Below are positions 1-64,000 of a DNA stretch of 64,000 bases, one piece after another. The stretch covers positions 1-64,000 of the forward strand of contig JAIBBI010000011.1 of assembly GCA_019694755.1 (NCBI GenBank), given 5' to 3'. A program made the position numbers and the translations under genes. Position 1 is the stretch's first letter, and each line of letters starts with the position of its first letter. The notes under the pieces were generated by a model that was given only the letters and a program-made list of their open reading frames with translations, was not told where the DNA came from and did not search any database. The stretch is from Gemmataceae bacterium. Its GTDB lineage: Bacteria; Planctomycetota; Planctomycetia; Gemmatales; Gemmataceae.

Positions 1-219
1 GTTGTGAACCACTTCGACCGTGTGGGGGTCCTGTCAGCCGTGTTCAGCCAGCTCGCGCTCGCGGCGATCAACGTCCAGGAGACGGAAAACGTCGTTTTCG
101 AGGGAGCCGCCGCTGCCGTCGCCCGCATTCACCTCGATAGCGAGCCGCCGAAGGAGGCCCTCGACGCTATGCGGGCCGAATCGGCAGACATCATCGAACT
201 GAGCGTGTTGAAGCTGTAA
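1..219 (+). CDS. C-terminal end of a D-3-phosphoglycerate dehydrogenase-like protein (ACT-type domain, partial)
   Basis: The frame is open at the window edge and ends with TAA at 217-219, so this is probably the 3' end of a gene that starts outside the window. The visible residues (RVGVLSAVFSQL, then INVQETENVVFEGA, then IELSVLKL) look like the C-terminal ACT-type regulatory domain of 2-hydroxyacid dehydrogenases of the SerA type, which make 3-phosphohydroxypyruvate for serine synthesis. No catalytic domain lies in the window, so the call rests on the tail alone. It could belong to another ACT-domain dehydrogenase. Confidence 0.55.
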   Translation, partial: VVNHFDRVGVLSAVFSQLALAAINVQETENVVFEGAAAAVARIHLDSEPPKEALDAMRAESADIIELSVLKL

Positions 220-310
220 ACGTGCGGCGGATTTCTCAAAGATGTAGGTCTTGCTGCCTCGGTGTGGTAGATTACTGCGAATCAGTTGCAGCCTCCATTC
301 AGGGGTGTTT

Positions 311-3300
311 ATGCGATCGCGCCATCCTGCCGGGCTTCGCCGGAATACAGTCCGAATCCGGTTCGATGCCTTGGAGTCCCGAATTGCACCCGCGCTCGCA
401 TTCGACCCGGTCGCCCAGGCCGCGCTCCGCGACACACTGCTCAATGGCGTGACGAGTATCGGTGATTTCGGCGCGGAGGGGATTCTCGCCGTCTACGGCA
501 ACGATATCACGGGTATCCTCCGCGATGCCGAGTACAGGCCAATCATCGCGGCCGTCGATGCCGGGGCGACTCGGGCGGTGCTGGCGGCGAAGTACGAATT
601 TGCGACATTCAACAACGCGGCCGTCGGCAACACGGCGCAGTTTTACAGCAACGTGATGAACTGGCTGGCACAGGGGAAAGGGACGACCGCCAACATCGTC
701 ACGGACCTGTCGGCAGCAAAGACCTGGCTCAACGGGCAGGGCTACTCCAAAGTAACTCTGACATCGAGTTGGGAAAACGCCCTTGGCTCCGCGGACGTGC
801 TCGTGACGTACATGGACAACCCGAGCGCGGCCAAGCAGTCGGCCGCCATCACTTTTCTGACCGGCGGGGGAAATCTCTTCGCCGGGGCGAACGGCTGGTC
901 GAGTGCGACCCCGGGCGGAAACAACGTCCTGCGAACTGTCGGTGCGTCGTGGTCGGGCAACTACTCGGGCTCATTCGACGGCACGATTCTCCGGAGCACC
1001 AGTGCGGGCAACGCGGTGATGGCGCCGGACGTACTGATCAACACGGGCAATTACACGACCGCTCAGCAGATCGAGGCCGCCGCCGCAATTCAGGCAGCCG
1101 GGCACACGGTGCCGCCCGACGATGCGCAGTTTGCCGCGATTCGGACAAACATTCTCGCGAACGCCCCGGCAATCACACCATCGCTGGCGAATCCCGTCTC
1201 GGCGACCAATGACCGCACGAAGCTGCACATTGAGGCGGCGGTGCTGAACACCGTGCCGGTCAATCAGCTATTCGCCCACCGCACGGCGAGCGGGTTCGGC
1301 ATCATCCCGGCCAACGCGCCGCGTGTCACGGCGACAAAGTCGTATGCCGTATCGTCCGCCAATGCCGCTAGCCAGTGGCTCAGCACGGGTTTGTACGCCG
1401 CCCCGGGCGAGGCGGTGACCGTGACCGTACCGGCCGCCCTCGTCAATGCCGGGTGGAAAGTCCGGGTCAGCAGCCATTCCGATGATATCTCGGAGCCGAT
1501 CACCACGGCGGAATCATACCGGCGCATGCCCGCCAGCATTTCGCGAGACTTTTCGATTGCCGCGACTACCTTGGATGTTGGCAGTGTCTACGGCGGCATG
1601 CTGTATCTCGTGAAACCGTCGACGAGCGGGTCGGCGAACCACTCCGTCACTTTTGCCAATGCCGTCGAAGCGCCGACGTTCATTCTCGGAACGACGACCG
1701 ACACGCAGTGGATTGCCGGAATCCGGGATCAGCCCGCGCCTTACGCGGAGCTCGTCGGCAACAAGGTCATCATCACGCTGCACTCGAGCGATATCCGCAC
1801 GCTTTCGAATCCGACCAGCGTAGTCCAATACTGGGATGCGCGGATTACCGCCCAGGACTTTCTCGGCAACTCGCCGAACCCACGGACCTACCCGGAGCGG
1901 ATCAACGACGACATCCAGATCAGCGCGGGATGGATGCACTCGGGTTATCCGGTGATGGCGTACGCCAATAATCTCGCCAACATGGTCGATTCCGATCCGG
2001 GCGACGACTGGGGCTTCGTTCACGAATTCGGGCACAACCGCCAGAGTGGTTACTGGACCTTCAGCACGGAAGGGGAAGTGACCAACAACATCTTCGGCAT
2101 GTATGCGTTCGATTCGATCAGCGGCTTTGGCAACACGGTGCCGACGGATAGCTGGGGCGAGATGTGGTCGAGCGCGGGCCGCAGTAGCCGCATTGCGTCC
2201 TTCATTGCCGGCGGGCGGGTGCGCGGCGATGCCGGCAACGACCTGGCGACCTACGCGCAATTGCGCCAGAGCTTCGGCTGGACGCCATTCGAGACGTTCT
2301 TCCGGCAGTATCAGACCGATCTGCCGGCCAACCTGCCGACCTCGGATCAGCAGGAGCGTGATCAGTGGGTCACGCGGTTCTCGAACATCGTGGGCCGGGA
2401 TCTGTCGCACTTCTTTCAAGCGTGGGGCTTCAATCCCAGCGTGGCCGCACTGGCCGCGGTGTCCGGGCTGCCCGACTGGTCGCGCGTCGAGGTCGTCGCC
2501 CAGCCGACCTTCAATCGCGACTTGAACGCGGCCGTGACTTTCGATGTCACGGGCAACTTCGCCGACATCATGGCAGGCATGCCGGGCTATTCGGTCAGTT
2601 ACGTTTCGAATACGCCGGCCAGCGGCACGATCACGAACAACGGCAACGGCTCCTTCAACTACACCCCGAACGCCGGCTACGCGGGCGTCGAGGTCCTGCA
2701 GATCACCGCCACCAATAGCTTCGGCGGGACCGCGACCGGCACCGTGACCATCAACTATGCCGCTCCGCTGCCACGGGCGTATTGGAGACTAAACGATGGA
2801 GCGGGCACCGCGGCGCTCGACGCCAGCGGAAACAACCACACGGGAACCGTCTCCAACGCGACCTGGACCGCCGGCGTGTTGAACACCGGGGCCCTGCAAT
2901 TCAACGGGTCGAGCAGCAAAATTACTTTCGGAACCGGACCATCGCTTTCGGGTACGACGGATTTCTCCGTCTCGGCGTGGATCAAGACATCAGCCTCGAC
3001 CAGCGGGGTCATCATCCAGCAGCGCGATACCAACGGGTTCAACGGCCAGTACAGGTTGCAGGTCAATGCCAATGGCTCGCTTCAGTTCATGATCTACGGC
3101 AACAGTGCATACCAGTTCGACTTCAATTCGACGACGACCGTCAACAACGGCGCGTGGCACCTGGTCACGGCGGTGCGTCAGGGTACGACGGGAACGATTT
3201 ATATCGACGGCGTCCCCCGCGGGACGGCCACCGGGACAGTCCGCTCACTCGCGGGCTCCATCGGGGTCGGGGTGGGTGCGGATATCCGCGACAGCAATAA

Positions 3301-3907
3301 CTATTTCAACGGGACAATTGACGAGGTTCGCATTTACGATTTGGCGCTCTCGGCGGCCCGCGTCGGGCAACTGGCCGCGCTGGCCCCGGTCGGTGTGGCG
3401 TCGGTCGCCATCAATGACGGATCGTCGCAGCGATCCCGAGTCACGTCACTCACTGTGACTTTCGGCGGGATCGTGACTCTCCCGGCGAACACCGCCACGG
3501 CGTTCGCGCTGGCGGGGCCGGGCGGGGCCGTCCCGCTCAGCGTGGACACTACGGGAAGCACGAGCACTCAGTCGGGGGCCCGACTGACTTTCTCCGGTGC
3601 GGGGGTCGAAGCTGGCTCGCTGGCCGACGGTCGTTACACGCTGACCGTCTTGGGCGATTCCATCTTCGACGGCATCGGGGCCCGGATCGATGCCGACGGC
3701 AACGGGCAGCCAGGCGGCGTTCGAACCCTGGAGTTTCACCGCTTGTACGGCGACACCAATGGCGACGCGACGGTGAATTCTGCCGACTTTCTCGCGTTCC
3801 GACTGGCATTCCTGAGTAATAATGTGGCCTTCGACTGGGACGGCGACGGTACCGTCAGTGCAAACGACCTGCTGCAATTCCGCCTGCGATTCCTGGCGGT
3901 GGTTTGA
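311..3907 (+). CDS. Secreted M60-family (enhancin-like) metallopeptidase with cadherin-like, LamG and dockerin-like modules
   Basis: The protein has 1198 residues if translation starts at ATG 311, chosen because it lies just before the planctomycete N-terminal motif FDALESRIAPA. The zinc site is HEFGHN at residues 571-576 (nt 2021 onward), followed by an acidic residue in STEGEVTNN, which matches the M60 signature HExxH...E. After the peptidase come an Ig/cadherin-like stretch (about residues 735-815), a LamG/concanavalin-like domain (about 820-1013, opening with AYWRLNDGAG) and two EF-hand or dockerin-like repeats at the C-terminus (GDTNGDATVNSADFL and DWDGDGTVSANDLL). The likely role is extracellular degradation of glycoprotein or mucin-like substrates. 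The family call is fairly secure; the substrate is unknown. Confidence 0.8.
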   Translation: MRSRHPAGLRRNTVRIRFDALESRIAPALAFDPVAQAALRDTLLNGVTSIGDFGAEGILAVYGNDITGILRDAEYRPIIAAVDAGATRAVLAAKYEFATFNNAAVGNTAQFYSNVMNWLAQGKGTTANIVTDLSAAKTWLNGQGYSKVTLTSSWENALGSADVLVTYMDNPSAAKQSAAITFLTGGGNLFAGANGWSSATPGGNNVLRTVGASWSGNYSGSFDGTILRSTSAGNAVMAPDVLINTGNYTTAQQIEAAAAIQAAGHTVPPDDAQFAAIRTNILANAPAITPSLANPVSATNDRTKLHIEAAVLNTVPVNQLFAHRTASGFGIIPANAPRVTATKSYAVSSANAASQWLSTGLYAAPGEAVTVTVPAALVNAGWKVRVSSHSDDISEPITTAESYRRMPASISRDFSIAATTLDVGSVYGGMLYLVKPSTSGSANHSVTFANAVEAPTFILGTTTDTQWIAGIRDQPAPYAELVGNKVIITLHSSDIRTLSNPTSVVQYWDARITAQDFLGNSPNPRTYPERINDDIQISAGWMHSGYPVMAYANNLANMVDSDPGDDWGFVHEFGHNRQSGYWTFSTEGEVTNNIFGMYAFDSISGFGNTVPTDSWGEMWSSAGRSSRIASFIAGGRVRGDAGNDLATYAQLRQSFGWTPFETFFRQYQTDLPANLPTSDQQERDQWVTRFSNIVGRDLSHFFQAWGFNPSVAALAAVSGLPDWSRVEVVAQPTFNRDLNAAVTFDVTGNFADIMAGMPGYSVSYVSNTPASGTITNNGNGSFNYTPNAGYAGVEVLQITATNSFGGTATGTVTINYAAPLPRAYWRLNDGAGTAALDASGNNHTGTVSNATWTAGVLNTGALQFNGSSSKITFGTGPSLSGTTDFSVSAWIKTSASTSGVIIQQRDTNGFNGQYRLQVNANGSLQFMIYGNSAYQFDFNSTTTVNNGAWHLVTAVRQGTTGTIYIDGVPRGTATGTVRSLAGSIGVGVGADIRDSNNYFNGTIDEVRIYDLALSAARVGQLAALAPVGVASVAINDGSSQRSRVTSLTVTFGGIVTLPANTATAFALAGPGGAVPLSVDTTGSTSTQSGARLTFSGAGVEAGSLADGRYTLTVLGDSIFDGIGARIDADGNGQPGGVRTLEFHRLYGDTNGDATVNSADFLAFRLAFLSNNVAFDWDGDGTVSANDLLQFRLRFLAVV

Positions 3908-3982
3908 CGCAGGTTTCGGATTGTGGAGCGACAAGCCGGACCCTGCCTTCGAGAACATCCCGCCTGCGTGGGACAGACGGCC

Positions 3983-4020
3983 AAAAGAAAAGGACTCACG
4001 CCGGATCGACGTAAGTCCTT
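3983..4020 (-). terminator. Displaced copy of the tRNA-Leu terminator
   Basis: The stem AAGGACT (3990-3996) pairs with AGTCCTT (4014-4020). On the minus strand it is followed by a T-rich tail (TTTTCTTTT), as in an intrinsic terminator. The same structure with an 8-bp stem follows the intact tRNA at 21337-21374. Here no gene remains upstream, so it is a relic of the insertion. Confidence 0.7.
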
Positions 4021-4032
4021 GTGCTGCTTGAT

Positions 4033-4089
4033 TGCCGGAGACAGGACTTGAACCTGCACGCCCGTGAAGGGCACCAGGCCCTCAACCTG
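4033..4089 (-). pseudogene. Truncated tRNA-Leu (3' 57 nt only)
   Basis: This stretch is identical to the 3' 57 nucleotides of tRNA-Leu(GAG) at 21387-21443. It covers part of the anticodon arm, the long variable arm, the T arm with TTCAAGT and the 3' acceptor strand. The 5' half is absent, so it cannot fold into a functional tRNA. It marks the left junction of the island. Confidence 0.85.
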
Positions 4090-4599
4090 ATCCAACGTGG
4101 TTGCATTCACGTTGTGGCGGAATCGGCGTGACGTGGTTTGTCCTGCTTTTGTAGGAGGAAATGCAAGTTGTATGCGGCGGAGTAAAGGTGCAGCGCAGGC
4201 AGCGGATGGATCCGCGGGCAATAGTGCAACGCACAACCGTGGACTACTGTAACCTGCGATGATGGGGGAAAGCCTATCATCCGACCGCAGGAGGCGCCGA
4301 GGTGTCCGCGGACATGGTACCAAGAAGCGAGTTCCGACGTCAGGTTCTGACCGGCGGGCTCAGCAAGCGTTAGGCATGGGAGCCGTATCGGATTCACTAA
4401 AAGATCCAGACGAAAATCCTCACTTGGAGGAACCACCGGGGTATCGTCAGTCAACGCCGAACCGGGCGTCTCACGATCAGGCCGCCAACAGCAATACGAA
4501 CGCTTGAATGGCGGACTGTGTGGGCGACCCGGTGCGCTGTCGATATCATCGCCCACCGCAGCTTCTTGTTGCCGCTACTCGACCAAGGCATGACCGACA

Positions 4600-4857
4600 A
4601 CTGATTCGCCTCCGCTACCTGTCGCCAAACTCGACCTGCTCGTTATCGACGTCATCGCCACCGCCCACGAACGCTCGAACATCGTCTTCACCACCACCCT
4701 GGGCTTCGAACAGTGGATCGAGGTTCTCGGTCCCCAACGACTCACCGGCGGAGCCCTCGATAGGCTCACCCACCGCTGCCTCATCGTTGAAACGTCCGGC
4801 GAAAGCGACCGCCTGCACGACGCGAAAAGTCGGCGACGGAACGAACCAAAATCCTGA
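4600..4857 (+). pseudogene. Decayed IS21-family IstB helper ATPase (C-terminal part)
   Basis: From 4627 the frame reads KLDLLVID, then VIATAHERSNIVFTTTLGF, then RLTGGALDRLTHRCLIVE, and ends in GESDRLHDAKSRRR-like sequence at TGA 4855-4857. These match the Walker B region, the SNLPF-like strand and the LLDRLTH...GESYRL tail of IstB proteins. About 15-25 residues usually found between VID and VIATA are missing. The upstream piece LRYL joins only after a frameshift near 4621-4627. No istA or terminal inverted repeats were seen, so this is a dead insertion-sequence fragment. Confidence 0.7.
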
Positions 4858-4975
4858 ACCCGACCCGATTCCTCTACCCCGGAAGCACCGCTGCCGTGTA
4901 ATCTTCATCCCACCGGCGCTTCACTTTTCCCTCTCCCCGCGGTGCGATTTGTTCCGCCGCACACAGGAGCCGGCC

Positions 4976-5176
4976 TCATGGTGTGCTTTTTTGTTTAGAA
5001 GGCGAGATTATTACTCTCGGCTCTTCCGGCACTGGGCGCCACGACGAGTCGGTCGCAACCTTCCCCAAGGGCAGCGTGGCCTCCAGCGAGAACGTGCCGA
5101 TCTTTAGTTCGCCTTTTTCGACTGATTTCAGTGCCGCCTGACGGATGATGAAGGAGATCTCGGTGAGCGTCAGCGA
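4976..5176 (-). pseudogene. Coding-like remnant continuing in frame after the phytochrome stop codon
   Basis: Immediately after the TGA of the phytochrome gene (5177-5179), the same minus-strand frame stays open for 66 codons to TGA at 4976-4978. The translation (SLTLTEISFIIRQAALKSVE, then GELKIGTFSLEATLPLGKV) has a natural composition. It lacks a start codon and I do not recognise it. It may be the remnant of another gene fused or abutted by rearrangement at the island end, or a chance open frame. Confidence 0.3.
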
Positions 5177-8100
5177 TCAGGATCGACCGAGCGTCCGGCG
5201 AACGATATCGAGAAGTTCCTCAGGAAGAAACGGCTTCTGCAGGAACGGCTGATCGCCGATCTCGCCACGGGTGTTGCCCGCCCCCGTGTAACCGGACATG
5301 AAGACGACTCGGAGGTCGGGGTGCGAGGCCTGGAATCCACGAGCGAGATCGGTCCCGTGCATTCCAGGCATGATTACGTCGGTAAGGAGCAGATCGACAC
5401 GAGGGCCCGTCTCGGAAAACGCCTGCCGGGCCGACTCGGCGTCGACGGCCTCCAGTACTCGATAGCCCTGCCCGCGCAGGATTCGTCCGGTCAATTCACG
5501 CACCGCAGTATTGTCTTCGACAATCACGATGGTTTGGCCGGGTGTGACCTTCGGAGGCTCGGATCTTGGCTGACTCTTGGGTTCCGCATCGCCGACAGTG
5601 GATTTTCCGACGGGTAAGTACAGTTCGAAGCGGGTGCCCGAATTCAATTCACTCTCGACTCGGATGAACCCGCCGGCCTGCCGAACGATGCTGTAGACCG
5701 TTGCCAGTCCGAGTCCTGTCCCGTGTTCCTGCTTGGTCGAAAAGAAGGGTTCAAAGATGCGGGCGCGGGTTTCGTCGTCCATGCCCACCCCGGTATCGGC
5801 GATGGCAAGTCGGATGAACTTTCCCGGTTGAACATCAGGTTCCGCGCCGACGGTACGACGGTCAACATCGACTGCGGAAGTCATCACCGACAGCGTCCCA
5901 CCGTCGGCCATGGCGTCGCGGGCGTTGACAGCCAGGTTCATGAGGATCTGGGCAAACTGATCGGGGTTGAGCAGAGTCGGGGGCAGATCGGGTGCCAGTG
6001 TCGTCTGAATCGTAATGTCTTCGCCGATCAGACGACCGAGGAATTCACGAAGTTTTCCGATCTCGGAATTGATGTGCAACTCCTGGCGTCGGACGGATTG
6101 CTGCCGGCTGAGGGAAAGAAGTTGACGGGTCAGCGCGGCTCCGCGGTGGCCGGCTTCGACGATCTGCTCGGCGGCATGGCGGAGCGGGTCGCCGGGTGAT
6201 AGGGAGGTGCTGACCAGTGACCCGTACCCGATGACAATGGAAAGCAGGTTGTTGAAGTCGTGGGCCACGCCACCTGCCAGCCGGCCGACGGCTTCGAGTT
6301 TGGCCGCCTGCCGGACCTGCGATTCGAGGCGGACGCGTTCGGAAATGTCACGGGTGCAAGTGATGATGTCGGCAGATTCGTCGTATTTCGGACCCGCACG
6401 GCGGGAGGTGGTCTCGACCCAGACTGGCGAGCCGTCCTTCCGTAGGAGCCGGAGAATGATGGTCACGGTCCGGGCCTCGCCAAACGTCTCTTGATGTCGG
6501 GCGTTTCGAAGGTCCCGGTCGTCCGGGTGTACAAAATCGAATTTGGACCGTTGTACCATCTCTTCAGGCTCATAACCCAGAAGAGCCCGGCACGCGGGCG
6601 ATGCATAGAGGATAATGCCGTCGGAAGATTGGCGGGTAATCAGGTCGCCGGCGTTCTCCGCAATCAGGCGATACCTTGCCTCGCTGTCCTGCAGCCTCGC
6701 CGCTGCATCCCGTTGTGCTGTGATGTCCTGAGTCGTGCCCATGATCCGATCGGGCTGAGTTCCCTCACCGGCGACAAACCGGCCGTGCCAGAAGACCCAC
6801 CGGACTTTTTTGTCTCGGCGGATGATCCGGTATTCGATCGACTGCTCGGCCTTCGTTTCCCTGATCTTGTTCCAGACGGCGAGGAATCGTTCGCAGTCCT
6901 CGGGATGGACGACGTTTACTATGAAATTTTCCCAGCGGACGGGCGAGCCGGGAATCAATCCGAAGATGCGGTACGATTCCGGCGACCAGAATGAGTTTTC
7001 GCCGTCGACTTCCGATTCCCAACTCCCGATCCGGGCCATCATCTCGGCTTGGTTGAGCAGCGTCTGCATCTTCAGGACGCGTTCGTACGCCTGTTTGCGG
7101 TCGGTTATGTCCCGGCTGATTCCGAAAAGGCCGACGATCTTACCAAATGTGTCACGAATCGGTTGCGTGCGTGCGTCGACCCAAATGGGTGTACCGTCCT
7201 TACGGTAGTCCATCCATTCGCCAACAAACTCCTCGCCGGACCGAATTGAATGATGGAGGCGAATGACTTCTTCACGGCGAGAACCGGAGTAAGTCTCCCA
7301 GATCGGTCGGCCGAGCCGCTCACTAGCGCGGTACCCGAACATCCGCTCAGCGGCCCGATTGTAGAATGTGACAATCCCCTCAGCATCCGTCATGACGACT
7401 GCATCGCGTACCTGAGAGAATAGAAACGCGTACCGCTCACGCAGTTCGTCCGTTTGCTGTCGCTGCCAGGTCACGATAACGTCTAGCAGGCTGAATCGGA
7501 TTGTCTCCGCGGCAATCGCCCGCTCGCCGAGCGTCCACGGCTCGCCGTATCCGCGAACTTCCTCCGGGATCCCTTCGAAGTCCTTGCGCGGATGGAAGAC
7601 GAGGGTACCGTCGACATGGGAGATGCCGGTTTTCGGATCGCCGCCCCACGTCAGGCGGCGGATTTTTTCCCTCCGCGTCCAGATAAGCCAACTTCGCTCC
7701 GATTGCGGGACACGCAGCGCCATTACGCCGCAGATCTGCGGGCTCAGGTGTGCGAACTCTGGTGCTGCTTTCGAGAGGCAGTCAGTGACAAAAAGGCCTC
7801 GTTGGGAGTTTGATTCCAGCCAGTCAGCCAGCCGGTGCCACTCCTCTTTGGCCGGCATTTCGCCCTCACAGTACGCCTCCGACGGGGTGACGAGTGTGCA
7901 GTCGTCCGCCGCCACCAGAGACCGTAACCCGTGTTCGGTATCCAGAAGTCCAGTCGCCCAATGCGGACCCCGGCCAACGAATGCCGGAATCTTCTGCAGT
8001 TTCTCCTGGGCGTGACGTGCTTCCGTGGTTTGCTCGCGGAGTGTCCGATTCTCAATCCGATCTGCAATCATTCGGGCGGCGATGCGGAAGAAGCGGCCTA

Positions 8101-8923
8101 GTCGTGCCGACGGCCACCTGGGTTCGCGGTGATGACACGACAGCATGCCCCAGAGCCGACCGTCGACGATGATCGACGCCGAAAGTGAAGCGGAGACTCC
8201 CATGTTGCAATAAAAGCCCTTGCAGCATTCGTGGAAAGCTCGCAGTCGGGCCCCGGAGAGATCGACTCGAAGGTCTGGGTGTTCCAGAATCAACGGAATG
8301 TCAGCATGCTTGGCGTCGCCGAGGGCGTGTACGGCATGAGTTTCGTAGAGTTGGCGGGCCTGAGGGGGAATGTCGGACGCCGGGAACCAGTACTCGAGAA
8401 ATGGCGTCATTCCCGGCTGGACGACCTCGGCGATGACTTGGCCGTGCCAGTCGTCGTCGAACCGGTAAAGCATCGTGTGGTCGTACCCCAGAACCGGAGC
8501 GAGTTCGCGGACGACATGACGCAGGTCGGCGATGGTGTCCGGCAGGGACCGGGTCATTGCGTCAAAAAAAAGTTCGGACTCACATGCCGGGTCGAAACCC
8601 GGGCGAATGAACTCGACGATCCGGACACCGCCGGTCCGATGAACGCGCCCTTCGAGATCCCGGTGCCGGAATTCGGCCGAGCCAGTGATGCGATCAAGGG
8701 GAGGGCACGAAAACACTTGATCCGAGGCGGTGCCCAAGAGTTCGTCGGGGGTTCGTCCAAGATACTCCGCAGAGTTTGCGCCGCAACCCGTAATCCTCCT
8801 GGTATCGTCGAGTACTAGAAGAGCGCCGTGCGGCTGGACGAAACGCGGTGCAGCCACATCAAACCCGGCGCAGAGCTCGAGCGCTTCCTTCGGAACTTCC
8901 CAGGCGGCGAGCCGGTCGGTCAT
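5177..8923 (-). CDS. Bacteriophytochrome hybrid histidine kinase with three extra PAS domains and a receiver domain
   Basis: The protein has 1248 residues. It has a PAS-GAF-PHY photosensory core (about 20-495), PAS domains at about 500-610, 625-740 and 748-865, HisKA with AHDFNN (His888), HATPase with NLAVNARDAM, DTGVGM and GTGLGL (about 990-1105), and a receiver domain with Asp1182. Chromophore signatures are clear: Cys18 followed eleven residues later by QPHGALL (the biliverdin-linking position of bacteriophytochromes), PASDIPPQARQLY (181-193), SCHH (262-265) and the PHY tongue motif WGGDP (426-430). The GAF segment AFHECCKGFYCNMG also carries Cys233 where cyanobacterial and plant phytochromes attach bilin. 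Cys234 replaces the usual histidine. It is divergent from the kinase/regulator pair at 9016-10357, and a heme oxygenase and a bilin reductase lie on the same island. No membrane segment is present, so it is cytosolic. Confidence 0.9.
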   Translation of the reverse strand: MTDRLAAWEVPKEALELCAGFDVAAPRFVQPHGALLVLDDTRRITGCGANSAEYLGRTPDELLGTASDQVFSCPPLDRITGSAEFRHRDLEGRVHRTGGVRIVEFIRPGFDPACESELFFDAMTRSLPDTIADLRHVVRELAPVLGYDHTMLYRFDDDWHGQVIAEVVQPGMTPFLEYWFPASDIPPQARQLYETHAVHALGDAKHADIPLILEHPDLRVDLSGARLRAFHECCKGFYCNMGVSASLSASIIVDGRLWGMLSCHHREPRWPSARLGRFFRIAARMIADRIENRTLREQTTEARHAQEKLQKIPAFVGRGPHWATGLLDTEHGLRSLVAADDCTLVTPSEAYCEGEMPAKEEWHRLADWLESNSQRGLFVTDCLSKAAPEFAHLSPQICGVMALRVPQSERSWLIWTRREKIRRLTWGGDPKTGISHVDGTLVFHPRKDFEGIPEEVRGYGEPWTLGERAIAAETIRFSLLDVIVTWQRQQTDELRERYAFLFSQVRDAVVMTDAEGIVTFYNRAAERMFGYRASERLGRPIWETYSGSRREEVIRLHHSIRSGEEFVGEWMDYRKDGTPIWVDARTQPIRDTFGKIVGLFGISRDITDRKQAYERVLKMQTLLNQAEMMARIGSWESEVDGENSFWSPESYRIFGLIPGSPVRWENFIVNVVHPEDCERFLAVWNKIRETKAEQSIEYRIIRRDKKVRWVFWHGRFVAGEGTQPDRIMGTTQDITAQRDAAARLQDSEARYRLIAENAGDLITRQSSDGIILYASPACRALLGYEPEEMVQRSKFDFVHPDDRDLRNARHQETFGEARTVTIILRLLRKDGSPVWVETTSRRAGPKYDESADIITCTRDISERVRLESQVRQAAKLEAVGRLAGGVAHDFNNLLSIVIGYGSLVSTSLSPGDPLRHAAEQIVEAGHRGAALTRQLLSLSRQQSVRRQELHINSEIGKLREFLGRLIGEDITIQTTLAPDLPPTLLNPDQFAQILMNLAVNARDAMADGGTLSVMTSAVDVDRRTVGAEPDVQPGKFIRLAIADTGVGMDDETRARIFEPFFSTKQEHGTGLGLATVYSIVRQAGGFIRVESELNSGTRFELYLPVGKSTVGDAEPKSQPRSEPPKVTPGQTIVIVEDNTAVRELTGRILRGQGYRVLEAVDAESARQAFSETGPRVDLLLTDVIMPGMHGTDLARGFQASHPDLRVVFMSGYTGAGNTRGEIGDQPFLQKPFLPEELLDIVRRTLGRS

Positions 8924-9015
8924 GTGCAGACTTCGGTGCCCAAAATCGGGGCGATTTCTACACCACTATAGAACCTCTTCGGGTTTGACCGCAGACGTTT
9001 CCCCGGAACCGATCC
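8924..9015. promoter_or_regulatory. Divergent promoter region with a candidate operator palindrome
   Basis: The phytochrome gene (minus) and the histidine kinase gene (plus) start 92 bp apart and must share this control region. It contains the inverted repeat AAATCG-GGG-CGATTT at 8943-8957. A binding role for that palindrome, for example by the NarL-type regulator encoded at 9683, is inference. Confidence 0.45.
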
Positions 9016-9636
9016 ATGAGCTCCGAAATCGGCAAACAGATCCTCGCGGCCCGCGAACAGGAGCGGGCCCGGCTTGCACGACGATTGCACGATAGCCTCA
9101 GCCAATCCATCACGGCCGTGTCGACGGAGGCGTTCTTACTGCAAGGCCACAAAGCGGAATTGGCCCGCCTGCAGGAACGCGTTGCCCATACGATGCGGGA
9201 ATTCCGGCTTCTGATGTCTGAAATCACGGCATTTGAGGGAGAGAACCTGACCGGGGCCCTGAAGAAGTGGGGGCAGGCCGTCGGTAACCACTTCGGAATT
9301 GCGGTCAATCTTGAAGCGCCGGGAGAACCGATCGATCCGCTTCCCGCGATCGGGATCGCGCTTTACCGTATCGCGCAGGAGGCCATTCTTAACGCGGCCC
9401 GTCACAGCGGCGCCAAAAGCGTCTGTGTGGCAATCCTGTCAACCGAGGACGAAGTCCGCCTGAGGGTCAGCGATGCAGGTTGCGGATTCAAAACAGATTC
9501 CGTCGATCGCGGTTCGGGATTGAGATTCATGAAAACGATGGCTAAGCTAGCAAACATCCAAATCACGATCGATAGCGGACCCCGCTCCGGTACTTCGATA
9601 ATTGCCTCAATGCGGTCAATTGAGCACGCAGGGTGA
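9016..9636 (+). CDS. Sensorless cytosolic histidine kinase, HisKA_3/NarX-like
   Basis: The protein has 206 residues and is essentially only a transmitter. The dimerisation/phosphoacceptor helix contains ARRLHDSLSQ with His25. The HATPase domain shows the N-box variant RIAQEAILNAARHS, the G1 box DAGCGF and the segment GSGLRFM. There is no transmembrane segment or input domain, so it must receive its signal from another protein. The response regulator follows 46 bp downstream and the phytochrome lies divergently upstream, which makes these the likely partners. Histidine kinases of this class usually pair with NarL/LuxR-type regulators, as here. Confidence 0.88.
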   Translation: MSSEIGKQILAAREQERARLARRLHDSLSQSITAVSTEAFLLQGHKAELARLQERVAHTMREFRLLMSEITAFEGENLTGALKKWGQAVGNHFGIAVNLEAPGEPIDPLPAIGIALYRIAQEAILNAARHSGAKSVCVAILSTEDEVRLRVSDAGCGFKTDSVDRGSGLRFMKTMAKLANIQITIDSGPRSGTSIIASMRSIEHAG

Positions 9637-9682
9637 AGACGCCGTGACAATTGCCGCGGCACGAAACCGTGGATGAGAATTC

Positions 9683-10357
9683 ATGAATCGAACCCGCCTG
9701 CTGCTTGCGGACGATCACATTCTCGTCCGGGAGTCGCTGCGCATGCTCGTCCAGGCACAACCGGATTTTGAAGTCGTTGCCGAGGCCGGGACGATGTCCG
9801 AAGCACTGGAAGCCGCCCGGGAGTATCGCCCCGATGTGATTTCCCTCGACATTTCGATGCCGGGCGGGAGCGGCGTGCGACTTACGGAAAAGCTCCTGCG
9901 AGAGCGGCCGGGCAGTCGTGTCCTGGTTTTGAGTATGCACGACGAACAGCCGTTCGTTCGCTCTGCGCTAGCTGCGGGTGCGACCGGGTACGTGCTGAAG
10001 TCCAGCAGCCCGGCTGTGTTTCTGGAAGGTCTCCGCAAGGTGCGGAACGGTCAGAAGTTCATCGATCCTTCCTTAGACATTCAGGAATCGCCCCGGTCCC
10101 GCAAGCCGCCGGGCACCCGTCCGCCATCGGCCAAGCTCAGTGAACGCGAGCGACAGGTTTTGGGATTGCTGGCGCAGGGGCTGAGCTATTTGGAAATCAG
10201 CAATCGGCTGTTCGTGAGTATCAAAACGGTCGAAACCTACCGAACCCGTTTGGGCGTTAAACTCGGCTTTTCCACCAAGGCCGACCTCGTTCGCTACGCG
10301 ATTGAAACGGGTGTGCTGGAAACGCAGCCTGGAAGCGATGCACCGAAGGCCGATTGA
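9683..10357 (+). CDS. NarL/LuxR-family response regulator
   Basis: The protein has 224 residues, with an N-terminal receiver domain (acidic pocket ADDH near residues 9-12, phosphoacceptor Asp56 in SLDISMPG, Lys106 in YVLKSSS) and a C-terminal LuxR-type helix-turn-helix (about residues 145-215, LSERERQVLGLLAQGLS and IKTVETYRTRL). It is co-directional with the preceding kinase and is its likely phosphorylation target. It could control the adjacent kinase/bilin operon, which begins 186 bp downstream, or the divergent phytochrome promoter. Neither target is shown by the sequence. Confidence 0.9.
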   Translation: MNRTRLLLADDHILVRESLRMLVQAQPDFEVVAEAGTMSEALEAAREYRPDVISLDISMPGGSGVRLTEKLLRERPGSRVLVLSMHDEQPFVRSALAAGATGYVLKSSSPAVFLEGLRKVRNGQKFIDPSLDIQESPRSRKPPGTRPPSAKLSERERQVLGLLAQGLSYLEISNRLFVSIKTVETYRTRLGVKLGFSTKADLVRYAIETGVLETQPGSDAPKAD

Positions 10358-10543
10358 TCCGTTACGAAGAGACCAAACCGCAGGTTCGTAGAATCCGACA
10401 AGTTCAGGGGAAACCCTGACATCGTCACGCTGGAACCCGATGTAGGGTAGTTTCGTTCCCGGAAATACAAGCGAATCGATCGTGCGGGTCGTAGGACGCC
10501 CCGACGAACAGACAGGTTCCGCGCCGGGATCAGGGATTGCCCC
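10358..10543 (+). promoter_or_regulatory. Presumed promoter/leader of the 10-kb bilin operon
   Basis: This is the only sizeable gap upstream of a run of co-directional, tightly spaced genes, so the operon promoter should lie here. A hairpin TCAGGG-GAAA-CCCTGA occurs at 10404-10419 with a GNRA-type loop and no T-run, so it is not an obvious terminator. I could not assign reliable -35 and -10 boxes. Confidence 0.4.
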
Positions 10544-11767
10544 ATGCCCCTGACCTTCACCGACGATCCGCTGCTCGCGATGCTCGTTCGGGAGAAAGTA
10601 CTGGCCCCGGCCGACGCGGACGCTCTTCGGGCCTGGCACGACGCCGACGGCGGCGCGGGCGAATCGATGGTGGAGTTCCTGACCCGGCAGAACATCCTCG
10701 ACCGCTCCGCCCGTCGGGCGATCGACCTGAACTTGAAGGGCTACGTCGGCTCGATCGACCTCGCCTCGATCTGGCCGGCCGGCAAACTCGAAGACATCCG
10801 ACGCCGCTTTGAGCGTGCCGGGACGACCCAGATCGACGCCCCCCGGACGACTCACTCGGCCGTGCCGATCTTTTCGACGATGGAGGCCGGCAGTCTGGAC
10901 TCCATCGACACGCCGCCGACATTCGAACGCCCATCGATCGGCAGCCGGGTCGGCCGTTGCCTGCTGACAGAACTCCTCGCCGAGGGCGGCGGGGGCATCG
11001 TCTATCGGGCGCTCCATCAGGGGTTGAACATCCCTGTGGCCGTCAAGCTGCTGAGCACCGCGCGGGCCCGGACGGACTTCCGCAAGCGGTTGCAGTCCGA
11101 GGCACGGTCGCTCGCCCAGTTGGATCACCCCAACGTCGTGCGCGTGCTGGATCACGACGACTCGGATCCGCCGCACCTTGTCCTCGAATACGTGGACGGA
11201 CCCAATCTCGCGGACCTGATCCGACAGGCTGGCGCGATCCGGTACGACCGGGCCCTTTCCATCATCCGGCAGGCAACGGAGGGTTTGCAGGCGGCCGAGC
11301 AAATCGGCATCCTGCACCGCGACGTCAAGCCGGCGAACATCCTGATGACAAGGCGCGGCGTGGCCAAGGTCGCCGACTTCGGCCTCGCCGTGCCCACGAC
11401 CGGCCAGAACTCGGCCGTCCCCCTCGGGCTGTCCGGCACGCTACCGTTCATGTCCGAAGAGCAACTCGTGTGCTCGCCGACGATCGATAGCCGAGCCGAC
11501 ATCTACTCGCTGGGCGTGACATTCTACCAGGCTGTGACCGGTCGGCTCCCGTTTCGGGCGCGGACCTGCCACGAACTGGTGGCGGAGATCCGGTCGGGAC
11601 GGTTCGAGCCGCCGCACAACTTCGTGCCCGGCCTGACGCCGGACGTGTCGCACGTGATTCTGCGGATGATGGCCCACGCCCCGGCTGACCGCTACCCGGG
11701 CTACGCCGACCTGTTGGCCGACCTGACGGAACTCGCCCATCGTGCAAAGGAAGGGGGGAATCGATGA
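10544..11767 (+). CDS. Soluble Ser/Thr protein kinase, first gene of the bilin operon
   Basis: The protein has 407 residues. Residues 1-130 form an alpha-helical N-terminal region resembling the leader domain of many planctomycete kinases. The kinase domain (about 132-400) has a glycine loop LLAEGGGGIVYRA, the ATP-binding lysine in VAVKLL (Lys168), catalytic HRDVKPAN (Asp260) and DFG at 278-280. No transmembrane helix is seen, so it should act in the cytosol. Its kinase domain is closely similar to that of the next gene (RCLLTEL...IVYRALHQGLNIPVAVK here, KCLLTEK...VVFRALHKALNLPVAVK there), suggesting tandem duplication. Its stop overlaps the next start in ATGA at 11764-11767, so the two are translationally coupled. 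Confidence 0.88.
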   Translation: MPLTFTDDPLLAMLVREKVLAPADADALRAWHDADGGAGESMVEFLTRQNILDRSARRAIDLNLKGYVGSIDLASIWPAGKLEDIRRRFERAGTTQIDAPRTTHSAVPIFSTMEAGSLDSIDTPPTFERPSIGSRVGRCLLTELLAEGGGGIVYRALHQGLNIPVAVKLLSTARARTDFRKRLQSEARSLAQLDHPNVVRVLDHDDSDPPHLVLEYVDGPNLADLIRQAGAIRYDRALSIIRQATEGLQAAEQIGILHRDVKPANILMTRRGVAKVADFGLAVPTTGQNSAVPLGLSGTLPFMSEEQLVCSPTIDSRADIYSLGVTFYQAVTGRLPFRARTCHELVAEIRSGRFEPPHNFVPGLTPDVSHVILRMMAHAPADRYPGYADLLADLTELAHRAKEGGNR

Positions 11768-13392
11768 AGAAGATCTCCCTCGAACCGATCCACGATACGT
11801 GTGAAGTCCGGACCGGAACGCCGCTGCTCCAAGCCTTGCAGGCGAAAAAGCTGAACGTTCTGGCCTCCTGCGGCGGACGCGGACTGTGTGCGACCTGCCA
11901 TGTGCATGTCAGGAAGGGAAGCGAGGCGCTCTCGCCCCGCAACGACCGGGAGTCGCGGACGCTTTCGTTCATCTCCGGAACTTCTCCGGAGAGCCGGCTG
12001 GCATGCCAGGTCCGCGTGTACGGTCACGGCGCTGTGGTGGAACTGCCACGCGGCATGTACATCGAACGGGCCGAGGACCTGCTCGACCTGCTCGGCACCC
12101 GCGCCCCGGACGACATCCTCCACCCGGTCACCGGCATCGTGCTGGTCGCCCAGGGCAAGATCATCACGCGGGCCCGGATCGAAGAACTGAAGAACCTCGG
12201 CAACGAAGTGAAGCAGGCGCTCGGGAACACGACATCGACGGCGATCCCGCGCCCGAAACTGCCTCCGACTACGCCTGCCCCGATTCCGGTGCCGGAGGCT
12301 CCGAAGCCGACGCCGGTGGTCGAGCAACCCCGGCCGGTCAAGCCCGCTGTTGAACCGATGCCGGGCAGTTCCACCGTCATGGGTGCCCGGTTGAACGGCT
12401 CGACCTCCATCAGCGCGAGGCCCGAAGGTGGCGTACCCCGCCCGCCCGCCGCCGCGAAACTCGAAGTCGGCGCGCAGATCGGAAAATGCCTTCTCACCGA
12501 GAAGGTCGGGCAGGGGAGTTCCGGTGTCGTGTTCCGAGCACTGCATAAAGCCCTGAACCTGCCGGTGGCCGTCAAGGCCATCGTGTTGAAGGAACATCAG
12601 GAACTGCTCGACAACGAGAATGCCGACATCCGCCTCCGCCTGCGGGATGAGGCCCGGCTGATGGCGCAACTTAATCACCCGAACATCATTCGCGTGTGGG
12701 ACTTCGATGAAGAGTTCGAGTTCCCTTATGTGGTGCTCGAACTGGTCGAAGGGCTGAGCCTCGCAGAGTTGATCCAGCAGAGCGGCCGGCTCACGCTCGA
12801 CCGGGCCGCCCCGATCATCCGGCAGGTGGCCGACGGCCTCGCCGCCGCCTGGACAATCGGCATCGTTCACCGCGATGTGAAGCCGGGCAACATCCTGCTC
12901 ACGAAAGACGGTCGCGCCAAGGTCGCCGATCTCGGCCTCGCTTGGGTCGTCAACCGGGCAGATGCCACCAGCAAAACACCCACGCTGCCGGAAGGCACGA
13001 TGGCCTACATGGCACCCGAGCAGGCCGTCGGCAGCGACAAGCTCGACTTCCGCAGCGACATCTACGCACTGGGTGCGACCTTCTTCCATGCGATCACCGG
13101 GCGGATGCCGTTTCCGGGCCGGTCGTGGCAGGAAGTGATGATGAAGCACGCCCGCGTGCCGCTGGAGCCGCCGCACACGCTGGTCCCCGAACTGAGCCCG
13201 GCCGTCTCCGCCGTCATCGGCCGGATGATGGCGAAGGACCCGAATGACCGTTACCCGGATTACACCGCGCTGATGGCAGACATCGACGGTCTGCGAGTAC
13301 CCCGGAGCGATCCCGCCGCATCCGCTCCCGGGTCGTCGACGGTCGGCAAGTCGTCGAAATGGCTGGGCCTGTTCGGCGGACTCCGCCGGTAG
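11764..13392 (+). CDS. 2Fe-2S ferredoxin-Ser/Thr kinase fusion protein
   Basis: The protein has 542 residues. Residues 1-95 form a ferredoxin domain with ligand cysteines Cys36, Cys42, Cys45 and Cys81 (SCGGRGLCATCHVH, then RLACQVRV). Residues 96-155 repeat, almost residue for residue, the C-terminal tail of the stand-alone ferredoxin at 14802 (RGMYIERAEDL, DDILHP, RIEELK). A Pro-rich linker (about 160-230) leads to a kinase domain with VAVKAI (Lys271), HRDVKPGN (Asp371) and DLG at 389-391 in place of DFG. There are no membrane segments. A kinase carrying its own redox centre suggests that cluster oxidation or loading tunes kinase activity, or that the domain donates electrons while tethered to the complex. 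Both readings are inference. Confidence 0.88.
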   Translation: MKKISLEPIHDTCEVRTGTPLLQALQAKKLNVLASCGGRGLCATCHVHVRKGSEALSPRNDRESRTLSFISGTSPESRLACQVRVYGHGAVVELPRGMYIERAEDLLDLLGTRAPDDILHPVTGIVLVAQGKIITRARIEELKNLGNEVKQALGNTTSTAIPRPKLPPTTPAPIPVPEAPKPTPVVEQPRPVKPAVEPMPGSSTVMGARLNGSTSISARPEGGVPRPPAAAKLEVGAQIGKCLLTEKVGQGSSGVVFRALHKALNLPVAVKAIVLKEHQELLDNENADIRLRLRDEARLMAQLNHPNIIRVWDFDEEFEFPYVVLELVEGLSLAELIQQSGRLTLDRAAPIIRQVADGLAAAWTIGIVHRDVKPGNILLTKDGRAKVADLGLAWVVNRADATSKTPTLPEGTMAYMAPEQAVGSDKLDFRSDIYALGATFFHAITGRMPFPGRSWQEVMMKHARVPLEPPHTLVPELSPAVSAVIGRMMAKDPNDRYPDYTALMADIDGLRVPRSDPAASAPGSSTVGKSSKWLGLFGGLRR

Positions 13393-13430
13393 GCTCCGGA
13401 AAAACTTTCACCCTGTGAGGAACTCGAACG

Positions 13431-14060
13431 ATGGACATCGCCACCCGCCTTCGCGTCGCCATGGGGGCGACGCATTCCGCGATCGAACAACTGCCGGTGA
13501 GCAAAGCGCTCGTCGCGGGCACGGTCGGCCGGGACGAGTACCGGGCTCTCCTGTCCCAACTTCTGCTGGTACATGAGGCACTCGAAGACGAATTGTCCGC
13601 CTGCCCCGACGCGGCGGGATTCCTCACTCCGGACATGATGCGGGCCGACGCTCTTCGGGGTGATCTGGTGGCCCTCGGCGCGGAAAGCGTGGATCCCCCG
13701 TTCGGCGAAACGCTCCGGCTAGCCGAGCTGATGCACGCCTGGGCGGCCGTCACGCCGTGGAAGCTGATCGGGGCACTCTACATCTTCGAGGGGTCCCGGA
13801 TGGGATCGATGTTCCTCGTGAAGCCGGTCGCCCGCGCCCTCGGCGTGCCGGTCCAACCGGGCTACGGCGTCGACTATCACCTCGACGGACTGGCGACACG
13901 GCCGCAGACCTGGGCCCGTTTCAAGGTCGGGCTCGCGCAACTGCCGTTCACGGCCGAACAGTGGGACGAAGTCGTGTCCGCAGCCGAAGAGACCATGAAC
14001 GCCCTTTTCGATCTTTACGCCGCGATGGCGGATCACTCGGCATGCGTCCTGACAGCGTGA
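13431..14060 (+). CDS. Heme oxygenase (biliverdin-forming)
   Basis: The protein has 209 residues and starts after the ribosome-binding site GAGGAAC. The N-terminal helix carries the likely proximal heme ligand His15 in AMGATHSAIEQ, and the distal helix shows the signature GALYIFEGSRMGSMF (compare LYxLEGSxxGG in the family). The length fits bacterial heme oxygenases. The enzyme opens heme to biliverdin, CO and iron using reduced ferredoxin or another donor. Two ferredoxin domains are encoded next to it, and a bilin reductase starts 7 bp downstream. Biliverdin is also the standard chromophore of bacteriophytochromes such as the one at 5177-8923. Confidence 0.85.
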   Translation: MDIATRLRVAMGATHSAIEQLPVSKALVAGTVGRDEYRALLSQLLLVHEALEDELSACPDAAGFLTPDMMRADALRGDLVALGAESVDPPFGETLRLAELMHAWAAVTPWKLIGALYIFEGSRMGSMFLVKPVARALGVPVQPGYGVDYHLDGLATRPQTWARFKVGLAQLPFTAEQWDEVVSAAEETMNALFDLYAAMADHSACVLTA

Positions 14061-14067
14061 GGAAGCC

Positions 14068-14805
14068 ATGACGGCACAACTCGGCGAGCCCTGCATCGAC
14101 GTGACAGCATTGGCCACGCGCACCCACGCGGAACTGCGGGAGTTCGCTCCTGCCCCGCGTTACGTGCCGACGGAGTTGGCGATTGCTGTCGGCCTGAACG
14201 GACGGACCCGGCTCCACGCCCAGGCGATCGGTCTGGGACTGGATGATCTGACGGCCGAGTGCCGGCTGGTGACGATCCGCGGACTGACCGCGACGATCTT
14301 CAACTGCCTGATCGTGCCCGACCTGCCGGGCCGGACGCCGCTCTTCGTAGCCGACATGCTCGCCAGCCACGACGAATTGCGGATCGGCTTCTTCGACGTG
14401 CAGGTGCCCGGCGTGTCCGACGCCCTGCGGGAATGCGTGGCCGCGGAGACTTGGAAGCTGGTTGGCCGATACGCCCACCTCCCGGCCGACGATCCGCCGA
14501 CCTGGGCGGTCGCCCACTCGACCGGCGCGTACCTGTGCTGCCGGCCCGAGGGCGCGGAGCAGGCGGCCGAGCTGCTCGAGGCCTACTGGGATTACCTGAG
14601 TCTCTGGATCCAGATGGCCCGGCACCCCAGTGCGGCCGAAACGGCCCCGCCGGAAGGCGCGGCCCGGGCCCTGGCGGCCATGTTTGAGGAGCACCTGAGT
14701 TCCGCACCCAACCGGCCCTACCTCGAAAGACAATTCGGGACGCATTGGGCTCACCGGTTCTGCAACGAGTTTCTGTACCGGGAAGCCGGCGGAGATCGCA
14801 CATGA
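14068..14805 (+). CDS. Candidate ferredoxin-dependent bilin reductase (pre-PcyA/HY2-like)
   Basis: The protein has 245 residues, the usual size of PcyA-type reductases. The middle has the family pattern of paired strands: IFNCLIVPDLPGRTPLFVADML (residues 77-98, split here as IFNCLIVPD and PLFVADML), then the acidic strand IGFFDVQVPG (106-115, Asp110 a candidate catalytic acid). The C-terminus reads RPYLERQFGTHWAHRFCNEF, like the closing helices of the family. The gene sits between heme oxygenase and a ferredoxin and overlaps the ferredoxin start in ATGA. It should reduce biliverdin with ferredoxin electrons; the product cannot be predicted. Similarity to true PcyA is partial, so the pre-PcyA assignment relies on the neighbourhood as well. 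Confidence 0.72.
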   Translation: MTAQLGEPCIDVTALATRTHAELREFAPAPRYVPTELAIAVGLNGRTRLHAQAIGLGLDDLTAECRLVTIRGLTATIFNCLIVPDLPGRTPLFVADMLASHDELRIGFFDVQVPGVSDALRECVAAETWKLVGRYAHLPADDPPTWAVAHSTGAYLCCRPEGAEQAAELLEAYWDYLSLWIQMARHPSAAETAPPEGAARALAAMFEEHLSSAPNRPYLERQFGTHWAHRFCNEFLYREAGGDRT

Positions 14806-15281
14806 AAACCCTGGTCCTCGCACCCATCAACGAGGAAGTCACCGTCCCGACGCAGTCCAGCATCCTCCAGGCCCTTCTGGCGAAGGAACTGGAAGTACCG
14901 ATGGCCTGCAAGGGGAAAGGCGTCTGTGCCACGTGTCACGTGCACATCCGCGCCGGGCACGACCGCCTGACTCCGCGAACCGATCGCGAGAAGAAGACGC
15001 TGGGCTTCATTACCGGGGCGGACCCCAGCAGCCGGCTGGCGTGCCAGTGCCGGATCCTCGGTGAAGGCGTGGTCGTGGAACTGCCCAAGGGCATGTACAT
15101 CGAGCGTGCCGAAGACCTGATCGACCTCGTCGGTACGCGGGCGGCCCAGAACATCCTGCACCCGATCAACGGCTCGATTCTGATCGCCGAGGGCAAGCTG
15201 ATCACCCGGAGCCGGATCGAAGAACTCAAGCGACTCAACGTGGAAATGGACGAACTTCACAGCTCGATCGCCAACGATTGA
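14802..15281 (+). CDS. 2Fe-2S ferredoxin with conserved C-terminal extension
   Basis: The protein has 159 residues, counted from ATG 14802, which overlaps the reductase stop by 4 bp. Cluster ligands are Cys36, Cys42, Cys45 and Cys81 (CKGKGVCATCHVH and RLACQCR), the same numbering as in the ferredoxin-kinase fusion. Residues 90-150 form an extension shared with that fusion (KGMYIERAEDLIDLVGTR, then RSRIEELKRLN). A plant-type ferredoxin normally has about 95 residues, so the tail is an added module, perhaps for docking. It is the obvious electron donor for the adjacent bilin reductase and heme oxygenase. Cys83 is an extra cysteine beside the cluster. Confidence 0.85.
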   Translation: MKTLVLAPINEEVTVPTQSSILQALLAKELEVPMACKGKGVCATCHVHIRAGHDRLTPRTDREKKTLGFITGADPSSRLACQCRILGEGVVVELPKGMYIERAEDLIDLVGTRAAQNILHPINGSILIAEGKLITRSRIEELKRLNVEMDELHSSIAND

Positions 15282-15305
15282 CCTACTACCACCCGGAGGA
15301 GACCC

Positions 15306-16070
15306 ATGGCCGGACAGAACGGTACCCACACGGCAACGCGGCCGGCAAACCATGCCGGGACCGACCCTCTCCGCTACCTGCGGACCGAGAAGGCGAAAGG
15401 CGAAATCCGCGACGCGTTCCAGATCGTCCGCGGACCTCAGCCCGTCAAGCACAACTACTACACCGACGACCGGTTCTTCTCCCACGACAGCAAGGCCGGC
15501 ATCGTCCGCAACGTGTACGGCCAACGGGTGGTGCGGGTCAGCGAAGACTTCATCACCGGTCTGCTGGGCGGCCTCGAAGAAGAAGTCGGCGATGCCGCCG
15601 GCGAGATCATGTACAAGGCCGGCTACCAGTGGGGCCTGGAGGACATGAAGACATTCACTCCCCGCTGCCAGGAGGAGTTCGAAGTCGCCTTCCAGAAGAT
15701 GGGCATGGGCTTCATGCTCGAGACCTGGTGGTGGCCGCTGCAGATCGAGGGCTGGGGCGGCTGGCGGTACGACTTCCGCCAGGGCAAGCAGGGCCTGATC
15801 TTCATCGATCTGTTCGAGTCGGCCGTGGCCCAGTCGCTGGGCGACGTCGGTAAGGTGATGTGCTACTTCTACGCCGGGCTGTTCGCCGCGGTGTTCACCG
15901 TGCTGTCGAAGCGTGAACTCGCCTGCATCGAGATCCAGTGCTACTCGATGGGCGAGGACTTCTGCAAGTTCCTGATCTCGACCAACAAGCGCGTCAATGC
16001 CGCGGCCTTCTGGCGGAGCGAAGGGGCGACGAGCGCGGACATCATGAAGAAAGTGCGCGACGTCGCGTAA
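15306..16070 (+). CDS. V4R-domain protein, first copy
   Basis: The protein has 254 residues, with a strong ribosome-binding site (CCCGGAGGAGACCC) before ATG 15306. The C-terminal half ends in the V4R hallmark: Cys207, Cys212 and Cys220 in ACIEIQCYSMGEDFCKFLI. V4R domains are small-molecule binding modules known from BchJ-type vinyl reductase proteins and from sensors of aromatic compounds. The N-terminal 50 residues are polar and may be disordered. In BBAG clusters two V4R proteins flank the globin, as here, with a small protein between. Binding of a tetrapyrrole or of an assembly intermediate is plausible but not shown. Confidence 0.8.
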   Translation: MAGQNGTHTATRPANHAGTDPLRYLRTEKAKGEIRDAFQIVRGPQPVKHNYYTDDRFFSHDSKAGIVRNVYGQRVVRVSEDFITGLLGGLEEEVGDAAGEIMYKAGYQWGLEDMKTFTPRCQEEFEVAFQKMGMGFMLETWWWPLQIEGWGGWRYDFRQGKQGLIFIDLFESAVAQSLGDVGKVMCYFYAGLFAAVFTVLSKRELACIEIQCYSMGEDFCKFLISTNKRVNAAAFWRSEGATSADIMKKVRDVA

Positions 16071-16089
16071 CCACCCCGAGGACTCAACC

Positions 16090-16512
16090 ATGTCAGCTCT
16101 GTTACTCGATGGGCTCGCCGAAGCCCGCCGCATCGACGACCTGCTCGACGACGTGGTGGCCGAGGCGTTTGAGGAAAAGCCGGTCGCCATCGTTTCGACC
16201 AACAGGCAACCGCTGGGCGGCCTGCCGATCGGGCAGATCCTCCGCAATGTCAACTGGACCAACCGGCCGCGATACGACTGGCCGGCCCGCATCGACGCCG
16301 AGCCCGACGCGCCGCCTGCCGACGAAAGCGCGTGGGAGCGGTTCGCCACCCCCGTGGGCGCGCTCGGCCTGCGGGCGTTCCTCAACACGTGTCACTGGAC
16401 CAACGACGGGGTCGCCCCCGCCCGTCCGACTTTCGCGGCCGTCGGCGTCGCCCCCAAGCCGGTGCCGATAGCGACGGTCGAATCCGTGTTTGGCGGATTC
16501 GCCTGGGATTGA
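16090..16512 (+). CDS. Small protein with repeated aromatic motif, unknown function
   Basis: The protein has 140 residues and I do not recognise a domain. It contains two related segments, ILRNVNWTNRP (50-60) and FLNTCHWTNDG (97-107), and ends in VFGGFAWD. All three fit a pattern of a hydrophobic residue, Leu/Phe, two free positions, a hydrophobic or Cys residue, one free position and Trp. The same pattern appears twice near the C-terminus of the kinase at 17837 (FFDGFGWQ and AFRAFQWD). Connecting regions are rich in Pro, Ala and Asp and are probably disordered. It lies between V4R copy 1 and the globin with a 19-bp gap upstream. A scaffold or adaptor role through the repeated motif is the most natural reading, but is inference. 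Confidence 0.65.
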   Translation: MSALLLDGLAEARRIDDLLDDVVAEAFEEKPVAIVSTNRQPLGGLPIGQILRNVNWTNRPRYDWPARIDAEPDAPPADESAWERFATPVGALGLRAFLNTCHWTNDGVAPARPTFAAVGVAPKPVPIATVESVFGGFAWD

Positions 16513-16582
16513 TCGACTTTTACCCTTCGCCGGGAGGCCGGGCCGAAGGGCTGTCCGCACACCCCACACTGGAGCCTTGATC

Positions 16583-17080
16583 ATGAACCCCGCAGTACTG
16601 GATGTCATTCGCGAGAGCGAGAGCCGATACCTCAGCGACCAGGAGATGCAGAGCATCCTGGAGTACACCGAATCCCTGCCGGAGCGGTTCCGCGCCGCCC
16701 GGGCCATCGAAGACATCGAAGACCAGATCGTCCAGGCAACGATTGATCAGGTCAAGAAACGCTACCCGAGCTTCGAGCGGTATCACCCGTCCGCATGGGA
16801 CAAGGGCTACCGCGACGTTCAACTCACCCTCCGGTACTGCGTCCAGGCGATGGTCTGGGAAGACCCGATGATGCACGAGGAAAAGCTGCTCGTGTGGCTC
16901 GGGACCATCCTGGCCTCGTTCGGCTTCACGCCGCAGTTCAACCGAGACACCTACGTGTTCCTGCGCGACAACGTCAAGCAGCGGGTGTCGGAAGACATCT
17001 ATTCGCGGCTCGCGCCGTTCCTCGACAAAAACATCGAGGTTCTGGGAGGCATCCCCGAACCGCACCAGCCCCTGGTCTGA
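16583..17080 (+). CDS. Phycobiliprotein-like globin (BBAG, bilin biosynthesis-associated globin)
   Basis: The protein has 165 residues, the length of an allophycocyanin subunit; ATG 16583 follows GGAG at 16571. The pattern matches phycobiliproteins: SESRYLSDQEMQSI at the start, RAARAIEDIEDQIVQAT in the first globin helices, then GYRDVQLTLRYCV where light-harvesting subunits read CLRDxxxxLR. The bilin-linking cysteine two residues before Arg-Asp is Gly75 here, while Cys86 lies further along the helix. The protein is therefore globin-fold and phycobilisome-family in character but not a standard antenna subunit. BBAGs in non-photosynthetic bacteria are reported to bind bilins (recalled literature). 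It is encoded between two V4R proteins, downstream of heme oxygenase and bilin reductase. Confidence 0.78.
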   Translation: MNPAVLDVIRESESRYLSDQEMQSILEYTESLPERFRAARAIEDIEDQIVQATIDQVKKRYPSFERYHPSAWDKGYRDVQLTLRYCVQAMVWEDPMMHEEKLLVWLGTILASFGFTPQFNRDTYVFLRDNVKQRVSEDIYSRLAPFLDKNIEVLGGIPEPHQPLV

Positions 17081-17103
17081 TTCACCCCGCGGAGCACTTT
17101 GCC

Positions 17104-17763
17104 ATGACGACTGCGATGACGACCCCCGCCCGCGGCAACTACTACGCGGAGCGCGACTACCTGAAGACCGACGTGAAGCGGGGCGTGACCCGCAACCGCG
17201 CCGGCACCCGCATCCTGACTCTGACCAGCGACTTCCTCATCGGCCTGCGCAACGCGCTCGTCTTCGAGTGCGGCAAGGCGGCCGACGCGGTGATGAAAAC
17301 CGCCGGGCGGAAGTGGGGCACGAACTTCGCCGCCCGAACAGACAAGGAACTCGGAGCCTTCTACGGCCGGCCCGTCGCCGAGTTCCCCTTGGCTCTGTTC
17401 GAAGCCAGCATGGTGATGGCCTTCAGCCATCACGGGTTCGGCAAGCTGAAACTCGATGTCAGCATGTACGACAAAGGTCTGCTGGTCGCGATTGTCGAGA
17501 ACCCGATCTACTTCGGCCTCGTCGAAAACCCCGCCGGCCCGTCCGACGCGCTGCTCGCCGGTATCTTCGCCGGGATCTTCAGCCACTTCGCCGGCCGGGA
17601 GTTGGACTGTGCCCAAACGCAGTGCCAGGCGTGCGGTCTGCCCGACAGCCGGTTCGTGATCTCGCTGAAGTCCCGCCTCGGCGGCGTCGAAGCCTGGCTG
17701 AAAGACGGCAAGTCGCATGCGGAGATCCTCGCCGCCCTCGCACAGACGAAAGGAACCGAGTGA
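17104..17763 (+). CDS. V4R-domain protein, second copy
   Basis: The protein has 219 residues. The C-terminal V4R signature reads DCAQTQCQACGLPDSRFVI; compared with copy 1, the third cysteine is shifted toward the second and Ser replaces the last one. The N-terminal part (YYAERDYLKTDVKRGVTRNR) parallels copy 1 (YYTDDRFFSHDSKAGIVRNV), so the two genes are diverged paralogs that may form a heterodimer. It lies 23 bp downstream of the globin gene. The stop codon overlaps the start of a 10-codon open frame by one base. Confidence 0.78.
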   Translation: MTTAMTTPARGNYYAERDYLKTDVKRGVTRNRAGTRILTLTSDFLIGLRNALVFECGKAADAVMKTAGRKWGTNFAARTDKELGAFYGRPVAEFPLALFEASMVMAFSHHGFGKLKLDVSMYDKGLLVAIVENPIYFGLVENPAGPSDALLAGIFAGIFSHFAGRELDCAQTQCQACGLPDSRFVISLKSRLGGVEAWLKDGKSHAEILAALAQTKGTE

Positions 17764-17795
17764 TGATCCTCGACTTCCTCTGGTTCTTTGTCTGA
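17763..17795 (+). CDS. Possible 10-residue hydrophobic leader peptide
   Basis: ATG at 17763 shares its first base with the V4R stop (TGATG) and encodes MILDFLWFFV before TGA. The junction is a typical translational-coupling arrangement and the peptide is strikingly aromatic. It lies in the 73-bp gap before the kinase at 17837 and might act as a coupling or regulatory leader. Such a short frame can also arise by chance. Confidence 0.25.
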   Translation: MILDFLWFFV

Positions 17796-17836
17796 TCGCA
17801 TGACGGCGGGCCCGACCCGCCGGGGAGAACGCAGCC

Positions 17837-19168
17837 GTGTTGCTGGTATCGTGTAGTGCAAGTGGGCCCGGCGGGATCGCGCCGCCGGACGATGGGGAAG
17901 TGGCCCGCCTCGCGGGCGACCTCGCCGCCGACCTGACTCCGCGCTACCACCTGCTCGGCTACGTCAACCGCGGTGCGTTCGCCACGGTCTGGCGGGCCCT
18001 CGACCGCCAGACGATGCAGACCGTCGCCATCAAGCGGTTCGACCCCGACCGCGCAGAGCGGGCCCGCGACTTCTACAGCGAGTTGCGAGCGCTGTTCCGC
18101 TTGCGGCATCCGAACGTGGTGCATGCGCTCAACTTCGTCGAAACGCAGGCCGGGCACCGCTGTCTGGTGCTCGAGTTCTGCTCGGGCGGCAGCCTGCGGG
18201 CCGTCGTCCGCCGGCAATGCAGTACCGGCCGCGGACTGCCCGCCGAGCAGGTGACCGATTGGCTCCGCCAACTGGCGGACGGTCTGGCCACCGCCCACGC
18301 GATCAGCATCGTTCACCGCGACCTGAAACCCGAGAACGTCCTGCTCGCACCGGCACCGACTGTTAGCCGGCACCGGCGGGTCCCCGTCGGGCCGCATCGG
18401 ACGGAATCGGCCTGGCCTGCTTTGAAGATCGCCGACTTCGGGCTGGCCCGCGGTCGGGCCGAGCGGAGGGGTGACGGTCGCCTCACGGGTCTGACCGGTT
18501 CGCCCGCCTACATGGCACCCGAGCAGTTCATCGGCAAGTTCACGCCCGAAAGCGACGTGTACGCCCTGGGTGTGATGACGTGGGAACTGCTGTTCGGCCG
18601 CCCGCCGTTCGCCGGGGGCCCCGAAGAACTCGCACGACAACATCTGCACGAACCGCTGCCCGATCTCGTAGCAGATGTGCCCTGGATGACGCTGTTGACC
18701 GACATGTTGGCCAAGGATCCCCACCGGCGGCCGAGCGCTGCCGAAGTTGCCCGGCGACTGGCCGGGCGGGAGACACTCATGCACGACCCGGAATCACTTC
18801 GGGCTCTGGAAGCCGAGGAAGAATCACTGTGGGGCGAACTGGCCGCGCTCGGAGCCTACTCCGCCGGCCCGCCAACACATGTGGAAGAGCCGTCGTTCGT
18901 CCTCAACGACGTGACCGAACTGGCGGCCCGACTGGTTGCCCCGACGGTTCCCCGCGCGGCCCCACCTTCGCCCGCGCTTCCGTCGGTCCGCTTGGCTCCG
19001 CCAGCGCCCGCCGCGCCGGTTCTGAAAGAAACGGCCCCGGCCGTGAACGGCTTCTTCGACGGCTTCGGCTGGCAGGCACCCAACGAGGCCGCCAGCCCCG
19101 CACCCGCACCCGTAACCGCACCCACCGAGACAAGCCATGACGCCTTTCGAGCATTTCAATGGGACTAA
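17837..19168 (+). CDS. Soluble Ser/Thr protein kinase with aromatic-motif tail
   Basis: The protein has 443 residues; GTG 17837 is preceded by GGGGAGAAC. The kinase domain (about 36-330) has GYVNRGAFATVWRA, the ATP-binding lysine in VAIKRF (Lys66), HRDLKPEN (Asp162), DFG at 200-202 and APEQ. Residues 345-443 form a Pro/Ala-rich tail with FFDGFGWQ (406-413) and the terminal AFRAFQWD (436-443), which match motifs in the small protein at 16090. That suggests the kinase and the small protein dock on the same partner. Synechocystis has a kinase gene (spkG) at the end of its V4R/ferredoxin operon, which makes a functional parallel likely (recalled). No membrane helix is seen. Confidence 0.85.
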   Translation: MLLVSCSASGPGGIAPPDDGEVARLAGDLAADLTPRYHLLGYVNRGAFATVWRALDRQTMQTVAIKRFDPDRAERARDFYSELRALFRLRHPNVVHALNFVETQAGHRCLVLEFCSGGSLRAVVRRQCSTGRGLPAEQVTDWLRQLADGLATAHAISIVHRDLKPENVLLAPAPTVSRHRRVPVGPHRTESAWPALKIADFGLARGRAERRGDGRLTGLTGSPAYMAPEQFIGKFTPESDVYALGVMTWELLFGRPPFAGGPEELARQHLHEPLPDLVADVPWMTLLTDMLAKDPHRRPSAAEVARRLAGRETLMHDPESLRALEAEEESLWGELAALGAYSAGPPTHVEEPSFVLNDVTELAARLVAPTVPRAAPPSPALPSVRLAPPAPAAPVLKETAPAVNGFFDGFGWQAPNEAASPAPAPVTAPTETSHDAFRAFQWD

Positions 19169-19181
19169 GCACGACGCGGGG

Positions 19182-19844
19182 ATGCGTCGGCCTTATGTCC
19201 TGACAGTCGCCAGCCACAAGGGCGGCACCGGGCGGACGACCGTCGCGCTCGCGCTGGCGTGGATCTGGGGCCAACTCGGCCGCCGGGTGTTACTCGCCGA
19301 CGCCGACCCGAACCGCTCGGCCGCTTTGATCGCCGCCGATGATGCCGGTGCGTGCCGCTGGCCCGGTGTCGACTTCATGGAAGGGATGCCCGCGCTCGAT
19401 CGATTGCCTCCCCCGGCCGACGTGATCGTCGTCGACTGCCCGGCCCTGACCGAGACCGGCGCGTACGACGTGCTGCGTCACACCGACGGTCTCGTACTGA
19501 CCTGCCTGGCGGACACGCTCTGCTTGCGGACCCTGCCGACGAGCACGACGGCGATCCGTGAGTCGGTGGCCGTCAACCCCCGGCTTCGGTTGCTGGGGTT
19601 GGTCATCAATCTGTTCGACGGCGCGGACCCGGCCCAGGTCCGGCTCGTGAATCGTATCCACAAAGCCGGCAAGCCGCCGCTGATCGGCTTGCCGATCCCC
19701 GTGCAAAACGCGGTCAGGGATTGGCCTCTGAACCCCGGGAGTGGATTCCCCGGCGGGACCGCCCGGGCCGCGTGTCTCGAACTGGCGTTCTCACTTCAGC
19801 AGGAACTTCGGCTCGGATCCACCAAATCGGCCGGGAGGTTCTGA
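19182..19844 (+). CDS. ParA/MinD-type P-loop ATPase, first copy
   Basis: The protein has 220 residues from ATG 19182; an in-frame ATG at 19137 would add 15 residues and overlap the kinase by 32 bp. The deviant Walker A reads SHKGGTGRTT, with the signature lysine kept but Arg in place of the second lysine. The switch region includes LLADADPNRS, and VVDCPA is the Walker B-like strand. Members of this family partition DNA or position complexes by ATP-dependent dimerisation on membrane or nucleoid. No parB or parS site is visible, so chromosome or plasmid segregation is not supported. It is followed four bases later by a second ATPase. Confidence 0.82.
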   Translation: MRRPYVLTVASHKGGTGRTTVALALAWIWGQLGRRVLLADADPNRSAALIAADDAGACRWPGVDFMEGMPALDRLPPPADVIVVDCPALTETGAYDVLRHTDGLVLTCLADTLCLRTLPTSTTAIRESVAVNPRLRLLGLVINLFDGADPAQVRLVNRIHKAGKPPLIGLPIPVQNAVRDWPLNPGSGFPGGTARAACLELAFSLQQELRLGSTKSAGRF

Positions 19845-19848
19845 TTCC

Positions 19849-20799
19849 ATGCGACGCATCCTGATTGCCAGTCAGAAAGGCGGAGTCGGTAAGACGACGA
19901 CTGCCGTCAACCTCGCAGCCGCGGCCGCGCTCGTCGGCCGGCGGACTCTGCTACTCGATGCCGACCCGCTGTCCAGCGTCGGGGCCTGCCTGAAACTCGA
20001 GCGGTCGGCATCCAAGCCGGCGTTCCCAGGCAACCCGGCTGCCGCCATCTGGAGCGACGTCCTGCCGGGGCTCGATGTGGTCAGCCCGTACTCGGCCGGT
20101 TCGTTTTCCGAAGATGAACTCGCCGACGGTTTGGCCGGTATGAAACGACTCCTCGACCGCGGCGCGTATCAGTTGCTGATCATCGACTCGCCGCCCTCGA
20201 TGTGGCAGCGGTCGCGCCGGCTGCTCGATGCCGCGGACGAATTGATTCTCGTCATGCGGGCCGAGCCGCTCGCATTCCGGACGCTCCCGAAGTACCTGGA
20301 GCAATTGAAGGCCGCACGCACGCCCGGCAGCCCGGGCCGGCTCCGCGGAATCCTGCTGACCGCGCCCCCGGGAGCGAAGCCCAACGGCGCGATGGAAAAG
20401 GAGATGAAGGAACGGTTCGGCAATCGCGCTCTGCCGGTGACGGTGCCGTTCGACAGCGAAGTGACGCAAGCTCAACTCATGGGAAAGCCGGTCGTCGCCT
20501 ATCGACCACACTCGCCCGGGGCGAATGCCCTCCTGGAACTGGCGTTAGCGTTGCAACTGATCGGCAAGAACGACAACGTGGCCCGTGCCGCCGCCCAGCC
20601 CGCTCCGGTTTTCAAATTTGCGGAAGAGACGCGCCCGGTCCTTCGCGACGCCGCCGAGGTTCTTCGCGAGCTGAAGCTGCCTCAAGCGGACGACACCGCA
20701 GCGATGTTCGATCCGGCCGCCCCGATCGGGGAGCAGCGGGATCGGCCAGTTTCCCGCATCCGCCGATGGCTCGACCGGCTGCGGGTGCTGACGCGATGA
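19849..20799 (+). CDS. ParA/MinD-type P-loop ATPase, second copy
   Basis: The protein has 316 residues, with a ribosome-binding site GGGAGG upstream. It carries a complete deviant Walker A, SQKGGVGKTT (signature Lys10, Lys15), then LLLDADP and LLIIDSPPS. The C-terminal 70 residues extend beyond the ATPase core and contain a basic end (RIRRWLDRLRVLTR). It is the last gene of the operon. Paired with the preceding diverged copy it may form a heterodimer that locates the bilin/kinase complex in the cell, or may be a relic of element maintenance. The sequence does not decide between these. Confidence 0.85.
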   Translation: MRRILIASQKGGVGKTTTAVNLAAAAALVGRRTLLLDADPLSSVGACLKLERSASKPAFPGNPAAAIWSDVLPGLDVVSPYSAGSFSEDELADGLAGMKRLLDRGAYQLLIIDSPPSMWQRSRRLLDAADELILVMRAEPLAFRTLPKYLEQLKAARTPGSPGRLRGILLTAPPGAKPNGAMEKEMKERFGNRALPVTVPFDSEVTQAQLMGKPVVAYRPHSPGANALLELALALQLIGKNDNVARAAAQPAPVFKFAEETRPVLRDAAEVLRELKLPQADDTAAMFDPAAPIGEQRDRPVSRIRRWLDRLRVLTR

Positions 20800-21335
20800 T
20801 CGCGCGCTCAAAGTGTCCAGCCAATGCGGATTTCTTTGTAGCGAGCTTGCTGAGCGGCTCACTGTTGGTGAACAATATGGCTGGGCTGTCCCCGACCAAT
20901 GACCGTCCGGTCAGGCGAAAGGAGATGTTGCCCGGCACGTTCGTCGCCGTCAGGGCGGCCACACAGACACTTTGCGGCCGCCAAAAAGTCAAATCCTTCG
21001 GACAGGAATGCTGCCACCGGCTACATCAAGGTATTGTCCACGCCTGGTCCGAATGGCATTTCAAGCTCCATGGAAGCAGGAAACTGTTCAAAGGCCGTTC
21101 GCGGCGTGTAGTGCCGCGAGGGGTGCACGATCGGCCCGCTGACCGCCAAGGCGTCCACACGAGCCTGCAATTGCAGCACTCGGGCCCACCGTCATGGAGT
21201 ACCGTCGCCCGGAGTACAGGAATAGGACCCGGTAACTGTCGTTCTTTAGCTGGAGCGTTGCCATGGCGGGATCACCAACACGGATGCACTGTGACCGTCT
21301 TGAGAGTACCAAAACTGTACCAATCTTGCCGGGGG
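20800..21335. other. Gene-poor right end of the island
   Basis: No intact gene is visible between the last ATPase and the tRNA terminator. The minus strand next to the tRNA carries an integrase-like start (21088-21264). The remainder holds only short frames without recognisable domains. The pattern fits a decayed integrase module. Confidence 0.5.
21088..21264 (-). pseudogene. Decayed tyrosine-integrase N-terminus
   Basis: Reading on the minus strand from ATG 21264, the frame gives MATLQLKNDSYRVLFLYSG then RRYSMTVG, which resembles the N-terminal arm-binding domain of planctomycete phage-type integrases (short basic start, SYRVxFxYxGKR, xTxG). After this the frame loses similarity and stops at 21088. 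A neighbouring frame continues as QARVDALAV, consistent with a frameshift. The catalytic domain (R...HxxR...Y) is absent. Its place, immediately inside the tRNA attachment site, is where an integrase gene is expected. Confidence 0.5.
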
Positions 21336-21443
21336 CAAAAGAAAAGGACTTGCGCCGGATCGACGTAAGTCCTTGTGCTGCTTGATTGCCGGAGACAGGA
21401 CTTGAACCTGCACGCCCGTGAAGGGCACCAGGCCCTCAACCTG
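21336..21443. repeat. Right island boundary repeat (att-like, within tRNA-Leu)
   Basis: This is the same 108-bp sequence as 3982-4089 with two differing bases (21351-21352 against 3997-3998). It includes the tRNA terminator and nucleotides 29-85 of tRNA-Leu. The 5' part of the tRNA (21444-21471) lies outside the repeat and belongs to the chromosome. Confidence 0.85.
21337..21374 (-). terminator. Intrinsic terminator of tRNA-Leu
   Basis: An 8-bp stem (AAGGACTT with AAGTCCTT) is followed on the minus strand by TTTTCTTTT, just downstream of the tRNA 3' end. It is duplicated at the left island boundary. Confidence 0.75.
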
Positions 21444-21471
21444 GCGCGTCTGCCAATTCCGCCACTCCGGC
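21387..21471 (-). tRNA. tRNA-Leu (anticodon GAG)
   Basis: The 85-nt sequence folds as a class II tRNA. Acceptor arms GCCGGAG and CTCCGGC pair, the D arm contains GGCGGAATTGGCAG, and the anticodon stem CCAGG/CCTGG encloses loop TTGAGGG with GAG at positions 34-36. The long variable arm is TGCCC-TTCA-CGGGC and the T loop is TTCAAGT. The discriminator is A and CCA is not encoded. It reads CUC/CUU codons. The gene is the integration site of the island: its 3' two thirds are supplied by the element's repeat. Confidence 0.93.
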
Positions 21472-21654
21472 TTCTGTGCCTTCTATGATATACGAGATTT
21501 TGGTGCCCGGCCGCAAGGTGCCGGGGCGCGTTTTTTGCCCGGATCCCGCGGTCATGGCACGGACAGGAGCAATTGCGCCGGGGTTCGGAGCGAATCACGA
21601 ACGGACGAAACTCCGGGGCGGAACGGCAGGTATTTTCAAGAGCGAGGGCGAGGC

Positions 21655-22209
21655 TTGGCCGAGGACGACGACGCCGCCCTGGTGAAGCGGTGCCTGCGAG
21701 GCGAGGAGTCCGCCGTCCGCGCACTCGTCGAGCGGTTTCAGGACGCTGTTTTCGGTCTTTGCCTCAAGTTTCTGCACCACCGGCACGATGCCGAGGACGT
21801 GGCCCAGGAAGTGTTCCTCCGCATGGTCCGCGGGCTGAAAGGCTGGGACTCCGGGCGACCGCTGAAGCCGTGGGTGCTGGCGATCGCCGCCAACCGTTGC
21901 CGGACCCATGCGGCGAAGCGGGGCAGCCGGCCCGAGCCGGTGGACTTTCTGCCCGAGACTCTGCCGGCCGCCGCCCCGGACGACAGCATTGAGATGCGCC
22001 GCGAACTCGCCGTGGCGTTGGCCGCCCTGCGACCGGAATACCGGGCCGTTTTTGTGCTTTACCACGAGCAGGGGCAGCCGTATGAGCAGATCGCCCAGGC
22101 CGTGGGCCGACCGGTTGGCACGGTGAAAACCTGGTTGCACCGCGCCCGGTTGGAACTTCTGGATAGCCTCCGGCAACGGGGTCTGGTCGAGGTCGAAAAT
22201 GACGCCTGA
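21655..22209 (+). CDS. ECF-type RNA polymerase sigma factor
   Basis: The protein has 184 residues with a TTG start at 21655, chosen because the upstream in-frame extension overlaps the tRNA and has no domain; GAGCGAGGGCGAGG is a plausible ribosome-binding region. Region 2 shows LVERFQDAVFGLCLKFL and DAEDVAQEVFLRM. Region 4 shows LAALRPEYRAVFVLYHEQG and VGTVKTWLHRAR. The next gene overlaps its end by 11 bp and encodes a zinc-type anti-sigma-like membrane protein. The pair and the secreted protein behind it form a unit. Confidence 0.88.
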   Translation: MAEDDDAALVKRCLRGEESAVRALVERFQDAVFGLCLKFLHHRHDAEDVAQEVFLRMVRGLKGWDSGRPLKPWVLAIAANRCRTHAAKRGSRPEPVDFLPETLPAAAPDDSIEMRRELAVALAALRPEYRAVFVLYHEQGQPYEQIAQAVGRPVGTVKTWLHRARLELLDSLRQRGLVEVENDA

Positions 22210-22774
22210 CAAACTCGACTGTGCGACGGCGATGGATCGGCTGCAGCGACGCCTGGATGGTGATTTCCTGCTAACCGAACCCGCGCTCGATTGGCACCTT
22301 GCGGACTGCGACGAGTGCGCCGGGCGGTTTGCTATGGCCGAGAGACTGCTGCGAGCGTATCCCGTTCGACCGTCGCGGGACTTCGCAGCCGAGGTTCAGC
22401 GAACGATCCGGGCTGATCGCCGACAGTCGCGGTTGCGATGGGCCGTCGGCGCGACTGCCGCGATGGCGGCAGCGATCATGCTGGCCGTCGGACTGGCCTG
22501 GCCGACCGCGACGCCGGCGGCGCGGGAAGTCGTGGCCATTCCGTCGCTCGACGGAGCGGTCGCCGATGCCGCTTCGGTCGTGCGGACCTGGGCGGGCAAA
22601 GTGGCCATCCCCGATCTTCCCGATGTGCCGGCCGTCGCGTTCAGCCCCGCGTTCGACCCGGCCGTCACGGCCGTGGCCGATGCGGGGCGAGGAATCGCGG
22701 TCAGCGTGTCGCCGATCACCGATTCCGCCCGCCGGGCCGCGACACAGTTCTGGCGCGACCTTCCCACCAACTGA
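22199..22774 (+). CDS. Anti-sigma-factor-like membrane protein with HxxxCxxC motif
   Basis: The protein has 191 residues and overlaps the sigma gene by 11 bp. The N-terminal cytoplasmic part has HLADCDEC (His33, Cys37, Cys40), the zinc-finger pattern of many anti-sigma factors. One transmembrane helix lies at about 80-102 (WAVGATAAMAAAIMLAVGLAW), and the rest faces outward. It should hold the sigma factor of 21655 inactive until a signal arrives. The outward domain is short and not recognised. Confidence 0.75.
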   Translation: MTPDKLDCATAMDRLQRRLDGDFLLTEPALDWHLADCDECAGRFAMAERLLRAYPVRPSRDFAAEVQRTIRADRRQSRLRWAVGATAAMAAAIMLAVGLAWPTATPAAREVVAIPSLDGAVADAASVVRTWAGKVAIPDLPDVPAVAFSPAFDPAVTAVADAGRGIAVSVSPITDSARRAATQFWRDLPTN

Positions 22775-22808
22775 TGCCGATCCTGAGTCCCGAGATCGGA
22801 ACTCTCAT

Positions 22809-24512
22809 ATGAATCGCAAGTTCTCGACACTGATCCTCGTCGCGTTAACGTGGTGTTCGGCCGCGACCAACGCCCCGGGTGCAACGCCCCGCGACGAGTT
22901 GCTTCGTCTGGTTCCGGCCGACGCGGGGTTTGTCGTGGTCGTCACGGACCTGCGCGGGCACTCGAATCAATTGGCCGCCTCGCCTTTCCTAAAGAAGTGG
23001 CGGGAATCGCCGATGGGTCAGCGGGCTTTGGCGTCGCCCGCCTTGCAGCAGTTGAACGAGATCAATCAGTCGCTCCGTCGCGATGTCGGGGCGGATGCCG
23101 TGGAGTTGCGGAACGAAGTGCTGGGCGATGCGATCGTCCTGATCTGGCGGCCGGGCCCGCCGGGCAAGCCGGAGATGGACGACTCGCTGATTCTCGTTCG
23201 GCCTCGCGACGCCGCGATGGCCGCCCGAGTACTCGCCCAGGTGGAAAAGCAGCAGAGAAAGGCCGGGACATCTGGCGCAGCCCAGACGAGGTCGCACGCC
23301 GGACGCGAGTATACGCACCGGACACGGACGGGCGAACCGGACGAATTTCAGTACGTCCGCGGCAACCTGATCGCGCTGGGGTCGGGCGAGCGATTGCTCA
23401 AGGAAGTGATCGCAGCCGACACCGATGACCCCGTACGGGAGTCACCCTGGGTCACGCGATTCCGGCAGACGGGAGTCGGCGACGCGGCCGTTCTGTGGTG
23501 GATCAACGCACGGACATTTGATGCCCACCTGGAGACCAATCGACCACCCGCCCAATCTCCCGAAGGAGTCGCTTTCACGGCCGTGATGCGGCACTGGCAG
23601 GCGTGCGATGCCGTCGCCGCCTACCTGAACCTCGGTGCCGATGCGAAGATGGGGCTGGTCATCGCGGCCCGGCCGGACGCATTGCCCGAATCGACCCGCC
23701 GGCTGTTCCGGTCGATGACTGAAACGTCCGACGTGGTCAGCAAGCTACCCGGCGACGCGCTGATGAGCCTGACCGGTCGGCTGGACCTGACCGCGCTGCG
23801 GGCGGCGGCTGAGGAATTTCTACCTGACCCGGCCCGTTCCAAGGCGGGCGAGGCGATCGGCCGCACGGCCGGGGCGACCCTCGGCAACGACGCGATGGCC
23901 CGGCTACCGGAAGCGCTCGGGCCCGATTGGGGAGTGTGCCTGTCGCCGCCTGTATCGGGAGCGTCGGTGCCGGTGTTGACCATCGCGGTTCGACTGAAGA
24001 ACCCGGCCGACGCAGAAGTCGTGCCGCGCGTCCTCGAATCACTGCACACGCTCGCGACTCTGGCCGTACTCGGCTACAACACGTCACACCCGAACGCAGT
24101 CACGCTGGGAAGCGAACGGCAGGGCGGGGTCGAAGTGCGGTTCGCGGCCAACGAAAAAGTGTTTCCCGCCGGGGTTCGACCGTCGTATGCGTGGAAGCAC
24201 GGTTATCTTCTGATGACGAGTCACCCCTCGGCCATCTCGCGATTCCCGGCCGAGAGTGGGCCGAAGCCTGCATCCGCGCCGGTGGTGCGGTTCTCCGCGC
24301 CGGCATGGGCGGAGTTTCTGAAGACGCAACGATCGCCCGTCGCCGCCCTGATTGCGGCCAACGACAAAGTGTCGTTGGAAGAAGCAAAAAAGCAGGTCGA
24401 CGGTATCGTGGACCTGCTCGGGTTCATTTCCGGTATCGAATTGACAGTCATTCGAGCCGACAGCAACGCCCGCATCGAGATTACCATCACCACGAGCGCG
24501 CCGCTCAAATAA
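22809..24512 (+). CDS. Secreted protein of unknown function (large, DUF3352-like)
   Basis: The protein has 567 residues and begins with a signal peptide (MNRKFSTLILVALTWCSAATNAPGA, cleavage around residue 24). The mature part starts RDELLRLVPADAGFVVVVTDLRGH and has long alternating helix/strand segments (RLVPADAGF, PRDAAMAARVLAQVEKQ, ELTVIRADSNARIEI). It lies 34 bp behind the anti-sigma gene and is probably regulated with it. The protein at 33505 has a comparable layout (signal peptide, then a VPAQAPIVVHIRG-type opening), so both may belong to a planctomycete secreted family. I cannot assign a function. Confidence 0.7.
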   Translation: MNRKFSTLILVALTWCSAATNAPGATPRDELLRLVPADAGFVVVVTDLRGHSNQLAASPFLKKWRESPMGQRALASPALQQLNEINQSLRRDVGADAVELRNEVLGDAIVLIWRPGPPGKPEMDDSLILVRPRDAAMAARVLAQVEKQQRKAGTSGAAQTRSHAGREYTHRTRTGEPDEFQYVRGNLIALGSGERLLKEVIAADTDDPVRESPWVTRFRQTGVGDAAVLWWINARTFDAHLETNRPPAQSPEGVAFTAVMRHWQACDAVAAYLNLGADAKMGLVIAARPDALPESTRRLFRSMTETSDVVSKLPGDALMSLTGRLDLTALRAAAEEFLPDPARSKAGEAIGRTAGATLGNDAMARLPEALGPDWGVCLSPPVSGASVPVLTIAVRLKNPADAEVVPRVLESLHTLATLAVLGYNTSHPNAVTLGSERQGGVEVRFAANEKVFPAGVRPSYAWKHGYLLMTSHPSAISRFPAESGPKPASAPVVRFSAPAWAEFLKTQRSPVAALIAANDKVSLEEAKKQVDGIVDLLGFISGIELTVIRADSNARIEITITTSAPLK

Positions 24513-24519
24513 CGGCCGG

Positions 24520-25662
24520 TCAGGCGGACCAGGTTTTTGCCGGAACGCTGCGAACGTCGGGCCCGGTGTATCGGCCGCGCGGCCGGATGAGCCGGTTCTT
24601 TGCGAGCTGTTCGTTGATGTGGGCCGCCCAGCCGGTGATCCGGCTCATGACGAAGATCGGAGTGTAGATCGGAATTTCAAGGCCGAGCGCGTGATAGAGC
24701 CGACCCGCGGGCCAGTCGAGATTCGGGTACATGTTCTTTTCGCGGGCCATCACTGTCTCGATGATCTCCGCGGTCTCTTCGGCTGCCGACGTGCCGGCGA
24801 TCCCGGCCATCTGGGCCGAGTAGGCTTTGAGCACGCCGGCCCGCACGTCACCGGACTTGTAGACGCGGTGGCCGAAGCCCATGATCCGCTCTTTTTTGGC
24901 AAGCGCGGCCAGAGTCCACGCCTCGGCATTCTTGGGGCCGCCGGCCGCGTTAACCACGTCCATCACCTTTTCATTCGCGCCGCCGTGCAGCCGACCCTTC
25001 AGCGCGCCGACCGCGGCGACAACGCCGCTGTGCAAGTCGCTCTCGGTCGAGACGACGACGCGGGCCGTGAAGGTGGACGCGTTGAATTCGTGCTCGGCGT
25101 ACAGGATCAGCGATACGTCGAAGGCACGAACTTCTTCCGGAGTCGCCTCCTTGCCGCGGACCAGGTACATGAAGTGGGCGGCCGCCCCGAGGTCGCTGCG
25201 CGGAGCGACAGGCGTCTTGCCCTTGCTCAGATGGAACTGGTCGGCGACGGCCAGCGGAATTTGGGCGTACAACCGCTCGGCCTTGCGGAGGTTGGCCTCG
25301 GGTGAGCTGTCATTGACATCCGGGTCGAAGTGCGAGAGTACGCTGATGGAAGTGCGGATGACGTCCATCGGAGAAACGTTGCGAGGCAGCGCGGCCAACA
25401 GTGGCCGAAGGCACTCCGGCAACTTACGGGCCGCCGACACCCGCGATTGGAAGTCGGTCAACTGCTTCGGGGTGGGTAGCTCGCCGTAAAGCATCAGGAA
25501 TGCGACTTCGTCGAAGTTGCAATACTGGCACAACTCGGTCACCGGGTAGCCGCGATAGCGAAGGCCGCCCTCGACGGTCGAGACGGCCGTCTCTCCCGCG
25601 ATGACGCCCTCGAGACCGGGCGAGTAGATTTCCGTGGCCGGAGCCGAAGCCGCACTCATCAT
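24520..25662 (-). CDS. prpC: Citrate/2-methylcitrate synthase
   Basis: The protein has 380 residues. It carries citrate synthase signatures: RYRGYPVTEL near the start, GRLHGGANEKVM (active-site His), MGFGHRVYKSGD (second His) and a final RPRGRYTGP. The compact length fits type II bacterial citrate or methylcitrate synthases. It lies 24 bp behind a 2-methylisocitrate lyase-like gene on the same strand, so condensation of propionyl-CoA with oxaloacetate in the methylcitrate cycle is the favoured role. A housekeeping citrate synthase cannot be excluded. The start could be ATG 25662 or the adjacent ATG 25659, both after AGGGAG. Confidence 0.85.
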   Translation of the reverse strand: MMSAASAPATEIYSPGLEGVIAGETAVSTVEGGLRYRGYPVTELCQYCNFDEVAFLMLYGELPTPKQLTDFQSRVSAARKLPECLRPLLAALPRNVSPMDVIRTSISVLSHFDPDVNDSSPEANLRKAERLYAQIPLAVADQFHLSKGKTPVAPRSDLGAAAHFMYLVRGKEATPEEVRAFDVSLILYAEHEFNASTFTARVVVSTESDLHSGVVAAVGALKGRLHGGANEKVMDVVNAAGGPKNAEAWTLAALAKKERIMGFGHRVYKSGDVRAGVLKAYSAQMAGIAGTSAAEETAEIIETVMAREKNMYPNLDWPAGRLYHALGLEIPIYTPIFVMSRITGWAAHINEQLAKNRLIRPRGRYTGPDVRSVPAKTWSA

Positions 25663-25686
25663 CTATCTCCCTGAGCCGTGTTCCTG

Positions 25687-26577
25687 TCAGCGATTGTTCG
25701 CTGCGTTGCCGAAGTAGGCGCGGTCGCGCTGTTCGTAACCAGTGTATCCGAGGAGTTCGTACAAATCCGCCCGCGTCATCATTCGCGGCAGGAAATCGCG
25801 GGCGTGCCCGGTCTTTGCCAGACCGGTGAAAAGGTCTTCGACCGCTTTCAAAGCGACGCGCAGCGAGGTCACCGGGAAGATGATCATGCGGTATCCCATA
25901 TCTCCGAGCGTGGGCGCGTCGAGCGGCGGGCTCTTGCCGAACTCGGTAAGGTTGGCCAGGAGCAGGCCCGGGCAGTCTTTCGCGAAGCGGGCAAACTCCT
26001 CGGGCGTCTCCAGTGCTTCCGGGAAGATCGCGTCGGCACCGGCCTCGCGGTACATGTTTGCGCGTCGGACGGCGTCGTCGTAGCCGTAAACGCCTCGAGC
26101 GTCGGTCCGCGCGATGATGATGAAGTCCGGGTCGGTGCGGGCGGCTGCCGCGGCGCGAATCTTGCCGACCATGGCGTCAGCTTCTACGAGGCCTTTGCCG
26201 GAAAGGTGGCCGCATCTTTTGGGCAGGATCTGGTCTTCGAGGTGGAGCCCGGCCGACCCCGCCCGCTCGAACTCGCGGATCGTCCGCTCGACGTTCAGGG
26301 CTTCGCCGAACCCCGTGTCGGCATCGCAGATCAGCGGCAGGTCGCAGGCCGCCGTAATTGCCCGAGCGGCGGAAGTGAATTCCGTCAGGGTGACCAGTCC
26401 GACGTCCGGCAGGGCCAGCGTGGCCGACAGGGCGGCCCCCGAAAGGTACATGCCGCGGAAGCCGGCCCGCTCGGCCAGTCGGGCGATCAGCGGATGGAAG
26501 ACACCGGGCAGCACGACGGGACCGGCCGCGAGTTCGGTCCGCAGCCGGGCGCCCGGAGTGGGTTGATTCGGATTCAT
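25687..26577 (-). CDS. prpB: 2-methylisocitrate lyase (PEP mutase/isocitrate lyase family)
   Basis: The protein has 296 residues, the normal length. It shows DADTGFGEALNVERTI (metal and substrate site), LEDQILPKRCGHLSGK with the catalytic KRCGH loop, and IIARTDARG. PrpB splits 2-methylisocitrate to pyruvate and succinate in propionate breakdown. It is upstream of, and co-transcribed with, the citrate/methylcitrate synthase. A methylcitrate dehydratase gene (prpD or acnD) is not in the window. A related C-C lyase such as oxaloacetase is possible, but the synthase neighbour argues for PrpB. Confidence 0.85.
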   Translation of the reverse strand: MNPNQPTPGARLRTELAAGPVVLPGVFHPLIARLAERAGFRGMYLSGAALSATLALPDVGLVTLTEFTSAARAITAACDLPLICDADTGFGEALNVERTIREFERAGSAGLHLEDQILPKRCGHLSGKGLVEADAMVGKIRAAAAARTDPDFIIIARTDARGVYGYDDAVRRANMYREAGADAIFPEALETPEEFARFAKDCPGLLLANLTEFGKSPPLDAPTLGDMGYRMIIFPVTSLRVALKAVEDLFTGLAKTGHARDFLPRMMTRADLYELLGYTGYEQRDRAYFGNAANNR

Positions 26578-26625
26578 GCGGACTATTGTAAGACCGAACT
26601 GGGAGAGTCGACGGAGCCATGCCGC

Positions 26626-27297
26626 CTATTCCGCTTCGAGTTTGCCCGCCCGCTCGAGTCGCTTGTAGATCACGAGGGAATACACGACGGGGACCAGACC
26701 GGCAACAATGAGCGCGGGAATGCACCACAGCACCGACACGCCGAGCATGACGGCCAGGAACCCGCCGAGGCCCGCAATCACGAACAGCCACGCGGCCAGG
26801 CGGTGGGTCCGCTCCCAGACGACGTCGGAAGCGAGGGTCCAGGGCGTCCGCACGCCGACGTAGAAGTTCTTTCGGACCTTACCGAGCACGTTGCCGAGCA
26901 GCCCGAAGAACAGGAACAGCCCGCCGAGGAACAGCCGGCCCGGCATTTCGCCTTTCATCTGGCCGTACAGAGTCACCGCCTGCAGGTAGATGAACAGGCC
27001 GATCATCAGAAACACGATGTAGTCGTAGATGCCACGGAAATCGTTGATCGAGAACTTGCGCGGCGACAGCCAGGGTAGGGCGAGAAAAATCAGAAACGTA
27101 ACCGTACTGAGGGCCGGGAAGATCCAGAACACCTCGAACAAGTCGTCGCGGCTGGCGAACCGGTCGGGCTCCATCGCGGCATTCCAATGGACCGCGACCT
27201 GCTCGGGAAAATAGTCGGCGCGATTACCGGCGAGATAGGCCGACGCGCCGACGCCGGACAGGAGCAGCAGCAACGAAAGCCACAACCAACGGGACAC
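26626..27297 (-). CDS. SdpI-family integral membrane protein
   Basis: The protein has 223 residues with about six hydrophobic helices, starting MSRWLWLSLLLLLSGVGAS. A DUF1648-like region (VAVHWNAAMEPDRF) is followed by the SdpI-type core (GKVRKNFYVGVRTPWTL then VWERTHRLAAWLF). In Bacillus, SdpI gives immunity to the SdpC toxin and sequesters the ArsR-type repressor SdpR. Here an ArsR-family gene lies immediately upstream with a 2-bp gap, reproducing that pair. No SdpC-like toxin gene is visible, so a general envelope-stress role is as likely as immunity. Confidence 0.8.
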   Translation of the reverse strand: MSRWLWLSLLLLLSGVGASAYLAGNRADYFPEQVAVHWNAAMEPDRFASRDDLFEVFWIFPALSTVTFLIFLALPWLSPRKFSINDFRGIYDYIVFLMIGLFIYLQAVTLYGQMKGEMPGRLFLGGLFLFFGLLGNVLGKVRKNFYVGVRTPWTLASDVVWERTHRLAAWLFVIAGLGGFLAVMLGVSVLWCIPALIVAGLVPVVYSLVIYKRLERAGKLEAE

Positions 27298-27299
27298 GG

Positions 27300-27566
27300 C
27301 TAGTTCTCCTTGCGGGGCATGAGATCAAGGACGGTCGCGATGAGATCCTGCACGACCGTGGTGTTCAGCGTGTAGATGATCTGCCGGCCCTCGCGGCGCG
27401 AAGCGATCAGGTCGGCTTCCTGCAGGATGGCGAAATGGTGCGACATCGACGGCTTCGATAGGTCGAACTTCTCGGCGAGTTCCCCTGCCGTCATCGGCCC
27501 CTGCCGAAGAAGGTGGAGAATCTCCCGCCGGGTCGGGTCGGCCAGCGCTCGGAAGCCGGAGTTCAT
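27300..27566 (-). CDS. ArsR-family transcriptional repressor (SdpR-like)
   Basis: The protein has 88 residues from ATG 27566, preceded by GGAGGGCG. It has a winged helix with LADPTRREILHLLRQGPMTA, LAEKFDLSKPSMSHHFAIL (recognition helix) and the wing SRREGRQIIYTL. No metal-binding cysteines typical of ArsR or SmtB sensors are present. That fits the SdpR branch, where the partner membrane protein controls the repressor. A palindromic operator candidate lies 33 bp upstream (27599-27614), implying autoregulation. Confidence 0.87.
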   Translation of the reverse strand: MNSGFRALADPTRREILHLLRQGPMTAGELAEKFDLSKPSMSHHFAILQEADLIASRREGRQIIYTLNTTVVQDLIATVLDLMPRKEN

Positions 27567-27598
27567 GTGCCGCGTTCGCCCTCCTGATACATCTATTA

Positions 27599-27614
27599 TT
27601 CGATGTTCATCGAA
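27599..27614. promoter_or_regulatory. Candidate ArsR/SdpR operator palindrome
   Basis: The sequence TTCGATG-TT-CATCGAA is a perfect 7-bp inverted repeat in an AT-rich stretch (ATTATT before, ATATATTAGC after) upstream of the repressor start. ArsR-family dimers bind palindromes of this size near promoters. It is the best operator candidate in the window. Confidence 0.6.
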
Positions 27615-27644
27615 ATATATTAGCAAAAAAAAGACGCAGGGCGA

Positions 27645-28868
27645 TCAGCGGAGCGAGTACGCGACGGCGACGAGGGTCGCCACCGCGAGAATGGCCGCGG
27701 CAATGAGCGGCCATTTGCCGCGGCGCAGCGCGGCCGACAGGACTTCGACGGAATCGGAGGAACTGTCTGCCGCGGCTGGTTCCGTCGTGAGGGCGGCGAG
27801 GATTCTCTTCGTATCGCCCGGATTGTCCGGCCCTGTGGCGGGGGCGGCCCACGCCTTCAGGCGATCGCGTACCGTGGCGGCCGAATCCGGTCGCTTGTCC
27901 GGGTCCTTCGAAAGCAACTCATCGATGAGGTCCGCGAGCGGTTCCGGCACGTCGAGGTTGTATTCCTCGATGCGCGGCGGAGCCTCCTGCCGCTGCCTGC
28001 GGATCTTCTCGATGGACGTGCCGCCGGGGAATGGCGGCCTGCCCGTGAGTGAATAAAACAGGGTCGCGCCGAGACTGTAAAGGTCGCTGCGGGCGTCTAC
28101 CTGCTGGGCGTTGCGCGTCTGCTCGGGCGAGATGTAATCCATCGTCCCGACGACGTAGCCCTTGCCGCCGATCACGGTCGCGTCGCCGCCCTCGCCCTCC
28201 CGGAGCGCGAGGCCGAGGTCGAGAATCTTCGCGTGACCCGCGGGCGTGATCATCAGATTCGACGGCTTGATGTCGCGATGAATGAGGCCGGTGGCGTGGG
28301 CATGAGAAAGGCCGTCGGCCGCCTCGGAGAAGACGCGGGCGGCGATGGCTGGTGCGAGCGGCCCGCCCGTCTGCACAGTGCGGGCGAGCGTCCGCCCGGG
28401 CACGTATTCCAGTGCTATGTAATGGACGTTTCCAGCCACGCCGGCCTCGTAGGCCCGGGCGAGATGGGCGTGATCGAGCCCGTCGTGCAGTTGCATTTCA
28501 CGCCGGAATCGGACCAGGAGGCGCTCCTCTTCGCGAGCCCAGTGCGGCGGGAGGACTTTCAATGCGACGGGCTGACCGCCACGCGAATCGCGCGCGAGAT
28601 AGACCTTGCCCATACCGCCTTTGCCGATCGGCGCGAGGATGCGGTACGGGCCGACGACCATGCCCTTGCTGATCCCGGCGAGCAGTTTGCGGGCTTGAAA
28701 CGTGGTGAGCTTGCCCTGGCGGACAAACGCCGCGGCCAGCGCGGGTGCCGCGGCGCGGTCCCGCTCGCTGATCGCGGCCTGACCGGCGACGATCTCTTCC
28801 TCGGAGAGCAGGCGGCTCGCTCGTAGCGCGTCGAGAAACTGCCCGGCTGTTGGCTTTGGTGGCGTCAT
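27645..28868 (-). CDS. Membrane-anchored Ser/Thr protein kinase
   Basis: The protein has 407 residues. A helical N-terminal region (LSEEEIVAGQ...LTTFQARKLLAG) precedes the kinase domain: IGKGGMGKVYLA, VALKVL, HRDIKPSN and LDLGLA, where DLG replaces DFG, then ISPEQ. A single transmembrane helix at the very C-terminus (PLIAAAILAVATLVAVAYSLR) anchors it with almost nothing outside. It lies 19 bp behind the dienelactone hydrolase gene on the same strand and is probably co-transcribed. It is unrelated in context to the island kinases. Confidence 0.85.
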   Translation of the reverse strand: MTPPKPTAGQFLDALRASRLLSEEEIVAGQAAISERDRAAAPALAAAFVRQGKLTTFQARKLLAGISKGMVVGPYRILAPIGKGGMGKVYLARDSRGGQPVALKVLPPHWAREEERLLVRFRREMQLHDGLDHAHLARAYEAGVAGNVHYIALEYVPGRTLARTVQTGGPLAPAIAARVFSEAADGLSHAHATGLIHRDIKPSNLMITPAGHAKILDLGLALREGEGGDATVIGGKGYVVGTMDYISPEQTRNAQQVDARSDLYSLGATLFYSLTGRPPFPGGTSIEKIRRQRQEAPPRIEEYNLDVPEPLADLIDELLSKDPDKRPDSAATVRDRLKAWAAPATGPDNPGDTKRILAALTTEPAAADSSSDSVEVLSAALRRGKWPLIAAAILAVATLVAVAYSLR

Positions 28869-28887
28869 GCGCGATGGTGCCGCCGGC

Positions 28888-29667
28888 TTATTTCTCGAAC
28901 GCTTCGCGAAACAAGTTGCACATCAACTCCCAGCTTCGCCGGTCGGCCGCCGCATTGTACTTGATCCCGTCAATTCCGCGGGAGTCGGCGTCGGCCACGG
29001 TGAAGCTGTGCTTTGCGCCGCCGAAATACGCAAACTCGTAGTCCGCCCCGGCCGACCCGAGTGCGGCACGGAACGCGGCACACGCCTTCTCCGGGATGAA
29101 CGAATCATCCGCGCCGTGACAGACGAGGATCTTGCACCGGGCCTTTTTCGCCTGCTCCGCGGTGATGTCCGGCAACGCGCCGTGAAAGCTCACGGCTGCG
29201 CGGATATCGGCGCCAGCGATGGCCATGTTAAGAGCGGTCGAGCCACCGAAACAATACCCGATCACGGCGACCTTTTTCGTGTCGACCATGGGTTGCTTGC
29301 GCAACTCGGCGAGGCCGGCGGCCGCGCGGCCCGCCCAGAGTTTCTCGTTGCCGCGGACCTTCTCCATCATCTCGCCCGCTTCCTTCGGATGGGCCGCCGT
29401 CTTTCCGTCGCCGTACATGTCGACTGCCAGGGCCGCGTAGCCGAGTTCGGCGAGCATGGTGGCCCGCTTGCGAGCGTAGTCGTTCAGGCCCCACCATTCG
29501 TGGACGACGAGGACACCCGGTCGGCGGGCGTCGGTGGCGTCGTCCCAGTACAGTTGACCTTTCAACGTCACGCCATCGTGGGTGTAATCCACAGGCTTGT
29601 TTTTGATGGCTGCCGGTGTCTGTCCTGCAATCGCTGTTAGAATGGCCACGGCAAGGATCGCCCGCAT
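28888..29667 (-). CDS. Secreted dienelactone hydrolase-family protein
   Basis: The protein has 259 residues with a signal peptide (MRAILAVAILTAIAGQTPAA). The alpha/beta hydrolase core shows VVHEWWGLNDYAR, the nucleophile elbow GYCFGG with cysteine as nucleophile, HGADDSFIP (Asp) and GGAKHSF (His), the Cys-Asp-His triad of this family. Typical substrates are lactones or esters; the natural substrate is unknown. It is upstream of the kinase gene and divergent from the Nudix gene. Confidence 0.85.
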   Translation of the reverse strand: MRAILAVAILTAIAGQTPAAIKNKPVDYTHDGVTLKGQLYWDDATDARRPGVLVVHEWWGLNDYARKRATMLAELGYAALAVDMYGDGKTAAHPKEAGEMMEKVRGNEKLWAGRAAAGLAELRKQPMVDTKKVAVIGYCFGGSTALNMAIAGADIRAAVSFHGALPDITAEQAKKARCKILVCHGADDSFIPEKACAAFRAALGSAGADYEFAYFGGAKHSFTVADADSRGIDGIKYNAAADRRSWELMCNLFREAFEK

Positions 29668-29756
29668 GGTTGTCTCACTCCCGTTTTACGCCGCACAGTC
29701 TGGCTGGGGACGGCGCGGGTGTGACACAAACCGCGCCGTCCGGGCCCGGAGGACCC

Positions 29757-30185
29757 ATGGGATACAGTTACGAATTCCCGCGGCCATCGTTGACGGTGGA
29801 TGTAGCCGTCGTCACCCGCGGAGCGTCGCCACGGGTCCTGCTGATCCAGCGGCGCAAGCCGCCCTTCGCGGGGGCCTGGGCGCTCCCCGGCGGATTCGTC
29901 GAGGAGAATGAACCTCTGGAGGCGGCAGCCCGGCGCGAACTGCGGGAGGAAACGGGGCTCCATGTCGCCGAGTTGACCCAAATCGGCACCTACGGCGACC
30001 CGGGCCGCGACCCGCGCGGCTGGACCGTGAGCGTGGCTTATTGGACCCGGGTCGATGAATCGTCGGCCCACGCCGTGGCCGCGGACGATGCCGAGGCGGC
30101 CAGTTGGTATCCACTCGATGCGTTGCCACCGTTGGCATTCGATCACGCGAAGATTCTGAAGCACGTGCGCCGCTGGGTCAATTGA
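29757..30185 (+). CDS. NUDIX hydrolase
   Basis: The protein has 142 residues and starts at ATG 29757 behind CGGAGGA. The Nudix box GGFVEENEPLEAAARRELRE then ETGL is complete, with LLIQRRKPPFAGAWALPGG before it. The overall form resembles ADP-ribose pyrophosphatase or NrtR-like Nudix domains, but the winged-helix of NrtR is absent. It should hydrolyse a nucleoside diphosphate linked to another group. A strong terminator follows at 30198-30223, so it is a single-gene unit. Confidence 0.85.
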   Translation: MGYSYEFPRPSLTVDVAVVTRGASPRVLLIQRRKPPFAGAWALPGGFVEENEPLEAAARRELREETGLHVAELTQIGTYGDPGRDPRGWTVSVAYWTRVDESSAHAVAADDAEAASWYPLDALPPLAFDHAKILKHVRRWVN

Positions 30186-30197
30186 CAGCCTCGCCTC

Positions 30198-30223
30198 GTC
30201 CGGGAGTCGCCCCGGACTTTTTT
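30198..30223 (+). terminator. Intrinsic terminator of the Nudix gene
   Basis: GTCCGGG pairs with CCCGGAC around a 6-nt loop and is followed by six T residues, 13 bp after the stop codon. Confidence 0.85.
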
Positions 30224-30291
30224 CTGATTCCGCGAAGGAACTCGTCGGCTGGCGACAAGTTATTGGTGAAGGAACCGGCCAGGGCCGCTGA

Positions 30292-30849
30292 ATGGACAAC
30301 CAGAAGCGGATAGGCCTGGAAGCCGGTTTGCGGTCGGCCGCCGTCGCGGGCGACGAGGCCGCCTGGCGAGCGCTTTACGATGCGCATGCCGATGGGCTTC
30401 GCAAGTATGTCGACTGGCGGTGCGGCGGGCTGCGGTCGTTGGGCGATGACGTGGTCCAGGAAGTCTGGCTGACGGTCGTCCGGCGAATTGCCTCGTTCGA
30501 TCCCGGGGCCGGGAATTTCGGGGCGTGGATAACGGGCATCGCCGCCCTGACGATCCGCAACCACCTGCGAAAGCACCACCGCACAGCGGGCCGGCAGCAG
30601 GCTCTGATCGACGCACCGGCGGCACACGCCGATCCGCACGAAAACGAAGATCGATCGTACCGGCTCGCCCGGGCGCTCGACGAACTGCCCGAACGGTACG
30701 AGATGGCGCTGCGGGCCAAGTACGTCGAGCAGATGAGCGTTGCCCAGATTGCGGACTCGTGGAACGAGTCGCCGAAAGCCGTGGAGTCGGTTCTGTCGCG
30801 GGCCCGCGAACAGTTCCGGACGATTTACGAGCGTGGAGTGCAGTCCTGA
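30292..30849 (+). CDS. ECF-type RNA polymerase sigma factor
   Basis: The protein has 185 residues. Region 2 shows WRALYDAHADGLRKYVDWR and SLGDDVVQEVWLTV. Region 4 shows LDELPERYEMALRAKYVEQM and SPKAVESVLSRAREQF. The stop overlaps the start of the next gene by one base (TGATG), and that gene encodes a membrane protein of anti-sigma type. It differs clearly from the sigma factor at 21655. Targets are unknown. Confidence 0.87.
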   Translation: MDNQKRIGLEAGLRSAAVAGDEAAWRALYDAHADGLRKYVDWRCGGLRSLGDDVVQEVWLTVVRRIASFDPGAGNFGAWITGIAALTIRNHLRKHHRTAGRQQALIDAPAAHADPHENEDRSYRLARALDELPERYEMALRAKYVEQMSVAQIADSWNESPKAVESVLSRAREQFRTIYERGVQS

Positions 30850-31340
30850 TGGATGACCTCGACGCGATCCTGACACCCCGCGCGAGCGCAACGCCGCCGA
30901 CGGACGCAGTCTGGCTGGTGACGGCTCGCGCAGTTGCCCGGCGAAGGTGGGGCCGGCGAATCCGGAACAGCCTGGCTTTGGCCATGAGCTTTGCCGTCGG
31001 CATGGTGGTCATGCTGTTCGTACGGCCCGCCCCCGTGGGCCGGCAGGAGCAGCCGATCGCGGCGGTCGATCCGCCACCGAAATCGGACGAGCCCTCCGCC
31101 GACCCATACGAGAACGACCCGCCGGGCCGCGTCGAGCGGTGGGCGGGCGTGGCCGAGGGGGAAAAGCGGCGCACGCTGTTTCGAAGGGCGGGCGACGGAT
31201 TCCTCAAGCTGGGCGATGAGTCGGCTGCGCTGCGTTGCTACCGCCGGGCCCTCGACGGCGGTACACGGGAAGAACTGGCGATCCGGGTGGAGGACACCTG
31301 GCTCTTGATGACCCTAAAGATGGCACGATCACGGGAGTAA
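30849..31340 (+). CDS. Single-pass membrane protein coupled to the sigma factor (putative anti-sigma)
   Basis: The protein has 163 residues. A short cytoplasmic part is followed by one transmembrane helix (about residues 40-59, LALAMSFAVGMVVMLFV), then a polar outward region ending in a TPR-like helix pair (RRAGDGFLKLGDESAALRCYRRAL). There is no HxxxCxxC motif. One-base overlap with the sigma gene and membrane topology suggest anti-sigma function, but no known domain confirms it. Confidence 0.6.
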   Translation: MDDLDAILTPRASATPPTDAVWLVTARAVARRRWGRRIRNSLALAMSFAVGMVVMLFVRPAPVGRQEQPIAAVDPPPKSDEPSADPYENDPPGRVERWAGVAEGEKRRTLFRRAGDGFLKLGDESAALRCYRRALDGGTREELAIRVEDTWLLMTLKMARSRE

Positions 31341-31344
31341 TGCG

Positions 31345-32247
31345 ATGACCTGGAAACTCATAGCCGCGCCGGGGGCGATCCTGGCCATGGCGATTTTTGC
31401 CAACGCCCAGCGGCCGGGTGAGCCGGCGACAGACAAGTTGATCGAAAAAAAGGTCCCCCTGGAAGAGTTGCTGACCAAGGCGATCTCACAGAGTCCGGAC
31501 GTGCAGTTGGCCGAGGCCAAGGTCCGGGAAGCCGAGGCGACTCTGCGGCAGGCCCGCGTGCAGGTGGCGCAGAAACTCGTAGAAGCGCACACCGCACTCG
31601 ATCAGCATCAACAACTTCTGATGGCTACGGCCAAGAATTACAACGACCTCGTCCGTGCCAAGGATGCCGGCGCGGCTTCTGCTCAAGAAGCTGCGGCGGG
31701 TGAGGCAAAACTGCTCTCGATCAAGGCGCAGGTGGCTCAACTGGAGTCTCAGATTAACGCGTTGACCGGCAAGTTTCCGGCCGGTGTCACCTTCGCCGTA
31801 CAAGCCAATCCGTTCGGTGGGAACGCCAATCTGTTTGTTCCCGGCGGCCATGGCGGCGGAGGAATTGCGGGAGCGTCACCGCTCGAACCTGTTATGCGAA
31901 TGCCGCGGGCGACCATGGCGGCCCGCATGCGGAAAGCTCTCGACGCCCCCGTCAAAAAGTTCGAGAAACCGATCGAACAGATCACGGTCAAAGAACTCAT
32001 CGCCCTCCTGCGGGATTGCTCACCGGAGGTACCGATCATGGCCAACCTCCAGGGGCGGGGCGACGAAAAGATCTCGATCGACTTCCGCGGCCCAATCACG
32101 CTGGGCGGCCTGTTTCAGGGAATCAGCGACACTATCCCCGGGATGCTGGTCTTCGTCCGCGACTACGGGTTCTTGATCACCTTCGACCCCGACCAGCCGC
32201 TCGACGCGATGCGGGTCAGCGACTTTCACTCCAAGCAGCCCGAGTAA
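31345..32247 (+). CDS. Secreted coiled-coil protein with secretin-like (STN-type) C-terminal domain
   Basis: The protein has 300 residues with a signal peptide (MTWKLIAAPGAILAMAIFANA). Residues 35-145 are a long coiled coil (VQLAEAKVREAEATLRQAR, LLSIKAQVAQLESQI) resembling a TolC-like hairpin. A Gly-rich linker leads to a compact C-terminal domain (about 215-295: ITVKELIALLRDCSPEV, GPITLGGLFQGIS, FLITFDPD) that looks like an STN/secretin N-terminal fold. It is 4 bp behind the anti-sigma-like gene and shares its unit. The function is unknown. Confidence 0.6.
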   Translation: MTWKLIAAPGAILAMAIFANAQRPGEPATDKLIEKKVPLEELLTKAISQSPDVQLAEAKVREAEATLRQARVQVAQKLVEAHTALDQHQQLLMATAKNYNDLVRAKDAGAASAQEAAAGEAKLLSIKAQVAQLESQINALTGKFPAGVTFAVQANPFGGNANLFVPGGHGGGGIAGASPLEPVMRMPRATMAARMRKALDAPVKKFEKPIEQITVKELIALLRDCSPEVPIMANLQGRGDEKISIDFRGPITLGGLFQGISDTIPGMLVFVRDYGFLITFDPDQPLDAMRVSDFHSKQPE

Positions 32248-32268
32248 CGACCGCCAACGATGACGATG

Positions 32269-32304
32269 CGACCCGCCGGCCCAAATCAGGCCGGCGGGTC
32301 GTTT
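32269..32304 (+). terminator. Intrinsic terminator of the second sigma operon
   Basis: The 13-bp perfect stem CGACCCGCCGGCC with GGCCGGCGGGTCG and loop AAATCA is followed by TTT, 22 bp after the stop of the preceding gene. Confidence 0.8.
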
Positions 32305-32415
32305 GCTGCGCATCCCCCGGTGAACAATTCGGACCGGCGAGCCGTCTACGCTGGTACAGACTCCCCGAACTGATCGAGTGTCCTTACGTTAAGCGAATAG
32401 GATTAACTTATTCGC

Positions 32416-33396
32416 ATGGATGACCGCATGGCGATCCCGGAGCAGACCGCCGCACTTCTCAAATCGGCCCGGCAGATTTACCAGGATTTGCCGGCTGACG
32501 CCGTTCTCATCCTCGCCGAGACGGGAATCGACTGGGAAGCCGTGCGCGGCAAGCTCGGCAATTGTCGGCTGCTGATCGCGGCGCAAGGGCGGGCGGCTAC
32601 CGCGAAGCTCAAGGAGTTGCCCGGCGTCGAATTGCTCGAACTTGACCCCGTCGCCATGCCGATCGTCGATCGCATGAGCCTCGCCCTGTTGCGGGCGGTG
32701 GCGACGGAGCAACTTCAGCCGGGCGCACACGTCGTCGTGTTGTACAACGGCATCGCGGCCGAGCAGGGGCGCCCCGAGCCAATTGACTCGCTCAGCGTCA
32801 TACACCTTGGCGAACACCTCGAACGCATGTCGGCCCACGACCTGCGGATGCTCGATACGCGGGTGCCGCTCGAGACGCTGCGGCTGGTGGTCGACCTCGC
32901 TACGGAGATCGGCCGGGAGGGGCGTGAGAACAAGCCCGTGGGCGCGCTGTTCGTGGTCGGCGACACGAAAAAAGTCCTGTCGATGTGTCGGCCTATCAAC
33001 TTCAACCCGTTCCGCGGTTACAACACCGAGGAGCGCGACCTCCGCGACCGCCGGGTCCGCGAGCAGATCAAAGACCTGGCCCAACTCGACGGGGCGATTC
33101 TCGTCGGACGCGACGGCGTCGCAGTGGCCGGCTGCATGTACATCGACGTGCCGGCCGAGGGGATCACTCTCTCGAAGGGGCTCGGTAGCCGGCACTGGAC
33201 CGCGGCGGCGGTCAGCCGGAAGACGCAAGCCATTGCCGTGGTCGTCAGTCAGTCGTCCGGCACGGTCAGGATTTTTCAGAACGGCCAGGTCGTACTCCAC
33301 ATCGAGCCGTTGGCCCGGCCGCACGTCTGGCAGCCATTCCATCTCGAGACCGCCGACGACCCGGAGCCGGAGATTCAGGAGCCGGTCGGCGACTGA
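32416..33396 (+). CDS. Diadenylate cyclase-like protein (DisA_N domain)
   Basis: The protein has 326 residues; the start may instead be ATG 32428. The C-terminal part carries the DisA_N signature: LDGAILVGRDG (DGA motif), LSKGLGSRHWTAAAVSRKT (at the RHR position, with Trp for the last Arg) and VVVSQSSGTVRIFQNG. The N-terminal 190 residues form a separate alpha/beta region (LIAAQGRAATAKLKELPGVE) of unknown type. DisA_N enzymes make cyclic di-AMP from ATP. No membrane helices or DNA-binding domain are present, unlike CdaA and DisA. The changed RHR motif leaves some doubt about activity. Confidence 0.78.
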   Translation: MDDRMAIPEQTAALLKSARQIYQDLPADAVLILAETGIDWEAVRGKLGNCRLLIAAQGRAATAKLKELPGVELLELDPVAMPIVDRMSLALLRAVATEQLQPGAHVVVLYNGIAAEQGRPEPIDSLSVIHLGEHLERMSAHDLRMLDTRVPLETLRLVVDLATEIGREGRENKPVGALFVVGDTKKVLSMCRPINFNPFRGYNTEERDLRDRRVREQIKDLAQLDGAILVGRDGVAVAGCMYIDVPAEGITLSKGLGSRHWTAAAVSRKTQAIAVVVSQSSGTVRIFQNGQVVLHIEPLARPHVWQPFHLETADDPEPEIQEPVGD

Positions 33397-33504
33397 CGCT
33401 ACCCGGGCTGCACATTCGTTGAAACTGAATAAGATGGGCCGGGGTAACGTGTCTTCCATTAGGACCGTTCGCCCCTGTACCGCGGACCCGTTGGGGAGTC
33501 GAAA

Positions 33505-35274
33505 ATGATCAGGAAATTGCTTCTGGCCGCGTCAGCCTGGATGGCGATCGGTTGGGCCGGCGCTTCGGCCGCGCCCGCGCCGTTGTCGGCCGATTCACCG
33601 CTTGCGGCCGTCCCGGCCCAGGCGCCGATCGTCGTTCACATCCGCGGCGTCGATCGCGTCAAGGGGCGGGTCAAGGCGACGATGACGGCCGCGGCCCCCG
33701 ACTTCGGCGCACTCGCAGCCGGGCAGGTCGATGCGATGTTCGGCCAGTTGTTCGAGGGCCGCAAGACTGATGCGATCCCGGCCAACGGCTCGGCGTTTCT
33801 TGCGTTCCTTGAAGTGCCCGGCCCCGGCGGCGATGTACCGATGGCCGTCATCCTCCGCGTGAACAGCTATGCCGCGTTCAAAACCTCGTTCCTTCTCCCC
33901 GACGAAGCCAGGGAATTGAAATCGGTAGCCGACGGCATCGACCGTGCGGAGATCAAGGGCACCGAGACTTTTCTCGTCGACAAGAAGGACTACGTGATTC
34001 TGACGCAGAAGAAGGAATACGCGGAGACGCTTGCAAAGCAGTATACCGGGCTCGATGGCAAGATTGCGAAGCCGCTTGCGGTCCGATACCTGGAGCAGGA
34101 CCTCGGCATTTACGTCAATCTCGCGTCGGTGAACAAGACCTACGGCGATCAGATCCGCCAGGGCCGCGAATTTGTCATGACCATGATGGATCAGGCGGGG
34201 GGCCAGCTCGAGAAGGGCCAGCTTGAGGCGGCCAAGAAGATGTACGGCGCACTGTTTCAGCTCGTGCTCGACGGTGAAGGGATGGTCTTTGGGCTCGACT
34301 TCCGTCCCGAAGGGATCGCGCTGCACATGCAGGCCCAGGTCGGCGCGGAGACCGAGAGTGGGCAGGTGTTGAAGAGCCAGAAGCCGTCCGGACTCGAGCA
34401 GATCGGGAAGCTTCCCGGCGGGCAATTGATGTACACGGGCGTCGACGTGTCGCCGGAATCGATGCGAGCCCTCACCTCCGGACTTCAGGGGCTTCAGGCC
34501 GGCGAAGGCGACGCGAAAAAACTCGTCGACGCCGCCCTGACTCAACTCGCCGACGCCAAAGGCAAGGCGATGTACTCCAGCATGAACTACCCGCCGTCCG
34601 GCGTCACCTTCCAGGAGTATGCCGACCCCGGCAAGGCGGTGGCGGCCTCAATCGCCTTGTACAAGGGCTTCGGCGACGGCGCGGGGTACATGGGTGGCGT
34701 CTTCAAGTCGAAGCCGGAGATCAAGACCGACGCCGAGGAGTTCCGCGGGGTCAAGTTCAACCACGTCAAACTGCAGTTCGACCTCGACAAGATGGCCGAA
34801 CTTGTCCCTGGCGCGGGCGACGGAATGAAGGCGGCCTACAAAAAGGTCCTCGGCGACAACATGAATGTCTGGTTTGGGACCGACGGTAACCGGATGCTTA
34901 CGATCACCGCCAAAGACTGGGCCGAAGCCCGGGGTAAAATGGAGAAGTTTCTCGACGGCAAAGGCCTGATCGCCGATTCGCAGGCGTTTCAGGCGACTCG
35001 GAAGCAACTCCCGGCTCAGGCCTCGATGCTGTACATGATCGACGCCGGCCCGTTCGCGAACTGGATGGCCGACTATATGGTCACGATGTTCAAGGCGATG
35101 CCCGGGCTGCCATTCAACTTGCCGGAATCGATCAAGCCGGTCGAGACGACTTCGTCTTTCATCGGCTTCTCCATTGCCATGCAACCCGAGCGGGGCGCTA
35201 TAGACCTTTACATTCCGGTGACGGCGGTGCAGGAGATCCGCAAGGTTGCCATGCAACTGTTCATGGGTAACTGA
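33505..35274 (+). CDS. Large secreted protein of unknown function
   Basis: The protein has 589 residues with a signal peptide (MIRKLLLAASAWMAIGWAGASA). The mature part begins LAAVPAQAPIVVHIRGVDRVKGR and continues as repeating helix/strand units without cysteine-rich or enzymatic motifs. Several segments (VDKKDYVILTQKKEYAETLAKQ, GDNMNVWFGTDGNRMLTITA) suggest a DUF3352-type periplasmic protein. It shares layout with the protein at 22809. I do not recognise its role. Confidence 0.65.
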   Translation: MIRKLLLAASAWMAIGWAGASAAPAPLSADSPLAAVPAQAPIVVHIRGVDRVKGRVKATMTAAAPDFGALAAGQVDAMFGQLFEGRKTDAIPANGSAFLAFLEVPGPGGDVPMAVILRVNSYAAFKTSFLLPDEARELKSVADGIDRAEIKGTETFLVDKKDYVILTQKKEYAETLAKQYTGLDGKIAKPLAVRYLEQDLGIYVNLASVNKTYGDQIRQGREFVMTMMDQAGGQLEKGQLEAAKKMYGALFQLVLDGEGMVFGLDFRPEGIALHMQAQVGAETESGQVLKSQKPSGLEQIGKLPGGQLMYTGVDVSPESMRALTSGLQGLQAGEGDAKKLVDAALTQLADAKGKAMYSSMNYPPSGVTFQEYADPGKAVAASIALYKGFGDGAGYMGGVFKSKPEIKTDAEEFRGVKFNHVKLQFDLDKMAELVPGAGDGMKAAYKKVLGDNMNVWFGTDGNRMLTITAKDWAEARGKMEKFLDGKGLIADSQAFQATRKQLPAQASMLYMIDAGPFANWMADYMVTMFKAMPGLPFNLPESIKPVETTSSFIGFSIAMQPERGAIDLYIPVTAVQEIRKVAMQLFMGN

Positions 35275-35348
35275 TCGGGGCAGCGTCAATTCAGCGATCG
35301 GCTCCTTTGCGACATGCGGAGGGGCCGATTCCGTTTTCGGAGTCGGCC

Positions 35349-35732
35349 ATGAAGTACGCAGTCCTATTCTCCTGTCTGGTATTCGCGATGGCCGGTTGCC
35401 AGAGTCGGCTGAAGTTTGAAAGGGTCGTCGAAGTCCCGGCCGGCGAACAGCACATGTGCTACGTCGAGGGGCCGACGAAGGACCAGAAGGTCGCCGTGGA
35501 GTTCAAATCCGGGCAGGCCGTCAATGTGTACGTTTGCCTGATGAAGGACGAGTCGACCGTCGCGCCGTTGGCGCGGACCGGCAAGTCGGGCCCGGGCGTG
35601 CTAGCCAGTGCCATGAAACAGGAGGCCGGCTCGCTCGAGTTCGACGTCCCGGCCAAGAAAGAGTTTGTCGTGATCGTAGCCGCGCCGGACGGCAAGGCAG
35701 CAACCGTCACCCTGAAGATTCAAGGGAAGTAG
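35349..35732 (+). CDS. Small lipoprotein of unknown function
   Basis: The protein has 127 residues from ATG 35349. The signal sequence ends in a lipobox (VFAMAGC, Cys17), so it should be lipid-anchored. The mature part is a small beta-rich domain (FERVVEVPAGEQHMCYVEG, VTLKIQGK) with strand-like repeats. No family is recognised. It lies 74 bp behind the secreted protein gene on the same strand. Confidence 0.65.
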   Translation: MKYAVLFSCLVFAMAGCQSRLKFERVVEVPAGEQHMCYVEGPTKDQKVAVEFKSGQAVNVYVCLMKDESTVAPLARTGKSGPGVLASAMKQEAGSLEFDVPAKKEFVVIVAAPDGKAATVTLKIQGK

Positions 35733-35903
35733 GGGCTATACGGTTGGTGAGGGGTTGAGTCGAAGTATTACCCGGGCCACCAGCCGCTACCACCGGCCCG
35801 ATCGCCCGTGTCGCGGGCCGCGTTCCGGCAATTCGATTGGCCCGGCTTTTTCCGTCGAGCATAATTCATGCGGGATTCCGCGCCCTGCGGGGAGATGTGC
35901 CGC

Positions 35904-38594
35904 ATGTTGTGCCGTCGATGGATCGCATTGTGCATCGTGTGCCTGGTGGCCGGGCCGGCTGCCGCTCAGGTCGTCGCACCTCCCGCGCCGGCAAAGTACG
36001 ACATCGATGTCAGGTATCGTATTCGTGCTGCCCGCAACGAGCGGATCCGGCAATTCCTCGAAATGTCGTCTGCACTCGAGGCGGCCGGGCTCGTTCGCGG
36101 CCCTGTCGATCCGGACGAAGTTACGAATCCCGATGCCGAGCGTATTCACGGCACAATCGCCTCCGGCAACGTCGCCCGGGTGTTGTCCGATCCGCATGTC
36201 CGATCCGTATTGGTCTCTCCGACAGGATTCGAACTTCCGGCCGATAACGCTTCGGTCTCCGTCCGACTCACGCTGGCGGGCGGGCTTCCACTCACGCGGC
36301 AGCAGTTGCTCCACGGGCAGACATCCGAACACTTGCGTCGGCTCGGCTTCGTGGAAAAGACCGGCTACGATCACCGCAATTTCACCCGACTCCTCGGTTC
36401 AGTCCCGGCGAGCAATCTGAACTCGCTGGTCGGAGACGTTCGCTGGGTGCCGGGCGGCTGGCTGGTATCGGACGCTCGGCCGGTGACGTTCCCCGAACCG
36501 CTTCGGTCGATCGACCCGGTGCGAATCACGGAAGTGCTCGCGGAATCACTACCTATCGTGGCCGACGCGCCCGCGCCGAAAGTCGAGGCGGGCATGGAAA
36601 AGCTGAGCGCCGACTTGCGCGCTCTCCTGCAAGGCGAAGGGGCCGCGGGCAAACCCACGCGGCTCGAAGTCGTGCTGTACGACCCGATGCGGGCCGCCCA
36701 CCCTGCTTGGCGGGCGTGGCTCGGAAGCGCGGGTGCGGTGCAGATTGAAGGTCAGCTCGGGCCGGTCGTCAGCGTACTCGCCCCGGCAGGTATGGCGACG
36801 GAGGCGGCCAAGTTGCCGCAGGTTGCCTCCGTCCGACTTCCGGCTACGTCGTCGGAAGGACTGCCAGCCGGAAACGTCACGCCGGTCGACGCGCTCGGCC
36901 TGTCCAACCTCTCTGCGCTGCCGGCCCGGGGGCAGGGCGTCACGGTGGCGGTGATCGACAGCGATTTTTCGGGTCTGAAGTCGGCCGGGCTCCGCGGGCA
37001 ATTGATCGACTTCACTGCGGAGCGGAATGCTGCCATCATGCCGGAGCCGATCGCCGAGGGCCGGGTTGGCCGCGGCACGATGGCCGCGCTGGCCCTTCAG
37101 CGGGCCGCGCCGACCGCGTCGCTCGTGCTGATCCGCGTCGACGGGTCGGCCGCCCACCAGGTGATCTCGGCCGCCCGGTACATGGCCGGCGAAGCGTACC
37201 GCACCGACGCCATGACCGTCCGCCACGGTGAGTTGCTACTCGACAACGAACGGCTGCGGCAGTCGCGGGACACGATTAACGCCGAGCGCAAGGCTCTCTC
37301 CGAAGACTTCACGGCCGACGAGAAAACTCAGGCCCGGCGACTCGACCTGCAAAAGCGCCTCGCCGATCAGCAGGCCGAGGAAACGCGCTACGAAAAGCGA
37401 CTGGGTCGGTTCATCGCTCTCGAAGAGGCCATGATGAAGCTGAGCAGGGTGCAGGTCGTGGCTTGCGGCCTCAACTGGAACACCGGTTTCGCGGTCGACG
37501 GCAGCGGCCCGATGGCCGCGTACCTCGATGGAAACGCCAAGCTCCAGGACCGCGGTCGGGGCAAAGGCCCGCTCACGTGGCTCCAATCGGCCGGCGACAC
37601 GCAGGGCCAGAACTGGGCCGGGCCCTGGTGGGATGCCGACGGCAACGGCGTGCTGGAGTTCGCCCCGCGGAACTTCCCCCTTCCGGCCGGGAAGTGGTCG
37701 CGCGAGCTGAACTTCCTCGGCTGGCAGCCGCACGACGGAGCGTGGAGTCCGGAGATCCCGGCCGGTGCGACTGTCCGCGTGACACTTCAGTGGACCGAAG
37801 CACACGATACAAACGCCCCGGTCGATGCCGGCCGCTGGCGCACACCGCTGAATGACCTCCGCCCGGTCGTGCTTCAGCAGCGCGACCCGTCCGGCAGTCG
37901 GACGTCGTCGGACGATTTGGTCGTCGTCGCACGGGCGGAACCGCTCGCGCAGTTGATCGACCGCACAGTTGCGGGCGCGACCTACGAACAGACGATTGAG
38001 TTCACTGCGAAGCAACCCGGCCGATTTGCCGTCCGTATGGAAGGAAAGCGGGCGGGATCGACTGTGCCGGAGGGCGTGCCGATCACCAAGGGTGCGATAC
38101 AGACGGGCGAGGTCTACCCGCGAGTGCATGTGGAAGTGGTCGATGGCGTGAGCCGGAAAGTCGGCCGCCCCGTGTTCGCGGACTTCCGCAGTGTCGCGGG
38201 CGGCACAGCTACCCCGGCTGACGCGCGGTCGGTCGTCATGGTCGGAGCGGCCAATGCCGAGGGTCGGGCCCAACCATACAGCGCACGCGGATCTGCGCCG
38301 TCGATCGCATTGATCAACAGGCCGACCGTGCTGACATGGGATCAGTTCCAGTTCGATAGCGGGCCGGCCCGTGGCACAGCCGTTGCCAATGGCTTTGCGG
38401 CCGGGACGGTTGCTGCCATGCTTTCGGCGGGCGCGCCGGCATCGTCCGACCTCAAGTGGTTGCAAATCCCGGCCAGTGGCGTGCTGCGTATTCCGCCGGC
38501 CTGGTTGCAACAATTACAACAAACGACAGGCCTCCGCGAGCGCGCCGCTTACCTGCCTTCGCCAGTCGGAAGGGTGAATCCGTACAACCGGTAG
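35904..38594 (+). CDS. Secreted subtilase-like pseudoprotease with coiled-coil insertion
   Basis: The protein has 896 residues from ATG 35904, chosen because GGGGAG precedes it at proper distance and a clean signal peptide follows (MLCRRWIALCIVCLVAGPAAA). The S8 peptidase framework is visible: GVTVAVIDSDFSG (Asp352), VGRGTMAALALQRAAPTASL where the catalytic His of HGT is Arg390, and GTAVANGFAAGTVAAML where the serine of GTS is Ala826. Only one of the three catalytic residues remains, so it should not be an active protease. Between the second and third motifs a charged coiled-coil stretch (DNERLRQSRDTINAERKALS, KRLADQQAEETRYEKRLG) is inserted. A binding or scaffolding function outside the cell is likely. 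Confidence 0.7.
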   Translation: MLCRRWIALCIVCLVAGPAAAQVVAPPAPAKYDIDVRYRIRAARNERIRQFLEMSSALEAAGLVRGPVDPDEVTNPDAERIHGTIASGNVARVLSDPHVRSVLVSPTGFELPADNASVSVRLTLAGGLPLTRQQLLHGQTSEHLRRLGFVEKTGYDHRNFTRLLGSVPASNLNSLVGDVRWVPGGWLVSDARPVTFPEPLRSIDPVRITEVLAESLPIVADAPAPKVEAGMEKLSADLRALLQGEGAAGKPTRLEVVLYDPMRAAHPAWRAWLGSAGAVQIEGQLGPVVSVLAPAGMATEAAKLPQVASVRLPATSSEGLPAGNVTPVDALGLSNLSALPARGQGVTVAVIDSDFSGLKSAGLRGQLIDFTAERNAAIMPEPIAEGRVGRGTMAALALQRAAPTASLVLIRVDGSAAHQVISAARYMAGEAYRTDAMTVRHGELLLDNERLRQSRDTINAERKALSEDFTADEKTQARRLDLQKRLADQQAEETRYEKRLGRFIALEEAMMKLSRVQVVACGLNWNTGFAVDGSGPMAAYLDGNAKLQDRGRGKGPLTWLQSAGDTQGQNWAGPWWDADGNGVLEFAPRNFPLPAGKWSRELNFLGWQPHDGAWSPEIPAGATVRVTLQWTEAHDTNAPVDAGRWRTPLNDLRPVVLQQRDPSGSRTSSDDLVVVARAEPLAQLIDRTVAGATYEQTIEFTAKQPGRFAVRMEGKRAGSTVPEGVPITKGAIQTGEVYPRVHVEVVDGVSRKVGRPVFADFRSVAGGTATPADARSVVMVGAANAEGRAQPYSARGSAPSIALINRPTVLTWDQFQFDSGPARGTAVANGFAAGTVAAMLSAGAPASSDLKWLQIPASGVLRIPPAWLQQLQQTTGLRERAAYLPSPVGRVNPYNR

Positions 38595-38663
38595 CACCCT
38601 TCAAGTTTCCGCACCTTACCGGACGATAAGTGTCCCGTGGTGTCCTCACCACGGGGGGGCGGA

Positions 38664-39620
38664 ATGGACCTTGCGCCGTTCGGAATGAGTTTCCGTCCAT
38701 TTGCGACGGGCCCGGACCCGGCCGGTTATTACCCGGCGCCGGCGCACGACGAGGCGCTGGCCCTGGTGGTCACGGCGTTGCTCAACGGTGAGCCGGTGGT
38801 CTCGCTGACGGGCGAACCAGGCGTCGGGAAGACGCTGCTGGCACACCTCGCGGTGTCGCAACTGCCCGGCGACACGATCACCGCCTTTGTCACGCACGGC
38901 AGTTTCGAACGCCGGGCCGACCTGCTCCAGGCGATCATGTACGACCTCGGCCTGCCGTTCGCGGGCCGGCCCGAGCAGGAACTCCGACTCGCCCTTACCG
39001 ACTTCGCATACTCCAATCTCCGCGACGGTCGGCGACTGCTGATCGTGCTCGACGAAGCCCATCTCCTGTCGCCGATGCTGCTCGAAGAGATTCGACAATT
39101 CGGCAATCTGGAAACGCCGCGAGGGAGGGCCGTGCAGGTCATCCTCGTCGGCCTGCCGGGCCTGCTCATGACGCTGGAGCGACCGGAACTCGCTCCGCTC
39201 GCCCAGCGACTCACGACCCGGGCCCGCGTGCCCGCGTTTCAGCTCCAGGAATCGATCGAGTACCTCGGCTTCCAGGTGGAGCGGGCCGACGCACATCCGG
39301 ATGAGGTGTTCTCTGACGAGGCGGTCGAAGTCATCGCACGCGGATGTCGCGGCATTCCGAGATTGTTGAATCAGGCGACCCTGGCCGCACTCCGGATCGC
39401 GACCAAGGCCGGCCTCAAGACAATCGATGTCGAGGCCGCGCTGGAAGCGATGGCGGTGATCCCCGGCACGGCCCCGGCCGAGTACGAAGAAGCCGACGCC
39501 GTTCCGCTCGCACCGGATGCCGTCTTGCAGGACGATGGGGAAGACCGGCCCGACGCCGAGACCTGGCCGAAGACCTACGTAACGCCCCAGCGTTTCGTGT
39601 TCGCCCCGATGACCCAGTGA
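38664..39620 (+). CDS. ExeA/GspA-family AAA ATPase
   Basis: The protein has 318 residues; ATG 38664 follows GGGGGGCGG. It begins in the style of the family (PFGMSFRPFATGPDP) and has Walker A GEPGVGKT, Walker B LLIVLDEAHLL, sensor QVILVGLPG and the C-terminal helical lid (RGCRGIPRLLNQATLAALR). ExeA-like ATPases assist secretion or pilus and polysaccharide machinery. The gene is followed at 25 bp by a BY-kinase-like ATPase, a pair often linked to exopolysaccharide export. The last 70 residues are acidic and probably flexible. Confidence 0.82.
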   Translation: MDLAPFGMSFRPFATGPDPAGYYPAPAHDEALALVVTALLNGEPVVSLTGEPGVGKTLLAHLAVSQLPGDTITAFVTHGSFERRADLLQAIMYDLGLPFAGRPEQELRLALTDFAYSNLRDGRRLLIVLDEAHLLSPMLLEEIRQFGNLETPRGRAVQVILVGLPGLLMTLERPELAPLAQRLTTRARVPAFQLQESIEYLGFQVERADAHPDEVFSDEAVEVIARGCRGIPRLLNQATLAALRIATKAGLKTIDVEAALEAMAVIPGTAPAEYEEADAVPLAPDAVLQDDGEDRPDAETWPKTYVTPQRFVFAPMTQ

Positions 39621-39645
39621 CGCACCGCGCAGGAGCATCGCCACG

Positions 39646-40560
39646 ATGGGACGCATGACAGACCTCTGGAAGCCGAACGGTGTCGTCGAGCCGCGGGTCC
39701 CCGCGCTCGAAGTGATCCCCGCTCCGGACCCGGATCATGACTGGTTTGCCGGGGCCGACGTGGTCCCATTCGTCGAAGTCGGCGCGGGCGCGAGCGTGGA
39801 GCCGGAAATCCGGTTGGCCACGCCGCCGGCCGAACCTGTCACAGTACCGGTGATTGCTCCCGCGATCACGGCCGAGGTGCCGCTGCCGCCGGGATTGTTC
39901 ACCGTCCGATTCCGCCCCGTGGTGGCTGGCCATCTGCCAGGCCGCGGATTCGGCCCCGAACTCATCGCGCTGCACGAACCCGAACACCCGATAAGCGAGC
40001 AGTACCGGTTGCTGCTCGGCGAACTCGCACTGCAAACGGCTCAGGGCTCGCCGCGGGTCATGCTGTTCACCGGGGCGACGGCGTCGTCGGGTACGTCGAC
40101 GGTAGTGATGAACCTCGCGCTGACCATCGCACGGACCGAGTCGGCCCGCGTGCTCGTGGTCGACGCCAACCCGTCGCGCCCGGCGATTGCTGAGCGATTG
40201 GGATTGGCCAGCAGCCCGGGCCTCGGCGAAGTGCTGGCCGGGCGCACGCCGTTGAGCTGGGCGATCCAGTCCACGAAGCTGAAGTCGCTGCGGGCGCTGA
40301 CGGCCGGGCGGATCAACCTGGCGTCCGAAGCCGCGTTCCCGCCTTTGATCGAGCGGCTCCGCAACGAGGCCGACTGGATTCTAATTGACGCGCCGGCGTG
40401 GTCGCGCCCGGCCGATGCAGTCCCGCTGGCAGACTGCTGCGACGCGCTCTACCTCGTTGTCCGTCAACCGGACGCCGACACGACGACCGCTCTCGAGTTG
40501 CAGCAAGGCTTCCTCGATTCGACCGGCCGACTGAGGGGCTGCATTCTGACGGAACGATAG
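39646..40560 (+). CDS. CpsD/Wzc-like ATPase with degenerate Walker A
   Basis: The protein has 304 residues. After a Pro/Val-rich N-terminal region, the BY-kinase/MinD-like domain starts near residue 115 (HPISEQYRLLLGELALQ) and shows FTGATASSGTSTVVMNLALT, VLVVDANPSRPAI and ILIDAPAW. The usual Walker A lysine is missing: the P-loop reads ATASSGTST instead of PGEGKST. There is no tyrosine-rich tail. It is probably an adaptor or inactive partner in polysaccharide export, working with the ATPase at 38664. A strong hairpin terminator follows. Confidence 0.72.
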   Translation: MGRMTDLWKPNGVVEPRVPALEVIPAPDPDHDWFAGADVVPFVEVGAGASVEPEIRLATPPAEPVTVPVIAPAITAEVPLPPGLFTVRFRPVVAGHLPGRGFGPELIALHEPEHPISEQYRLLLGELALQTAQGSPRVMLFTGATASSGTSTVVMNLALTIARTESARVLVVDANPSRPAIAERLGLASSPGLGEVLAGRTPLSWAIQSTKLKSLRALTAGRINLASEAAFPPLIERLRNEADWILIDAPAWSRPADAVPLADCCDALYLVVRQPDADTTTALELQQGFLDSTGRLRGCILTER

Positions 40561-40572
40561 GCCAACGACTCG

Positions 40573-40606
40573 GGGGCCGGCACCATAACGGTGTCGGCCC
40601 CGGTTT
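40573..40606 (+). terminator. Terminator hairpin after the CpsD-like gene
   Basis: GGGGCCGGCACC pairs with GGTGTCGGCCCC (one G-T pair) around ATAAC and is followed by GGTTT, 12 bp after the stop codon. Confidence 0.7.
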
Positions 40607-41005
40607 ACGTGAGTTTCCGGTTTTTTGTTCAAGTTTCGCGGCGCGGTTAGCTTCAAGATCGGCGCCATCGACGATTGGCCGGCTCAAGGCAAGTCTGACG
40701 TTATCATTCGACATGATCAATGATTGCCGTGCATTCAGGACATGTTTGCACCGGAATTGCGATTCCGACATGCTGTTAATCTGTGCCGGCTGTTCGCGAT
40801 TTGACTGTTGCGACGGGGCTGACGAACGCGCGGAGAACATAGTAACATCCGATTTTCGTCACCCGGTGAACCTGACAAGAACGTCACAACCGTTGATCGA
40901 AGATTAACTCGGATACGCCGCCGACATGGATGAACGCGGCGGATCCGGGAATGGACGACAAGGTCTGTCGCTTCCCCTTTCCGAGCCAACATTCAGGGAA
41001 GATCC
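40607..41005. promoter_or_regulatory. Long leader region before the outer-membrane-type gene
   Basis: About 400 bp contain no convincing gene. The stretch is visibly richer in A and T than its surroundings and should hold the promoter of the gene at 41006. AGGGAAGATCC at its end is the ribosome-binding site. I saw no riboswitch-like fold. Confidence 0.4.
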
Positions 41006-42013
41006 ATGAAGACTCTTCGAATCGCTGCGTGGCTTTCGGCCAGCTTCCTGACCGCCGGTCTCGCGACGGCTGCCGATCCGCCGGCCGCTCCCATCGCTTC
41101 TCCCGGTCGCCTTCCCGCCGCCACCGATTCGCCGGTCCAGGCGATCATCACCCAACCCGCGCCGATGACTTCTTGCGACATGAGCGCATGTGCCCCCGCT
41201 CGCGGCTTCCTCGAGAGCGACCGGGCGTTCGACAACTTCATCGGGCCGATCACGAACCCCGTGCTGTCGAAAGACCCTCGGTCACTGACCGAGGCCCGAA
41301 TGTTGTTCATCAACGATGTCATGCCGGGCAATCATCCCCTGACGGGCGGCGACTTTCAGGTTTATGCCATGCAAGTCCGCCTCGCACTGACCGAGCGACT
41401 GACCTTGATCGCCGACTAGGACGGCTACGCATCGATCAACCCCGCCCGCGGCCGTCACTCGGACGGTTGGTTGAACCTCGCGGCCGGCTTGAAGTACACC
41501 GTTTGCCGCGATGTCGAGAATCAATTCCTCGCGGCGGTCGGCTTCATGTTCGAGCCGCAGACGGGTGAGGCGTCCGTGTTCCAGAGCCACGGCGACGGCC
41601 TGTTCACGTTCTTCGGTACTATCGGCAAAGAGTTCGGATGCTGCAACCACGCCATCCTGAACCTCGGCTACCAGGTCCCGGTCGATGCTAGCGAGAATTC
41701 GAGCTTCATCTACTCGCAGATTCACCTCGACCGCCAGATGTGGGGATGGTTCTACCCGCTGATGGAAGTGAACTGGTATCACTACACCGCGGGCGGCAAC
41801 CGCGGCCTTCCGGCAGCAATCGGTGAGGGCGACGGCCTCATCAACCTCGGCACCACCGGCGTCGCGGGCAACGACCTCGTCACCATGGCCTTCGGTGCCA
41901 AGGCGAAGATCAACTGCCACGCGGAAGTCGGTGCCGCGTGGGAATTCCCGGTGTCGAACCGGAAGGACCTGATCGACAACCGGCTCACGTGTGAACTGAT
42001 CCTGCGTTACTAA
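41006..42013 (+). pseudogene. Outer-membrane-type beta-barrel protein interrupted by an in-frame TAG
   Basis: The frame starts with a signal peptide (MKTLRIAAWLSASFLTAGLATA), runs to TAG at 41417-41419, then continues in the same frame without loss of quality to TAA at 42013. The joined protein would have 335 codons. Before the stop it reads ALTERLTLIAD and after it DGYASINPARG, which is one continuous strand pattern; a change of AAG to TAG would explain it. The second half shows amphipathic beta-strands and ends CELILRY, like an outer-membrane barrel. It is either a recent nonsense mutation, a sequencing error or a readthrough site. No frameshift is involved. Confidence 0.7.
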
Positions 42014-42033
42014 GTCGCCTGGAATGACAGCTC

Positions 42034-42076
42034 GGCTCCGGGCTCCCGAACTTGGTTCGGGAGCCCGGAGCCTTTT
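42034..42076 (+). terminator. Strong intrinsic terminator
   Basis: A perfect 18-bp stem (GGCTCCGGGCTCCCGAAC with GTTCGGGAGCCCGGAGCC) around TTG is followed by TTTT. It separates the interrupted barrel gene from the convergent cysteine synthase gene. Confidence 0.92.
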
Positions 42077-42079
42077 CTG

Positions 42080-43054
42080 TTACTCGGGGTAAAGCGAAGT
42101 GCTCAGGTAGCGTTCGCCCAAGTCGGGCAGGATGACCACGATCGTTTTGCCTGCATTCTCAGGGCGGTGGGCGACCTGGATTGCCGCCCACGCGGCCGCC
42201 CCGCAGCTGATACCCACGAGCCATCCTTCTTCCCGCGCAAGCTTTCGAGATGTCTCGAAGGCATCTTCGTCGCGGACTTGGATTACCTCGTCGATGAGCC
42301 CGACGTTCAGAACGTCGGGAATAAAGCCGGCCCCGATGCCTTGAATCTTGTGCCGACCCGGCTGGATCGGGTCGCCAGCCCGCTTTTGGGTGATGACCGG
42401 GCTCGTGACGGGTTCGACGGCAACCACCTTGAGCGAGGGATTGCGACTCTTGAGCAGTTCGCCGCAGCCGGTGATCGTGCCGCCGGTGCCGATGCCGGCG
42501 ACGAGGAAGTCGACCTTGCCGCCGGTATCGCGCCAGATTTCCTCGGCCGTCGTTTCACGGTGGACCTGGGGATTGGCCGGGTTCTTGAACTGTTGCGGCA
42601 GGAACGCGGCCGGCTCGCCGCCCATCTCGCGGAACAACTCTTCCGACTTCGCGACCGCGCCGCTCATCCCTTTCTCGCCCGGGGTCAGGACGATTTCCGC
42701 GCCGAACGCCTTGAGGAGCCGACGGCGTTCCAGCGACATCGTCTCCGGCATCGTCACAACAAGGCGATAGCCGCGGGCGGCACACGTGAACGCCAGGCCG
42801 ATGCCGGTGTTGCCACTCGTCGCTTCGATAATGGTCGTGTTCGCGGTGACTTTGCCCGCCCTCTCGGCGGCGTTGATCATCGCCACGCCGATACGGTCCT
42901 TCACGCTCCAGAGCGGGTTGAAGTTTTCCAGCTTGGCGACGATCTGGCCCGCGGCGCCGCCGTGCGCCCGCCGCATGCGGATAAGCGGCGTATGGCCGGT
43001 GCATTGGGTGATGTCGTCGTAGATTCGGCCGCGGAATGCAGGTTGATCAGCCAT
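42080..43054 (-). CDS. cysK: Cysteine synthase A (O-acetylserine sulfhydrylase)
   Basis: The protein has 324 residues from ATG 43054; an upstream ATG at 43087 lacks a better ribosome-binding site. The PLP lysine lies in [24 protein letters not shown] binds substrate, [10 protein letters not shown] is the phosphate loop, and [11 protein letters not shown] is near the C-terminus. The enzyme makes cysteine from O-acetylserine and sulfide. The C-terminal YPE replaces the usual cystathionine-beta-synthase regions, so CysK rather than CBS. It stands alone, divergent from the DUF1553 gene. Confidence 0.9.
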
Positions 43055-43147
43055 GATCGGATTCGACTCCAGGTGAATGGCTTGCACAGTACGGTCGGGC
43101 GTCGCTACGATGAAGGGAGTTTTCGCCCCTTGTCCCGGTTCGCCGAC

Positions 43148-45487
43148 ATGATCATCTTAGCTGCCGTCCTGATGATCGCAGATCCCGCGGCCGAATTCGA
43201 CCGGGCGGTCGCGCCGATCGTGCAGAAACACTGTGCGAAATGCCATACTGGCGACAAGCTTCGAGCCGGGCTCGATTTGGGGTCCGCTGCCAAGACCATC
43301 CGGGGCGCGAAGTCGGGCCCTATTCTGGTCGCGGGCAATGGTGAGGGGTCACTTCTGGTGCAGGTGCTGACCGCGGGACACGACACCCACATGCCTCCGA
43401 CCGGGCAATTGACAGACGACGAGATCGGCACGATTCGCAAATGGGTCGATTTGCTCCCGAAGGAGTCCGTCGGCAAGCGCAAGGAACTCGAGGTGACGGA
43501 CCGCGACCGCGATCATTGGGCCTTTCGGCCGTTGACGAGTACCGCTCCATCGGGCCCCGGCCATCCCATTGATGCGTTCATCGATGCGAAACTCAAGTCG
43601 GCCGGCCTGACCCGCGCCCAAGGGGCAGACCCGACCGCCCTCGTGCGACGACTGACATTTGGCCTCACGGGTCTACCTCCCACGCCGGAAGATTCCGACC
43701 AGTTTCGCAAGGATTTTGCCCGCGACCCTGCCGACGCCGTGGCTCGTGCGGCAGATCGCTTGCTGGCCAGCACCGCGTACGGCGAACGCTGGGCACGCCA
43801 CTGGCTCGATGTCGCTCGCTACACGGATACCGAACCTGAGCCGATGCGAGGCGAATCGGCAGGGGCTCATCTCTACCGCGACTACGTCATCCGCAGCCTG
43901 AATGCCGACAAACCGTACGCGAAGTTTCTCGCCGAACAGATCGCCGGCGACCTGCTGCCCGAGGCCGGCCGGGACGGGATCATCGCGACGGCCTTCCTGC
44001 GATTGAATCCCACCTCTGCGGGCGACGCGGCCAAGACCCGGGCCGACGAACTGGACGACATGGTCGCGACGACCTCGTCCGTCGCCCTGGGGCTGACCGT
44101 CGCTTGCGCCCGGTGTCACGATCACAAGACCGATCCCATTCCCCAGCGCGACTACTACAGACTGGCAGCGGCGTTTGCGGCGACCCAGCGGCGCAACGTG
44201 CCCGTTCCCACCGAGGAGGAAAAGGCGGCGTTTGAGGCGGCTGCGGCCACCCGGCGTACGGAACGCGAGAAACTCGAATCTCAACTGGCCGAGATGGAGA
44301 AAGATCAGCGAGATCGCCGCGACGACTTCGATAGGCCGGACGATGATTTCGTCGGTCCCCCGTCGCCCTCGGCCTGGTGGCGAAATCGTCAGGCCGAGCG
44401 ACAGCGGATACAAACCCGCATTCAGGCTCTGGACGCGGAGCAGGCGCGGGCGGCCGCGACATTAGCCGTGGCGGAGCAATCCGACGCGCCCAAGTCTTTT
44501 ATGCTCCTGCGCGGCGACGCCCGACGCCCCGGCGATGAAGTCGCCCCGGGATTGCCCATCGTGCTGACCAGAAGCCCGGACCTGCCGACTCAATCTCGCC
44601 GACTCGCTCTGGCCAAATGGTTGACGGAGCCGCTGCACCCGTTGACGGCGCGGGTCATTGTCAATCGCGTCTGGCACCACCATTTCGGCCGGGGACTCGT
44701 GGACACGCCGTCCAACTTCGGGCCAGCCGGCGGCAAGCCGACTCACCCGGAACTCCTCGACTGGCTGGCCGACGAGTTCATCAAGTCGGGCGGCAGCTTG
44801 AAGAAACTGCACCGGCTCATCGTGACCTCGGCGACGTATCAGCAGTCCTCGTCCGTGGACAAGAACGTCATCGAGAAGGACCCGGCAAATCTGCTCTGGT
44901 CGCGTTTTCCGCGCCGGCGGTTGGAAGCGGAGGCGATTCGCGACGCCCTGCTGCTGACAAGCGGCCGGCTGAGCCCGGTCATGTACGGGCCCGGGGCACG
45001 GGCCCGGCCCAGCGACGGTTCGCTCGCGCCCGAAGCCGCACGGTCGCCACTCGCGGTGCGCGAGGGGCCCCAGCAGTGGCGGCGGAGCGTCTATCTGTCC
45101 GTGTCGCGGGCCGTGCCGTCGGTGATGCTGGAGAGCTTCGACCAACCGCCGCCGGCCTGTCCGTGCGACGTCCGCTCGAGCACGACAGTCGCACCACAGG
45201 CACTCCTGCTCCTGAACGCTCCGTTTCTGCTGGAACAGACCGAACACCTGGCCCGGCGAGTGAAAAAGGAAGCGGGCAACGACCCGGCACAACAAGTCGA
45301 TCGACTCTACCGGATTGCCCTGTCCCGGCCGCCGAAGCCGGTGGAACTGGAACTCGCGCTGAAGTTCCTGGACGACCCGGCCGTGAAGATTCGGCCCGGC
45401 CGGCGCCCCGGGTCCGATGACCCCGGAGCACTCGCCGACCTGGCCCATGTCGTCTGCAATCTCAACGAGTTCATCTGGCTCGACTGA
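43148..45487 (+). CDS. Planctomycete cytochrome c-like / DUF1549 / DUF1553 protein
   Basis: The protein has 779 residues from ATG 43148. The open frame extends about 1 kb further upstream, but that part is the antisense of cysK. A short hydrophobic start precedes a heme-type motif ([11 protein letters not shown], residues about 29-39) in the PSCyt1 position. The DUF1549 domain follows ([59 protein letters not shown]), then a charged helical linker and the DUF1553 domain ([38 protein letters not shown]). Such proteins are abundant in planctomycetes and often paired with DUF1501 proteins; none is adjacent. The function is unknown, possibly in polysaccharide breakdown. Confidence 0.85.
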
Positions 45488-45496
45488 CGCGGGCCG

Positions 45497-46030
45497 TCAC
45501 TGCGTCAGTTCCTTGACGACCTTTTCCACGTCGGAGACTTCAAAGGCGTCTTCCGGTGTGAACAGCTTTTTCAGGCCGCCGTCGCGACCCACAATCCGGA
45601 CGACCGGGAGGGCGGTGCCGCCCAGTTTGGCGTCGGCCACCTCGGCCGTTTCGTCGAGCAGGAAGTTCTGGACGGAAGCGTCCATCTTCTTCAGGACATT
45701 CCGAGCCTTGTCGGCATCGCTCTTGTCGTCGAGGCTGACGGTGATCAGGACCACGCCCTTGTCCGCATACTTCTTTTGCATCGCCAGCATGTCCGGTAAT
45801 TTTTTGACGCAAGGTACGCAGTATGTCGCCCACACATCGATGACGACAACCTTGCCCTGATGGGAAACGACTGCCTTTTCCAGGTCCGCCCATTTGCAGA
45901 TGTTGATGGCAACCTCTTCGGCGGGTATGTAGACCGGCGACTTTCCCTTGAAGTCTTTCGGGCCGGGTGGCGGCGAGGCCTGGTTCATACAGCCGACCAG
46001 AGCAACGGCAACGAGAAGCGAACATCGCAT
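45497..46030 (-). CDS. TlpA/ResA-like thioredoxin-fold lipoprotein
   Basis: The protein has 177 residues with a lipobox (VALVGC, Cys14). The redox motif is WATYCVPCVKKLP, followed by VLITVSLDDK and the cis-proline region TALPVVRIV. The fold is a TlpA-type disulfide reductase, exported and membrane-attached. It may keep cytochrome cysteines or envelope thiols reduced; the neighbouring DUF1553 protein has a CxxCH motif. It converges with that gene with a 9-bp gap. Confidence 0.85.
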   Translation of the reverse strand: MRCSLLVAVALVGCMNQASPPPGPKDFKGKSPVYIPAEEVAINICKWADLEKAVVSHQGKVVVIDVWATYCVPCVKKLPDMLAMQKKYADKGVVLITVSLDDKSDADKARNVLKKMDASVQNFLLDETAEVADAKLGGTALPVVRIVGRDGGLKKLFTPEDAFEVSDVEKVVKELTQ

Positions 46031-46104
46031 GAAGGTGGTCTCCAGAAACGAAGTCGGCCGGCCGCATGGTGCGGCCGGCCGAAGAGTTCAGAGATTCGAT
46101 CCGG

Positions 46105-46704
46105 TTACTTCTTGTCCCACTGGATGCCGCAGCCGACGGCCTTCGTCTCTTCCGTGGCGGGCTTGTTGCCCTTGAGCGACGCGAGGACGGCGTCTTCAAG
46201 GTAATTCTTGGTCACCTTCGAGGCGTCCTTCATGTTGTCGTCCATCGCGCCGGTATAGACCAGGCGGCGCTCCTTATCGAACACGAAGAATTCCGGAGTC
46301 CGGGTCGCGCCGAGGTCCTTCGCGATCTTCTGGCTGGGGTCGTAGAGGTAGGGGAAATTGAAGCCCTTGCTCTTCGAGCGGTCCTGCATCTTGTCCATCT
46401 TGTCGGCCGCGGAGTTGTTGACGTTGACGGCGATCAGGCCGACCTTGCTATCCTTGCCGCAGTGCTTCTTGGCGAAGGCCACGAGGCGGTCTTCATAAGC
46501 GATGGCGACGGGACAATGGTTGCAGGTGACGACGACGACGAGGACGTCCTTACCCTTGAAGTCTTCGAGCGAGGCGCTCTTGCCGGTGGTGGCGCATTCA
46601 AGGCCCGAGAACTTCGGGGCCGGCTCGCCGATTTTCAGCGGGGCGGCATTCACGCCGGCCGTGAGAGCCAGGGCCGCGATGGCGGCGGCTGCGAAACGAA
46701 ACAT
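46105..46704 (-). CDS. Secreted redoxin (AhpC/TSA-like fold)
   Basis: The protein has 199 residues from ATG 46704, with a signal peptide (MFRFAAAAIAALALTAGVNAA). The thioredoxin-like domain has VVVTCNHCPVAIAYEDR (CxxC), GFNFPYLYDPSQKIAKDLG and TPEFFVFD. The gene at 56984 encodes a paralog with CNSC at the same place. Members of this group are common in planctomycetes and are probably envelope thiol reductases or peroxidases. Confidence 0.82.
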   Translation of the reverse strand: MFRFAAAAIAALALTAGVNAAPLKIGEPAPKFSGLECATTGKSASLEDFKGKDVLVVVVTCNHCPVAIAYEDRLVAFAKKHCGKDSKVGLIAVNVNNSAADKMDKMQDRSKSKGFNFPYLYDPSQKIAKDLGATRTPEFFVFDKERRLVYTGAMDDNMKDASKVTKNYLEDAVLASLKGNKPATEETKAVGCGIQWDKK

Positions 46705-46894
46705 GCGGAACTCCTCGGAGAAAATCAGACGGCTCACTCCTGGCCGCGGAACTCCCGCGGCTGTCGCCGCCCCTCACAGGTCTGACGCCATTGTAGGGCG
46801 GCCTATTCGGAAACGGCCATGAAGCCTATCATTATTGATGCAGGGGGCCTCGCCCCGGTTACGTGGACTTTCATACGAGGCGGGCGGAGCCCGC

Positions 46895-48697
46895 ATGGGG
46901 CTCATGCCTGCGCCGCACATCCGCAATTTCTGCATCATTGCCCACATCGACCACGGTAAAAGCACCTTGGCCGACCAGTTTCTGCTGCAAACAAACACAA
47001 TCTCCCAGCGTGACATCCGGGCCCAGACGCTCGATTCGATGGACTTGGAACGCGAACGGGGCATTACCATCCGGATGCACCCGGTCACGATTTATCACGA
47101 ATACCGCGGCCAGAAGTACGAATTGAACCTGATCGACACGCCGGGCCACGTCGATTTCGGCTACGAGGTGTCGCGAAGCCTGGCCGCGTGCGAAGGGGCG
47201 ATCCTGCTTGTCGACGCATTCCAGGGCGTGCAGGCCCAGACCGTCGCCAACGCCTTCCTGGCGATGGAGGCCGAGCTGACGCTGGTGCCGGTCCTCAACA
47301 AGTGCGACCTGCCGACGGCCCGGCCCGAGGACGTGATCCGCGAAATGGAGCAGGCCGTAGGCTCCGTGCCCTCCGAGGTCATGAAGGTCAGCGGTAAGAC
47401 AGGCATCGGGGTCAAGGAACTTCTCGACGCCGTCGTCGAGCGGATTCCGCCGCCGCCGGGCACCGACGACGAACCGCTGCGGGCTCTCGTCTACAACAGC
47501 CACTTCGACACGTACAAGGGTGTCGTGGTCTACGTCCGGGTCAAGGGCGGCGTGATCCGCCGCGGGCAGAAGATTCTGCTCATGCGCAACAACCGTGTGT
47601 ACGAGGTGACGGAAGTCGGTCGGTTCCGGCCCGGCATGACACCGTGCGACGAGTTGCGGTGCGGGCAGGTGGGCTACTTCATGGCCCAGATCAAGGACAT
47701 TGCCGATGTCCATATCGGCGACACCGTCACCGACGCTCTGCACCCTGCACCCGAGCCGCTGGCCGGCTACAAAGAGCCGAAACCGATGGTGTACTCGGGC
47801 CTGTACCCGACCAACAATAACGAGTTCGAAACGCTCCGCGAAGCGCTGGCCAAGCTCCGGCTCAACGACGCCAGCTTCTCGTACATGCCGGAAGTCAGCG
47901 AGGGGCTCGGCTTCGGATTCCGCTGCGGCTTCCTCGGGATGCTGCACCGGGAGATCATCCAGCAGCGACTCGAGCGCGATTGCGACCTCGACCTCGTTCA
48001 GACCGCGCCGAACGTGACTTACGAACTGCTCAAGCGGAACGGCGAGGTCGTCGTCGTCAACTGTCCGCAGGACGTGCCGGATTCCGGGCAGATCGAAGAA
48101 CTCCGCGAGCCGTTCGCGAAGATAAGTTTCATCGTCCCGGTGGAGAACGTCGGCGACCTGATGACGATGTGTACCGAGCGGCGCGGTGTGTTCCAGCGCA
48201 TGGAATACCTCGGGCCCAAGCGGGTGATGATCGTCTTCGAGATGCCGCTCGCCGAGGTCATCTACGACCTTTACGACAAGCTCAAGAGCGCGACCCGCGG
48301 TTACGGCACGATGGATTACGAAGTCACCGGCTTCCGGGCCGACGACCTCGTTCGCCTCGACATTCTGGTCCACAACCGCCGGGTCGACGCGCTTTCCGTG
48401 ATCGTCCACCGGTCGAATGCCGACCGCCGGGGCCGGGCCATCATCAAAAAGCTGAGGAAAGAGATCGACAAGCACCTGTTCGAGATCGCACTGCAGGCGG
48501 CAATCGGATCGCGGGTCATCGCCCGGGAAACGATCTCGGCCATGCGGAAGAACGTGACGGCGAAGTGTTACGGCGGCGACGTGACACGCAAGCGGAAACT
48601 GCTCTCGAAACAGGCGGAAGGCAAGAAGCGGATGAAGCAGATCGGCAGTGTCGAGATTCCGCAGGAGGCGTTTCTCGCGGTGCTCGAGTCGGAGTGA
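46895..48697 (+). CDS. lepA: Elongation factor 4 (ribosome back-translocase)
   Basis: The protein has 600 residues from ATG 46895, in line with family length. The GTPase domain shows AHIDHGKSTLADQFL, the switch motif RGITIRM, DTPGHVDF and NKCDLP. The LepA-specific C-terminal region contains RKRKLLSKQAEGKKRMKQIG and ends EAFLAVL. It acts on stalled or mistranslocated ribosomes at the membrane. Its 3' end overlaps the signal peptidase gene by 50 bp, which reproduces the common lepA-lepB order of bacteria. Confidence 0.93.
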   Translation: MGLMPAPHIRNFCIIAHIDHGKSTLADQFLLQTNTISQRDIRAQTLDSMDLERERGITIRMHPVTIYHEYRGQKYELNLIDTPGHVDFGYEVSRSLAACEGAILLVDAFQGVQAQTVANAFLAMEAELTLVPVLNKCDLPTARPEDVIREMEQAVGSVPSEVMKVSGKTGIGVKELLDAVVERIPPPPGTDDEPLRALVYNSHFDTYKGVVVYVRVKGGVIRRGQKILLMRNNRVYEVTEVGRFRPGMTPCDELRCGQVGYFMAQIKDIADVHIGDTVTDALHPAPEPLAGYKEPKPMVYSGLYPTNNNEFETLREALAKLRLNDASFSYMPEVSEGLGFGFRCGFLGMLHREIIQQRLERDCDLDLVQTAPNVTYELLKRNGEVVVVNCPQDVPDSGQIEELREPFAKISFIVPVENVGDLMTMCTERRGVFQRMEYLGPKRVMIVFEMPLAEVIYDLYDKLKSATRGYGTMDYEVTGFRADDLVRLDILVHNRRVDALSVIVHRSNADRRGRAIIKKLRKEIDKHLFEIALQAAIGSRVIARETISAMRKNVTAKCYGGDVTRKRKLLSKQAEGKKRMKQIGSVEIPQEAFLAVLESE

Positions 48698-49184
48698 CGG
48701 TATCGGCCGGATTCGCTGGTGGCGGTGGTTCATCGCGGTAGTCCTGGGGCTTGCCGTCGTCCGGTGTGTTGCCCTCGACACGTATCGGGTTGTCGGCGAC
48801 AGTATGGCCCCCACCTACTCCGTGGGCGACCGCCTGCTGGTCGACCGCTTGGTGTTCGAGTGGCGGGACCCGCGGCGGTGGGAAGTCGTGGTGTTCCGCG
48901 GGCCGGACGGCATCGCCTACGTGAAACGCGTCGTCGGCCTGCCCAGGGAGACGGTGCAGATCGTCGACGGAGGCGTCGAGATCAACGGCGAACGGATCGC
49001 CGGCCCGACTGCCCGATACGAGCCGGCGGGTCGGCACGGCAACCAGCACCCGCACCGCCTGGCGGAAGACGAGTTTTTCGTCCTCGGGGACAACAGCCCG
49101 GCCTCGAACGACAGCCGGCACTGGCCCGACCCCGCGGTGAAGCGGTCGGCCCTGATCGGCAAACCGGTCTGGAACCGGCGATGA
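48648..49184 (+). CDS. lepB: Signal peptidase I (compact form)
   Basis: The protein has 178 residues using GTG 48648; no other in-frame start lies before the membrane helix, so it overlaps lepA by 50 bp. One transmembrane helix (WWRWFIAVVLGLAVVRCVA) is followed by the S26 boxes: GDSMAPTYSVGDRLLVDR with the nucleophile Ser, YVKRVVGLPRETV with the general-base Lys, and LGDNSPASNDSRHW. It removes signal peptides outside the membrane. A second, much larger signal peptidase follows 64 bp later. Confidence 0.82.
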   Translation: MSRFRRRRFSRCSSRSDGIGRIRWWRWFIAVVLGLAVVRCVALDTYRVVGDSMAPTYSVGDRLLVDRLVFEWRDPRRWEVVVFRGPDGIAYVKRVVGLPRETVQIVDGGVEINGERIAGPTARYEPAGRHGNQHPHRLAEDEFFVLGDNSPASNDSRHWPDPAVKRSALIGKPVWNRR

Positions 49185-49248
49185 ATCCCGGCCGCCGCCG
49201 GGCGAATGACTGAAGAGGGCCGAGTCGGCCGACGGACCGGGAGAGCGA

Positions 49249-50874
49249 ATGTCGACGAATCTGAGCAATCCGGCCGAAGCAAGCCCGCCGCTGTTTCCGC
49301 TTCCGACCAAACCGCATGCGCCCCACAAGAACGGCCCGCGCGAGGCCGTCGAGACGATTGTCTTCGTCACCGTTCTGGTGCTGCTGCTCAAGTCGTTCGT
49401 CGCCGAGGCGTTCGTCATTCCGACCGGTTCGATGGCGGAGACGCTGCTCGGCTACCGCCGCTACGTGAAGTGTCCGTCGTGCGGGTACGAGTTTCCGGTC
49501 AACTGTTCGGAAGAGGTGGATCCGCAGCGAGGCATGCGGGAAGACGTCACCGGGTGTACGTGCCCCAATTGCAGGTTCCACGAAGTCTGGAAGCAGGGCC
49601 TCGACTGGATCAAGAAGCCGCCGATGTGGGGCAGCGGGGACCGCGTACTGGTGGCGAAGTGGCCGCTCCAGAAGTTCCAGCGCTGGGACGTGGTCGTCTT
49701 CAAGTTCCCGAAGGACCCGCAGCAGAACTGGGTGCCGATGAATTACATCAAACGGCTCACCGGTCTGCCCGGCGATACGATCGCCATCAACAACGGCGAC
49801 CTGCATGTGGCCCGCGGGATCGATTACAAGGAGCAGGACCAGCCGACGCGGGAACTCGACCGTTGGTGGAAGACGTTTATGTGGCCGAACGCCGAGACGG
49901 CCAAGGAGGCGTTCCGCAACGGACAGTTCACGATCCTGCGCAAGCCGCCGGCCAACATGCTAGCGATGCGGCGTATCGTCTACGACAACGATCATCTGCC
50001 AACCGACCTCGGGCCGGGCGTGCCACCGCGCTGGGCCGGCGACCCGGGTTGGACCAACGTCGCGGACCGGGAATTCACGCAGTCCAAGGATGTCGACGCG
50101 GATTCTTGGGTGCGATACCGCCATCTGTTGCTGGCACACGGGGTCGGCCAACCGAAGCCCGAGGGGCCGGTCGAGCCGAGCATCATTCGCAACTTCATGG
50201 GCTACAACTACGCCGACACCGGGAAGATCGATCACTCGAACGAAGACAAGTACTGGGTCGGCGATCTGATGGTCGAGTGCAACGTCGATGTCGCGGCCGG
50301 GGCCGGTGAGTTTCTGATGGAGTTGTCGAAAGGACCCGAACGCTTTCAGGCCCGCTTCGACCTGAGCACGGGCGTGTGCCGGCTAATGCGGGTTGGCAAG
50401 GTGACATCCACCGAGATCGGGAAGGCCGAGACGAAACTTAAAGGCACGGGCAAACACTTCGTCCGTTTCGCAAACTTCGATGAACGGCTGACCGTGTGGG
50501 TGGACCAGTCGCTGCCGTTTGGCGACGGCGTGGATTATTCCGGCGATCGCTCGGGAATTCCCGACGACGTTAACGACAAGCAGCCGGCGTCGGTCGGCAC
50601 GCGGGGCCCGGCACGCTTGACGATCAGGAACCTGAAGCTGTTTCGCGATACCTATTACACGGCTGGTGGCGGGCAGGTGCTCAAAGGCGCGGGCGATCCG
50701 GACCTGACGCTGTTCGTGCAACCCGGCCACTACCTATGCATGGGCGACAACAGCACGCAGAGTTCCGACGGGCGCGACTGGGGTGCGGTCCCTGAGCGGC
50801 TGATGCTGGGCAAGGCGCTAATCGTGTACTTCCCGGTTTGGCCGCTCGCGCCGCGGTTCGGCCCGATTCGATAA
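49249..50874 (+). CDS. Large signal peptidase I with zinc-ribbon and long insertion
   Basis: The protein has 541 residues, about twice the usual length. A transmembrane helix (ETIVFVTVLVLLLKSFVA) precedes the nucleophile box VIPTGSMAETLLG. Directly after it a zinc ribbon is inserted (VKCPSCGYEF then CTCPNCRF). The base box is NYIKRLTGLPGDTIAI. About 300 residues of inserted beta-rich sequence (about 200-500) come before the final box LCMGDNSTQSSDGRDWG. The Ser and Lys are both present, so it should be active. The insertion may recognise particular exported substrates, such as the planctomycete LExR-type signals; this is inference. Confidence 0.85.
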   Translation: MSTNLSNPAEASPPLFPLPTKPHAPHKNGPREAVETIVFVTVLVLLLKSFVAEAFVIPTGSMAETLLGYRRYVKCPSCGYEFPVNCSEEVDPQRGMREDVTGCTCPNCRFHEVWKQGLDWIKKPPMWGSGDRVLVAKWPLQKFQRWDVVVFKFPKDPQQNWVPMNYIKRLTGLPGDTIAINNGDLHVARGIDYKEQDQPTRELDRWWKTFMWPNAETAKEAFRNGQFTILRKPPANMLAMRRIVYDNDHLPTDLGPGVPPRWAGDPGWTNVADREFTQSKDVDADSWVRYRHLLLAHGVGQPKPEGPVEPSIIRNFMGYNYADTGKIDHSNEDKYWVGDLMVECNVDVAAGAGEFLMELSKGPERFQARFDLSTGVCRLMRVGKVTSTEIGKAETKLKGTGKHFVRFANFDERLTVWVDQSLPFGDGVDYSGDRSGIPDDVNDKQPASVGTRGPARLTIRNLKLFRDTYYTAGGGQVLKGAGDPDLTLFVQPGHYLCMGDNSTQSSDGRDWGAVPERLMLGKALIVYFPVWPLAPRFGPIR

Positions 50875-50890
50875 CGCGGAGCGTAGCCGG

Positions 50891-51283
50891 ATGAAGCACA
50901 CCACCGGTGAGATCGAGATCCGGGTCCGGTATGCCGAGACCGACCGGATGGGCCTGCTGCACCACGCCAACTACTTGGTCTACTTCGAGCAGGGCCGCAC
51001 GGAACTCCTGCGTCCGCTCGGCAAGTCGTACCGCGAAATGGAAGACCAGGGCTTCTTCCTGGTCCTGCACAAGATCGACGTGAAGTACCGTCGGCCGGCC
51101 CAATACGACGACGTGCTGACACTGCGAACCAGCGTAAGCCGGGTGACGCCCGTCCGCATCGAGCATAAGTATGAACTGATGCGGGGAAGCGAGTTGCTGG
51201 CCGAGGGGGCGAGCACGCTGGCGTGCGTCGACCGCGAAGGTCGCCTCCAGCCACTCCCCGACTGGCTCCAGGAGGGGGTCTGA
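50891..51283 (+). CDS. YbgC-like acyl-CoA thioesterase (4HBT family)
   Basis: The protein has 130 residues in a hotdog fold: RVRYAETDRMGLLHHANYLVYFEQGRTELL (start of helix and catalytic Asp region), DVKYRRPAQYDDVL and EHKYELMRG. The length and the YAETDRMG motif match YbgC/FadM thioesterases. In many proteobacteria ybgC opens the tol-pal operon, and here it lies directly before TolQ- and TolR-like genes with a 2-bp gap. The substrate is an acyl-CoA of unknown type. Confidence 0.85.
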   Translation: MKHTTGEIEIRVRYAETDRMGLLHHANYLVYFEQGRTELLRPLGKSYREMEDQGFFLVLHKIDVKYRRPAQYDDVLTLRTSVSRVTPVRIEHKYELMRGSELLAEGASTLACVDREGRLQPLPDWLQEGV

Positions 51284-51285
51284 TC

Positions 51286-51795
51286 GTGCGGCGATTTCTG
51301 GTCGTGGGCGTGTTACCGCTGATGTTCGGACTCGTGCCCGCGTTGGCCGGTGCGGCCGTCGTTGCCGCGCTGCCGCCCGTCGCGCTCGAAGACTACCTGA
51401 TGCGGATCCGCACGTCGCCGATCGACTGGCTGATTCTCGGGCTCGGGGCGACGCTGTTTCTGGCCCAGACGCTGCTCGCTGTTCGGGCGATGCGCTGGCG
51501 CGAGACGGGGTTCAACGAGGGCCCCGACCGCTGGCTGGCTTATCTCGCCCAAGGGGCAGAGTGGTTTCCGCTCCTCGGCCTGCTGGGTACAGTCGCCGGG
51601 ATTCTCCAGACCTTCAGCTCGATCAACGGGCCGGTCACGCCTCAGGAAATCATCCGCAAGTACGCCCCTGCCATTACGGCGACGGGCAGCGGACTGTTCA
51701 TGGCCCTGCTCAACATCCTGCCCACCTGGGTGGTCAACGTCGGCCGGGATTTGATCCTCGCGCTGGCGGGCGGACCGAGTTCCCGCGGGGAGTGA
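51286..51795 (+). CDS. TolQ/ExbB/MotA-like proton channel protein
   Basis: The protein has 169 residues using GTG 51286. Three hydrophobic helices are present. The second (FPLLGLLGTVAGILQTFSSI) and third (APAITATGSGLFMALLNILP) carry the family pattern for the ion-conducting core. It should form a pentamer around the TolR/ExbD-like helix of the next gene and use the proton gradient. The gap to the thioesterase is 2 bp and to the next gene 3 bp. Confidence 0.8.
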   Translation: MRRFLVVGVLPLMFGLVPALAGAAVVAALPPVALEDYLMRIRTSPIDWLILGLGATLFLAQTLLAVRAMRWRETGFNEGPDRWLAYLAQGAEWFPLLGLLGTVAGILQTFSSINGPVTPQEIIRKYAPAITATGSGLFMALLNILPTWVVNVGRDLILALAGGPSSRGE

Positions 51796-51798
51796 GCC

Positions 51799-52299
51799 GT
51801 GATTCCGACTCCCCGTCGCAGCGTCACGCGGTTTTTCATTCCGATGATCGACGTCCTGACGCTGCTTTTCTGCATCTTTCTCCTGATGCCGTACGTGCAG
51901 CCCGGCGAGGGCGGCCCCCAACCCGGCACCCCGGCTGAGGACGCCGGCGCGCTGCGGCGCGAAGTCGACCGACTGGCCCGGGAGCGTGACGGTTTGGCAC
52001 GCGACCGCGACGGTGCGGTGCGTTCGCAGGCCGTTTGCGTCTTGGAAATCGACTCGATTTCGGGCAAACTCTATGAGCGGGGGCCGGCCCGAGTCGAAAT
52101 CGCCAACCAGGCCGACGCGTTCGCGGTGGTCGAGCGCACTCGGGCCCAGGCGCCCGGCCGGGAGGTTTACGTTCTGATCCTCTATCCGTCGGTGGTGTCG
52201 GGCTATCCCGAACAGCGGCAGATCGCCGCGTTCGAACGCTGGTTTGCCGGCGTACCGCACGGGTACGATCGACCATTCGCACGCGGAGCCGGGCGATGA
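51799..52299 (+). CDS. TolR/ExbD-like energy-coupling protein
   Basis: The protein has 166 residues using GTG 51799. A single transmembrane helix (FFIPMIDVLTLLFCIFLLMPYV) contains Asp18 at the position of the essential TolR/ExbD/MotB aspartate. A short coiled coil (LRREVDRLARERDGLARDRD) and a C-terminal periplasmic domain follow. It should be the force-transmitting partner of the channel gene just upstream. The C-terminal domain is not recognised as OmpA-like or ExbD-like. Confidence 0.72.
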   Translation: MIPTPRRSVTRFFIPMIDVLTLLFCIFLLMPYVQPGEGGPQPGTPAEDAGALRREVDRLARERDGLARDRDGAVRSQAVCVLEIDSISGKLYERGPARVEIANQADAFAVVERTRAQAPGREVYVLILYPSVVSGYPEQRQIAAFERWFAGVPHGYDRPFARGAGR

Positions 52300-52889
52300 G
52301 CTTCAACCTGATCGAAGATGCGGGTCGGCTGGGGCAGGGCGCTCTGGCCGTGATCGGCGGTGCGGTCATCGGCGCGGTCGTGACCGGGTTCATGACCAAC
52401 TCGGCCGTGCGACTCGTCACCACCCGGCAAATACCGCCGCTGATCCTGCGCTGGGTGCGGCTCTTCGCCGGGTTCGCCGGCGGGCTCATGGTCGGCTATG
52501 TCGTCTTCAGTGGTATTGGCGGGTGGGGCCTCGGTGGCGCGGGCGGCAACAATACGGGCGAGCTACCCCCGGCCGGGACGGCTGCCGCCGACACGAAGAG
52601 CCTGCCGCCGGCCGCCCCGGTCGGGATTACGCTGCTCGGCGGGCCACGGGTCCGCGGTGCGGCGTTTTATCAGTTGGACCGTGACCAGGCGGCCAAGTCG
52701 CTCGGCGAACTCGGGACGGGCCTGCCCGCCAAGCCCGGCACCTTCGCGTTGCGGATCTACGACGACAGCGTGGCCCGCGATCACGTCGCAGTCACGGAAC
52801 TGGTCGCGTGGGCGGAGCGATTGGGGTGGAAGGTGATCATCGAAGAGTTCAAAGGGCAGACGCTGCCCCCGGAGACCAAGCGCCCATGA
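52296..52889 (+). CDS. Two-helix membrane protein of the Tol-like operon, unknown function
   Basis: The protein has 197 residues and overlaps the previous gene by 4 bp. Two hydrophobic helices at residues about 17-35 and 50-72 (ALAVIGGAVIGAVVTGFM, LFAGFAGGLMVGYVVFS) are followed by a Gly/Pro-rich linker and a small C-terminal alpha/beta domain (TFALRIYDDSVARDHVAVTEL, AWAERLGWKVIIEEF). I do not recognise the domain. It overlaps the next gene by 4 bp (ATGA), so the operon is tightly coupled. Confidence 0.6.
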   Translation: MSFNLIEDAGRLGQGALAVIGGAVIGAVVTGFMTNSAVRLVTTRQIPPLILRWVRLFAGFAGGLMVGYVVFSGIGGWGLGGAGGNNTGELPPAGTAAADTKSLPPAAPVGITLLGGPRVRGAAFYQLDRDQAAKSLGELGTGLPAKPGTFALRIYDDSVARDHVAVTELVAWAERLGWKVIIEEFKGQTLPPETKRP

Positions 52890-55252
52890 GCAGCCCCGCA
52901 GCAGCCAGTCCGCGAGGGGCCGTGTCCGGGCCGGCCGACGCGCCGCGCATCCTGATCATCGGTCCGGCCGGCGCGGGCAAGTCGTGGCTCGTCGGAGCGC
53001 TCGCCCGTGCCGCGGAGGTTCATGAATCGATTCTCGGGGGCCGGTTCCTCGACCAGTTTGGCGGCCTCCGCGAGTTGCGCGACCATGTTTATGCCGGCAA
53101 GCCGGCCTCTCCCATTCCGGAGCACGTCGTCCGCGTCGAGCCGATCACCGGCACAACGGTGGAGTCGAAGAAGGCCTGGCCGCTGGTCGTCGTGGACGAC
53201 GACGGCCCGCAGCAGTTGAGCCGGGCCGATGCGGTCCTGTTCGTCGTCGATGCCGCGTCTCTCGATCAGTTGGAAAACGATGTCGTGGAGTTCGGGCGGT
53301 TCCTTGACCAATTCCGGCGGGAGCGTGGCCGGCGTGCCGATGAGCCGCAGCTTCCGGTCTTTCTCGTGCTCGCGCAATGCGACCGACTGGCCCGGCCGGG
53401 GGATACGAAAGCCGTCTGGTCCGAGCGACTGGAGATGCGGAAGGAAGAGATCGGCCAGCGGTTCGATGAGTACATCCAAAGCCAGACGGGCTTCGGGACG
53501 CTGGCTCTGTCGACGGCGGCCGTCGCGGCCCGACACCCCGCGCTGACGAACGCCGCCAACCGGTCGGACGAGCCGTTCGGAGTAGCCGAACTGTTCCATC
53601 AGGCGACCGCGACCGCGCGTGAGCACGCCGGCCGGAAGACCCGGGGCGAAATAGGCATCCGCCGGATGGTCGTGGCTGCGGGAGTGGTCGTGGCCGTCGT
53701 CGCGGTGTTCGCGGCCATCTCGCCGTTTTTCCGCACCACTTTCGAGGCGAGCCCGGCCAAAGTCGCGCTGGCGGCTTACCGCCACGGCGAAGGGCCCGCG
53801 CCGGCCGGGCACATTGCCGCTCCGCTGGAGCCGAAGATCGAGCAACTGCTCGGCATTGCCCGCGACCCGACGTTCGGAAAGCTCAGCGAGTCCGATCGTG
53901 CTTTCGTGACGGCGCGGCTCGACGAGTTGCGCGAATACCAGAACTACTTCGGCCGGTTGAAACAGCAGATCGAGCCGGTGAAGGCCGGCAGCGTCGAAGA
54001 GCTGCAACGGGTCGATCAACTATTGCGGAGCGACTTGAACCTTCCGGCCGCGTTCGTGTCCACTTGGGCGTCGAGCGATGCGGGCCAATTGCGCGAGCTC
54101 TGGCTGAAGCAGGTTCCCGCGCTCAAGTCCGCAGCGCAGAGCGCCGGAGCCGCCATCGACGCCCGGCGGCAGACCATGGACAAGCTCTTCGTCCTCGGCG
54201 ACGCGGCCCCCAACTGGTCGGAATGGGCGAAGAAGGCGGACGACGCACTAGCGGCCGGCCCGCCCATCAAGGCTAGCGACCCTCTCACGCTTCCTGCCGG
54301 GCCGGGCCCCGCGCTCACGAACGCCATTGTGCTCGCCTATCCGGAAGTGGCGAAATCTCAGGATCGGTTCGCGCAGTCGGCCCGTCGACTGGCGGCGTTT
54401 CGGGCGATTGCCGGCGTCGTCGGCCTTGTGGATGATGCCGGCCCGACGCTCAAGATCCCGGACGGCTTTGCGGCCGACCAGGCGCCCGCGTTGTGGTCCG
54501 CGCTCGTGGCTAAGTACCCGGACCTCGTGAGCTGGGGCAGCCCGGACATCCCGGACGCCGCGATGAACGCGGTCCAATCGGCCGCGAGAAAGTCATATGA
54601 ACGGCTCGTGCCGTCCGGGCGAAGCCTCGTCCGCGGCGCGTACGGCTCGCCGAACGACGGACCGGAATCGCCGGCTCGGTGGCGGGCGGCCGTCGAGAAA
54701 CTCCCGGCCAACGCGGCCATGAAGGCGTGGAATGAACTCGCTCGGCTCGCGCTGCGTCTGGCCGGCGAGAATTCCGATCCTTTGGAAGAACTGCTCCGGT
54801 TTGTCCGAAAGGACGAATTCGTCATCGAGTTGCAGGCGGTCGATGTGGTCATCCCGGAAGGGAAGTGGACGCCGACCGGGTCGTGGATACTGTTTGTTCA
54901 GCCGCCCGGCGGACAGGTTTCCAAGAAACTGTTTCGCGCGCCGGACGATCCCAAGGGCGAGCGAATTCGATTCACGGCGGCCGACGGCAAGCCGGTGAAG
55001 ATCAAGCCCGGTGACCTGGTCTGGGCCGAGCTCGGCGTGATCGACAAAGCGAAGGAAGACCTCCAGTTGACGTGGTGGGCTGGCGGCGTGCGATCCAAAC
55101 TCTATCAGATGGACCGTCTGTCGCGGGTGCCGCGGATTCACAAAGTCGACCAGCGGTCCGAGACCGGTGAAGTCGCCTCCGGTGTCCGCGTCGAGTTCCT
55201 TCCGAGCGGCGCGTTTCCGCGAATTCCCGACCTCATGCCCGAGATGCCCTGA
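52886..55252 (+). CDS. Membrane-anchored GTPase-like protein with large extracytoplasmic part
   Basis: The protein has 788 residues from ATG 52886. The N-terminal cytoplasmic P-loop domain has LIIGPAGAGKSWLVGAL (Walker A) and VVVDDDGPQQLSRADAVLFV (Walker B-like), with VFLVLAQCDRLAR in place of the NKxD motif. One transmembrane helix (about 255-280, RRMVVAAGVVVAVVAVFAAIS) separates it from about 500 residues outside the membrane. That part is helical in its middle and beta-rich at the end (WILFVQPPGGQVSKKLF). It resembles the cytoplasm-to-envelope design of IcmF/TssM-like proteins, but the family is uncertain. It closes the ybgC-tolQ-tolR-like operon. Confidence 0.6.
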   Translation: MSSPAAASPRGAVSGPADAPRILIIGPAGAGKSWLVGALARAAEVHESILGGRFLDQFGGLRELRDHVYAGKPASPIPEHVVRVEPITGTTVESKKAWPLVVVDDDGPQQLSRADAVLFVVDAASLDQLENDVVEFGRFLDQFRRERGRRADEPQLPVFLVLAQCDRLARPGDTKAVWSERLEMRKEEIGQRFDEYIQSQTGFGTLALSTAAVAARHPALTNAANRSDEPFGVAELFHQATATAREHAGRKTRGEIGIRRMVVAAGVVVAVVAVFAAISPFFRTTFEASPAKVALAAYRHGEGPAPAGHIAAPLEPKIEQLLGIARDPTFGKLSESDRAFVTARLDELREYQNYFGRLKQQIEPVKAGSVEELQRVDQLLRSDLNLPAAFVSTWASSDAGQLRELWLKQVPALKSAAQSAGAAIDARRQTMDKLFVLGDAAPNWSEWAKKADDALAAGPPIKASDPLTLPAGPGPALTNAIVLAYPEVAKSQDRFAQSARRLAAFRAIAGVVGLVDDAGPTLKIPDGFAADQAPALWSALVAKYPDLVSWGSPDIPDAAMNAVQSAARKSYERLVPSGRSLVRGAYGSPNDGPESPARWRAAVEKLPANAAMKAWNELARLALRLAGENSDPLEELLRFVRKDEFVIELQAVDVVIPEGKWTPTGSWILFVQPPGGQVSKKLFRAPDDPKGERIRFTAADGKPVKIKPGDLVWAELGVIDKAKEDLQLTWWAGGVRSKLYQMDRLSRVPRIHKVDQRSETGEVASGVRVEFLPSGAFPRIPDLMPEMP

Positions 55253-55283
55253 CCGGTTTCTTCACACCCAGGACGGCGACGCC

Positions 55284-56966
55284 ATGAGACGATTCCTGTC
55301 GGCCCTTCTGACGACGTTGGCTGTTGCTGCATCGCTTCACGCGCAACCCGCTCCCCGTCAGGCAGTGACAGCGAAGCAGGGAATGGTGACCTGTGTGTCG
55401 CCGCCCGCGGCCGAGGCCGGGTCGAAGATCCTTCAGAAGGGCGGCAATGCCGTGGATGCCGCTGTTACGGTGGCGTTTGCCATGGCCGTGACGTATCCTA
55501 GCGCGGGCAATATCGGCGGCGGCGGGTTCATGCTGATTCATCCGCCGGCCGGCGAGCCGACGGTCATCGAATACCGCGAAGCCGCTCCCGCGGCTGCCAC
55601 CGCCGATATGTTCGTCAAGAACCGTGATCCGCTGACGCACCGTGCGGCCGGGGTCCCGGGCACGGTGCGTGGACTGGAAATGGCGTTCAAGAAGTACGGC
55701 AGCGGCAAGGTCACCTGGGCCGAAGTTGTCGAACCTGCCATTCAGCTGGCGGAAAGCTGGCCGCTGGAAGCGTGGTCGGCGCGGTCGCTCACACGGCTGG
55801 TCCGCGAGTCGCCGAAACACCCCGAGTTCTGCCGCTGCTTCGGTAAGCCGGGCGGAGGGGAATGGAAGGCTGGCGACATACTCCGGCAGCCTGACCTCGC
55901 GAAGACCCTTCGTGCCATCGCCGAGCGCGGCTCGGCCGGGTTCTACACGGGGCCGGTCGCCGAGATGATCGAAAAGGAAATGAAGGCGGGCGGCGGCCTG
56001 ATCACGCAGGCCGACCTGGCCGCCTACCAAGCCAAGGAACGCCCCGCGATCCACGGCACCTACCGCGGCTACGACGTCTGGGGCGCGTCGCCGCCGAGTT
56101 CCGGCGGCATCGGCATTGTCGAGATGCTGAACATGCTCGAAGGCCATGATCTAAAGAGCCTCGGTGCGGACACTCCCGCCCGCTGGCATCTGACGGCCGA
56201 GGTGATGAAGCGGGCCTTCCGCGACCGCGCCCGCTGGATCGGCGACCCGGACTTTGTCACTGTCCCGACGAACTTGATCGAGAAACCGTATGCCCGCAGC
56301 CTGATGAGCACGTTTGACCCGAACAAGGCGACGCCGAGTGCGTCGCTGGCCGGCGACATCACGATCGCGCCGGAACCGGAAAACACAACGCACTTTTCCA
56401 TCGTCGATGCCGAGGGGCGGGGCGTGTCGAACACCTACACGCTGGAAGAGTCGTACGGTTCGCGGGTGGTGGTCCGCGGCGCGGGTTTCATCCTCAACAA
56501 CGAGATGCTCGACTTCAATCACATCCCCGGTGTCACCACGCAAAAGGGCAAGGTCGGCACGCCGGCAAACCTCGTGGCCCCGGGCAAACGAATGCTCAGT
56601 TCTCAGACGCCAACCATTCTTGCGAAGGGCGGCAAGCCGGTGCTGGTGACCGGTTCGCCCGGCGGCCGGACGATCATCAATACAGTGCTGTGTATCGTGA
56701 CCAACGTCGTCGATTTCGACATGGACGTACAGGCGGCCGTCGACTTTCCGCGAATACACCACCAGTGGCTGCCGGACGAGATTCGATTGGAGCGGTACCC
56801 CGATCGGCAGGAACTCGTGGCCGGCCTGGAGAAACTCGGCCACAAGGTGACCCGGCATCAACCGAGCCGATTCCAGGGCGACGGCCACTCCGTCTGGATC
56901 GCGCCCGACGGCACCCGGCACGGCGCGGCCGACCGACGGATCATGGGCAAGGCGGCGGGATACTGA
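55284..56966 (+). CDS. ggt: Gamma-glutamyltranspeptidase
   Basis: The protein has 560 residues from ATG 55284, with a signal peptide (MRRFLSALLTTLAVAASLHA). It shows GGNAVDAAVTVAFAMAVTYP, GNIGGGGFMLI, the autocleavage/nucleophile site ENTTHFSIVD (the Thr pair at nt 56386-56391) and the late motif LVTGSPGGRTIINTVL. The precursor should cut itself into large and small subunits. It cleaves or transfers gamma-glutamyl groups such as that of glutathione in the periplasm. The 17-bp gap to the redoxin gene suggests one unit. Confidence 0.9.
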   Translation: MRRFLSALLTTLAVAASLHAQPAPRQAVTAKQGMVTCVSPPAAEAGSKILQKGGNAVDAAVTVAFAMAVTYPSAGNIGGGGFMLIHPPAGEPTVIEYREAAPAAATADMFVKNRDPLTHRAAGVPGTVRGLEMAFKKYGSGKVTWAEVVEPAIQLAESWPLEAWSARSLTRLVRESPKHPEFCRCFGKPGGGEWKAGDILRQPDLAKTLRAIAERGSAGFYTGPVAEMIEKEMKAGGGLITQADLAAYQAKERPAIHGTYRGYDVWGASPPSSGGIGIVEMLNMLEGHDLKSLGADTPARWHLTAEVMKRAFRDRARWIGDPDFVTVPTNLIEKPYARSLMSTFDPNKATPSASLAGDITIAPEPENTTHFSIVDAEGRGVSNTYTLEESYGSRVVVRGAGFILNNEMLDFNHIPGVTTQKGKVGTPANLVAPGKRMLSSQTPTILAKGGKPVLVTGSPGGRTIINTVLCIVTNVVDFDMDVQAAVDFPRIHHQWLPDEIRLERYPDRQELVAGLEKLGHKVTRHQPSRFQGDGHSVWIAPDGTRHGAADRRIMGKAAGY

Positions 56967-56983
56967 TCCGGAGGGCTGCATCC

Positions 56984-57586
56984 ATGATCCGCGGTTTCAT
57001 TGTCTTGTTGTGCCTGGCCGCGACGGTGACGGCCGGGCAATTCAACAAGGCACTTTCCATCGGCGACGCCGCGCCGGCGTGGGCCGACCTGCCGGGCGTC
57101 GACGGCAAGAAGCACTCGCTGGCCGGGCTGAAGGACAAGTCCGTCGTCGTCGTGTTCTTCACGTGCAATTCCTGCCCCGCGGCCGTGGCGTACGAAGATC
57201 GCATCATCGCACTCGTAAAAAAGCACGGCGAGAACCGCGGCAAGGTCGCGTTCGTAGGCATCAACGTGAACACGGTCGAGGCGGACCGGCTCGACAAGAT
57301 GATAGACCGGGCCAAGGCGCGGGGCTTTAATTTCCCGTACTTGTACGACGAGTCGCAGAAGATTGCACGGGATTACGGCGCGAGTTACACGCCGGAGTTT
57401 TTCGTCCTCGGGCCTGATCGCAGGGTGGCGTACATGGGCGCGATGGACGACAAATCACCGCCCGTCGGGGCGACAAAGAACTTCCTCGACGACGCCATCG
57501 AGGCGACCCTCGCGGGCCGGAAGCCCGAAGTGCCGGAATCGCTGGCCCGGGGCTGCATGATCCGCTTCGCGCGAACGAAACGCTAA
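56984..57586 (+). CDS. Secreted redoxin (AhpC/TSA-like), second paralog
   Basis: The protein has 200 residues with a signal peptide (MIRGFIVLLCLAATVTAG). The redox site reads VFFTCNSCPAAVAYEDR, followed by INVNTVEADRLDKMIDRAK, GFNFPYLYDESQKIARDYG and TPEFFVLG. It is a close paralog of the gene at 46105. It lies behind gamma-glutamyltranspeptidase with a ribosome-binding site CCGGAGGG. Its stop overlaps the convergent stop of the Rieske gene. Confidence 0.82.
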   Translation: MIRGFIVLLCLAATVTAGQFNKALSIGDAAPAWADLPGVDGKKHSLAGLKDKSVVVVFFTCNSCPAAVAYEDRIIALVKKHGENRGKVAFVGINVNTVEADRLDKMIDRAKARGFNFPYLYDESQKIARDYGASYTPEFFVLGPDRRVAYMGAMDDKSPPVGATKNFLDDAIEATLAGRKPEVPESLARGCMIRFARTKR

Positions 57587-58635
57587 CGGGCGAGGTCGCC
57601 CCATAGCAGGCGGTGAAAGTGGTAGACGCCCGCCTCGCGCCGGCCATACCGACCGGTATCGTAGGTCCGGCTCCGCAAGCCGCGCTGCACCTCGGCACAG
57701 ATGTCGCCGTCTTCGACCTGCACCGCGTCGGCCACCTCGATGCTTTTTCGGATGTAGTCTCCGTCCTGCCCGGTGAAATAGAAATCGAAGATCACCCGGC
57801 AGCGGTCCGGGCCGTCGGGCAGGACCAAATTGGTATCCATCACGCCTTCGTAGATGTTGATCATGAAATTGGGATAAACCCACCAGTACTGGGCCTCCCG
57901 GCCCGAGCGTGTACCGGCCGTCGCGCCATCGTCCGCGACGAGCGGGCTGACCTGCAAGCTGGCGTGCGCGAACAACTCGGTGCGATACTGCGAATAATCG
58001 AGGACGCCGGCCAGGGTCGGATGCACGGTGTTGATGTGGTAACCACCGTCGAGGTAGTTATCGACGTACGCCTTCCAGTTGCACGCGACCGGGTATTCGC
58101 GCCGGGCGGCGAATGCGAACCGCGCGAGATCGCCGCCACGATCCGTTAGGGGCGAGAGGAACTCGCGCAGAATTTGCGCAGGTTGGCCGGGATGCACCCA
58201 AACCGTGGGGCCGAACAGTTCGACCGCCAGCGGGATCAGGCCGTTGTCCTCCCGGCGGAAGTCGCAGATGCCGTCGAACTCGGGCAGACCACGGAGCCGG
58301 CCCTGAAGGTCATAGGTCCACCCATGATAGCGGCACCGCAACCGGTCGACGGTGCCACACGCACCGGGCACGACCACAGCCGCACGATGCCGGCACACAT
58401 TGTGAAACGCACGTAGCGTTCCCGCCTCGTCGCGCAGGATGACGATCGGCTCGCCGGCCACATCAGCGGTGACGTAACTACCCGCTGATTGCAGTTGGTC
58501 GGTGCGGGCCACGCACTGCCAGCCAGCGAAGACGATGGCTCGCTCGCGCTCGGCGAGGGCAGGGTCGAAGTACCATGCGGCCGGGATGGTGTGAGCCTGT
58601 TCCAGTGGCAGCGTCGGATCGAATGTCGGAGGCAT
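57583..58635 (-). CDS. Rieske 2Fe-2S ring-hydroxylating-type oxygenase, alpha subunit
   Basis: The protein has 350 residues from ATG 58635. The Rieske cluster motifs are NVCRHRAA and CRYHGWTYDL. The C-terminal catalytic domain shows NWKAYVDNYLDGGYHINTVHP with the mononuclear iron ligands. The layout (no separate beta subunit nearby, short length) resembles choline monooxygenase or GbcA-type enzymes that act on quaternary amines. The substrate cannot be assigned. A reductase partner is not in the window. Confidence 0.85.
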   Translation of the reverse strand: MPPTFDPTLPLEQAHTIPAAWYFDPALAERERAIVFAGWQCVARTDQLQSAGSYVTADVAGEPIVILRDEAGTLRAFHNVCRHRAAVVVPGACGTVDRLRCRYHGWTYDLQGRLRGLPEFDGICDFRREDNGLIPLAVELFGPTVWVHPGQPAQILREFLSPLTDRGGDLARFAFAARREYPVACNWKAYVDNYLDGGYHINTVHPTLAGVLDYSQYRTELFAHASLQVSPLVADDGATAGTRSGREAQYWWVYPNFMINIYEGVMDTNLVLPDGPDRCRVIFDFYFTGQDGDYIRKSIEVADAVQVEDGDICAEVQRGLRSRTYDTGRYGRREAGVYHFHRLLWGDLAR

Positions 58636-58702
58636 GGCGTGAACCCGGTTCTGTGAGCGGTGTCGGGTAGTGTAGTCACTCTTTCGTACGATAGGCGGTG
58701 CC

Positions 58703-59113
58703 ATGTTCGAGTTCTTCGATCACACGGCCGACCTGGGCCTGCGCGTCCGCGCGGCGACGCTCGACGCGCTGCTCTCCGAGGCCGGCCGCGCCCTGACGGC
58801 CGCCATCGTCGAAGACCCGGCCACCATACTTCCTGCGACAATGGAGCGGATCGAGATCGCCGGCACCGATCCCGTGTACCTGATGTTCGACTGGTTGAAT
58901 GAACTGCTGTACCGGTTCGAAGGCCGGCGCATGCTCTTTCGCGAGTTCCGTGTCAACGTCGGGCCCGAGGGCTTGGTTGCTGATGTGGTCGGCGAACCTT
59001 TCGACGCGGCCCGGCATCCGTTGCAGCACGAAGTCAAGGCGATCACCTACCACGGCCTGCGGGTCGATCAGGAGGGCGGGCAGTGGACCGCCGAGGTGAT
59101 CGTCGACATCTGA
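58703..59113 (+). CDS. Archease (activator of the RtcB RNA ligase)
   Basis: The protein has 136 residues and begins MFEFFDHTADLGLRVRA, the family's opening motif. It continues with DWLNELLYRFEGRRML and ends with AITYHGLRV and AEVIVDI, with a terminal metal-binding aspartate. Archease accelerates guanylylation of RtcB. The rtcB gene follows 10 bp downstream, which makes the pairing secure. Confidence 0.92.
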   Translation: MFEFFDHTADLGLRVRAATLDALLSEAGRALTAAIVEDPATILPATMERIEIAGTDPVYLMFDWLNELLYRFEGRRMLFREFRVNVGPEGLVADVVGEPFDAARHPLQHEVKAITYHGLRVDQEGGQWTAEVIVDI

Positions 59114-59123
59114 AGGACGGACG

Positions 59124-60584
59124 ATGAAGGAAGAATTCCAGGGCCCGATCGAGCGTATCGACGCCTGCCGGTGGCGGATTCCGAAGAGCTACCGCCCGGC
59201 GATGCGCGTCGACGGCGTGATCTTCGCCAGCGAAAAACTGATGAACGCCGTGCGCCGGGACCAGGCGGCCGAGCAGGTCGCCAACGTCGCGACGCTGCCC
59301 GGCATCCAGTCGGCCAGCCTGGCCATGCCCGATATCCACTGGGGATACGGGTTCTGCATCGGCGGCGTGTGTGCGACGGACCCGGCCGAAGGCGGCGTGA
59401 TCTCGCCCGGCGGAGTTGGTTACGACATCAATTGCGGCGTCCGCCTGGTGAAGACCAACCTCTTCTACCGCGACGTGAAGCCGCACCTCGAGCAACTCGT
59501 GACCGCGCTGTTCAAGGCCGTGCCGACCGGCGCGGGCCGCGACGGCAAGTACACGTTCAATGCCAAGGAACTGCGCCGGCTGATGGGCGAGGGCGTCGGG
59601 TATGTACTCGGTCGCAATCTAGGTGACACCGCGGACCTCAACCTTACCGAGGCGAACGGGAAGATCCCCGGAGCCGACCCGGATGCCGTCAGCGATCGCG
59701 CCGTCGAGCGCGGTGCGAGCCAGTGCGGAACGCTGGGGTCGGGAAACCATTTCCTCGAAGTGCAGGTCGTCGACTACGTCGCCGACGCCGCCGTCGCCAG
59801 GGTGTTCGGATTGGAGAAGGACCAGATCTGCGTGATGATTCACAGCGGGTCGCGCGGGCTGGGATACCAGGTCTGCGACGACGCGCTCGTGCGCCTTCGG
59901 GGCGTGCCCGAGAAGTACGGAATCGCCCTGCCCGATCGGCAGCTTGCCTGTGCGCCGGTGGATAGCCCGGAAGGGCGGGCGTATCTCGCGGCCATGCGGG
60001 CGGCGGCCAACTTCGGGTTCTGCAATCGGCAGTTGCTGATGCACCAGGCTCGCGAGGTCTTCGCCGACGTCTTCGGCCGATCGGTCGAGAATCTGGAGAT
60101 GACCCTGCTCTACGACGTGGCCCACAACATTGCCAAGTTGGAAGAGCACCGCATTGGCGAGGTCACGAAGAAGGTCTGGGTCCACCGCAAGGGTGCGACG
60201 CGGGCGTTTCCGGCCGGGCACCCGGAGGTCCCGGAGCAGTTCCGCGCGGTCGGTCAGCCGGTAATCATTCCGGGCGACATGGGCCGGGCGAGCTGGGTGC
60301 TGGCGGGGCAGCCCGCAAGCATGGAGTTGTCGTTCGGGACGACCTGCCACGGCGCGGGCCGGCAATTGAGCCGGACGGCAGCGGTGAAGGCGGCGAAGGG
60401 GCGCCGGATCGACCGCGAACTGCTGAGCCGGGGCGTCGTGGCCCGGGCCCAGTCGCTCCGCGGTCTCGCGGAAGAGCAGCCCGATGCCTACAAGAATGTG
60501 GACGATGTCGTGGACGTGGTCCACGAGGCCGGTCTGTCGCGGAAAGTGGCCCGCATGCGGCCGATCGGTGTGATCAAAGGTTGA
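59124..60584 (+). CDS. rtcB: RNA-splicing ligase RtcB
   Basis: The protein has 486 residues. Typical motifs are AMPDIHWGYGFCIGGVCA, GGVGYDINCGVRL (metal site), GTLGSGNHFLEVQ, MIHSGSRGLGYQ, CHGAGRQLSR (the guanylylated histidine) and the ending MRPIGVIKG. It joins 2',3'-cyclic phosphate or 3'-phosphate RNA ends to 5'-hydroxyl ends in tRNA repair or RNA healing. It is co-transcribed with archease. No RNA-cleaving toxin gene is adjacent. Confidence 0.95.
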   Translation: MKEEFQGPIERIDACRWRIPKSYRPAMRVDGVIFASEKLMNAVRRDQAAEQVANVATLPGIQSASLAMPDIHWGYGFCIGGVCATDPAEGGVISPGGVGYDINCGVRLVKTNLFYRDVKPHLEQLVTALFKAVPTGAGRDGKYTFNAKELRRLMGEGVGYVLGRNLGDTADLNLTEANGKIPGADPDAVSDRAVERGASQCGTLGSGNHFLEVQVVDYVADAAVARVFGLEKDQICVMIHSGSRGLGYQVCDDALVRLRGVPEKYGIALPDRQLACAPVDSPEGRAYLAAMRAAANFGFCNRQLLMHQAREVFADVFGRSVENLEMTLLYDVAHNIAKLEEHRIGEVTKKVWVHRKGATRAFPAGHPEVPEQFRAVGQPVIIPGDMGRASWVLAGQPASMELSFGTTCHGAGRQLSRTAAVKAAKGRRIDRELLSRGVVARAQSLRGLAEEQPDAYKNVDDVVDVVHEAGLSRKVARMRPIGVIKG

Positions 60585-60780
60585 TTCCCGGGTGGGTCCC
60601 GCGGCCCACTCGATTCTCCCAATCGGAATCCGTTGTTCAGCCGGAACGGCTTGCCCCGGCCGCCCGGGTTCGCGCCGTTGACTTCCCGGCAGGGGCCATT
60701 TAACCTATCTCGGTCTCCCCACTCCATTGGTCCGGATGACCCGCTGCGCGCGCCCCCGCGTGGATTTCGAGGTGGTTGCA

Positions 60781-61533
60781 GTGAGCAAGAGGCCGGTGAT
60801 AGGAATTCCGACGCAGACGCAGCCGGCCGTGCCCGGTGAGCTGCCGCGCTGCTGGATCATGTCGAATCGCTACGTGCAGGTCCTGGCCGATGTGGGCGCG
60901 GTGCCTTGGCTGATTCCGCTGCTGCCTGCCGACCTCGATACATTGCGTGAGATCTACAACCGGCTTGACGCGGTGTTCCTCACCGGCGGCGTCGATGTCG
61001 ATCCGTCGCATTACGGCGAACCGAGGCACCCGGCGTGCGGCCGAACCGACGCCGACCGTGATGCCGTGGAGTTGCAACTCACCAAGTGGGCCATCGAAGA
61101 CAAGAAACCGCTCCTGGCCGTGTGCCGGGGATTTCAAGTGCTCAACGTCGCGGTCGGGGGCACGCTGTTCCAGGACCTCGGCGAGCAGTACTCGCGCAGC
61201 CTGAAGCACGACCACTTTCCCAGGGCCGACGGCACGCCGACCCGCGACTACCTATCACATGCTGTGAAGCTCGACCCCAAATCGCGACTGGCGCAGTACC
61301 TGGGCAGCGACTTCGCGCCGGTCAACAGCATGCATCACCAGGGGATCAAGCGGCTGGGCCACGGGCTGGTCGCCAACGCCTGGGCGCCGGACGGGCTGAT
61401 CGAGGGCATCGAAGGCGCGAACGGGCAGTTTCTCATTGCCGTGCAGTGGCACCCGGAAGAACTCGCCGGGTCCGACGCCGGGATGCGGCGGCTGTTTCAC
61501 GGATTCATCGACGCGGCATCGGGCAAGACCTGA
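60781..61533 (+). CDS. Class I glutamine amidotransferase-like (peptidase C26, gamma-Glu-GABA hydrolase type)
   Basis: The protein has 250 residues using GTG 60781, which follows CGAGGTGG; ATG 60736 would add 15 less typical residues. The nucleophile is in LLAVCRGFQVLNVAVGG, with TGGVDVDPSHYGEP before it and QWHPEELAGSD carrying the His-Glu pair. These match PuuD-type hydrolases, which cleave gamma-glutamyl bonds. The substrate is uncertain, and no polyamine catabolism genes are adjacent. Confidence 0.85.
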   Translation: MSKRPVIGIPTQTQPAVPGELPRCWIMSNRYVQVLADVGAVPWLIPLLPADLDTLREIYNRLDAVFLTGGVDVDPSHYGEPRHPACGRTDADRDAVELQLTKWAIEDKKPLLAVCRGFQVLNVAVGGTLFQDLGEQYSRSLKHDHFPRADGTPTRDYLSHAVKLDPKSRLAQYLGSDFAPVNSMHHQGIKRLGHGLVANAWAPDGLIEGIEGANGQFLIAVQWHPEELAGSDAGMRRLFHGFIDAASGKT

Positions 61534-61599
61534 CCGCGAGGAACAGTCGGCCGGACGCCGAGAAATCACAACGGCATACTACCCAGGCCGAAAGTCGTC

Positions 61600-62325
61600 A
61601 TGCGTCTGCATCGTGAACATCACAAGTGGTTCAGCCCCACGCTGGGCCGGGAGATGGACATCCTCGTCCACGGCCACGCCGGCGCCCGGCTCATGGTCTT
61701 CCCGACATCCAAGGGTTGGATGAGCGAGTGGGAAGACCGGCACATGATGCAGGCCCTTCGCGACCACATCCATAACGGCTGGCTGCAAGTCTTCAGCGTC
61801 TCCAGCGTCGATGCCGAGAGCTGGTACGACTACGACAAATGGCCCGGCGACCGGGCCTGGCGGCACGAGCTTTACGACCGGTACCTGCTCAATGAGGCGG
61901 TGCCGTTCACGCGGTCGAAGAACCCTAACCCGTTCCTGATCGTCGCCGGCGCGAGCTTCGGCGCGTTTCACGCCCTGAGCTTCGGGCTGAAGCACCCGGA
62001 CGTCGTCGGCCGGATCATCTCGATGAGCGGGCTCTGCGACATCCGGCGATTTCTCGACGGGTACCACGATACCAACGTGTACTTCAACAACCCGTCCGAG
62101 TTCATCGCGCACGAACATGACCCCCGCCGGTTGGCCTTGCTCCGCAACCAGGACATCATCCTGGCGGTCGGCCGCGACGACGGGCTCCGCGGGCAGAACG
62201 AGGCACTCTCGAAGATGCTCTGGGACAAGGGCATCGGCAACGCCTTGAGGCTCTGGGACGGCTGGTCGCACGATTGGCCTTACTGGCAGAAGATGATGCG
62301 GCTGTACGTGGGCGGACACGACTGA
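61600..62325 (+). CDS. Esterase-like alpha/beta hydrolase
   Basis: The protein has 241 residues. It begins HREHHKWFSPTLGREMDILVHG, has the nucleophile elbow VAGASFGAFHALSFGLKHP, and LAVGRDDGLRGQNE and WDGWSHDWPYW carry the likely acid and histidine. The protein resembles the putative-esterase family (EsteraseD-like), often found next to ATP-grasp genes, as here with the gene at 62461. It lacks a signal peptide. The reaction is unknown. Confidence 0.8.
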   Translation: MRLHREHHKWFSPTLGREMDILVHGHAGARLMVFPTSKGWMSEWEDRHMMQALRDHIHNGWLQVFSVSSVDAESWYDYDKWPGDRAWRHELYDRYLLNEAVPFTRSKNPNPFLIVAGASFGAFHALSFGLKHPDVVGRIISMSGLCDIRRFLDGYHDTNVYFNNPSEFIAHEHDPRRLALLRNQDIILAVGRDDGLRGQNEALSKMLWDKGIGNALRLWDGWSHDWPYWQKMMRLYVGGHD

Positions 62326-62330
62326 GAGGA

Positions 62331-62433
62331 ATTTTGGATTTTCGATTTTGGATTTGCGATTGAAGAGGCGGTGCTTCGCACCGCTACCGATCCGCGATCC
62401 TAAATCGCAAATCGAAAATCCAAAATCGAAAAT
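62331..62433. repeat. AT-rich palindromic repeat element with central hairpin
   Basis: A 31-bp arm (62331-62361) is inverted at 62403-62433 with three mismatches. Both arms consist of GATTTTGGATTTTCGATTT-like units. Between them sits a perfect small hairpin GCGGTGC-TTC-GCACCGC (62368-62384). The element is unlike the GC-rich surroundings. It fits exactly between the esterase-like gene stop and the ATP-grasp gene, so transcription must cross it. It looks like a miniature dispersed repeat. Confidence 0.75.
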
Positions 62434-62460
62434 GGGCAACCAGTGGTAATAGGTGCAGAC

Positions 62461-63375
62461 ATGAAAGTCGGACTTCTAGTGGGTCGCGAGTGGTCTTTCC
62501 CGCCGAAGTTCATTGACGAGGTCAACGGGCGGAATGCGGGCGTGACGGCCGAGCTGGTTAAGCTCGGTGGCACGCGCATGGACGAGCCGAACCCGTACTC
62601 GGTGATCATCGACCGGATTTCGCACGAAGTGCCGTACTACCGGTCGTACCTGAAGCATGCCGTGCTGCAGGGCGTGCGCGTGATCAACAACCCGTTCATG
62701 TGGACGGCCGACGACAAGTTCTTCGACTCGCTGTTGGCCCTCAAGGTGGGCGTGGCGCACCCGAAGACGCTGGTGCTGCCGAACAAGGACTATGTGCCGG
62801 GCATCGTGCCCACCGAGAGCCTGCGGAATCTCATCTACCCGCTCGACTGGCGGTATGTGTTGGAGTACGTCGGTCTGCCGTGCGTGCTGAAAGATGCACA
62901 CGGCGGTGGGTGGAAGGGCGTGTACGTCTGCCACACGGCCGAAGACCTGATCAAGCACTACGACGAGTCGGGCCTGATGACGATGATCGTGCAGGAGTTC
63001 ATCAACTGGGACGGCTACGTCCGGTGCATGTGCCTGGGGCAGGAGGAAGTCCTGCCGATGCCGTATGACCCCAAGCAGCGGAAGTATCTGCCGCGCGAAG
63101 GGTACATGAGCAAGGAACTCGAAGACCGGATCGTCGCCGACTCGCTGAAGCTGGTGCGGGCGCTGGGCTACGACATGAACACGGTCGAGTGGGCGGTGAA
63201 GGACGGCATCCCGTACGCCATCGACTTCATGAACCCCGCGCCGGACATGGACGTGTACTCGATCAGCGAGCCGTACCACCTCTGGTGCGTCAAGCACATG
63301 GCCGACATGGTGATCCGGATGGCTAAGGATCCGAAACCGCAACTGGCCGAGGCCCGCTGGTCGAAGCTGTTCTGA
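62461..63375 (+). CDS. ATP-grasp domain protein (RimK-like)
   Basis: The protein has 304 residues from ATG 62461. The ATP-grasp pattern is visible: LLALKVGVAHPKTLVLP, then LPCVLKDAHGGGWKGVYVC (glycine-rich lid region), MIVQEFINWDGYVRCMCLG, and the metal site AIDFMNPAPDMD. The family joins carboxylates to amines or thiols through acyl-phosphates. Pairing with the esterase-like gene at 61600 recurs in bacteria and suggests peptide or small-molecule modification, but no substrate gene is visible here. Confidence 0.8.
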   Translation: MKVGLLVGREWSFPPKFIDEVNGRNAGVTAELVKLGGTRMDEPNPYSVIIDRISHEVPYYRSYLKHAVLQGVRVINNPFMWTADDKFFDSLLALKVGVAHPKTLVLPNKDYVPGIVPTESLRNLIYPLDWRYVLEYVGLPCVLKDAHGGGWKGVYVCHTAEDLIKHYDESGLMTMIVQEFINWDGYVRCMCLGQEEVLPMPYDPKQRKYLPREGYMSKELEDRIVADSLKLVRALGYDMNTVEWAVKDGIPYAIDFMNPAPDMDVYSISEPYHLWCVKHMADMVIRMAKDPKPQLAEARWSKLF

Positions 63376-63768
63376 CCGGCCGGTTCCGTTTCATTTCATT
63401 TCATTTCACACACACCCGTTTCGTTTCACGACCCGGCGCGGAGCGGGTGATTGCGCGCAACACTGGACGGCAGAGTAGTTTGCGACCAAGGACCGGCTGT
63501 GGGAAGAAATGGCAGCCGGCCTCCACGCTGCCAGATTGGCAGGCCGAAAGGGAGGCGGGCCGATGTCGTAGGGCGGGCTGAGTCTTCGAAGCCCGCCGTT
63601 TGCCATCGTGGCCGGATACTATGCTACCGGATTTGCGGAAGCATGGTTTTCCGCGCGGTGGCGTCGGCATGCTTCCGCGATGGGGAAAGTCTGCGGTCAT
63701 CGGCCGGGGGCACCGTATTCGCGGGTGCCGCGGAAGCATGGCACCCGGCTAACGTTGAGGAGAAAGCC
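63376..63768. other. Intergenic stretch with short repeats and a hairpin
   Basis: No gene is convincing in 393 bp. It contains tandem CATTT repeats near 63390-63405, a GGCGGGCT/AGCCCGCC hairpin at 63572-63597 that could terminate transcription, and an 11-bp element GCGGAAGCATG occurring at 63635-63645 and 63730-63740 and inverted at 63668-63678. These may be REP-like sequences. Confidence 0.5.
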
Positions 63769-63975
63769 GTGAACGGGCGACGTGTCATCCGTGCGTTAGT
63801 TGTGGGAGCAATTGTCTGGGTCGCGTTCCTGTATGTGGCCGCGAACTACGGAGCGCGGCGTTATCTGGATTACCGAAGAGGTATCGGTCCCTGGACGTTC
63901 TACATTCATTGGCTGTGCGTTTTCGTTGCGATGGGGCTGACGGTCGTTTGGGATCGGCGGCGAAAAGCTGAGTAA
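63769..63975 (+). CDS. Small two-helix membrane protein
   Basis: The protein has 68 residues using GTG 63769 behind TTGAGGAGAAAG, a strong ribosome-binding site. Two hydrophobic helices are present (VIRALVVGAIVWVAFLYVAA and FYIHWLCVFVAMGLTVVW) with a basic start and end. I recognise no family. Confidence 0.5.
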   Translation: MNGRRVIRALVVGAIVWVAFLYVAANYGARRYLDYRRGIGPWTFYIHWLCVFVAMGLTVVWDRRRKAE

Positions 63976-64000
63976 TGGCGATGGGTGGAAGTGTTTCGGC

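Follow-up and report, generated by a model that had tools for sequence, protein, structure and literature searches.

How the slr0144-slr0152 operon of Synechocystis acts in photosystem II assembly is not well understood, and little work has gone into the kinase and the small protein that it encodes. A related run of genes in a planctomycete raises the question of whether these two components were already part of the module before it served photosystem biogenesis. The run lies within a stretch of 64,000 nucleotides from a Gemmataceae bacterium (GCA_019694755.1, contig JAIBBI010000011.1, positions 1-64,000, forward strand), hereafter the window, in which an earlier note had read the order V4R, small protein, globin, V4R and Ser/Thr kinase, with ferredoxins close by, as matching the cyanobacterial operon. 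Open reading frames and Pfam matches bear out that order and its strand. The whole run (10544-20799, + strand) encodes a kinase (K1), a ferredoxin-kinase fusion, a heme oxygenase, a bilin reductase, a ferredoxin, V4R-A, the small protein, the globin, V4R-B, the kinase K3, and two ParA-like ATPases; of the ferredoxins, one stands alone (14802-15281) and the other is the Fer2 domain of the kinase fusion (11764-13392). This arrangement is more than chance, because the only two V4R genes of the genome both sit here, and maps of 12 fetched regions and 27 loci on genome contigs show this order again in further members of the family, in one planctomycete from a different class, and in Myxococcota.

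The cluster is a kinase-bearing variant of the known bilin (pre-PcyA) clusters, the type that presumably gave rise to the cyanobacterial photosystem II assembly operon, in a non-photosynthetic planctomycete. Its heme oxygenase (13431-14060, +; Pfam Heme_oxygenase, 1.7e-20) precedes a ferredoxin-dependent bilin reductase (14068-14805, +; Fe_bilin_red, 3.4e-12), which appears to be pre-PcyA-like by its Pfam membership and by a weak alignment to PcyA from the PDB, where Asp105 is kept and Asn stands in place of His88. The phycobiliprotein-like globin (BBAG; 16583-17080, +; Phycobilisome, 1.6e-21) aligns to the CXRD motif with the RD kept and Gly in place of Cys (KGYRD), and its covalent binding of a bilin is therefore doubtful. 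According to Rockwell, Martin and Lagarias (2023), only some BBAGs carry this Cys (PMC10151467), which makes the residue optional. The content of heme oxygenase, bilin reductase, Fe-S protein, V4R A and B, and globin, found together in the window, is that of the pre-PcyA/BBAG clusters described there; the same paper lists planctomycetes for the pre-1 clusters and already gives the core correspondence with slr0144-slr0149, while leaving aside the genes next to it (PMC10151467). The idea that the module is older than its photosystem role was published there in 2023 and is not new. At the end of the run, two ParA/MinD-like ATPases (19137-19844, +, CbiA 4.3e-13; 19852-20799, +, AAA_31 7.8e-17) follow K3 one after the other, as they do in relatives. 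A phytochrome histidine kinase is encoded near the cluster in the window and in loci L025, L051, and L062.

How far does the likeness to the cyanobacterial operon go, gene by gene? It holds for V4R-A, the small protein, the globin, V4R-B, and the ferredoxin, as compared with Acaryochloris sequences; gene order differs in part, and the planctomycete and myxococcal loci mapped show no counterpart of the TPR protein Slr0151. In the plasmid clusters of Acaryochloris marina MBIC10699 (L064, L065), the block V4R-A, motif protein, globin, V4R-B is collinear and homologous gene by gene with that of the window, the globin having its counterpart at the same position (hhalign E 2.9e-14). The window ferredoxin (14802-15281, +; Fer2, 1e-11), counterpart of Slr0148/Fd5-type proteins, is 46-51% identical to the ferredoxins of these clusters; it stands before V4R-A, whereas theirs, together with a second globin, comes after V4R-B. 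Synechocystis slr0144-slr0152 has in common with the window the V4R/small/globin/V4R block, the Slr0148-type ferredoxin, and a downstream Ser/Thr kinase. Cyanobacterial clusters differ from the window in lacking heme oxygenase and bilin reductase, in having the ferredoxin after V4R-B, and in their extra second globin, TPR protein Slr0151, and ferredoxin Slr0150. No kinase was found anywhere on the two Acaryochloris cluster plasmids, though the small protein is present, and plasmid searches by tblastn, using the TPR protein or a myxococcal K3 as query, turned up no additional V4R cluster. In Acaryochloris RCC1774, an slr0152 homologue also adjoins the cluster (PMC6002478).

The V4R proteins carry the same signal. 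V4R-A (15306-16070, +; Pfam V4R, 2.5e-15), counterpart of Slr0144, and V4R-B (17104-17763, +; 2.8e-8), counterpart of Slr0147, fall one in each of two clades, A and B, as in pre-PcyA/BBAG clusters, and each clade has planctomycete, myxococcal, and cyanobacterial members, V4R-A grouping with Acaryochloris and myxococcal proteins. They might have been closer to other planctomycete paralogs than to the cyanobacterial operon; the host genome has no further V4R paralogs, and both clades span phyla. A V4R-A profile matched planctomycete, myxococcal, and related loci only in the genome contigs searched, and a scan of viral contigs gave nothing.

The small protein (16090-16512, +) is 140 aa long, has no Pfam match, and is predicted to be disordered, with short helices at three motifs (GQILRNVNWTN, RAFLNTCHWTN, VFGGFAWD) in an AF2 model of mean pLDDT 60. 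The correspondence would have been weakened had it lacked a cyanobacterial counterpart; a homologue lies at the same position in the Acaryochloris cluster (hhalign E 4.9e-8). FLxxVNWxN/G repeats occur in disordered small proteins of planctomycetes and cyanobacteria, more weakly in Myxococcota, and the motif is degenerate in L054, L059, and L061. With patterns picked after viewing the sequences, the internal motif is matched 31 times across 19 proteins, where shuffling gives a mean of 0.08, and the C-terminal one 12 times, where it gives 0.002. At the DNA level, a degenerate pattern of this motif has 0 matches in the genome and misses even the small-protein gene itself, so that it is uninformative on further proteins with the motif. 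The motif also occurs at the C terminus of K3 in the window (FFDGFGW ... FRAFQWD, at the end of a disordered tail) and in L042, and in L026, L027, and L039 an extra ORF directly after K3 carries it.

K3 (17837-19168, +; Pkinase, 1.7e-45; GTG start uncertain) could be a chance neighbour: Hanks kinases abound in planctomycetes and myxobacteria (between 17 and 144 kinase matches in a genome), so that a kinase beside the cluster would mean little and its resemblance to SpkG in position would be coincidental, and SpkG adjacency is variable in cyanobacteria, slr0150-slr0152 being frequently missing according to Rockwell et al. (PMC10151467). A number of observations argue against it. First, in a tree that took in no SpkG sequence, a single branch (support 100/96) separates 17 cluster K3 of Planctomycetota, Myxococcota, and Bradymonadota from 55 other kinases, among them, for each of ten genomes searched, 1-3 of the paralogs nearest to K3. 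K3 thus groups with the cluster kinases of other phyla and not with paralogs of its own genome. Second, K3 comes immediately after V4R-B in 10 of the 13 planctomycete loci of this gene order, a place kept in distant planctomycetes and in Myxococcota; an eleventh genome (G399) has a split cluster, in which heme oxygenase and ferredoxin keep a K3-like kinase beside them. Third, the tail of K3 has the small protein's motif in common. The cross-phylum clade rules out K3 as a random planctomycete neighbour, and coincidence, which we hold to be highly improbable, is already contradicted for K3 by these comparisons. A second gene order, in 11 planctomycete loci, has neither K3 nor the small protein.

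That the kinase belonged to the ancestral module, as the earlier note proposed, is supported, because the findings that could have refuted it, on the V4R proteins, the small protein, and K3, went the other way where tested. The shared K3 could also mean that the cluster passed horizontally between planctomycetes and myxobacteria long ago, in which case it would say nothing about the ancestor of the cyanobacterial cluster. The distribution is patchy, as such a transfer would have it: of 392 planctomycete genomes sampled, 2 have a bilin reductase, one of them the window's, and V4R-A is present in 9 of 59 relatives. The planctomycete and myxococcal K3, however, form separate subclades on long branches, so any transfer would be old; and in the published tree it is the pre-3 clusters, largely myxococcal, and not pre-1, that sit next to cyanobacteria (PMC10151467). 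We consider this account rather doubtful. Judged from sequence comparisons, homology and an ancestral kinase are very probable, and they suggest that the cluster already included both a protein kinase and a short protein with repeats before cyanobacteria acquired it. The main text of Rockwell et al. does not count these two among the genes of the cluster (the word 'kinase' appears a single time, in the reference list; PMC10151467); unlike in that account, both are conserved across phyla here, and ferredoxin-kinase fusions exist. The core correspondence being known, the collinearity of the block, the small-protein counterpart and its motif, the K3 clade, and the fusions are what these comparisons add.

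What might the kinase do? Heme oxygenase and bilin reductase would produce a reduced bilin with electrons from the cluster's [2Fe-2S] ferredoxin, and V4R-A, V4R-B, and the globin would bind it or pass it on as one complex; Slr0144-Slr0149 physically associate (PMC9880817). The small protein may be a flexible scaffold whose FLxxVNWxN/G repeats dock on a folded partner, to which K3 would be recruited by the copy of this motif in its own tail; in an AF2 model, the kinase domain is confident and the tail (348-443), with pLDDT <50, contains one short helix (433-438). The kinase would then control the complex, with phosphorylation of the ferredoxin as the most plausible route, by analogy with SpkG and Slr0148 (Fd5), whose phosphorylation in Synechocystis is abolished without SpkG (PMC11863333). 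This specific link between kinase and ferredoxin is plausible while falling somewhat short of probable. Alternatively, the V4R pair and globin could sense bilin, tetrapyrrole, or light, with K3, K1, and the fused kinase as output and the ferredoxin serving the bilin reductase only. Each cluster has several kinases, the C-terminal part of K3 differs in length and sequence from cluster to cluster, a phytochrome histidine kinase lies near some of them, and characterised BBAGs are, per Rockwell et al., weakly fluorescent, unlike antenna proteins (PMC10151467), all of which would suit a sensor. The same BBAGs are photoinactive, however, some relatives with V4R and globin genes lack K3, and the loss of SpkG hits the operon's own ferredoxin, so that kinase action points inward; we regard sensing as unlikely. 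Taken whole, mechanism included, a planctomycete bilin cluster homologous to slr0144-slr0149 in content and largely in order, with K3 and the small protein inherited, is the reading we favour and hold to be reasonably probable.

A further-reaching version of this inherited-cluster reading is that a kinase-controlled, motif-scaffolded V4R/globin/ferredoxin bilin machine predates cyanobacteria, that K3 gave rise directly to SpkG, which phosphorylates the same ferredoxin, and that the system was co-opted whole for photosystem II biogenesis; we offer it tentatively, as less likely than not. If the kinase and motif protein are ancestral, the action of SpkG on Fd5 would be a conserved function open to study without photosystems, and the FLxxVNWxN/G motif would give a concrete handle on what holds the complex together.

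The remaining kinases fall in another clade. K1 (10544-11767, +; Pkinase, 5.1e-41) belongs in the tree to the same clade as the fused kinase, whose protein (11764-13392, +) joins an N-terminal [2Fe-2S] ferredoxin domain (Fer2, 1e-9) to a Ser/Thr kinase (Pkinase, 5e-48). This clade is not that of K3 and has at least one member in the same genome away from bilin clusters (G000:C250), a paralog that rules out a clade exclusive to them; the fusion is therefore uninformative directly on K3 or SpkG. Its Fer2 part aligns to the standalone ferredoxin with all four Cys kept, and fusions of an Slr0148-type ferredoxin to a Ser/Thr kinase occur in eight planctomycete clusters (the window, L025, L033, L040, L050, L051, L052, and L062).

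The V4R, small-protein, globin, V4R and kinase genes of the earlier note lie where it placed them, all on the forward strand by gene calls and Pfam: V4R-A (15306-16070), the small protein (16090-16512), a phycobiliprotein-like globin, or BBAG (16583-17080), V4R-B (17104-17763) and the Ser/Thr kinase K3 (17837-19168). They are part of a longer forward-strand run, from 10544 to 20799, in which genes for heme oxygenase and ferredoxin-dependent bilin reductase lie a short way upstream of them; it also has a ferredoxin-kinase fusion (11764-13392), an additional kinase (10544-11767) and, after K3, two ParA/MinD-like ATPases (19137-20799, forward strand). A genome search found exactly two V4R genes, both in this cluster. 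In the alignment the globin has lost the CXRD cysteine, so any bilin on it would be non-covalent or held by another residue. Clusters with heme oxygenase, pre-PcyA (a bilin reductase lineage), an Fe-S protein, two V4R proteins and BBAGs are described in heterotrophic bacteria, planctomycetes included, and Rockwell, Martin and Lagarias 2023 concluded that Synechocystis slr0144-slr0149 derived from such pre-PcyA/BBAG clusters (PMC10151467). This descent from bilin clusters, the core of our finding, is already known; the kinase and the small protein go beyond it. The same article left slr0150-slr0152 aside for lack of conservation and, in its main text, has the word "kinase" in the reference list only.

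Gene-by-gene correspondence with the cyanobacterial operon, as first proposed, holds in content against two Acaryochloris marina plasmid clusters (our cyanobacterial set, both with insertion sequences nearby), where V4R-A, the small protein, the globin, V4R-B and the ferredoxin are homologous, but not in ferredoxin position. On the plasmids, V4R, small protein, globin-like protein and V4R are followed by the ferredoxin, an allophycocyanin-like protein, a TPR protein and a second ferredoxin, in that order, whereas most planctomycete and myxococcal loci have the ferredoxin before V4R-A. V4R-A and V4R-B form separate clades, each with planctomycete, myxococcal and Acaryochloris members (SH-aLRT 100, in a quick tree without bootstrap). 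The Acaryochloris globin flanked by the small protein and V4R-B scores under the Pfam cut-off by itself and aligns with the profile of the BBAGs (E 2.9e-14 in hhalign); the small protein does have a cyanobacterial counterpart (hhalign against its profile, E 4.9e-8, probability 94.8%), and the cluster ferredoxins of the window and Acaryochloris share 46-51% identity.

The small protein is made up of a repeated short motif, whose consensus is (P/S/T)(V/L)xxF(L/F)xx(V/I)NWx(N/G), followed at the C terminus by hxxhhxxFxWD. Among 19 small proteins, the internal motif matches 31 times (mean 0.08 with shuffled residues) and the C-terminal one 12 times (0.002), counts that overstate significance because the patterns were tuned on these very sequences. 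The stronger argument is that the motif protein recurs at the same place in the gene order of different phyla. The motif is degenerate in three loci (L054, L059, L061), and structure prediction gives a mostly disordered chain in which the motifs form short helices (mean pLDDT 60). K3 itself bears the motif at its C terminus in the window and in L042. Docking via this motif, a scaffold role and phosphorylation of the ferredoxin would be the steps of a putative mechanism. In L026 (960-1568, reverse strand), L027 (2318-2875, reverse strand) and L039 (14351-14770), a separate motif ORF directly follows K3, as if the window-type tail had split off into its own gene, or the reverse.

K3 immediately follows V4R-B in 10 of the 13 planctomycete loci with the window's order, including one from another class (L036, genome G065); most loci were located through V4R-A in metagenome-assembled genomes, so that the sample is one of V4R-A-bearing clusters. 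Genome G399 has its cluster split between two distant loci, one with V4R-A, globin and V4R-B (L029), the other with a kinase, heme oxygenase, ferredoxin, K3-like kinase and two ParA genes (L127). In Myxococcota/Bradymonadota, five loci have K3 after V4R-B, in one case (myxococcal L060) with an intervening ParA-like gene, and two have it upstream of V4R-A. In a tree of 72 kinase domains, a single branch (bootstrap 100, SH-aLRT 96) separates all 17 K3 kinases of the clusters from the other 55, which include one to three of the closest K3 paralogs from each of the ten genomes searched. The proposal that the kinase belonged to the ancestral module is thus supported by a K3 clade spanning Planctomycetota, Myxococcota and Bradymonadota. 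It would extend to the ancestor of the cyanobacterial cluster if the myxococcal clusters are of the published pre-3 type, since K3 would then bracket that cluster on the published tree; bilin reductases in five of six myxococcal genomes tested fit this type.

In Synechocystis, spkG (slr0152) is the last gene of the operon and encodes a putative kinase of unverified enzyme activity, in whose mutant phosphorylation of the ferredoxin Fd5 (Slr0148) is reported absent (PMC11863333); Slr0144-Slr0149 are reported to associate physically (PMC9880817), and Acaryochloris RCC1774 to have an slr0152 homolog in the same neighbourhood (PMC6002478). No kinase genes were found on the two A. marina plasmids carrying clusters, which counts against a correspondence between SpkG and K3. 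In the window's fusion, the Fer2 domain is paralogous to the cluster ferredoxin and keeps all four cysteines; the same fusion occurs in L025, L033, L040, L050, L051, L052 and L062. Its kinase falls in a clade other than K3, with at least one paralog in the window's genome outside bilin clusters; the fusion supports a functional link of this ferredoxin type with Ser/Thr kinases in general, not with K3 specifically.

A second planctomycete order, found in 11 loci (L030, L033, L034, L043, L045, L047, L049, L050, L051, L052, L062), has ferredoxin, V4R-A, V4R-B and two globins, often with heme oxygenase and the fusion; K3 and the small protein are absent from all 11. Bilin reductase was absent from the two genomes of this order that were tested (L051, L045), so biliverdin may be the pigment there. 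The window also encodes a phytochrome hybrid histidine kinase (PAS_2-GAF-PHY; 5177-8923, reverse strand) that may use the cluster's bilin. It has a Cys ahead of QPHG, the site used by bacteriophytochromes, and one in the GAF domain (RAFHECCKGFYCNMG), at what would be, as in Cph1, the attachment place of reduced bilins in plant and cyanobacterial phytochromes; in the alignment the latter is missing from the cluster-adjacent phytochromes of L025, L051 and L062. The paired ParA/MinD-like ATPases also follow K3 in several relatives with the window's gene order (L025, L026, L027, L042 and L044), and V4R-B in L035; they are possibly a positioning system for the complex.
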